This document shows positions 1 through 26,032 of a DNA stretch of 26,032 nucleotides, piece after piece (within the stretch, counting starts at the first letter, position 1; every line of letters begins with the position of its first letter). A model generated the notes under the pieces. That model searched no databases. It worked only from the letters and a program-made list of their open reading frames with translations, and had not been told where the DNA came from. Both the position numbers and the translations under genes were made by a program. Source of the DNA: a virus; the IMG/VR virus record IMGVR_UViG_3300042309_001027, positions 1 to 26,032 of that record; one strand, 5' to 3'.

Positions 1-126
1 ATAATCAGACGGAGTATAAAAACATTTAGTTTTTTTCTTTAAAAGTTTTACATAAAAACATTCTTCATCAAATCCAAGTTGCTTCATCTTTAAAGCTAAC
101 TCATAAGGTACAAATTCTTTTTCCAT
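1..126 (-). CDS. tandem paralogue family protein, copy 3 (cut by window edge)
   Basis: Only the first 42 residues lie inside the window; the gene runs off its left edge. It starts with MEKEFVPYELALKMKQLGFD, nearly identical to the starts of the next two genes upstream (535-855 and 96-533), so it is the third tandem copy of one family. The family motif (E-F-x-x-Y/H-E-L-A-x-x-M-K-x-L-G-F-D-E-P-C) recurs in many Bacteroidota phages as I remember it, without a known function. The ATG at 124-126 sits inside the shifted 3' end of the preceding copy, overlapping it by 31 nt. Family membership is clear from sequence; function is unknown. Confidence 0.8.
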   Translation of the reverse strand, partial: MEKEFVPYELALKMKQLGFDEECFYVKLLKKKTKCFYTPSDY

Positions 127-533
127 TCTATTCTGATTTTACTTTGTTCTACAATTTCAATTAGTTTTTCAAGACAAATAAGTTCTGCTTCTTCGTAAGT
201 TGATATTTTAGTCACACCAAATTCTAAATCTTCATTATTATCAATCCAAATGTAAAAGTCATAACTTTTTTTACCACTTATGATTTCTGGTTTTAGGCAT
301 GAATCTAAATTATACTTATCTCTAAACCATCTAAATGCTTGTGAGAATGTTGGACGTGATACACATAAGTCTGACTTACCATTCCAGTCTCTTGAATCGA
401 TAGGTTTCACACCTATATAATGATCATAGTTATTACCAGTATCTCCCGTATAAATGTACATGTAACACGGTAAATTAAATCCTAAATCTTTTAGTTTTAC
501 TGCCAAGTTGTAGGGTATAAATTCATTCTCCAT
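96..533 (-). CDS. tandem paralogue family protein, copy 2, with shifted C-terminus
   Basis: This 145-residue protein of unknown function shares its N-terminal motif (EFIPYNLAVKLKDLGFNLPC) and the stretch LEKLI-IVEQSK near its end with the neighbouring copies. The copy at 535-855 ends EQSKSE and stops. Here one extra T in the plus-strand run 137-140 shifts the frame after EQSK, so translation continues for 13 residues (to LYLMS) into the start of copy 3. Without that base the stop would fall next to copy 3's ATG, exactly as at the 533/535 junction. The middle contains aromatic, Cys- and Asp-containing stretches but no motif I can name. It is co-oriented and tightly packed with its paralogues, so co-transcription is likely. 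Confidence 0.8.
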   Translation of the reverse strand: MENEFIPYNLAVKLKDLGFNLPCYMYIYTGDTGNNYDHYIGVKPIDSRDWNGKSDLCVSRPTFSQAFRWFRDKYNLDSCLKPEIISGKKSYDFYIWIDNNEDLEFGVTKISTYEEAELICLEKLIEIVEQSKIRIEWKKNLYLMS

Positions 534-534
534 T

Positions 535-855
535 CTATTCTGATTTACTTTGTTCTACAATAACAATTAGTTTTTCTAAAGATTTTTCATTTTCATAAAT
601 AGTATTATTCTCTAGATTATAAACATACCAACCTTCTTCTCCAAGACAAACTCTGTACTCATCATCTATTTGTGGTATCAACCAACTAAAAGCTTGTTGA
701 TAAAGTGGTGCCAATACTTCGCAAGACAAATATTTATTTTTACCTTGAACAAATACAAAATTTCTATCACAATCAAAATAACCAAAACACGGTTCATCAA
801 ATCCAAGTTGTTTCATCCTTAAAGATAACTCATGTGATACAAATTCTTTTTCCAT
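535..855 (-). CDS. tandem paralogue family protein, copy 1
   Basis: This 106-residue protein has the family N-terminus (MEKEFVSHELSLRMKQLGFD, then EPCFGYFD) and the family C-terminal stretch SLEKLIVIVEQSKSE. I chose the ATG at 853-855; a longer frame would need a TTG start at 882 and would overlap the upstream gene, and the paralogues all begin at this Met. The stop lies one base from the start of copy 2. Function is unknown. Related proteins in other Bacteroidota phages often occur in several copies, which may mean a diversifying role in host interaction, but nothing here shows that. Confidence 0.8.
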   Translation of the reverse strand: MEKEFVSHELSLRMKQLGFDEPCFGYFDCDRNFVFVQGKNKYLSCEVLAPLYQQAFSWLIPQIDDEYRVCLGEEGWYVYNLENNTIYENEKSLEKLIVIVEQSKSE

Positions 856-860
856 TTTTA

Positions 861-1208
861 TTATTTTAATAAATTTAACCAATCAGTACTTTCATCTAAA
901 ACATCAATCTCCCCTAAATTTTTATCTGCAGTTACTTTTAACGAATCAACTATACCTGCACTATATGATGTTGCAAAACCATATGAACCTTTTTTACATT
1001 GGTAACAACTACCAGAATATCCATAAAAATAAAAATATCCTTCGTCTTCCTCTACATTAGATATCCCACTATTCATTCTCCAACTATCTCCAGTTAAGTA
1101 ACCACCACCCCAACTACCAAAAACTTTGTAAAAGGTATTACCATTGTGAGTTATTTTCAATATAACCCACTTATCTGGTTTTTCACTTACTATTCTTATC
1201 GTTTCCAT
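861..1208 (-). CDS. conserved phage protein of unknown function
   Basis: This 115-residue protein has the run PDKWVILKI, then YKVFGSWGGGYLTGDSWRMN and a Gly/Tyr/Cys-rich centre (FYGYSGSCYQCKKGSYG). I recognise this as a family found in many phages of Bacteroidota and other hosts, but it has no function I know. The strong Trp/Gly/Tyr conservation suggests a small globular beta-rich fold. There is no signal peptide or membrane segment. It overlaps the end of the upstream lipoprotein gene by 13 nt and lies 5 nt ahead of the paralogue copy at 855. Confidence 0.75.
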   Translation of the reverse strand: METIRIVSEKPDKWVILKITHNGNTFYKVFGSWGGGYLTGDSWRMNSGISNVEEDEGYFYFYGYSGSCYQCKKGSYGFATSYSAGIVDSLKVTADKNLGEIDVLDESTDWLNLLK

Positions 1209-1462
1209 TCTGTGTATCTTGATATTTTTTGGTGAATGGGATTTTTACAATTACCTTTATGTGAACCCCATCTATTATTACCAACTCCAACTAAAATATA
1301 CTCACAACCCTCAAGGATATAAACTTTATAGTTTTGATCATAATACAATGAAGTACTATCAAGTTCAAATCTTTTAGATTCTGGAGTTTTGGGACCTATT
1401 CCGTCCCCAACACAAGAGTATAACCCAATTAACACTATACTAAATATCATTATTTTCTTCAT
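1196..1462 (-). CDS. small putative lipoprotein
   Basis: This 88-residue protein begins with a hydrophobic stretch (MIFSIVLIGLYSC) ending in a lipobox-like LYSC, so Cys17 would be lipidated and the mature protein carried to the periplasmic side of a membrane. The C-terminal half has YKVYILEGCEYILVG and GSHKGNCKNPIHQK, a Cys/His pattern I have seen in other small proteins of Bacteroidota phages. A metal-binding or disulfide role for these residues is possible but unproven. It overlaps both neighbours (23 nt upstream, 13 nt downstream), as expected of one transcription unit. Confidence 0.7.
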   Translation of the reverse strand: MKKIMIFSIVLIGLYSCVGDGIGPKTPESKRFELDSTSLYYDQNYKVYILEGCEYILVGVGNNRWGSHKGNCKNPIHQKISRYTEWKR

Positions 1463-1688
1463 ACCATTTTTCTATTTTAGTGGCTAAATCTTCTATTTTA
1501 TTCTTAACCATTACATCCATCAGTTTCATTTTAGAAATTAATTCTAATCTTAGAGTGTGAAACTCTTCATCTTTAATTTCTTCAAATCTACTATAGTGTT
1601 TGAAACAGTAATCAACACCTTCGTTTTGAATTCGATAACTAACATTAGTCCAATTATCCAATTCATTTTCTAAATCTTCAATACTCAT
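1440..1688 (-). CDS. small helical protein of unknown function
   Basis: This 82-residue, Glu/Lys-rich protein is predicted helical throughout (MSIEDLENELDNWTNVSY, then LRLELISKMKLMDVMV and a C-terminal KIEKWYEEN). I see no catalytic motif, signal peptide or membrane segment. It is the first gene of the leftmost transcription unit: a well-formed host-type promoter lies 26 nt upstream of its ATG, and its 3' end overlaps the lipoprotein gene by 23 nt. It is probably real because of this placement, not because of any recognised family. Confidence 0.65.
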   Translation of the reverse strand: MSIEDLENELDNWTNVSYRIQNEGVDYCFKHYSRFEEIKDEEFHTLRLELISKMKLMDVMVKNKIEDLATKIEKWYEENNDI

Positions 1689-1713
1689 TTTAATATTAAT
1701 TTTTTCATTGAAA

Positions 1714-1745
1714 CAAAATTAAGAATAAAATATTAAAAAACCAAA
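1714..1745 (-). promoter_or_regulatory. Bacteroidota-type promoter for the leftmost operon
   Basis: Read on the minus strand, TTTG (1745-1742) is followed after 20 nt by TAATTTTG (1721-1714), matching the Bacteroidota housekeeping consensus TTTG-N19/21-TAnnTTTG. The next start codon is at 1688, giving a leader of about 20 nt. It implies recognition by the host primary sigma factor. Confidence 0.65.
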
Positions 1746-1756
1746 TAAAAAATAAA

Positions 1757-1782
1757 AAACCCCCACATTTCTGCAAGGGTTT
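1757..1782 (-). terminator. possible rho-independent terminator
   Basis: AAACCC at 1757-1762 pairs with GGGTTT at 1777-1782; on the minus strand the stem is followed by a T-rich run. It lies just after the stop of the 1802-2242 gene and just before the next promoter. The stem is only 6 bp with a 14-nt loop, so the call is moderate. Confidence 0.5.
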
Positions 1783-1801
1783 ATTTCATATCTATTTTTT
1801 A

Positions 1802-2242
1802 TTAGTAATTAAAATATTTATTTTTTATTTTTTCCTTTATTAGTTCAAGTAAACTAACAGATAATTTTGTAAACGTTCTAAAATCGGTGTCAATACCTAA
1901 ATCTTCTTTTAATATTGACATAGATTCTTTAAGAATGTAATTCATATAAGTTGTATAAAATTTTTCGAAAGATGTTTCACTATCAATCACATTACCATTT
2001 TCATCTATGAAATTAACATACATACCATAAGAATATTTAAAATCACCTATATTTATTACATATACATTACCAGATTCTTTTTTTATTGTCATAGAACCTA
2101 TTAATTTATCTGATACTGTTTCTATAAGTTTAAAAATTCTTGTGGGTACATTATATTTTTCTCTAATATATTCATATCTTGATAAATTATTATTATCAGT
2201 TTCTTCTTTAAGTATTTTTTGTATAATATTTTTTGTCCCCAT
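1802..2242 (-). CDS. candidate packaged protein with capsid-targeting-like N-terminus
   Basis: This 146-residue protein starts MGTKNIIQKILKEE. That basic amphipathic stretch ending in L-K-E matches the N-termini of 2250-2543, 5577-6116 and others in this window, and resembles the T4 capsid-targeting sequence cut by the prohead protease after (L/I)-x-E. Cleavage here would fall after Glu13. The rest (RYEYIREKYNVPTRIFKLIE, then an acidic and beta-like middle and a helical, Lys-rich end) is unlike anything I can name. I chose the ATG at 2240-2242 because it puts the shared motif at the N-terminus and leaves 7 nt to the upstream stop. Packaging is inference. Confidence 0.7.
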   Translation of the reverse strand: MGTKNIIQKILKEETDNNNLSRYEYIREKYNVPTRIFKLIETVSDKLIGSMTIKKESGNVYVINIGDFKYSYGMYVNFIDENGNVIDSETSFEKFYTTYMNYILKESMSILKEDLGIDTDFRTFTKLSVSLLELIKEKIKNKYFNY

Positions 2243-2249
2243 ATTAAAT

Positions 2250-2543
2250 TTATTTACAAAAAGTACTTTGTATAGCTGCCCACCAAGTGTTAGATTCATC
2301 TACTTCAGAATCTCCAGACATACCATATTCGTCTAATTCCTTTCTAATCTGTTGTACCGATTCTCTCCACATTCGCAAAGGTTTCTTTATTTCATCCCAA
2401 GATTCAGGATTTTCTTTTCTAGTACCTAAATAATTTTCTAATAATCTAATACCTTCTTCATATGTCTTAACACTCATAGTATTACAAATATCATGTTCTT
2501 TATGGAACTCCTCTTTAAGTATTTTTTTAATTAAACTTCTCAT
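2250..2543 (-). CDS. candidate packaged protein with capsid-targeting-like N-terminus
   Basis: This 97-residue protein starts MRSLIKKILKEEFHKEHD, with the same I-K-K-I-L-K-E-E tag as its downstream neighbour; a cut after Glu11 would fit the (L/I)-x-E rule. The remainder is mostly helical (YEEGIRLLENYLG, WRESVQQIRKELDEYGM) and ends with a Trp pair and a Cys (NTWWAAIQSTFCK). No known domain is evident. The ATG at 2541-2543 is preferred over one 24 nt further upstream because it starts directly at the tag and leaves a 1-nt gap to the preceding stop. It forms a tight unit with 2545-3216 and 1802-2242. Confidence 0.7.
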   Translation of the reverse strand: MRSLIKKILKEEFHKEHDICNTMSVKTYEEGIRLLENYLGTRKENPESWDEIKKPLRMWRESVQQIRKELDEYGMSGDSEVDESNTWWAAIQSTFCK

Positions 2544-2544
2544 A

Positions 2545-3216
2545 TTACTTACATTGACCCCATTCAAAACTTCTTACTCTACATCTTTTTTTAGAACTAA
2601 AACTAATATTAAATGAACATAATATAGCTTTTATTAACCATATACCAATTAAAACTGTTAAAGTGATAGAAGCTATTGATAGTACTAAAGCTGGCATCGC
2701 AAAACTACCTATTGTAATTAACGCCATACTTGTCCCAAAAAATTCTTTTAATACTTCATCACCACCTTCAGATTTTTCGGCTTCAGATTTTTTAGATTTT
2801 AAATCTTTAAATATTTTTTTAAGTTCACTGACATTTAATTTAGTTAAAAAATCTATAAATTTATTTAAATATTCTTTTATTGTATCTAACACTTCTTGTG
2901 CCTTATCCTTAAATTTTTCTTTTATTGTAGAACCAAACTTTTTTTCCACATACGAATCCATATCCGAAAATTGACAAAGCATTTCAGACGCTTCTTGTTG
3001 TATTTCTTCTTCGTTTGTTGTTGATATTCCCATATCTCTAATTATTTCGTCACCTCCATCAGAGGTTAATTCTTTAATAAAATCACTAGACTTTATGTTA
3101 TCATCATCAATGTCATATTCATTCATCATTGAATTGTGTTCTTCTGAACTTGATCCCATTTTATATTCAAACAAATATTTAATCTTTTGAATTTCATTTC
3201 TTACATCTCTTTTCAT
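2545..3216 (-). CDS. candidate virion-associated protein with C-terminal membrane segments
   Basis: This 223-residue protein starts MKRDVRNEIQKIKYLFEYKM. The pattern I-x-x-I-K-x-L-F-E resembles another N-terminal form seen in head-internal phage proteins and ends in L-F-E, so it may be a variant of the tag on its neighbours. Residues about 25-95 are acidic. Residues 95-150 are Lys/Glu-rich and helical, probably coiled coil. Two hydrophobic stretches at about 163-197 (LITIGSFAMPALVLSIASIT, LTVLIGIWLIKAILCSF) look like membrane segments, followed by a basic Cys-containing tail. It could be a membrane-active protein released with the genome, or a membrane-anchored early protein. It is first in its unit, 14 nt after an ATATTTATA element. 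Confidence 0.65.
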   Translation of the reverse strand: MKRDVRNEIQKIKYLFEYKMGSSSEEHNSMMNEYDIDDDNIKSSDFIKELTSDGGDEIIRDMGISTTNEEEIQQEASEMLCQFSDMDSYVEKKFGSTIKEKFKDKAQEVLDTIKEYLNKFIDFLTKLNVSELKKIFKDLKSKKSEAEKSEGGDEVLKEFFGTSMALITIGSFAMPALVLSIASITLTVLIGIWLIKAILCSFNISFSSKKRCRVRSFEWGQCK

Positions 3217-3229
3217 AATAAAATTTTAT

Positions 3230-3238
3230 TATAAATAT
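3230..3238 (-). promoter_or_regulatory. ATATTTATA element (candidate late promoter)
   Basis: On the minus strand GATATTTATAATAA lies 14 nt upstream of the ATG at 3216. The same core occurs upstream of several other transcription units in the window, and the 23036-23044 copy shares 14 contiguous bases with this one. Confidence 0.5.
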
Positions 3239-3250
3239 CTGTAATATATA

Positions 3251-3280
3251 AAAAACCACACTATTTAAAGTATGGTTTTT
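3251..3280 (-). terminator. rho-independent terminator
   Basis: AAAAACCACAC pairs with GTATGGTTTTT (11 positions, one mismatch) around a short A/T loop; on the minus strand it ends in a T run. It follows the small membrane protein gene 3305-3565 by 24 nt and ends the SPFH unit. The flanking A and T runs would let it work in both directions. Confidence 0.75.
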
Positions 3281-3304
3281 AATGATAAACTAAATTATTA
3301 AATA

Positions 3305-3565
3305 TTATTTTTCGATTGGTTTAACCATTTTTATATTGACTGTTGGTGTATCCATCCATTGACCGTCACACATTTTTATGGTACTCATTCCACTTTCATG
3401 TGACGATACGTTTGTTGCTTCTATTTGTGAACCGTCATTTAAAATTACCAATTCATCACAAACACTATCTTTTCTGAAAGATAAATATATTATCCCACCA
3501 TATATTATCCCACTTAAAACTATTATAAATATTAAAAGAGTATATTTTCTTAACATACTAATCAT
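3305..3565 (-). CDS. small single-pass membrane protein
   Basis: This 86-residue protein has one strong hydrophobic segment at residues about 9-29 (LLIFIIVLSGIIYGGIIYLS) after a short basic N-terminus, so the rest probably faces the periplasm. The outer part has two Cys (SVCDELVILNDGSQIEA, IKMCDGQWMD) that could form a disulfide. I do not recognise a family. It begins directly at the stop of the SPFH gene (stop and start codons adjacent) and ends just before a terminator. It is therefore the last gene of a three-gene membrane cassette, which suggests a shared role at the host inner membrane. Confidence 0.65.
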   Translation of the reverse strand: MISMLRKYTLLIFIIVLSGIIYGGIIYLSFRKDSVCDELVILNDGSQIEATNVSSHESGMSTIKMCDGQWMDTPTVNIKMVKPIEK

Positions 3566-4513
3566 TTATTTAATATTTAAAAATGTTCCTGAGTTACCAG
3601 CCACAGTTGTTGGTAATACCCCATCCCATTTTTGAGCCTTTAAGAACTCAACATATAAAGGGGTAATCTCTTTTTGTTTTAACTTCATAGCCAATGCAGA
3701 TGCTTGTGCATCAATGATAACTTTAGCTGAATCACCTTTTGCGATTGCAATTTTTTCTTGAGCTTCTGCTTCAGCAACTAACTTACGTTGCATCGCTGCT
3801 TGTGCCTCTTGAACCGCCTTAGTTTTAGATTCGATTGCATTTTGTAATGCTTTTGGTGGAGTAATATTTGTTCTTAATTGAGACACTTCAAACCATTTAG
3901 ATAGTCTTTTATTACATTCCGCCACAATAGCCGCCTCAAATTGTTCTCTGTTATTAAATATTGCATCCACTTCCCATTTATTTGCAACATCATTTACTGA
4001 AGAAACAATAGCATTCATCAACCAACCTTGTTCAATTTGTTTAATATCTAATCTTAGATTTTCAAACATATTACCAATTGCTGTCGGTTTAAGTGAGTAG
4101 TTGAAGCTCGGTTTAATAGATGCAGCAAACCCACCTTTTGTAATAACGGTTTGATCTTTATATTCAATATGTTGTTGAAATGTGGGAAACTCTAACATTT
4201 GCTCTGTCCAAGTATTATACATTACCCAACCTGTTTTATATTCGTAACTGGATACACCACGTTTATCACCTGTTAAATTAACTTTGATCCCTACGTGTCC
4301 CGCATCTACTCTTTCTAATGCAAATGGTTGAATTATGGATAAAAATAAACCAATTACAAAAATACCAATTGGTTTGAGTAACCAAGAAATATTCAGACTT
4401 TGGGTTTCATCCCCCCATCTGTTTGGTTTTGTAATATGCATGTTTTCTCTTGTAGTAAATGCAACAAATACTGCAATTACTAACCCTAAAATAAAAATTA
4501 CTGTACTAATCAT
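3566..4513 (-). CDS. SPFH/prohibitin-like (band 7) membrane protein
   Basis: This 315-residue protein has two hydrophobic segments, residues about 2-20 and 44-64. A typical SPFH/prohibitin domain follows, opening with ALERVDAGHVGIKVN and including the YEYKTGWVMYNTW and MLEFPTFQQHIEYKDQ strands. A long Ala/Glu/Lys-rich coiled coil comes next (KAVQEAQAAMQRKLVAEAEA), and the end LYVEFLKAQKWDGVLPTTVA is classic for prohibitin-type proteins. Such proteins form ring-shaped oligomers on membranes and often modulate proteases such as FtsH. I start at the ATG at 4511-4513, which overlaps the upstream gene by 8 nt; a start at 4546 would add 11 residues and overlap by 41 nt. Its role in a phage is unknown; membrane remodelling, superinfection exclusion or protection from host proteolysis are possibilities. 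The SPFH call is firm. Confidence 0.9.
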   Translation of the reverse strand: MISTVIFILGLVIAVFVAFTTRENMHITKPNRWGDETQSLNISWLLKPIGIFVIGLFLSIIQPFALERVDAGHVGIKVNLTGDKRGVSSYEYKTGWVMYNTWTEQMLEFPTFQQHIEYKDQTVITKGGFAASIKPSFNYSLKPTAIGNMFENLRLDIKQIEQGWLMNAIVSSVNDVANKWEVDAIFNNREQFEAAIVAECNKRLSKWFEVSQLRTNITPPKALQNAIESKTKAVQEAQAAMQRKLVAEAEAQEKIAIAKGDSAKVIIDAQASALAMKLKQKEITPLYVEFLKAQKWDGVLPTTVAGNSGTFLNIK

Positions 4514-4694
4514 TTTTTTCTTTTTTAAATAGTTTAATTGTTCCATTACTTACATAAATAAGGATTCCAACCAACCCAACGAAACTTAACAATTGGAGGA
4601 ACCCGTTCACTTCTCTACTGACGATATGTTCGCCAAACCACGATGCAATTGCAATAAATCCCAACCACATCAATAACAATTTAAAATACTTCAT
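4506..4694 (-). CDS. small two-pass membrane protein
   Basis: This 62-residue protein has two hydrophobic stretches (YFKLLLMWLGFIAIASWFG and FLQLLSFVGLVGILIYVS) separated by a short polar loop and followed by a Lys-rich tail (FKKEKND), so both ends probably face the cytoplasm. I do not recognise a family. It is the first gene of the SPFH cassette, starting about 28 nt after a well-formed host-type promoter and overlapping the SPFH start by 8 nt, which suggests translational coupling. It could be a holin-like or anchoring partner of the SPFH protein. Confidence 0.65.
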   Translation of the reverse strand: MKYFKLLLMWLGFIAIASWFGEHIVSREVNGFLQLLSFVGLVGILIYVSNGTIKLFKKEKND

Positions 4695-4722
4695 AAAATT
4701 AATTTAGTTTATAATATGAATA

Positions 4723-4754
4723 CAAAACTAATAAATTAATTTTGATTAGTCAAA
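4723..4754 (-). promoter_or_regulatory. Bacteroidota-type promoter for the SPFH cassette
   Basis: On the minus strand TTTG (4754-4751), a 20-nt spacer and TAGTTTTG (4730-4723) match the TTTG-N19/21-TAnnTTTG consensus. The leader to the ATG at 4694 is about 20 nt. This gives the cassette its own host-read promoter, separate from the tagged genes upstream. Confidence 0.65.
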
Positions 4755-4781
4755 TAATTTTTAAAAAAATAATAGATTGTT

Positions 4782-5567
4782 TTATTTAGATATAGATTTT
4801 TCATCTATTTTCATATCACTCATAAATTTATCGTGAGATTTTTTGTATGATGTTTGAGTTTCATCATCAGCATCTTTAGTATACTGCCAATTCCAATATA
4901 AGGAATCATTTACTTTAAACCCATAATATTCATGTGATTCTTTTTGAGTTTTTGTAACATTTTCACCGTTCCAATTCTGACCTACACAAATAAAACCAGA
5001 TTCTATATTTTTAATAATATTATCCTCATTTAATGTGGTATGTCTATTTTGAATCCAAGTCAATCTTTCCATTAAATTCTGGTAGTACATATTTGCTTGA
5101 CCCCATCTAATTGATGAAAAGAATAGAACACAATCAGATTCAAACAACTCTTTTGATATCTTCCATAATTCATCAGAAGGTTCATTTATGTTTACCCAAC
5201 ACCTATGAAATCCTGATGGATTTTTTTTATTATCTTTCAATAATGCCTTTAATAAACCGCAAGAATTTCCTTCTGCTCTGGATACGTTACCTTCACAAGG
5301 TAATATTTTTAATTCCGTTATATCAATAAAAGTTGCTTTATCACCTAATTCTTCTTTAATGTATAAAGCCAATATTCTTGATTTAGGTATATCTAATTTT
5401 TTTGGATCAAATTGATAACGGTTTGAGCAAGATAAAAGTAATACCTTTTCTTTCTTTTTTAGTATATCAATAGTTTCTTTTAATTTAGTAAAACCATTTT
5501 TCTGAACTAATTCTTCAGACAACATTATTTGTCTTATTCTATTTAGTTCTTCAGTTAAAGTATTCAT
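4782..5567 (-). CDS. flavodoxin-fold (FMN reductase-like) protein with capsid-targeting-like N-terminus
   Basis: This 261-residue protein has two parts. Residues 1-19 (MNTLTEELNRIRQIMLSEE) look like the packaging tags in this window and offer a cut after Glu18 (L-S-E). The rest resembles NADPH-dependent FMN reductases and iron-sulfur flavoproteins: VLLLSCSNR at 42-50 as the FMN phosphate loop after beta-1, SRILALYIKEEL as helix 1, ILPCEGNVSRAEGNSCG at 88-104 with two Cys, and VLFFSSIRWGQANMYYQNLM at 147-166 as the second flavin loop. The C-terminal third is family-specific. If made and packaged it would bring a redox flavoprotein into the cell with the genome. It shares a unit with 5577-6116, 9 nt upstream. 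The fold call is moderately firm; substrate and packaging are inference. Confidence 0.75.
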   Translation of the reverse strand: MNTLTEELNRIRQIMLSEELVQKNGFTKLKETIDILKKKEKVLLLSCSNRYQFDPKKLDIPKSRILALYIKEELGDKATFIDITELKILPCEGNVSRAEGNSCGLLKALLKDNKKNPSGFHRCWVNINEPSDELWKISKELFESDCVLFFSSIRWGQANMYYQNLMERLTWIQNRHTTLNEDNIIKNIESGFICVGQNWNGENVTKTQKESHEYYGFKVNDSLYWNWQYTKDADDETQTSYKKSHDKFMSDMKIDEKSISK

Positions 5568-5576
5568 AGAAATATA

Positions 5577-6116
5577 TTATAATCTAATTATGTCTTCTAA
5601 ATCACTCTTAGATAATTTTATTATATCTACATTTGTAATAGGTCTAAGTTGTGACATTTGTTTTGCAGTTGACACTGAATATCTGTTTGAATTTTCAAAC
5701 CACTGACCATTTTTATAAACAAATATTGGATACCAATTATAAGAGTATACCACATACGTTTTACCTGAATTAACGTAAATACCTTGCGTATTACTACCTT
5801 TAAATGGGATTCTATTAGTCACCAATTCTCTACCCTTACTGTTTGCAGTATTAAATTTCTTTTTAGTAATATTTGATCTATAAAGTTCTTCATCTTCATA
5901 ATCAGAAACATTAATATTGTCCGTAAATAACTGATAAATTTGGAATGCCTCTAAACCACTAATACTGAAATTATCATTAATAAATTTTATTATTACATTA
6001 TAAGGTGTACTTCTATCAAAATTTTCGCCTTTTAATGTTTTTAAAATATATCTTTCTAATTTTTCTTTTTTTTGATTTACTTCTTCAGTAATAATTTTTC
6101 TTATAATATTTTTCAT
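5577..6116 (-). CDS. candidate packaged protein, tag plus a shared N-terminal module
   Basis: This 179-residue protein starts MKNIIRKIITEEVNQKKEK, a clear copy of the tag with a possible cut after Glu11 (I-T-E). Residues about 19-76 (KLERYILKTL, then VIIKFINDNFSISGLEAFQI) resemble the N-terminal modules of the 602-residue protein at 15564 and the coiled-coil protein at 20992: a helix, a gap, then F-[ILV]-x-[ND]-[ND]-[LF] and a helix ending in I/L-Y-x-[LI]-[YFW]. The C-terminal part has a Tyr/Trp-rich beta-like section (GIYVNSGKTYVVYSYNWYPI) with the look of a small SH3-like or KTSC-like fold, which I cannot name with confidence. The upstream ATATTTATA element lies only 4 nt before the ATG. 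Confidence 0.7.
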   Translation of the reverse strand: MKNIIRKIITEEVNQKKEKLERYILKTLKGENFDRSTPYNVIIKFINDNFSISGLEAFQIYQLFTDNINVSDYEDEELYRSNITKKKFNTANSKGRELVTNRIPFKGSNTQGIYVNSGKTYVVYSYNWYPIFVYKNGQWFENSNRYSVSTAKQMSQLRPITNVDIIKLSKSDLEDIIRL

Positions 6117-6120
6117 ATTT

Positions 6121-6129
6121 TATAAATAT
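6121..6129 (-). promoter_or_regulatory. ATATTTATA element (candidate late promoter)
   Basis: The exact 9-nt core lies 4 nt upstream of the ATG at 6116. If it acts as a -10-like element, the transcript would begin at or just inside the start codon, so a leaderless or near-leaderless message is possible. Confidence 0.4.
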
Positions 6130-6144
6130 TCTTTAAAATAAAAA

Positions 6145-6170
6145 AATCCACACAATATTATGTATGGATT
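6145..6170 (-). terminator. rho-independent terminator
   Basis: AATCCACACA pairs with TGTATGGATT (10 positions, one mismatch) around a 6-nt loop; on the minus strand a T-rich run follows. It lies 22 nt after the stop of the holin-like gene. The stem resembles the terminator at 3251-3280, with the same CCACAC/GTATGG core. Confidence 0.7.
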
Positions 6171-6191
6171 AATTAAAATTTTAAATAGTTA

Positions 6192-6362
6192 TTAAGCTTT
6201 TTTAATTTTGTCGATAAATGACCAAACAAAACCAATTGCTGTCATTAAACCACCAGTAACTTCAGTCACAAGTGCTTCATCAAAATAACCTAACATAACT
6301 ACTGCACCACCTACTGCTGTAAGTATGTGTCTAATTAAACCTAAAATCTGTTCTTTACTCAT
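6192..6362 (-). CDS. small holin-like membrane protein (Pam3-gp28-like)
   Basis: This 56-residue protein (MSKEQILGLIRHILTAVGGA at the start, MTAIGFVWSFIDKIKKA at the end) has two hydrophobic helices separated by a short acidic turn (GYFDEALVTE) and a Lys-rich tail. This matches a family of very small phage membrane proteins annotated as putative holins (Pam3-gp28 type), in which the motif R-H-x-L-T-x-x-G-G is typical. Holins accumulate in the inner membrane and form pores that time lysis. There is no endolysin beside it here. The gene is flanked by a terminator downstream and an ATATTTATA element 31 nt upstream, so it may be its own transcription unit. Confidence 0.75.
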   Translation of the reverse strand: MSKEQILGLIRHILTAVGGAVVMLGYFDEALVTEVTGGLMTAIGFVWSFIDKIKKA

Positions 6363-6393
6363 TTTTTTATTTTAATTGTATTGTTATTATAAC

Positions 6394-6402
6394 TATAAAT
6401 AT
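6394..6402 (-). promoter_or_regulatory. ATATTTATA element (candidate late promoter)
   Basis: On the minus strand TTTAAGATATTTATAG lies 31 nt upstream of the holin-like ATG (6362). It shares the extended AAGATATTTATA form with the copy at 23036-23044. Late expression would suit a lysis gene. Confidence 0.5.
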
Positions 6403-6430
6403 CTTAAAATTTAGAAAATTATACCCTAAC

Positions 6431-6670
6431 TTATAAATTGTCTGTACACCAGATAGGAGTTTTTTCTCCCATATACGCACCCATCACGTTAAAATTGAAG
6501 TACTCTACCGCCTCTTCTTCCGTCATTTCAACACTAAGTATTTCAATACACTTACTAACGGAATAAATTAATCTCATAGAAGTTTCATCTATACCAATTA
6601 TTGCACCATCAAATCCATCTGCAATCAGAAGTTCTTCTTCTGGAAACCACTCTAAAATTTTATCTAACAT
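6431..6670 (-). CDS. conserved small phage protein of unknown function
   Basis: This 79-residue acidic protein starts MLDKILEWFPEEELLIADGF and carries the conserved blocks DGFDGAIIGID, SMRLIYSVSKCIEIL and GAYMGEKTPIWC. I recognise it as a family spread across phages of many hosts, in both lytic and temperate genomes, with no assigned function. There is no signal peptide or membrane segment, so it is probably cytoplasmic. Its start overlaps the lipoprotein gene upstream by 11 nt. Confidence 0.8.
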   Translation of the reverse strand: MLDKILEWFPEEELLIADGFDGAIIGIDETSMRLIYSVSKCIEILSVEMTEEEAVEYFNFNVMGAYMGEKTPIWCTDNL

Positions 6671-6800
6671 TTTCTTTTATTTTATGAGTTTTACTGTTAT
6701 TAACCTCTTTTTTTTTGTAATACCCGTAAGCATCACAATCAGCTTTTTTGGTTGTTTTACAACCGAATAGTAAAAATACTATTAATAATAATTTATACAT
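6660..6800 (-). CDS. very small putative lipoprotein
   Basis: This 46-residue frame begins MYKLLLIVFLLFGCKTTKKA, a short basic start, a hydrophobic run and a lipobox-like LFGC, followed by ADCDAYGYYKKKE. The Lys-rich mature part, only 33 residues from Cys14, would be tethered to a membrane. I have seen small proteins with a C-K-T...C-D-A-Y-G pattern in Bacteroidota genomes and phages; the function is unknown. It overlaps the sigma factor gene upstream by 8 nt and the gene downstream by 11 nt, consistent with one operon and with the packing used elsewhere in the window. Confidence 0.65.
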   Translation of the reverse strand: MYKLLLIVFLLFGCKTTKKADCDAYGYYKKKEVNNSKTHKIKENVR

Positions 6801-7323
6801 ATACTTTATCTTTTAATTTTTTTATAATTTTTGCTTTAGATCTATGCAGAAAAGCTTTAGAAGTACCCTCATGAATATTCAATTTTTTCGCAATCTCCTT
6901 ATGTTTTAAATCTTCATAATAATATAAAGTAGTTACGACTTTATATGATTTAGGTAAATTCATAACCTCATCCTTTATATCTTTCATCATTTCGTCAATA
7001 GTGTAATCGTATTCTACATCAGGAACTTCAAAATGATCATAATATTCAAAAGTCATTTTTGTTTTTCTTATAAAATCTATCGTACAGTTTTTAAAAATTC
7101 TATATACCCATCCTTCAAAACTACCTTCAAAATCATATTTAGAAATGTTTTTAAATAATTTAATGAAACCTTCCTGAAGTATATCATCTACTGTTGTTGG
7201 TTCTTTAATATATTTCTTTATCGTTCTTACCGCAACAGGTTTACAACATTTAAATAGTTCAAATTCCGATTTTACATTATTTTTTATACAACCTTCGATA
7301 ACAATTCTAATATCTGTATTCAT
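6793..7323 (-). CDS. ECF-type RNA polymerase sigma factor
   Basis: This 176-residue protein has the two domains of an extracytoplasmic-function sigma factor. Region 2 includes TTVDDILQEGFIKLFKNIS and YDFEGSFEGWVYRIFKNCTI with DFIRK, the -10-recognising helix and the motif pattern D-D-x-x-Q-E-x-F. Region 4 includes LPKSYKVVTTLYYYEDLKHK and the helix-turn-helix EIAKKLNIHEGTSKAFLHRS with KAKIIKKL. It would direct host RNA polymerase to phage promoters. The ATATTTATA element in this window is a candidate target, by inference only. No anti-sigma gene is adjacent. Upstream there is a -7-like TATATTTG at 7351-7344 but no clear -33 box. It heads an operon running into the lipoprotein gene and the conserved gene at 6431. 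Confidence 0.9.
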   Translation of the reverse strand: MNTDIRIVIEGCIKNNVKSEFELFKCCKPVAVRTIKKYIKEPTTVDDILQEGFIKLFKNISKYDFEGSFEGWVYRIFKNCTIDFIRKTKMTFEYYDHFEVPDVEYDYTIDEMMKDIKDEVMNLPKSYKVVTTLYYYEDLKHKEIAKKLNIHEGTSKAFLHRSKAKIIKKLKDKVYV

Positions 7324-7393
7324 AAAACATTATTTATAGATATCAAATATATGGATAATTAAAATAAAAAAAAAATATTTACGAAATTATTTA

Positions 7394-8689
7394 TCAGTAA
7401 TTTATTATTTTTCTTTTTGTTCCATCATCATAAATTTCAAAAACAACACCTTTATATTGTGAATGAACTTCTTGTCCAATTAAATTAACATACTTTACAA
7501 TTGTTTTATTTTTAATTTTTCTCATAACATATATTGGACCATACATTTTAAATTTCCCATCAAAATCATATTGTAACAATCTATAATAAGTAAATTCTCT
7601 TTGAGTAAAATCTTCATGTGAATAATTTATTTCTATTGTACTAAATCCCGCAGCTTTTACATACGCAGTATTACTCCAATCCATACCATTCACACTTGAC
7701 TCTAAAATAAAATAATCCGAATTATGTTCGGATGCGGTTACCCACTTAATAAGGTTTGATTGTATATAACTAAATCCTTCAAAATAAATTAATTCCACAG
7801 GTAAAGGATTTATCACTTGTAAGACACCAACCCATCCACCCCATGAACCAACGTTTGAAACATCGGAAGTCCATCGAATAGTAAGTTGTCCTGCTGCATT
7901 TGTTGCTATAATTGAAGGCGGAGTAGCTTCTCCCGTAAGAGTAGCTAAAAGAGGTGCAGATGTATTTGCTCCGTCATAAACGTATAGATAATCAAAATCA
8001 GTTTCCAAATCTAATTCAGTGAATGATAGCTCTAATTTCTTTGTGTTATCTGACGGTGTGAATGTTAGAGTTCTATTAACGTTATTAGAGTATCCTCCTA
8101 ACAGAGTTGCGGTTGGACCTGCATCATCTGTTATCGTATATACGTAAGAATCTATATTTTGAGAACATGCACTAATGAAGGGAATGAGAGTATTTTCACT
8201 AGCATTGGTTGAAGTTATTCCCAAATCATCGACATATCTTTCATGTGTACCAGATGCTCTACCGTCTAGCAATCGAATAAAAACATTGGTTAAACCTAAA
8301 GATCCGATATTAAGTGAGTACTGAGTCCAAGTAGTAGTCGGAGCTGTGACAGATCCTCTCGTTGTCCAAGTAGTTCCGTTTGGTGATGTCTGGACATTTA
8401 GGGTCCACGCAGTTGAATTTGAACTTCTTCTGTGCCAGAAAGTTAACACGCCAGGGTTTGCAATTTGTGGAGTTCGAATAGCATCATTAACACCATTAAA
8501 AGTTAATTGATGGGTTCCTGTTCTTACTGGAGATGTACCATATACCATAGAAGTTGCAGTCCATGTACCGCGTTGAGTCGGTAAAGATCCATTAAAACTT
8601 TCATATAGAAAATATCTATCACATTGTGAATGTAGGTATAGTGATGAAAATATACTTAATATAAAAATCAAAAAAAATTTCATTTTCAT
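7394..8689 (-). CDS. secreted CUB-domain protein with type IX secretion-like C-terminal signal
   Basis: This 431-residue protein has a signal peptide (MKMKFFLIFILSIFSSLYLH, then SQC) and a jelly-roll-like section at about 25-160 (VLTFWHRRSSNSTAWTL, FIRLLDGRASGTHERYVDDL). A CUB-like domain spans about 175-292 (LELSFTELDLETDFDYLYVY, then DGANTSAPLLATL). Next comes the Bacteroidota block LPVELIYFEGF, LIKWVTASEHNSDYFILESS. The end, YVNLIGQEVHSQYKGVVFEI plus YDDGTKRKI, looks like a type IX sorting domain. The protein would therefore be exported and displayed on, or released from, the host surface. Base composition is split: sample 60-nt lines have 29 (8401) and 26 (7861) G/C, against 12 at 7501. 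It was probably acquired from a host; adhesion or polysaccharide binding is a guess. Confidence 0.85.
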   Translation of the reverse strand: MKMKFFLIFILSIFSSLYLHSQCDRYFLYESFNGSLPTQRGTWTATSMVYGTSPVRTGTHQLTFNGVNDAIRTPQIANPGVLTFWHRRSSNSTAWTLNVQTSPNGTTWTTRGSVTAPTTTWTQYSLNIGSLGLTNVFIRLLDGRASGTHERYVDDLGITSTNASENTLIPFISACSQNIDSYVYTITDDAGPTATLLGGYSNNVNRTLTFTPSDNTKKLELSFTELDLETDFDYLYVYDGANTSAPLLATLTGEATPPSIIATNAAGQLTIRWTSDVSNVGSWGGWVGVLQVINPLPVELIYFEGFSYIQSNLIKWVTASEHNSDYFILESSVNGMDWSNTAYVKAAGFSTIEINYSHEDFTQREFTYYRLLQYDFDGKFKMYGPIYVMRKIKNKTIVKYVNLIGQEVHSQYKGVVFEIYDDGTKRKIINY

Positions 8690-8913
8690 TTTTTTTAAAC
8701 TTCAATACCCTCATTAAAGATCCCCCAAAATTTCTCAGTGGAATGAACATATTATTAATATAAATATACTTTAAAAAATAATTTTTTCCACAATAAAATA
8801 TGATTTTTATCAAAGAGTTGTTTTTAAAAAGCAAATACATACTTTTTATGATTAAAAAATAAAAATTTTCTATATGATGTACCTTAGTGTACTACTACGT
8901 TAATCCTTTATGA

Positions 8914-9348
8914 TTAAAATTTATTATTGGGATTGTATTCGAGTTCTAAGTGAATAGGTTTATACTTATCTTTTACTCTATCGGATATAGGTATGGAATC
9001 ACCATTTTCATCTATCCTAACAAATTTTATATTTGTACTCAAAACAACACTTTGAGTACCAGAATAAACATTATGAGATCTAGCCTCTAAGTTTAATGTT
9101 AGTGAAGTATTCCCCACATCAATAACTTTACCATATATTTTTAAAAGTTGACCTTCTTTTGCGGGTTTTTTAAAAAGACATTCATCTATTTTAACAGTAA
9201 CCATTCTAGGTGTATCACAAACTTCCATTGCATAAGCTGCACCAGCAGCATCCAACCAAGCTAACAACTTACCACCAAATAAATTACCGTGAAAACCCAA
9301 ATCACTTTTTTTAATAGGGTGTGTTGAAATTAAAATAAAATTATTCAT
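8914..9348 (-). CDS. acyl-CoA thioesterase, hotdog fold (YciA-like)
   Basis: This 144-residue protein matches the small hotdog acyl-CoA thioesterases that hydrolyse acyl-CoA to fatty acid and CoA in the cytoplasm. Visible signatures are HPIKKSDLGFHGNLFGGKLL near the N-terminus (the usual H-P-x-x-x-N-x-x-G-x-x-F-G-G pattern), then AWLDAAGAAYAME with the expected acidic residue on the central helix, and MVTVKIDECLFKKPAKEGQL as the next strands. Length is normal for a single-domain member. Its ATG overlaps the thymidine kinase stop by 8 nt, so the two are probably translated from one message. In a phage it may shift host lipid metabolism. Family call is firm; the substrate is not known. Confidence 0.88.
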   Translation of the reverse strand: MNNFILISTHPIKKSDLGFHGNLFGGKLLAWLDAAGAAYAMEVCDTPRMVTVKIDECLFKKPAKEGQLLKIYGKVIDVGNTSLTLNLEARSHNVYSGTQSVVLSTNIKFVRIDENGDSIPISDRVKDKYKPIHLELEYNPNNKF

Positions 9349-9916
9349 ATTTTTTTTTCATTAATTTATAATATTTTCTACCAACAGGCATATAAGAATC
9401 ATTACCACCAATCATAAATTTAGATCCACTAAAAACTGGTATGTTTTCATGTAATCTCATATTCATTATTGCTTTATTATCATATTTACAAACAGTTTCA
9501 ATTTCCTCTATCTCATCTGCCAAAGTCATAAGATACATTGACCCCTCAAATGGTTCACCTTTAAAATCTGATCTCAATCCGTAAGCAATTACATCACAAT
9601 CTAATTCATCTACAATATCTGTTAACTGCCAAACCTGACATTTAGTTAAAAACTGAGATTCGTCTATAAAAACACAATCACAACCAAAACAATTTTCGGA
9701 TACAAACTCAAATAAATTAGTTGACTCATCGAAAGAATACGCATCTCTACTTATACCAATTCTAGACGCGATTTTATTATTACCATATCTATCATCTAAA
9801 TTAGAAGTAAATAGAATTATATTCCTATCTCTTTCTTCATAATTATACGCTGTTTTTAATAAATCTAATGATTTTCCTGCACCCATTGTTGAGTATCTAA
9901 AATATAACTTTCCCAT
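9341..9916 (-). CDS. tdk: thymidine kinase, type II (TK1-like), zinc site degenerate
   Basis: This 191-residue protein is a TK1-type thymidine kinase, which phosphorylates thymidine to dTMP for DNA synthesis. It has the Walker A loop STMGAGKS at 9-16, VFIDESQFL at 83-90 with the catalytic Glu86, YGLRSDFKGEPFEGS at 112-126 and the lasso-like region IGGNDSYMPVGRKYYK. Family members normally hold a structural zinc with C-x-x-C and C-x-x-C/H. Here the positions read C143-K-Y-D146 and G179-R-K-Y182, so only one ligand remains. The loss is found in other phage and bacterial TKs as I recall, but it is worth noting. The gene starts 14 nt after an ATATTTATA element and overlaps the thioesterase gene downstream. 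Confidence 0.9.
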   Translation of the reverse strand: MGKLYFRYSTMGAGKSLDLLKTAYNYEERDRNIILFTSNLDDRYGNNKIASRIGISRDAYSFDESTNLFEFVSENCFGCDCVFIDESQFLTKCQVWQLTDIVDELDCDVIAYGLRSDFKGEPFEGSMYLMTLADEIEEIETVCKYDNKAIMNMRLHENIPVFSGSKFMIGGNDSYMPVGRKYYKLMKKKYE

Positions 9917-9930
9917 AATTTTTTTATAAG

Positions 9931-9939
9931 TATAAATAT
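9931..9939 (-). promoter_or_regulatory. ATATTTATA element (candidate late promoter)
   Basis: The exact core lies 14 nt upstream of the thymidine kinase ATG (9916), with A/T-rich flanks. The spacing equals that of the copy before 3216. Confidence 0.45.
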
Positions 9940-9974
9940 TTATTTTTATAAAATAAAGTGATAATATATAAAAT

Positions 9975-10400
9975 ATGAAATATAAATTAACTAAAAAAGA
10001 AATCGGTAGACTATTATCTGATTACGAATATATGGGATATGATGAAGAATCGGCAATAGAAGATTTAATAAATTTAGTTTCATATCTTAATAATTTAAAA
10101 TCTGATTTGATTCTATATAGAATAATTTGTTTAGATAGTAAAGAAGAATTAAATACTGTAAAAGTTGGGTCCCATTATTCTTTAAATAAAAAAAATCTCA
10201 CAACTAATCATTATAGAAGGGGTAGTATTGCAGGAGATTGTAGAGGGGAAAAGGTATTTCTTTTAACGGTATCTATCAATAAATCGATGATAGATGTTAT
10301 GGAAACTTTATCTAATAATATTTTGTTCCCACATGAAGAAGAAATAACTCTTAAAGATAAGGGTCAGGGGGTTATTGTTCTAAGTATCGAGGAATTATAA
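9975..10400 (+). CDS. ADP-ribosyltransferase-like protein
   Basis: This 141-residue protein resembles R-S-E class mono-ADP-ribosyltransferases, the group that includes T4 Alt and ModA/ModB. I read Arg49 in LILYRIICLDS as the NAD-contacting Arg, GSHYSLNKKNL (65-75) as the S-T-S-like strand, and PHEEEITLKDKGQG (119-132) as the E-x-E loop, with Glu121 and Glu123 in the catalytic spacing. Residues 1-40 are a helical lead-in. It would transfer ADP-ribose from NAD+ to a host target, perhaps RNA polymerase or translation factors. It lacks the packaging tag, so it is probably made after infection. It is alone on the plus strand and its end overlaps the convergent DUF2452 gene by 6 nt. Confidence is moderate because the match is by motif only. 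Confidence 0.65.
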   Translation: MKYKLTKKEIGRLLSDYEYMGYDEESAIEDLINLVSYLNNLKSDLILYRIICLDSKEELNTVKVGSHYSLNKKNLTTNHYRRGSIAGDCRGEKVFLLTVSINKSMIDVMETLSNNILFPHEEEITLKDKGQGVIVLSIEEL

Positions 10401-10778
10401 TTTCTCCCATACACCACTATTTAATAATCTATACGAACCAATATGTTTCATTTTCCATTCATTTGGTTTTATAATACTAAGAAAGTTATTACCATTTTTT
10501 CCTTCATACAGATGATATATCTCACCAACTGATGGTTGAAAGTTATATTCTGATGTGTATATCATTTTAGTATCATCATACTCCTTTAAAAGAGATTCGT
10601 ATTCTCTTTTTAATTCCTCCAATCTACTATTAAAATACTTATCTGCCTTTATGACATCACTTTTATCAACTACAATAGGTTCAAATTTTTGAGATCCTAC
10701 TGTAGTTGGGTAATGTTTAGTGTTAGCATCATATTTTTGATGATCCTCACTATATACTATATAATCAGGTTTTTTCAA
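10395..10778 (-). CDS. DUF2452 family protein
   Basis: This 127-residue protein fits DUF2452. The N-terminus carries the H-x-x-T-x-G element (TKHYPTTVGSQKFEPIVVDK). A central coiled coil follows (LEELKREYESLLKEY), and the end is FQPSVGEIYHLYEGKNGNN and FLSIIKPNEWKMKHIGSYRL, where the family reads G-x-x-Y-x-L-Y...L-S-M-I-x-P-N-E-W. Function is unknown; members occur in Bacteroidota and their phages. It overlaps the GMP reductase-like gene by 4 nt, so it is translationally coupled to it, and it converges on the ADP-ribosyltransferase-like gene. Confidence 0.8.
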   Translation of the reverse strand: MKKPDYIVYSEDHQKYDANTKHYPTTVGSQKFEPIVVDKSDVIKADKYFNSRLEELKREYESLLKEYDDTKMIYTSEYNFQPSVGEIYHLYEGKNGNNFLSIIKPNEWKMKHIGSYRLLNSGVWEKL

Positions 10779-11857
10779 AGTAAATGTGCCTTTGATTCTA
10801 TTATACCTGAATTAGTTATTTCCACAAAAGTCGCCTTTTCATTGTAATCCGATATCGTTCTACACCCACTGTAAGATAGTGCAGATTTTAACCCATCATT
10901 AAGACTTTCTATTATGTAGGAAACTCCTCCTTTGAATGGTATTAGTGTAGATTCACCTTCTATGTGTTTAGTAGACTGCCCATGTGTAGATTTAGTTTCT
11001 AAACTAGCTGAACCTCTATATTTTTTATAAAGTGAACCATCACGAATCGAAACAATTTTACCTGGAGATTCTTTTGTTCCAGCCAATAAGGAACCTAACA
11101 TAACACAAGATGCCCCTAAACCTAAAGCCTTAGCAATATCACCACTATTTCTAATACCACCATCAGCCATAACAGGTATTTCTGAATCAACAATACAATC
11201 CACTATAGATTGTACGTTTGGTATACCATGTCCAGTTTTTATTCTAGTAGTACATAAACTACCACCACCAATACCAACTCTTAAACCATCGGCACCCCAT
11301 TCACGTAGATCCATAGCAGATTCCGTAGTTGATATATTTCCAGCAATGATATCAACGTGATCAGGTAAGTTTTTCTTTAATTCAGAAATCATAGTTTTAA
11401 CATTAGAATGGTGACCATGAGCAACATCAATAATTAATATATTCGCACCACTCTCAACCAATTTAGTTGCCCTAATAATATCTGAAGACATTACACCAAT
11501 TGCAGCCATAACAGGAATGTCCTGAATTTCTGTGTACCAATTATCGTACATAACTCCCCATTCTTCATATGTTGAATTATCTTTAAAATGTTTTCTGACT
11601 TTTTTGACTTCTTCACATTGTTCTTCTACTGTCATAAATCTATGAATACAGCCTACACCACCTAGTTCAGCCATTTTAATTGCCATTTCATGTTCACAAA
11701 CAGTATCCATACAAGATGCAACATAAGGGGTTAATATCCCATATCTTCTACTAACTTTTGTATTTAAATTAATTTGTGACCTACTACTAATATCTGAATA
11801 TTTTGGTATTAATAGAACATCATCATACGTTAACGCCTTATTTTTTATTTTATCCAT
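10775..11857 (-). CDS. GMP reductase / IMP dehydrogenase family enzyme without CBS domains
   Basis: This 360-residue TIM-barrel enzyme starts with ALTYDDVLLIPKYSDISSRS, which is diagnostic for the family. DVAHGH (144-149) and GGIRNSG follow, and the IMP loop GIGGGSLCTTRIKTG places the catalytic Cys at 202. About 25 residues replace the two CBS domains of typical IMP dehydrogenases. The flap region (SLETKSTHGQSTKHIEGEST, then LIPFKGG) is short and lacks the Arg-Tyr dyad that IMP dehydrogenase uses to activate water. GMP reductase, which converts GMP to IMP with NADPH, is therefore more likely, but IMP dehydrogenase is not excluded. With thymidine kinase nearby it suggests remodelling of nucleotide pools. 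It is at the end of the operon that begins at 12971. Confidence 0.85.
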   Translation of the reverse strand: MDKIKNKALTYDDVLLIPKYSDISSRSQINLNTKVSRRYGILTPYVASCMDTVCEHEMAIKMAELGGVGCIHRFMTVEEQCEEVKKVRKHFKDNSTYEEWGVMYDNWYTEIQDIPVMAAIGVMSSDIIRATKLVESGANILIIDVAHGHHSNVKTMISELKKNLPDHVDIIAGNISTTESAMDLREWGADGLRVGIGGGSLCTTRIKTGHGIPNVQSIVDCIVDSEIPVMADGGIRNSGDIAKALGLGASCVMLGSLLAGTKESPGKIVSIRDGSLYKKYRGSASLETKSTHGQSTKHIEGESTLIPFKGGVSYIIESLNDGLKSALSYSGCRTISDYNEKATFVEITNSGIIESKAHLL

Positions 11858-11871
11858 AACCTTTATTTTTT

Positions 11872-12033
11872 TTAATCATTTTTGTTATCTTCATTCATTT
11901 CATCCCCAAAACTTAAACCATCAAATTCTTCAGATAGTATATGGAACATTAAACCTGGTAAACATAAAATAACTGGTACTAGTAAAAGTAAGGCAGATAT
12001 AATTTTTAATACCCAATAAATTAATCTATACAT
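11872..12033 (-). CDS. small membrane protein
   Basis: This 53-residue protein starts MYRLIYWVLKIISALLLLVP and continues hydrophobic to about residue 31, so it has one long or two short membrane segments, followed by an acidic tail (EEFDGLSFGDEMNEDN). I start at the ATG at 12031-12033; the longer reading needs a GTG inside the upstream gene. The ATG overlaps the upstream stop by 8 nt, the same spacing as between other genes of this run. No family is recognised. Confidence 0.6.
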   Translation of the reverse strand: MYRLIYWVLKIISALLLLVPVILCLPGLMFHILSEEFDGLSFGDEMNEDNKND

Positions 12034-12232
12034 CTTTTTTAGTTTTACGTTTACGTGTTGTTTTTTTAAGTTGACTCTCAACTTTTTTTTCAATTTTAGG
12101 GTCACCGTGTTCTTCTAACCAATCAGTGATAATTGTGTTTTTTTTATTTGGGATTTCAATTGTAACATATTCAGGAAAAAACATATTTAACCCTACACCT
12201 GTACATACACTTATTGTATTTTTTTTATTCAT
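12026..12232 (-). CDS. small protein with basic tail, unknown function
   Basis: This 68-residue protein has a beta-like first half (MNKKNTISVCTGVGLNMFFP, EYVTIEIPNKKNTIITDWL) and a strongly basic end (LKKTTRKRKTKKDV) that could bind nucleic acid. No family is recognised. It overlaps the genes on both sides by 8 nt, which supports it as a real member of the operon. Confidence 0.6.
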   Translation of the reverse strand: MNKKNTISVCTGVGLNMFFPEYVTIEIPNKKNTIITDWLEEHGDPKIEKKVESQLKKTTRKRKTKKDV

Positions 12233-12401
12233 ATCTATTATTTAACATTCTTTTTAATTCATTATACCCAATAAAATCTTCAAATTTATTATGATAAAGA
12301 TTAATATAATTGTAAGCGGACTTATAATGTTCTTTCGTTTCACAACTTTCTATCACTTTAACACATTTTTTTTTAGCCTTTATTTGTTTTAGTATCTCCA
12401 T
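12225..12401 (-). CDS. small conserved protein of unknown function
   Basis: This 58-residue protein, MEILKQIKAKKKCVKVIESC followed by ETKEHYKSAYNYINLYHNKF and a C-terminal LKRMLNNRY, is all-helical. The pattern C-x-K-V-I-x-S-C-x-T...A-x-N-Y-I-x-L-Y/F-x-x-K-F is familiar from many small phage proteins of Bacteroidota, without a known role. Its stop overlaps the next gene by 8 nt and its start lies 29 nt inside the upstream gene. Confidence 0.65.
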   Translation of the reverse strand: MEILKQIKAKKKCVKVIESCETKEHYKSAYNYINLYHNKFEDFIGYNELKRMLNNRYE

Positions 12402-12690
12402 TTTTAATTTCCTCTTTCATTTTTATAATTCTATCACACATCTCATATTCTTCTATTGATTCATAGAATTCTAAGCATTTATTAAGTGAGTTAATCAAAT
12501 TATATTTATTTATTTCAGTGGTTAATATATACCCACTAATTGGGTTTATAATTCTAAAAATAGTCAGTTTTTCTAATCCCTCATCAATGGATTTTCTAAC
12601 TCCCTCAACTATTAATGAATTTATTAACCATTTATTTTTTAATAAAAATTCTTTAGCGTCTTGTTCATCACTAAAATAAAAATCTTTCAT
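12373..12690 (-). CDS. conserved helical protein of unknown function
   Basis: This 105-residue protein has an N-terminal helical part (MKDFYFSDEQDAKEFLLKNK), a short beta-like section (LTIFRIINPISGYILTTEIN) and a C-terminal helix pair (LNKCLEFYESIEEYEMCDRI, then IKMKEEI). The latter resembles the UVR-like helical ends seen in several small phage proteins. I assign no function. It is coupled to the gene before it by a 4-nt overlap (12687-12690). Confidence 0.65.
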   Translation of the reverse strand: MKDFYFSDEQDAKEFLLKNKWLINSLIVEGVRKSIDEGLEKLTIFRIINPISGYILTTEINKYNLINSLNKCLEFYESIEEYEMCDRIIKMKEEIKNGDTKTNKG

Positions 12691-12971
12691 AATGATAAAA
12701 TTCTTATTTTATATTCCCCATATAGATGCTCCACAAAATCTTGAGATATTTTTACAGAAATTTCGGCAGTCAATCCAAAATAATCAATTATAAATCTAGT
12801 GATAGATTGTGATAACATATGTCTACCATGAGAAGAAGTAATATCAAAAGTACTTAACAACCAACCACATTCTACTTTAGTTGGTAACCCTAATTTATCC
12901 TCAACAGTTTGAAAATCATTAGACAAAAACTTAAACATTCTTTCTTTTGAGTAAACAGTTACATTAGACAT
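12687..12971 (-). CDS. small protein of unknown function, first gene of an operon
   Basis: This 94-residue protein starts MSNVTVYSKERMFKFLSNDF. I chose the ATG at 12969-12971; the longer reading needs a TTG that would lie inside the promoter's -7 box. The middle (VECGWLLSTFDITSSHGRHM) and end (DFVEHLYGEYKIRILSL) show no motif I know. It is the first gene of a run to at least 11872, and probably through 10395, under a near-perfect host-type promoter with a leader of about 10 nt. Confidence 0.65.
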   Translation of the reverse strand: MSNVTVYSKERMFKFLSNDFQTVEDKLGLPTKVECGWLLSTFDITSSHGRHMLSQSITRFIIDYFGLTAEISVKISQDFVEHLYGEYKIRILSL

Positions 12972-12986
12972 AATGAATATTTTAGA

Positions 12987-13018
12987 CAAATATATAAAAA
13001 ATTTTTTATTATTCCAAA
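12987..13018 (-). promoter_or_regulatory. Bacteroidota-type promoter
   Basis: On the minus strand TTTG (13018-13015), a 20-nt spacer and TATATTTG (12994-12987) match the consensus exactly. The -33 box lies in the last codons of the upstream gene. The -7 box and downstream bases TATATTTGTCTAAA are identical to those of the promoter at 15487-15517. Confidence 0.7.
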
Positions 13019-13425
13019 TCTATTTCATTAATTAATTTAAAAAGTTTATGATCATTTAAACCTAACCTTTCTTTACACTCAATTAGATTAGGACTATATA
13101 TTTCATAATACTGTTGATATTTTTCATACTCGACTAATAACATATCCAATAAATCTTTAAAATCGTAAAATACTGTTTTATCTGTAGTATTATTTAATAT
13201 AGTTAATACATTTTCTTTTTCACCTTTATGAATCTTATCTATTAATAAATGTGAACTACTTTTTATTATAGAAATTTTCAATTGTTCTAAAATTTGATCA
13301 ATTTTATCTCTATAAATTTTTATTTGTTCACTACTATTTCTTAAACTATTTAAATCTTCCTGAATAAGTTTACCATCTTTTTCAAGAAATTTTACTAAAG
13401 CCTCAATTAGATTTTTATTTTCCAT
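13009..13425 (-). CDS. coiled-coil protein of unknown function
   Basis: This 138-residue protein is Lys/Glu/Leu-rich and helical throughout: MENKNLIEALVKFLEKDGKL, then LRNSSEQIKIYRDKIDQILE with heptad-like spacing, and later DFKDLLDMLLVEYEKYQQYY. I see no catalytic motif, signal peptide or membrane segment. The ATG at 13423-13425 is used; a longer frame would start with TTG. It is transcribed away from the plus-strand gene at 13511, with about 85 nt between their starts. Confidence 0.6.
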   Translation of the reverse strand: MENKNLIEALVKFLEKDGKLIQEDLNSLRNSSEQIKIYRDKIDQILEQLKISIIKSSSHLLIDKIHKGEKENVLTILNNTTDKTVFYDFKDLLDMLLVEYEKYQQYYEIYSPNLIECKERLGLNDHKLFKLINEIDLE

Positions 13426-13463
13426 ACCCAATATTAATTAATTTTTTTAAAAAAATCAATATA

Positions 13464-13496
13464 TGTGAGGTAATTTAATTTTTTTTTATATATTTG
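13464..13496 (+). promoter_or_regulatory. Bacteroidota-type promoter for the plus-strand gene at 13511
   Basis: TATATTTG (13489-13496) is a perfect -7 box 14 nt before the ATG. Upstream, TGTG (13464-13467) at a 21-nt spacing stands in for the -33 TTTG with one mismatch. Confidence 0.5.
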
Positions 13497-13510
13497 TATA
13501 AAATTTTATT

Positions 13511-14005
13511 ATGAATATTTTTGTATTAGATAACAATCCAAAAGTGGCTGCTCAAATGCACAATGATAAACATGTTGTTAAAATGATTTTGGAGAGTGCT
13601 CAATTATTATGTGGTGTACATCATATGACTGGTGGTACAGCACCATATGGTTTATCGCATAAAAACCATCCTTGTTCTATATGGGCTAGAGAATGTATCG
13701 AAAATTACATATGGTTGTGTGATTTAGGGTTAGAGTTATGTAAAGAATATACTCACAGATACGGAAAACGACACAAATCACAAGATATTATCGAATGGTG
13801 TCTTATCCATAAACCAAATATAAAAGAAATAGGGAACATTACTTCGTTTGCTTTGGCAATGCCTGATGAATGTAAAATAGGTAATGCAGTAGAATCATAT
13901 AGAGAATATTATTTAAAATACAAAAAAGATTTCTCTAAATGGACTAACAGAAATTCCCCTTACTGGTTTATTGAGAAAGGTGTGTCATTAGAACACCACC
14001 AATAG
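13511..14005 (+). CDS. conserved phage protein of unknown function
   Basis: This 164-residue protein begins MNIFVLDNNPKVAAQMHNDK and continues HVVKMILESAQLLC, HPCSIWARECIENYIWLCDL, LCKEYTHRYGKRHKS and AVESYREYY. I recognise the family from T4-like cyanophages and other large marine phages, where the His-Val-Val-Lys-Met and His-Pro-x-x-x-W blocks are highly conserved. Such conservation of His, Asp, Lys and Trp suggests an enzyme; an annotation as a pyrimidine-dimer glycosylase-like protein comes to mind but I cannot support it from motifs. The last 38 nt overlap the convergent GAF-like gene. It has its own host-type promoter. Confidence 0.75.
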   Translation: MNIFVLDNNPKVAAQMHNDKHVVKMILESAQLLCGVHHMTGGTAPYGLSHKNHPCSIWARECIENYIWLCDLGLELCKEYTHRYGKRHKSQDIIEWCLIHKPNIKEIGNITSFALAMPDECKIGNAVESYREYYLKYKKDFSKWTNRNSPYWFIEKGVSLEHHQ

Positions 14006-14567
14006 AAGAAGCATGTATTAACATGTGTGTTATCTGATCATTAGTCAGAGTTTTTAAATCTTCTGTATAATCTATACCTAAAGTCCCAATGAATTTACCA
14101 TCAATATTTTTTATTGCGAAAAGGTAACCTGATTTACAATTAGCACTTTCTGCAATATCCTTCAACCCAAATGTCGCGACGGTAACATCTTTGTAATCAG
14201 GTATCGCAATATAATCGTGATGGTATAATTGATTAATTGATCTAGAAAATAAATTCACTGCCATATTTTTAAAATTTGCCTGTATGGAATGTGTATTTTC
14301 TGACACAACTTCATACATAATAGAGAATTTTGCCATAGATTTACCTGTCGGATAAAAGTTACCACCATTATGGAATTGGGTAATCCATACTCTATTAGCA
14401 CCCATTTCTTCCCTAATATCGTCAATTTTAGAATAAACTATTTCACTAACTTTAAGTGTTTCTGTAACCATATCAGGTTTTTTTCTTTTATCTAACCAGT
14501 TTTTTACTAAGAGAATTGTTACTGGACTGATTACACCAGTAATGAAAGCTATTATAATTTCACCCAT
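13968..14567 (-). CDS. membrane-anchored GAF-like protein
   Basis: This 199-residue protein has an N-terminal membrane segment (IIIAFITGVISPVTILLVKN), a basic linker and a cytoplasmic domain. The domain's blocks (REEMGANRVWITQFHNGGNF, SIMYEVVSENTHSIQANFKN, SGYLFAIKNIDGKFIGTLGI) have the order of a GAF-like sensory fold. Similar membrane-plus-GAF-like proteins occur in large phages; ligand and role are unknown. I prefer the ATG at 14565-14567 over the one at 14576 because it leaves 15 nt to the upstream ATATTTATA element, the usual spacing here. Its 3' end overlaps the convergent gene 13511-14005 by 38 nt, so the two transcripts are antisense there. Confidence 0.7.
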   Translation of the reverse strand: MGEIIIAFITGVISPVTILLVKNWLDKRKKPDMVTETLKVSEIVYSKIDDIREEMGANRVWITQFHNGGNFYPTGKSMAKFSIMYEVVSENTHSIQANFKNMAVNLFSRSINQLYHHDYIAIPDYKDVTVATFGLKDIAESANCKSGYLFAIKNIDGKFIGTLGIDYTEDLKTLTNDQITHMLIHASSIGGVLMTHLSQ

Positions 14568-14582
14568 ATTGAACATTTTAAT

Positions 14583-14591
14583 TATAAATAT
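14583..14591 (-). promoter_or_regulatory. ATATTTATA element (candidate late promoter)
   Basis: The exact core lies 15 nt upstream of the ATG at 14567 (6 nt upstream of the alternative ATG at 14576), with the flanking AT-rich AATTAAAA downstream. Confidence 0.45.
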
Positions 14592-14627
14592 AATTTACTA
14601 TGTAAAAGTGCGTATTATGATAAAAAA

Positions 14628-14652
14628 AATGGGGAGAAAAATTCCCCCCATT
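14628..14652 (-). terminator. rho-independent terminator
   Basis: AATGGGG (14628-14634) pairs with CCCCATT (14646-14652), with inner bases able to add pairs; on the minus strand the stem is followed by a run of eight T. It lies 19 nt after the DUF932 gene and is the strongest terminator in the window. Confidence 0.85.
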
Positions 14653-14671
14653 CATTGTTAGATATTTAGTA

Positions 14672-15466
14672 TTATAGAATACTTTCAGATAAACTCCACA
14701 ACATCTTATTAACTTCTAGATTTTGTTCGATAGAACGAATTGCTCTACTACGAGATCTTCTAAGACTACCATTTTCTTTTGGTGTCACAATTAAAGTTCC
14801 ACCTTGTAACATATTTTCTTGAACTCTATTAAAGACACTCCACAAATCATTTCCAGAGTCTTCAGTTCTACGGATAGATAACATCTGATTTAAGTCAATC
14901 ATTTTATCCTCACCCCATCTTTCATTTGCTACCATTTTAGCAAAATCATATTGTTGGGATTGACTAAGTTCTTTTGACATCATCTTTTGAACTTTACCAA
15001 CAACTAAAGGAATTTTTTCAGTTGTCATACCAACAACATTCATAATATCTTCTGATTGGAACCCTTTGTGCATTACTCTGAACTGATCAAAAGTCTTATC
15101 CGCAATAACCAATCCATTAGAACACACCAAACGAAATAAACCAACGTGAAATTTAAATGAAGAACTACCATCGTGAGAATTTGTTAATAGAATCTCTGGA
15201 TGTGTATCACCGATTTCTCTAGCAATTTTAATGTTTTCTTCATTTCTAAAACGAATCATATGTTTTTTAAATGGTGACTTAGACTCATTACCCTTTCTAC
15301 TTCTGGTTTGTACCGCTTGAGTTGGTAACCAACCCTGCTCACCCAAAAGATCAATTACTTCTGTAGTAGGAATGAATCTGTAATGATTCGACAAATGATT
15401 TGACGGTACTTGTGTAAGTGCCGAAGGACAAATTGACCCAATCTGATTTAAATCTAAATAGTTCAT
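14672..15466 (-). CDS. DUF932 family protein
   Basis: This 264-residue protein matches the phage/plasmid DUF932 family: YRFIPTTEVIDLLGEQGWLP near the N-terminus, then HMIRFRN, the strand run EILLTNSHDGSSSFKFHVGL and FRLVCSNGLVI, and a helical C-terminal part. The family is common on phages and plasmids, often near replication or defence genes, and its function is not established. The gene is monocistronic: it has its own host-type promoter about 20 nt upstream of the ATG and a strong terminator after the stop. It looks somewhat less AT-rich than the tagged genes. Confidence 0.88.
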   Translation of the reverse strand: MNYLDLNQIGSICPSALTQVPSNHLSNHYRFIPTTEVIDLLGEQGWLPTQAVQTRSRKGNESKSPFKKHMIRFRNEENIKIAREIGDTHPEILLTNSHDGSSSFKFHVGLFRLVCSNGLVIADKTFDQFRVMHKGFQSEDIMNVVGMTTEKIPLVVGKVQKMMSKELSQSQQYDFAKMVANERWGEDKMIDLNQMLSIRRTEDSGNDLWSVFNRVQENMLQGGTLIVTPKENGSLRRSRSRAIRSIEQNLEVNKMLWSLSESIL

Positions 15467-15486
15467 AATTTTTTGTTTTATTTAGA

Positions 15487-15517
15487 CAAATATAGGTATA
15501 ATTTTTAAATGTACAAA
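15487..15517 (-). promoter_or_regulatory. Bacteroidota-type promoter for the DUF932 gene
   Basis: On the minus strand TTTG (15517-15514), a 19-nt spacer and TATATTTG (15494-15487) match the consensus. The leader to the ATG at 15466 is about 14 nt. Confidence 0.7.
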
Positions 15518-15538
15518 ATATTTTATTGATTTTTTTTA

Positions 15539-15547
15539 ATATTTATA
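15539..15547 (+). promoter_or_regulatory. ATATTTATA element (candidate late promoter), plus strand
   Basis: TAATATTTATAATA lies 16 nt upstream of the ATG at 15564. Here the element is on the plus strand before a plus-strand gene. Keeping the same orientation relative to the gene argues for a directional signal and not a chance AT-rich word. Confidence 0.5.
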
Positions 15548-15563
15548 ATATATTAATGTATAT

Positions 15564-17372
15564 ATGAGAAAATTAAGTAAACCAGAAATAAAATTTCTAA
15601 CATATTTAGATCAACATTTAGATGATGTTAGTGATAAAAATAAAGCATTTAAATTCCTAAAGGATGATTTAGGTTTAGACTCAAAAGAAGCTGCCCATTT
15701 ATATTCTATTTGGTATTATACTAAAGGTGAGGGGGATTATAGTGAAATAGAATACGATGAAAATACTCTTTTATCTTTTATTAAGAAAATGAGTTCTTTT
15801 AATTCTGATTCTGAAAGATCGGATTACATAGATTATATGTACGATAATGAATACGAAAAATTAGAAAAAATATACGGTGACTGGTTTAATGTAAAATGTG
15901 GTGGATGGAGAAGTACAACACCTTGTATTGTTTGGAATGATGATTCTGTTACGTTAGAATTAGATTCTGATGACTGGGAAAAATATTTTTCGGGTTTAGG
16001 TGAAAATGACTTATGGGTTTATAACAAAGCACATAGTTCATATGGTGATGATTATGATGAAATGGATGATGATGAATTTAATTATCCCTATACCAATGAA
16101 GAAACTATAGAACTTTTAGAAGAGTTAGCAATAATTGCGGGTAAAAATTATTGGCCTGGTAAAGATGGATCTAACCCAAATGAGGAAGGTGTCATCGCAA
16201 AATTTTTAGATAGTATATTACCTACAGAATATTATAACACTATTGTATCTGATTATACTACTGAATTGGGTTATGTAGTTACTAGATCTAGAAATGCTGC
16301 TACAAGAGAGGAATACGATTCGGAAATAAAATATAATATAAAAGACGCTAGTTGTAGTAGTGGTTCTTATTGTATAGAAGTTCCATATGAGGATTTAGTA
16401 GAAATAATTATAGAAAAAAATTTATTAAATTTATCAGAATTAAAAGATGCTGAAATACAACCAAGTGTTTATTTAGAAGATTCTTATTATGAAAAGTGGG
16501 TAGATGAAGAAGGTATTGAGGATGTAGTTACAGAATTTAATAGAACGTTGAGGAGGATAATAGATTCGATAATTGAAGAGGACAATATTGATTTATCAAA
16601 AATTATAGAAAACAGAAGAAAATTTAATGAACTGGTTGAAAAACTAGGATTTAAATTAGTAACCAAAACCACCAACAAAGGAGACTGGTATAGAAGTGAG
16701 GATGGTAAATTAGAATTCTACACTAATGATGTTGATTTAGATTCTAATAAAATTAAATTTACTTATGAAGGTAAGAGTCATCTTGTTCCAATAGAGGATT
16801 TAACTAATTGGGTACACGGAAGTGTGTTAGATTTAAACGAAAGTGTTAGGTTTAATAAAAAGTTATTAAAGGAAAATAAAAATATTATAACTAAAATTTC
16901 TATTTTTGATTTTGATGGTACTCTTATGGATACACCACACCCAGAAGAAGGTAAAAAACAATGGGAAGAATTTACTGGTAAAGAATATCCACATATTGGA
17001 TGGTGGAGTAAACCAGAATCTTTAGATGACGCAATATTTGATATACAACCAATAGAACAAACTGTAGAGGATTATATGTTGGAATTAAAAAATCCTAATA
17101 CTTTAGTTATTATGTTAACTGGTAGACTACCACAACAATCAAAACAGGTAGAAGGACTTTTAAAGTTACATAATATTCAGTTTGATGAGTATCATTACAA
17201 AGGAAATGGTGATACTTTAGGTAGTAAAATTAATACACTAAGGACATTAATATTAAGATACCCTAACGTAGAACAAATAGAAATGTGGGAAGACAGAGAA
17301 CCACACGCAATAGAATTTGAACGATGGGGGGAAGAGAACGGTATAGATTTAATAGTTAATTTGGTTTATTAA
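15564..17372 (+). CDS. large protein with internal tag and C-terminal HAD phosphatase-like domain
   Basis: This 602-residue protein has three parts. Residues about 8-70 (FLTYLDQHLDDVSDKNKAFK, FLKDDLGLDSKEAAHLYSIW) form a helical module shared with 5577-6116 and 20992-22080. Residues 80-420 are acidic, Tyr-rich and unrecognised. The end, 444-602, is a HAD domain: SIFDFDGTLMDTP at 446-458 with the nucleophile Asp, MLTGR at 517-521, Lys555 and WEDR at 575-578. It resembles the HAD domain of 'Swiss Army Knife' RNA repair proteins. Just before it lie DLNESVRFNKKLLKENKN, with two (L/I)-x-E sites (after 426 and 437) and the look of the N-terminal packaging tag. The HAD part may thus be freed by proteolysis. 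It is preceded by an ATATTTATA element. HAD call firm, the rest inferred. Confidence 0.8.
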   Translation: MRKLSKPEIKFLTYLDQHLDDVSDKNKAFKFLKDDLGLDSKEAAHLYSIWYYTKGEGDYSEIEYDENTLLSFIKKMSSFNSDSERSDYIDYMYDNEYEKLEKIYGDWFNVKCGGWRSTTPCIVWNDDSVTLELDSDDWEKYFSGLGENDLWVYNKAHSSYGDDYDEMDDDEFNYPYTNEETIELLEELAIIAGKNYWPGKDGSNPNEEGVIAKFLDSILPTEYYNTIVSDYTTELGYVVTRSRNAATREEYDSEIKYNIKDASCSSGSYCIEVPYEDLVEIIIEKNLLNLSELKDAEIQPSVYLEDSYYEKWVDEEGIEDVVTEFNRTLRRIIDSIIEEDNIDLSKIIENRRKFNELVEKLGFKLVTKTTNKGDWYRSEDGKLEFYTNDVDLDSNKIKFTYEGKSHLVPIEDLTNWVHGSVLDLNESVRFNKKLLKENKNIITKISIFDFDGTLMDTPHPEEGKKQWEEFTGKEYPHIGWWSKPESLDDAIFDIQPIEQTVEDYMLELKNPNTLVIMLTGRLPQQSKQVEGLLKLHNIQFDEYHYKGNGDTLGSKINTLRTLILRYPNVEQIEMWEDREPHAIEFERWGEENGIDLIVNLVY

Positions 17373-17692
17373 TCTATCTGTGCCGAAGGTAGACTTTTTA
17401 AAAATGGGTAATTATCCATAATATAGTCTATAACCATGTCTTCATTAGAATAATACATATTCCATTTATCGTAATTAAAATAATCAGGCATGTATTCTTC
17501 ATCATCATAGATATCTAATTCGTAAAGATTTTCACCTTCAGATATATAATGTTCATTGCACCAGTTATAGTAATCACTATCTACTAATTTTCTGTAATAA
17601 TCTTCACCATCACCTTCTAATCTAAACACCACAGTTAATATCTTATCCGTATCACAAGATATTTCATAAATTTCTTCGATTATATAATTCAT
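17369..17692 (-). CDS. acidic protein of unknown function
   Basis: This 107-residue protein is very acidic and Tyr-rich (MNYIIEEIYEISCDTDKILT, VDSDYYNWCNEHYISEGENL, DIYDDEEYMPDYFNYDKWNM). I do not recognise a family; a DNA-mimic role is possible for so acidic a small phage protein, but only as speculation. Its stop overlaps the convergent 602-residue gene by 4 nt. It is separated from the SLOG gene by 23 nt. Confidence 0.6.
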   Translation of the reverse strand: MNYIIEEIYEISCDTDKILTVVFRLEGDGEDYYRKLVDSDYYNWCNEHYISEGENLYELDIYDDEEYMPDYFNYDKWNMYYSNEDMVIDYIMDNYPFLKSLPSAQID

Positions 17693-17715
17693 ATCATATT
17701 TTCGAAATAAATATG

Positions 17716-18063
17716 TTAAAATGTGATAATGCGCAATTTTAGGTTATATTTTTTTGATATATCTATCATGTGTTTAGTACCTTTAGATTTACCATCCCAA
17801 AAAACGACACAAGCATCTGCGACTTTTGCCATCTCCTCATTTCTCATATAACCAGCCTTCTTACCGAATAAATCCCACATAGCTGGATATTGTTCTAAAT
17901 TATAATGTTTTTCACTGGCGTATCTCTCACCTAGTTTATCTGCCCCATTTGCGGTTCCTGATATAATAGTAACGTCTTTTTGATTTTTTAAGATAATATC
18001 TAACTTTTTTTTAAGTTTAGGATAATCATTAAATTGTCTACTACCTGCAACTATTACCTTCAT
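17716..18063 (-). CDS. DUF2493 / SLOG (YpsA-related) nucleotide-binding protein
   Basis: This 115-residue protein has the SLOG-superfamily pattern of DUF2493: MKVIVAGSRQFNDYPKLKKK at the start, IISGTANGADKLGERYASEK (the G-x-x-x-G-A-D nucleotide-binding turn) and a later MRNEEMAKVADACVVFWDGK with KGTKHMI. The Rossmann-like fold is thought to bind a nucleotide or nucleotide-derived ligand; its role in phages is unknown. It overlaps the DUF3310 gene by 23 nt, a pairing seen in many phage genomes. Confidence 0.9.
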   Translation of the reverse strand: MKVIVAGSRQFNDYPKLKKKLDIILKNQKDVTIISGTANGADKLGERYASEKHYNLEQYPAMWDLFGKKAGYMRNEEMAKVADACVVFWDGKSKGTKHMIDISKKYNLKLRIITF

Positions 18064-18268
18064 TAAGTTCGATTAATTTATCTAGATATTGTTTTGCTTT
18101 TTTTAGATCTTCTATACCATTTTTATGTCTCCATCGTGTAACGTACTTGACAACATTACCCTCAAAGAAATCTAAATTATGTGTATACGCATAATCCCAC
18201 ATTTCGATACCTTTGTTATAGTGGGATGGGTGAACTACCCTTTCGTTTGGGTTAATAGGTTTATCCAT
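18041..18268 (-). CDS. DUF3310 family protein
   Basis: This 75-residue protein fits DUF3310, sometimes called a nucleotide kinase-like family: VVHPSHYNKGIEMWDYAYTH gives the defining H-P-x-H-Y-x-x-G, and FFEGNVVKYVTRWRHKNGIE with DLKKAKQYLDKLIEL completes it. The biochemical role is not established. It is the first gene of a two-gene unit with the SLOG protein. I see no clear promoter of either class in the 50 nt upstream. Confidence 0.9.
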   Translation of the reverse strand: MDKPINPNERVVHPSHYNKGIEMWDYAYTHNLDFFEGNVVKYVTRWRHKNGIEDLKKAKQYLDKLIELNEGNSCR

Positions 18269-18319
18269 ATTTTTTTATTATAATAATATGAATTTTTAAG
18301 TTAATAGTCAATAAAAATA

Positions 18320-18580
18320 TTACATTTTTTTAACCCTAACCACTAAATCACCACTACCTTTAATAACTCTATGATATTTTTCTTTTGGTATGAATGTTCT
18401 TTCTGTAAGTGGTTTAGGTAATTCATTGTCAATTTGTATCATCCAATCAGTATTCCCTATACTCTCTACTATCCTATCTTCTTTATCTCTATGCCAAACA
18501 AGTTCAGAGTCATCAACATTATTAGAAAATGTCCTAATAAAAAAACCATTTACCTTATTTTCTTCAAATGGAAAGTTCAT
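18320..18580 (-). CDS. conserved small protein, cupin-like
   Basis: This 86-residue protein contains the blocks SELVWHRDKEDRIVESIGNT, DWMIQIDNELPKPL, TFIPKEKYHRVIKGSGDLVV. I recognise the family from T4-like cyanophages and other marine phages, where E-L-x-W-H-R-D-x-E-D-R and Y-H-R-x-I-K-G are conserved. The strand order and the paired His residues suggest a small cupin-like barrel, though no function is known. It lies 1 nt after the tagged gene at 18582, in the same unit. Confidence 0.75.
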   Translation of the reverse strand: MNFPFEENKVNGFFIRTFSNNVDDSELVWHRDKEDRIVESIGNTDWMIQIDNELPKPLTERTFIPKEKYHRVIKGSGDLVVRVKKM

Positions 18581-18581
18581 T

Positions 18582-18851
18582 TTATTTTCTTAATTCATTC
18601 ATAAAGAAATCAAATACTTGATCCATATTAACCTTTGCTTCAGTTATATGATCATCTGCCCAATCATGACCATTATTTAGAATGTCATTTACCATATCAT
18701 GATCAAATTCGTTTAACATTATATCTAATTGCCTTCTCATTTGTTTTAGGTTACTAAAAAACATGTAGTTTTCACCTCTAGAACTTTCACTAATAGTTTT
18801 TTTTACTATTCTTCTTAAATCTTTTTCTGTTAATTTTACTATATTTTTCAT
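18582..18851 (-). CDS. candidate packaged protein with capsid-targeting-like N-terminus
   Basis: This 89-residue protein starts MKNIVKLTEKDLRRIVKKTI followed by SES, the longer form of the tag (K-L-T-E-x-D-L-x-R-I-V-K-x-x-I-x-E) with a possible cut after Glu22. I have seen this longer form at the N-termini of many proteins of Bacteroidota and marine phages. The rest is helical (FFSNLKQMRRQLDIMLNEFD, VDMVNDIL-like acidic turns, MDQVFDFFMNELRK) and would leave a 67-residue product. It lies 23 nt after the polyprotein gene. Confidence 0.7.
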   Translation of the reverse strand: MKNIVKLTEKDLRRIVKKTISESSRGENYMFFSNLKQMRRQLDIMLNEFDHDMVNDILNNGHDWADDHITEAKVNMDQVFDFFMNELRK

Positions 18852-18874
18852 TTTACAATATTTTATTTAGTTAT

Positions 18875-20395
18875 TTACCACCAAGTTCCCCCACCAGATA
18901 AACCTAATTGTTTTGCATATCTCGGTAATCGACAACTCCAATATCCCGCACTACATTTATCATTTTTTTGTGGACAATTATGTCTATCCGCAAATGCTTT
19001 TCTAGCTTTAGGATCTTTTAATTTAACCGCTAAATTACCACCACCAGACTTTGCACCGAATGAAACTTTCTTAACTTTACCATTACACATTACATAAACA
19101 TAAAACTTTTTACTACCACCTCTCTTAGGTTTACTTAGTTCAACTTTCTTACCTTTATACTCCGCCTCATTTAATTGGTTATCCTCAAATGGTATATCTA
19201 ACCACACTTTTTTACCTTCATAGATGTCTTGTTTACCGATATCTGTTTTTATTATTTCAGTATCTTCATATGATAAATCAATTTTACTTTTGTTATGTAA
19301 TTCTCTAACTTCGTTTATTAATTTGAAGAAAGATTCACTACCATATCTATAAACTGTTTCTGTTAATTGTATTTGATTGTCTATATGATATTTTAAACCT
19401 TCACTAATAATAGTTCTGTTTTCAGTAATTAACATTCTATTAATGTTTAATGATTCATTTTTCTTAGATTTATAATTTTTAATTTTAATCGGACTTGGTG
19501 ATTGACCCTTACCTGATTTACCATCCGTCTTTTCTCTTTCTCTTTTACGTCTACATGCAGAATCTTTTTCAGACTGACTCATTCTAGCAGCAACACTTTT
19601 TGCTCTACAAACAGGGTATCCACCTTTATCCGAATCTCCTCTACCACACTCAGGATGTCCACCACCTTCTTTTTTTCTACATATGTTAACCCAAGGTCCT
19701 TGTGGTTGTTTAGATCCTTTACTTTTCTTTTTAGTACCAAACCAAACTGCTAAATCCTCATCCAATCTATTTGCAACTTCTATATCATCAAAATTATAGG
19801 ATTCGTTTCTTTTACCACTACAATAACTACCACTACATCTTTTCTTACCATCTAATCCTGCAATTTTACCTTTACAGACTTGAACTGCATATCCATTGGC
19901 ATATACTGAAGGGTAAACATCATATTTAGATTTTGCTGCACTAACTCCTCTAGCACATAATTTATTTTTTTTCTTTTTACTTTCGTCTAATATTTCATCT
20001 TCACTATCCATATCTAAATGACTTTTAGGCATTATACTCATACCACCTTTATTTAAAAGTTTTTCTAATGCGATTGGTATGGCAGCGGATACTGCACCCA
20101 AACCTAATATACTAACAATTCTTAATAAGTCCATAGATTGTGACTTTAAAAATGATAACTCTTTTGGTGTTACATTTTCCCTATCTGTCACATATCTTTT
20201 TAATATTCTAGCTGCTTCACCAGTTTCTCTACCTTCTCTTTTAGCTGCGCCCATAAAAGAACTCCATTTATCTTTTAGTTTATCAAAGAATTCATTAGTT
20301 TCTTTTGGTTCTTCATCGGAAAAAAGACCTGTGGATTTACCATCAAATCTCATTTCCATTATTATTTTTTTTATACTTTCTCTATTTAATCTCAT
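18875..20395 (-). CDS. apparent head-internal polyprotein: tag plus several small modules
   Basis: This 506-residue protein starts MRLNRESIKKIIMEM (tag, cut after Glu14). Its modules, each flanked by (L/I)-x-E sites, follow in order. Residues about 60-126 (VTPKELSFLKSQSMDLLRIV) are LETM1-like with a hydrophobic helix. Residues 140-195 (LCARGVSAAKSKYDVYPSVY, ANGYAVQVCKGKI) are a basic Cys-containing module. Residues 233-290 (GPWVNICRKKEGGGHPECGR, then YPVCRAKS) are a DUF5872-like Cys/Arg module. A linker at 317-410 has sites after 325, 332, 346, 393 and 410. Residues 413-506 (KKFYVYVMCNGKVKKVSFGA, RKAFADRHNCPQKNDKCSAG) are a basic Cys-rich end. In other large phages I recall these modules as separate proteins. 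Basic modules suit DNA condensation in the head. The start forms an ATGA overlap with the upstream stop. Confidence 0.75.
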   Translation of the reverse strand: MRLNRESIKKIIMEMRFDGKSTGLFSDEEPKETNEFFDKLKDKWSSFMGAAKREGRETGEAARILKRYVTDRENVTPKELSFLKSQSMDLLRIVSILGLGAVSAAIPIALEKLLNKGGMSIMPKSHLDMDSEDEILDESKKKKNKLCARGVSAAKSKYDVYPSVYANGYAVQVCKGKIAGLDGKKRCSGSYCSGKRNESYNFDDIEVANRLDEDLAVWFGTKKKSKGSKQPQGPWVNICRKKEGGGHPECGRGDSDKGGYPVCRAKSVAARMSQSEKDSACRRKREREKTDGKSGKGQSPSPIKIKNYKSKKNESLNINRMLITENRTIISEGLKYHIDNQIQLTETVYRYGSESFFKLINEVRELHNKSKIDLSYEDTEIIKTDIGKQDIYEGKKVWLDIPFEDNQLNEAEYKGKKVELSKPKRGGSKKFYVYVMCNGKVKKVSFGAKSGGGNLAVKLKDPKARKAFADRHNCPQKNDKCSAGYWSCRLPRYAKQLGLSGGGTWW

Positions 20396-20985
20396 ACCAA
20401 TCTTATGTAACTTATTGTTATACCATATTTCTCTTCAAATAACTCATTTAATGTATTTTTAATATTTTCTGTCAAATATATTTCAAAGTCTTGCGAATCA
20501 TACTCTAATTCAGATAATTGATCTTGAACTGTCATTCTCATTTCTATTGACTCACCTTCATCATTAAGAATATAACCATTAACCTCACTTTCCAGAATCT
20601 CAACCTCTAATTCAACTGAAAATTCTTCAATATAAAATTCAACATCTAATATCAAAATATTCATATCTAAATCATATATAGATTCACTAATATTAAATTT
20701 TTTACCCACTAAACTATCTAAATACTCCTCATATACCTTTTTGAAACCACCATTATATTCAAACCATATCGGTAACAGGATACGTAACTCTAAATCACTG
20801 TTTTTTTTAATATCTGCCAAATCATATGATAACCCATCTAATTTAGGTGATATACCCCTTTCTTTTAGTTTATCCCATACCCTATATAGTAAATTTTTAA
20901 GTTCATTATATGACTCCATATCTGATTGATAGTTCTCAGATAAAACCCTTCTAATAATTTTTTTTAAATGTTTTTCCTTTAACAT
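20392..20985 (-). CDS. candidate packaged protein with capsid-targeting-like N-terminus
   Basis: This 197-residue protein starts MLKEKHLKKIIRRVLSEN, a clear tag with a possible cut after Glu17 (L-S-E). The body is acidic and alternates helix with beta-like stretches (DLELRILLPIWFEYNGGFKK, FYIEEFSVELEVEILESEVN), ending in ISYIRLV. No known domain is evident. It is coupled by a 4-nt overlap to the polyprotein gene and lies 6 nt after the coiled-coil gene, so the three are made from one message. Confidence 0.7.
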   Translation of the reverse strand: MLKEKHLKKIIRRVLSENYQSDMESYNELKNLLYRVWDKLKERGISPKLDGLSYDLADIKKNSDLELRILLPIWFEYNGGFKKVYEEYLDSLVGKKFNISESIYDLDMNILILDVEFYIEEFSVELEVEILESEVNGYILNDEGESIEMRMTVQDQLSELEYDSQDFEIYLTENIKNTLNELFEEKYGITISYIRLV

Positions 20986-20991
20986 AATTTT

Positions 20992-22080
20992 TTAATCTGT
21001 CCTGTATATAAAATAATATGTACCATCATAATATTGTTCATTTTCTTGTCCGTCATAGGGACCTAAAGTTTGACCTCTATCCTCATTTTCCGCTAAATAT
21101 TCCTCAAGTCCACTTTCATCAAATGAAAAGTATCGACTAACCGCTTCTGTAAAACTAAAACCTAATTCATTTGTAAAATAATCTACCCCACTATATTCTA
21201 TATTATCATATATTTCTTCTTCTTTTTTATCTATTAACTCTTCTTTGGCGGTTTCATAAAGAGATTCTAAATTACTTTTTTCTGTCTCTAACTGAGATTC
21301 TAAATCACTAATTTCAGTCATTAATTCATCAATTCTTCCCTCTAAATCTTCTATTTTTTTAATATTTTTTTTACGTTTATATTTAATATTATCTGAAATT
21401 AAATCATTCATTTCAGATTCTAAACTTTCTATCTCATCACTAAATTCACTAATTTTTTCTTCTAAGTCCTCAATAACTGATTCTACGTCATCTTTATCGT
21501 AACCAGCTTCACTAATAACATCGTCTTCATCCATTTCATCAACAAAATATTCAGCCTCCTCTCTAGCAAAGTCTCTCACCGCGTATTCATCAATTTCTAT
21601 ATAGTCATCTAATAAATATCTGTCGATATTTTCTAAACCACCTTGATTATCAACAAAATCTGAAAAATAAAGTCTCATAGATTCCTCAACTTCACTTTCA
21701 TCACCAACGGCATAAACTTTTTCGGTAGTTAGATCTTTATATGTAGACATATCAAAATGTGAGTACATCATGTCTTCAATTAAAATGGGTGGTATAACTA
21801 AAAATAAAGACAAAGCCATTATCTTCTCATCATCCACATTTTCAATATTATCTAAGTCTGAATCCTGTAAATTATTAAACCCTTCTTCATCATTGTATTG
21901 ATTATACAGATGTAGAACTTCTATTTTTAAATCCATATCGTCAATGGATAAATCATCACTTAGGAATCTCCAAACGTCCTCAATTGATCCGTCATAATCA
22001 AAAGAATTATTAATTGCGTTTAATAATTTTCTATGTATATTATTAATTTTACCTTCATTTAATATATTTACTATTTTCAT
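20992..22080 (-). CDS. acidic coiled-coil protein with shared N-terminal module
   Basis: This 362-residue, strongly acidic protein starts MKIVNILNEGKINNIHRKLL; L-N-E at 7-9 could be a cleavage site. Residues about 15-78 (DVWRFLSDDLSIDDMDLKIE, VLHLYNQYNDEEG) match the module of 5577-6116 and the 602-residue protein. A long coiled coil spans about 200-285 (IEDLEEKISEFSDEIESLES, IEDLEGRIDELMTEISDLES). The end has NEDRGQTLGPYDGQENEQYY. Its size, charge and coiled coil recall scaffolding or prohead-core proteins, but that is inference. It heads the tagged operon and follows two overlapping ATATTTATA elements. Confidence 0.7.
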   Translation of the reverse strand: MKIVNILNEGKINNIHRKLLNAINNSFDYDGSIEDVWRFLSDDLSIDDMDLKIEVLHLYNQYNDEEGFNNLQDSDLDNIENVDDEKIMALSLFLVIPPILIEDMMYSHFDMSTYKDLTTEKVYAVGDESEVEESMRLYFSDFVDNQGGLENIDRYLLDDYIEIDEYAVRDFAREEAEYFVDEMDEDDVISEAGYDKDDVESVIEDLEEKISEFSDEIESLESEMNDLISDNIKYKRKKNIKKIEDLEGRIDELMTEISDLESQLETEKSNLESLYETAKEELIDKKEEEIYDNIEYSGVDYFTNELGFSFTEAVSRYFSFDESGLEEYLAENEDRGQTLGPYDGQENEQYYDGTYYFIYRTD

Positions 22081-22098
22081 TTCCTTTATATTTACTTT

Positions 22099-22113
22099 TA
22101 TAAATATAAATAT
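22099..22113 (-). promoter_or_regulatory. doubled ATATTTATA element (candidate late promoter)
   Basis: Two overlapping copies (22099-22107 and 22105-22113) lie 18 and 24 nt upstream of the ATG at 22080. They also lie in the 60-nt gap to the divergent bS21 gene, so the region may drive both directions. Confidence 0.5.
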
Positions 22114-22139
22114 TACATTTTATTATAAAATTTATCAAT

Positions 22140-22328
22140 ATGTTAAAGATAGAAGTTAAAAATGGTAACATAGAAAGAGCCTTAAAGGAACTAAAAGGTA
22201 AGTTCATAAAAACTAATGTTACTAAAGAATGTAGAGACAGACAAGAGTTTGTTAAAAAATCAGTTAAAAATAGAGAACAAAGGAATAAAGCTATTTTTAC
22301 CCAAAATAAAAAAAATAAAAATAATTAA
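22140..22328 (+). CDS. rpsU: ribosomal protein bS21 homologue
   Basis: This 62-residue basic protein matches Bacteroidota bS21 along its length: MLKIEVKNGNIERALKELKG, then KFIKTNVTKECRDRQEFVKK and SVKNREQRNKAIFTQNKKNK. The I-x-x-A-L-K-x-x-K-x-K-F and R-x-R-Q-x-F-x-K-x-S-V patterns are diagnostic. bS21 binds the 30S subunit near the 3' end of 16S rRNA. In flavobacteria it is known to help hide the anti-Shine-Dalgarno sequence, and many large phages carry their own copy. A phage version could exchange into host ribosomes and favour phage messages. The gene is followed after 1 nt by the ferritin ATG, so the two are one unit. I see no exact promoter of either class on the plus strand upstream. 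Confidence 0.9.
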   Translation: MLKIEVKNGNIERALKELKGKFIKTNVTKECRDRQEFVKKSVKNREQRNKAIFTQNKKNKNN

Positions 22329-22329
22329 T

Positions 22330-22818
22330 ATGAATGAAAAAGTTTTAAACTTATTAAATGGTCAAATTTGGTTGGAGAATAGAGCGTCTTTCTATTATTT
22401 AAACCTATCAATTCTATGTGATGTGAATGGTTATAGTGGTGCCGCAAAATTTTTTAGAAAACAATCAGAAGAAGAAAGATATCATATGCTAAAAATATGT
22501 GATTTTTTACTGGGGTGTGATAAGAAACCATCCATACCCACAAATACTTTTTTAGAAGATAAATACGAAGAATTCAACCTTATTAGGATTTTTGAGGACA
22601 GTCTATTCAATGAAAAAGAAATAACTAATACATTCAATGAATTATTAATTGAGTGTAGAGTATCAAATGATTTTAACACAGAAAACTTTATCCAATGGTT
22701 TATATGTGAACAAAGAGAAGAAGAGAATAAATTTAAATCATTAATCGATCAATTGAGGATAATTGGCAATAACGAATCAGGTTTATATCAATTTGATTTG
22801 AATGTCAAAAACTTGTAA
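22330..22818 (+). CDS. ferritin, FtnA-like, with complete ferroxidase centre
   Basis: This 162-residue protein is a non-haem ferritin, the size of E. coli FtnA, and aligns with it without gaps of note: LLNGQIWLENRASFYYLNLS, then GYSGAAKFFRKQSEEERYHM, FEDSLFNEKEITNTFNELL, FIQWFICEQREEENKFKSLI and GLYQFDLNVKNL. The ferroxidase ligands are all present: Glu16, Glu49, His52, Glu95, Gln128 and Glu131. It should assemble as a 24-subunit cage that oxidises Fe2+ and stores it. I use the ATG at 22330, 1 nt after the bS21 stop; a longer frame reads through bS21. In a phage it may guard against oxidative damage or hold iron. Its end abuts a hairpin shared with the convergent gene. Confidence 0.92.
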   Translation: MNEKVLNLLNGQIWLENRASFYYLNLSILCDVNGYSGAAKFFRKQSEEERYHMLKICDFLLGCDKKPSIPTNTFLEDKYEEFNLIRIFEDSLFNEKEITNTFNELLIECRVSNDFNTENFIQWFICEQREEENKFKSLIDQLRIIGNNESGLYQFDLNVKNL

Positions 22819-22822
22819 AAAA

Positions 22823-22864
22823 AGAGAGTATCAAATTATCATAACATAGATAAAGATACTCTCT
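22823..22864 (-). terminator. rho-independent terminator between convergent genes
   Basis: AGAGAGTATC (22823-22832) pairs perfectly with GATACTCTCT (22855-22864), and an inner TTATC/GATAA pair extends the hairpin. The T run follows on the minus strand, so it best serves the 22831-23019 gene, whose last codons lie inside the hairpin. The ferritin stop is 5 nt away on the other side. Confidence 0.8.
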
Positions 22865-23019
22865 AATGATTCCACAAATTTAATATCCCCATACAAACCT
22901 TTTTTTTCTGCCCTAGCTTTATATCTATCATAAATCAGATCAAAATTATTTTGTAGTTCCTCAGGATTTATTTTACCCAAATAAAATAATGCTTTGTCAA
23001 CAGTACTATCATTTTCCAT
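22831..23019 (-). CDS. small protein of unknown function
   Basis: This 62-residue helical protein reads MENDSTVDKALFYLGKINPE, then NFDLIYDRYKARAEKKGLYG and a short hydrophobic end (IFIYVMII). I recognise no family. Its final codons are inside the terminator stem, and an ATATTTATA element lies 16 nt before the ATG, so it appears to be a complete single-gene unit. That arrangement is the main evidence for it. Confidence 0.6.
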   Translation of the reverse strand: MENDSTVDKALFYLGKINPEELQNNFDLIYDRYKARAEKKGLYGDIKFVESLESIFIYVMII

Positions 23020-23035
23020 CTTCCCACCATTTTAT

Positions 23036-23044
23036 TATAAATAT
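23036..23044 (-). promoter_or_regulatory. ATATTTATA element (candidate late promoter)
   Basis: On the minus strand CTAAGATATTTATAATAAAAT lies 16 nt upstream of the ATG at 23019. It is the copy closest to the consensus I derive from the set. Confidence 0.5.
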
Positions 23045-23087
23045 CTTAGAAAATGAAATTTACTGTTTATTCTCTTTCTAAGTCCAT

Positions 23088-25214
23088 TTAATTTGTGGTA
23101 TCGTTATGACAATCCCTATTTAACCTCAAATAACCTAAAACAGTATTTAAATATTCTGTCGATATAACCGTATCATCAACATTATTATTTTCTACCGTAG
23201 GGTTTTCTATACAACCTTCTTCCTCATAAGTATCTTGAACTAATTCTTCTTCCTCTTCTTCTATCCCTACAACCTCATCCACAGGGTGTATTTCTATTCT
23301 ATCATTGATTGGTACTATAGGGGCCTCTCTAAGATTTATATTTCTCAATCGAGGTACTGCAATCATATAATCTTCAGTCACTGGTTCTTCTTCCATTATC
23401 GCCCCTAAGAACAAACCTGTTGGGTTTTTATCTGTTTTTTCATCTTTTAAATTTACCAAAAAACCCCTATTTAGTAAATCAATACTTACATATGAAGACA
23501 TTTTAGATTCGTAAATCTCTTTTAAATGTTTCATATTTAAATAATTTATTAATAGATTACCAATTGTTTTATGATACTCACTTGTTTGTCTATTACAATA
23601 TGAAAGTATTTGAACTATTTGGTATACGGTATCCTCAATCAATCTTAGTTCTAAACCTGACATATTATTTTCTGTCATTATCACAAATAATTTAGTTTTA
23701 CCACTCTTTATTTTTTGTGCGTATGATTGATCAGGATTATTCATACAATTACTTAACTTTTTACCCGCCCATCTAAGATCCATTTCTGTATTTAGTTCTC
23801 TAATTTTTATATTCTCATTCGGTAATACTAAATCACCAACAAATAAAGGTTCGATTAAATTAACGCAGTATTTTTCTTTTTCTTTATTAATACCATTTAA
23901 AATATTTTCATAAGTTGGTTTAAATGCTTTGTTTTTATTTTGTAAATAAGTTGCAATTAATTCTGTTACCCATTCACCTTCTTTATTCATTATTTTTTTG
24001 ATATTTACTATGAAATCGTATGATTCCTGAACATTCATTTTTTCTCTAACCATACACATAAAAGCCCATCTTTCATTATCCACAAAACTTTCAATATAAT
24101 TTAAATGTTTTTCATCAAAATCACAATTATAAAAATTACTATCGACAATTGAAATCATTTTACATAACGTATACTTACCAGAAAATATTTTATTTGCCTT
24201 CTCTTTTAGTTTTTTGTTTAATTTATTACTGGTGAGTCTGTAGGCGTTCATAAATGTTAATGGGTTGAAATTTAAACCCTCCAACATATCCATAATATTT
24301 TTATTTGGTTTGATGTATTTTTTTGGTTCTAAAGTCCATATAATATCATTAAATTTTGCCCAATTATTTAAATATTCTTGAGGAATACTATTTCTATTAT
24401 CTAACCAAGAAAGTGTATGGGTAGAAGGTATGTTCACCACATCTTTATTTTTTTCCACCCACAATTTCTTTTTATGATCAAAAAGTCTAACCATTTTGAA
24501 GTATTCTTTAATGTTTGTATAGTATTTCATAAACATATCTCTATATTTCACACTAAAATATAATCCAAAGTATGTCCTATTCAACTTTATAAAATTTTCT
24601 GTAATAAGTGGTTGTGATAATAATTCCATACATTCATCCACATTACAATAACATTTAAGTTCCTCTAACTTTTTAAATAGTCTTATCGCAGTATGTGCTG
24701 GAGTATAAATTGCAGTAATTTCTAATTGTTTATTATTTAAAAAATTTTCAAAATCTTCTGTGAAGAATAATTTATTATTTTCCAAATCAATACCAACTTG
24801 ACAACAATTAAAATCAAAACCATTTAATATATACTGATAATCCTTACTTTTTATCTTGTCATAGATAGGGGTTATAATTATTGTATTAATCATTTCTTCT
24901 CTCTCTACTTTTACTATTTTGTAAGTAGTGCCAGACTCAAATGATAATTTTGTCACACTATAACCATCACCCTCAACAACTAAATTTGAACTTCTAAATG
25001 GCGCATGTGATTTAGGATATAGTTCACGTCCATCATCTTCTATAAAAATATCTAAATCGTTTATTGGGTATTCTCCCCCCCACACATAACCCATTAATAA
25101 GTTTGCAACTGCTCCTCCACTTAAAAACCCTTTGTTAGGGATATTTCCATAAACAGATAAATCCCCAATGATTCTTTCTACAATACCTTTTTCATTTAAA
25201 ATGTTACTCTTCAT
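23088..25214 (-). CDS. nucleotidyltransferase-like protein fused to a PcfJ-like domain
   Basis: This 708-residue protein opens MKSNILNEKGIVERIIGDLS; L-N-E at 6-8 may be chance. Residues about 28-190 resemble a pol-beta-type nucleotidyltransferase: GFLSGGAVANLLMG (29-42), the acidic pair in NDLDIF (52-57) and a third Asp in GFDFNCC (132-138), then the helix PAHTAIRLFKKLEEL. Residues about 470-560 resemble PcfJ: IRELNTEMDLRWAGKKLSNC, then MNNPDQSYAQKIKSGKTKLF and VYQIVQILSYCNRQ, where PcfJ has the H/N-C-V...G...Q...N pattern. Near 630-690 there is an acidic run (VGIEEEEEELVQDTYEEEG). The function is unknown; modification of RNA or protein by nucleotide transfer is one possibility. It starts 11 nt inside the upstream gene. 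Confidence 0.65.
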   Translation of the reverse strand: MKSNILNEKGIVERIIGDLSVYGNIPNKGFLSGGAVANLLMGYVWGGEYPINDLDIFIEDDGRELYPKSHAPFRSSNLVVEGDGYSVTKLSFESGTTYKIVKVEREEMINTIIITPIYDKIKSKDYQYILNGFDFNCCQVGIDLENNKLFFTEDFENFLNNKQLEITAIYTPAHTAIRLFKKLEELKCYCNVDECMELLSQPLITENFIKLNRTYFGLYFSVKYRDMFMKYYTNIKEYFKMVRLFDHKKKLWVEKNKDVVNIPSTHTLSWLDNRNSIPQEYLNNWAKFNDIIWTLEPKKYIKPNKNIMDMLEGLNFNPLTFMNAYRLTSNKLNKKLKEKANKIFSGKYTLCKMISIVDSNFYNCDFDEKHLNYIESFVDNERWAFMCMVREKMNVQESYDFIVNIKKIMNKEGEWVTELIATYLQNKNKAFKPTYENILNGINKEKEKYCVNLIEPLFVGDLVLPNENIKIRELNTEMDLRWAGKKLSNCMNNPDQSYAQKIKSGKTKLFVIMTENNMSGLELRLIEDTVYQIVQILSYCNRQTSEYHKTIGNLLINYLNMKHLKEIYESKMSSYVSIDLLNRGFLVNLKDEKTDKNPTGLFLGAIMEEEPVTEDYMIAVPRLRNINLREAPIVPINDRIEIHPVDEVVGIEEEEEELVQDTYEEEGCIENPTVENNNVDDTVISTEYLNTVLGYLRLNRDCHNDTTN

Positions 25215-25401
25215 AATTGTCTTTTTTATAGTTTTTAATTAAAAAATAAGCTGGTACAACAATACCTAAAAATATGATAGTATAAAATAAAAATGGAAAA
25301 ATCAAAAATAACGCAACAATACTAAAAAAAGATATGACTGCGATTAAAGAATATTTTCTTATTTTATTCCTATCCAAATCATCAAAATCAAAATTCCACA
25401 T
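25204..25401 (-). CDS. small two-pass membrane protein
   Basis: This 65-residue protein has a short acidic and basic N-terminus (MWNFDFDDLDRNKIRKYS) and two hydrophobic segments (LIAVISFFSIVALFLIFPFL and FYTIIFLGIVVPAYFLI) with almost no loop, then a polar tail (KNYKKDNYEE). It lies between the peptidase gene (1-nt gap) and the nucleotidyltransferase-like gene (11-nt overlap). The tight coupling suggests expression with both. No family is recognised. Confidence 0.65.
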   Translation of the reverse strand: MWNFDFDDLDRNKIRKYSLIAVISFFSIVALFLIFPFLFYTIIFLGIVVPAYFLIKNYKKDNYEE

Positions 25402-25402
25402 A

Positions 25403-26032
25403 TTAATAACTTCTTAAATATTTTGAAACTTCGTACTTAATTTCTTCTTCACTAACCCCATTAACAAATAAATCAATAACTAAATCAGTAATACCCTCAC
25501 CTAATTCATCAAACTCATCCTTATCATCTAAATCATCATCGTAGTTATAATCATAAGGATTGTATGAAGATTTATTTTTATTCTCCACAATTAATTTATT
25601 ATGGGTATATTTTTTATTACCCAATTTAGTTACCAACTTCTCACCCGCATTTAGTGAATCGAATACTTCTGATATCACTACATATTCTGATTCCGTGTGT
25701 TGTCTATAATAACCACAACCTAAGTTCAAACAATTAAAATCATATTTAGTTGCCAATTGATTTACATCAGTAAATGGGTCAATACTAAATTTACTGTAAC
25801 CTGACTCATTTAAAACTTCTTTTATTTCTCCTTTGAATTGTTCATCAAATAACTTTACACCAAAACATACTTCAGTTATCCAATTAGATGAAGGTGCATC
25901 AAATTGAATTGCGTAACCAACATTGGTGAAAAAATTATCATCCGCCTCTTTAGATCCTAACATCCCTATTTCTTCCTCAACAAAAAACGCCCCTTTTAGT
26001 TTATCAAACTTATTAAACATTTCTAAACACAC
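25403..26032 (-). CDS. zinc metallopeptidase, M20/M28-like, C-terminal part (cut by window edge)
   Basis: About 209 residues are visible and the gene continues beyond the right edge; the first in-window start (GTG at the edge) is not the real one. The sequence has FFVEEEIGMLGSKEADD with the catalytic base and metal Glu (19-21), NVGYAIQFDAPSSN with a metal Asp, SIDPFTDVNQLATKYDFNCL with the TDV block, and NLGCGYYRQHTESEYVVISE with the final metal His112. These follow the order of co-catalytic zinc aminopeptidases and peptidase T-like enzymes. The last 50 residues are very acidic (YDYNYDDDLDDKDEFDELGE) and are not part of the usual fold. Phage-encoded versions occur; the substrate is unknown. 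Confidence 0.8.
   Translation of the reverse strand: MCLEMFNKFDKLKGAFFVEEEIGMLGSKEADDNFFTNVGYAIQFDAPSSNWITEVCFGVKLFDEQFKGEIKEVLNESGYSKFSIDPFTDVNQLATKYDFNCLNLGCGYYRQHTESEYVVISEVFDSLNAGEKLVTKLGNKKYTHNKLIVENKNKSSYNPYDYNYDDDLDDKDEFDELGEGITDLVIDLFVNGVSEEEIKYEVSKYLRSY

Follow-up and report, generated by a model that had tools for sequence, protein, structure and literature searches.

The 26,032-base virus record analysed here, referred to as the window, carries on its minus strand a complete ORF of 506 codons (P0001), running from 20395 to 18875. The question raised by this locus is whether its product acts as a single chain or is a precursor from which the phage obtains several proteins. A first-pass annotation had placed a 506-residue protein at this position, which was borne out by the ORF and its translation, and had proposed that it is cut at prohead-protease sites of the (L/I)-x-E type lying between its modules.

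Module architecture of the 506-residue protein

The phage is akin to aquatic Flavobacterium phages, and relatives of the protein are encoded on IMG/VR contigs as well as by marine phages in culture. Full-length orthologues were encoded on 17 IMG/VR contigs and comprised nine distinct sequences, the window counted, which could be aligned end to end. The exception was L014 (415 aa), from which the helical module is cleanly missing and in which the rest of the architecture is present. Based on the alignment, the module borders were set at residues 38-127 (helical), 144-187 (m1), 215-291 (m2), 334-397 (m3) and 411-500 (m4). The helical module, the two basic Cys-containing modules and the basic Cys-containing end had all been listed in the first-pass annotation, which overlooked the acidic m3.

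Table 1. Positions in the window of the 506-residue protein, its modules and motifs, and the neighbouring genes
Feature	Position	Strand	Remarks
Predicted head-internal polyprotein ORF P0001, 506 aa	18875..20395	(-)	ORF and translation; pI 9.5
Tag, residues 1-14 (MRLNRESIKKIIME), CTS-like	20354..20395	(-)	helix 5-14 in model
Helical module, residues 31-120 (folded)	20036..20305	(-)	pLDDT about 90
Joint 1, L-D-E138 / SKKKK	19982..19990	(-)	[LI]xE in 9/9 orthologues, flanks diverge
m1, residues 144-187, basic, Cys-containing	19835..19966	(-)	phrog_27331, PHROG match 6e-12
Joint 2, L-D-E213 / DLAVWFG	19757..19765	(-)	[LI]xE in 9/9 orthologues
m2, residues 215-291, basic, Cys-containing	19523..19753	(-)	phrog_23735
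Joint 3a, I-T-E325	19421..19429	(-)	[LI]xE in 9/9 orthologues
Joint 3b, I-S-E332 / GLKYH	19400..19408	(-)	[LI]xE in 9/9 orthologues
m3, residues 334-397, acidic	19205..19396	(-)	folded, pLDDT blocks 78-94
Motif L-T-E346, within m3	19358..19366	(-)	9/9 orthologues; inside modelled m3
Motif I-N-E362, within m3	19310..19318	(-)	mid-helix (354-368) in model
Motif I-Y-E393, within m3	19217..19225	(-)	predicted beta-hairpin 389-398
Joint 4, L-N-E410 / AEYKGK	19166..19174	(-)	[LI]xE in 9/9 orthologues
m4, residues 411-506, basic, with Cys and Trp	18878..19165	(-)	phrog_7595, PHROG 1e-13
89-aa tagged protein (MKNIVKLTEKDLRRIVKKTISE/...)	18582..18851	(-)	domain fused to m1 elsewhere: L278, L277, L290, L197
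86-aa protein	18320..18580	(-)	domain is first bead of other strings: L297, L299, L301, L405-L412
Tagged protein (MLKEKHLKKIIRRVLSE/N)	20392..20985	(-)	tag at N-terminus
Protein with short tag-like start (MKIVNILNE/G)	20992..22080	(-)	fails stricter tag rule

The sequence matches to the modules were to PHROG families 27331 (m1), 23735 (m2) and 7595 (m4) and, through a distant m1-m2 relative, to the Pfam family DUF5872. All of these are uncharacterised families, and neither a function nor the joint is described for them in the sources searched. The full-length chain was modelled first, and a sub-model was then based on a deeper alignment. In the first model, m1 and most of m2 were disordered; the deeper alignment raised m2 to moderate confidence and left m1 at low confidence in both.

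The helical module was also found as a stand-alone gene of 139 aa in a 634-kb uncultured phage (L377:2944-3360), where no tag is evident, and within other architectures (L405-L412). It had been described as 'LETM1-like', a label for which the searches gave no support: no LETM1 similarity was found in Pfam, NCBIfam or PDB sequences, and the fold search gave no clear match, which is not proof of absence. A pattern scan of one genome per species, covering 84,980 bacterial and archaeal species, returned no relatives of the module. When the module folds were compared with the PDB, none gave a match with E < 0.001. For the helical module, matches to globin-like bundles were middling (Z up to 5.7) and were taken to reflect a common helical arrangement. 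Matches in a viral structure library were to unnamed or uncharacterised phage proteins and to one annotated as ChaB. Judging from its hydrophobic helix alone, the module could act at the membrane during entry, and from charge alone the basic modules could condense DNA.

Among the other genes of the window, the ORF at 15564-17372 on the plus strand encodes 602 aa with a C-terminal HAD_SAK_1 domain of the RNA repair type (Pfam E 6e-11).

The N-terminal tag

The protein starts with a basic, amphipathic stretch (MRLNRESIKKIIME|MRF), and the first (L/I)xE motif is IME14, at the end of the predicted helix. This agrees with the tag called in the first-pass annotation. In three orthologues (L006, L007 and L010) the tag ends in FxE instead. 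At the sequence level, this start matches the short amphipathic, basic propeptide ending in L/I-x-E of T4-type internal proteins with a capsid targeting sequence (CTS).

Since a finder based on a strict pattern undercounts such tags, they were counted by a rule on charge and hydrophobicity, with internal Met residues as the control. Tag-like N-termini made up 19.7% of the genes of G003, 13.1% of those of G001 and 12.8% of those in the window, compared to 0.5-1.6% at internal Met. For G003 and G001, these frequencies suggest a very large set of putative head-internal cargo proteins.

Two further observations concern the region of the tag. The tags of G003 (L090-L098) and G001 (L099-L112) that end in (L/I)xE fall into several classes, namely RLTESDLxRIVxRVIxE, KNLIKRILKE, LQEEIxRIRxMMGxxxE and IIITExQYKRLLxE. 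Residues 15-31 (MRFDGKSTGLFSDEEPK; window 20303-20353) are conserved in most orthologues, including L014, which has no helical module, and are predicted to be disordered despite this conservation.

Candidate cleavage sites along the chain

Nine [LI]xE motifs are present in the protein, ending at E14, E138, E213, E325, E332, E346, E362, E393 and E410, against a mean of 4.4 in the shuffled sequence (P = 0.02). Six of them fall among the 141 residues that belong to no module, where 1.2 were expected (P = 0.001), and under a stricter shuffle, in which modules and linkers were treated separately, the five linker sites other than the tag gave P = 0.03. The motif is loose, and a count weakly above chance in one protein is no more than suggestive; the case is therefore carried by the comparison with relatives.

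In all five joint motifs (joints 1 to 4), P3 remained L or I and P1 remained E across the orthologues, with P2 varying. At E138, the motif was found as LDE, INE, LTE, LSE or IIE, and the surrounding linker varied in both residues and length. In the proteins L405-L412, [LI]xE/SK closes the helical module, as at joint 1, and a different module follows. At E213, the orthologues have RLDE/DLAVW or, after another linker, IHE/DLAVW or IYE/DLSVW, and distant m1-m2 proteins likewise have LxE at the m1-m2 boundary. Joint 3a together with M323 (MLITENRTIISE) looks like a former gene start and tag that were retained. M323 is conserved in the orthologues, and stand-alone m3-m4 genes open with comparable tags, for example MIIKENIQLTE/GLEYH.

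The position of the motifs relative to the folded parts was then read from the models. E138 lies within a stretch of pLDDT < 50 and E213 closes another, and E410 comes immediately after residues 404-409, also with pLDDT < 50. E325 and E332 are at the edge of m3, with good pLDDT in the full model, and residues 292-325 fall below 50 in the sub-model. The expectation that the sites occupy disordered linkers thus holds for E138, nearly holds for E213 and E410, and meets disagreeing models at E325/E332; the low model confidence of m1 makes the status of 'linker' around that module uncertain.

The remaining three motifs are inside m3. Two of them, E346 and E362, had been missed by the earlier reader, and the third, E393, had been counted among the sites between modules. 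E393 was rejected as a joint on its location in the m3 beta-hairpin, its presence in 8/9 close orthologues and its variation in the wider family, and it is probably not a cleavage site; from its place in the modelled helix, E362 is probably not one either. In phage Melnitz, m3 seems to begin at an LIE equivalent to E346. The claim that the sites fall between and not inside the modules was therefore only partly right: it stands for E138, E213, E325/E332 and E410 and fails for E393. In line with processing of a polyprotein by a prohead protease, motif-matching sites separate several modules, with three further motifs inside m3.

Module junctions in the wider family

Profile searches of all fetched loci gave 387 proteins with at least one of the modules, which formed 200 clusters at 80% identity. 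By architecture, m1 alone accounted for 58 clusters, m2 alone for 42, m3-m4 for 69, m1-m2 for nine and m2-m3-m4 for six, and reordered forms (m2-m1 and m3-m1-m4) were also present. Comparison with phages that encode the modules separately, as had been suggested in the first pass, thus found them standing alone, fused and reordered at the joints. In one locus (L320:1696 onward), m3 and m4 are separated at a joint of the E410 type by the insertion of m1 and another, Trp-rich module.

Junctions were counted as distinct when they differed from the others in at least five of 16 residues. An [LIVM]xE directly preceded the module in 48/52 distinct junctions of m1, 47/54 of m2, 28/44 of m3 and 61/63 of m4, against a background of 2.9% per position in the same proteins; P2 was variable and the upstream positions were diverse. 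The junctions share descent, and the tiny binomial P values therefore serve as effect sizes. Where a module came first in its own gene, the tag ended in [LI]xE in 16/17 cases for m2, 10/13 for m3 and 7/10 for m1. Seven distinct fused proteins hold an entire internal tag including its Met, for example L188 (KPKNES-MKKTIKLTESELINLVRKVLTE).

Such complete internal tags are what recent fusions predict, and they would fit a chain that is packaged and ejected whole, its (L/I)xE joints being scars of fused tagged genes; the whole transfer of multi-domain proteins is known, with plasmid examples (PMC5512222). Scars should decay, yet P3 and P1 persist while P2 and the neighbouring residues change, in the orthologues as well as in the family, and the joint is mostly missing where the S77 protease was undetected (see below). 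We therefore consider an uncut mosaic unlikely.

The motif could also cap the module fold structurally, with no relation to a protease. Before m2 and m4, the glutamate hardly varies and E at P1 may be partly structural, and E332 begins a predicted helix. However, the same pattern stands ahead of four modules that are mutually unrelated, so that a shared fold does not explain it, and modules without the motif exist (MAKYQGRTV, MATYKGKSV, MAKLCARGK). The cap reading has little probability.

The protease and a natural control

The Pfam family Peptidase_S77 was detected in 7/11 records, including all of at least 115 kb; the four without it are fragments of 52-71 kb. It is absent from the 26-kb fragment of the window and present in G001 and G003, both of which encode orthologues of the 506-residue protein. 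The S77 protease of the relatives matched the structure of T4 gp21 (5JBL, E 9e-19), and the long relatives encode capsid proteins of the T4 gp23 type. The N-terminal propeptide-like region of the capsid protein ends in LNE in G003, VIE in G006 and VSE in immuto, at positions that align and precede the conserved part. A weak 24-residue match linking m3 with the G003 prohead protease (159214-159903, E 0.002) was judged to be due to chance.

Phages that share a module and differ in the protease served as a natural control. In the S77-bearing phages C48C1, HTVC008M, immuto and Melnitz, [LIM]xE preceded m4 in 4/4, compared to 1/9 distinct records with no detected S77 (Fisher P = 0.007, from small numbers of related phages with relatedness not removed). 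In the cultured Flavobacterium phage immuto, an m1-m2 protein (111140-111610 of its record) has LQE before DETLHKWF, and an m3-m4 protein (101226-101783) has LDE before GEYRGKDV. Phages with m1 or m4 in which S77 was undetected were Kolga, Aegir, CRP-2, CRP-3, CRP-6, CRP-901, CRP-902, HTVC023P, HTVC106P, P-SCSP2 and 023Pt_psg01, with the limits that the profile search may overlook divergent proteases and that one search batch held no positive record, the same model being positive in other batches. In these phages, the gene mostly starts at the module and the joint is lacking (MAKYQGRTVKLNKP, MATYKGKSVSLNKP, MTKLCARGK, MAKLCARGK); in Kolga, Aegir, CRP-901 and CRP-902, the gene start is the start of m4, at the position of joint 4. 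Such genes begin roughly at the residue that a cut at the joint would expose as mature N-terminus.

The exception was Roseobacter phage CRP-6, which has LEE near m4. In this phage (L379:1477-2166), one fusion protein combines m4 with an XkdF-type head maturation protease (Peptidase_S78_2, Pfam E 7e-18). In the T7-like Prochlorococcus phage P-SCSP2 (Autographiviridae), the coding region of a 56-aa m1 protein (L387:898-1068) and the end of the capsid scaffold gene overlap. These two arrangements, together with the tag, point to a location in the head.

Proposed processing and its products

Taken together, the sequence comparisons make it likely that the protein is a head-targeted precursor of five independently evolving modules that is cut in the prohead into about five internal proteins. 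The central proposal of the first-pass annotation, that prohead-protease sites allow one gene to yield several small proteins for the inside of the head, is in this sense well supported by comparison, without site 393.

The tag helix (residues 1-14), like the capsid targeting sequence of T4, would guide the precursor to the core of the prohead. Once the shell has assembled, the gp21-type (S77) protease of the phage would remove the tag after E14 and then cut after (L/I)-x-E at E138, E213, E325 and/or E332, and E410. The predicted products are an acidic helical fragment 15-138 (13.9 kDa, pI 5.2), the basic Cys-containing fragments 139-213 (8.2 kDa, pI 9.5) and 214-325 (12.4 kDa, pI 10.1), an acidic fragment 333-410 (9.3 kDa, pI 4.8) and the basic Cys-containing fragment 411-506 (10.6 kDa, pI 10.1). 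Since they derive from a single chain, they would be present in equal numbers; they would remain in the head and probably enter the host along with the DNA. The modules, the joint motif with its conservation, the recombination and the protease and capsid genes of the long relatives are seen in the sequences, whereas cleavage itself, the stay of the products in the head, their ejection and what each of them does are inferred. The basic modules may bind DNA.

A chain that is cut in the same way could have its pieces mostly degraded or expelled, with no later function, as a core or scaffold-like substrate; in T4, most fragments of the multiply cut core proteins are lost from the head (PMC9026906). 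Against this, the modules are strongly conserved, three of them are basic (fragment pI 9.5-10.1), and even where no S77 was detected they exist as short proteins encoded by separate genes, which suggests an individual function for each module. Loss of the pieces is accordingly a doubtful reading, with perhaps a slim chance of being correct. Separate products made from internal translation starts (e.g. M323) without proteolysis are very improbable: Met is indeed retained at former gene starts, but here only at the m3-m4 junction, the other modules have no starting Met, and the conserved P3 and P1 before m1, m2 and m4 would be left unexplained.

In the preferred reading, of a precursor cut into retained products, joints and tags share the same cut site, so that fusing or splitting genes leaves nearly the same products. 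This near neutrality can account for modules that occur in relatives as separate genes, in other strings and in other orders. We lean slightly towards the broader view that phages with T4-type heads carry a combinatorial cargo of tagged genes and polyproteins, with exchangeable modules and one protease joint, in which fusion, fission and shuffling are nearly neutral and many cargoes are obtained from few genes in a fixed ratio.

Comparison with known systems

A close likeness is to the internal proteins IPI-III and Alt of T4, whose CTS is cut by gp21 (MEROPS S77) and which, like the 506-residue protein, have a short N-terminal helix ending in L/I-x-E. Alt is also trimmed at the C-terminus. The likeness extends to the S77 protease and the gp23-type capsid protein of the relatives, and to the small head-internal cargo to be expected. 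In T4, there is one protein per CTS, whereas here one tag is followed by five modules with a joint before each. We know of no T4 protein from which more than one retained cargo protein is made.

In T4, targeting sequences of 10-19 residues are removed by gp21, whose cuts follow L/I-X-E; an Asp at the site prevents processing and leaves targeting intact. Several cuts are made in each of gp22, gp67 and a third core protein, and most of the fragments are expelled (PMC9026906). The core proteins gp22, gp67 and gp68 resemble the predicted precursor as single chains with several gp21 cuts, but their scaffold pieces mostly leave the head and they are not mosaics of modules found as separate genes. 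The head and ejection proteins of phiKZ and SPN3US share the large myovirus head and multiple cuts per substrate, and differ in their S80 protease, which uses another motif ending in E instead of the (L/I)xE of S77. The identified cuts in SPN3US, apart from the protease's own, yield N-terminal propeptides (PMC10052503). Retained products of the present protein would thus depart from both the T4 core proteins and SPN3US.

The polyvalent proteins of phages and conjugative elements are also multi-domain, being chains of known enzymatic or nucleic-acid domains. They are believed to accompany the DNA into the host, and their authors likened them to polyproteins (Iyer et al. 2017; PMC5512222). Their proposed processing is by embedded metallopeptidase or assemblin-like domains, whereas the present protein has gp21-type joints and other modules. 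Pfam and PHROGs searches found no known enzymatic or peptidase domain in it, and it is therefore not a polyvalent protein in that sense.

In the openly licensed literature, which leaves most subscription journals outside its scope, no paper on prohead-protease polyproteins of this kind was found. The prohead protease is known mainly for trimming tags and clearing the scaffold, and the polyprotein strategy is otherwise best known from RNA viruses. If the reading is correct, the prohead protease also splits polyproteins into packaged cargo, and many small 'hypothetical' proteins of marine phages are head-internal cargo. Tag and joint would then provide a simple sequence rule for finding such cargo, and gene fusion and fission in these phages would become predictable.
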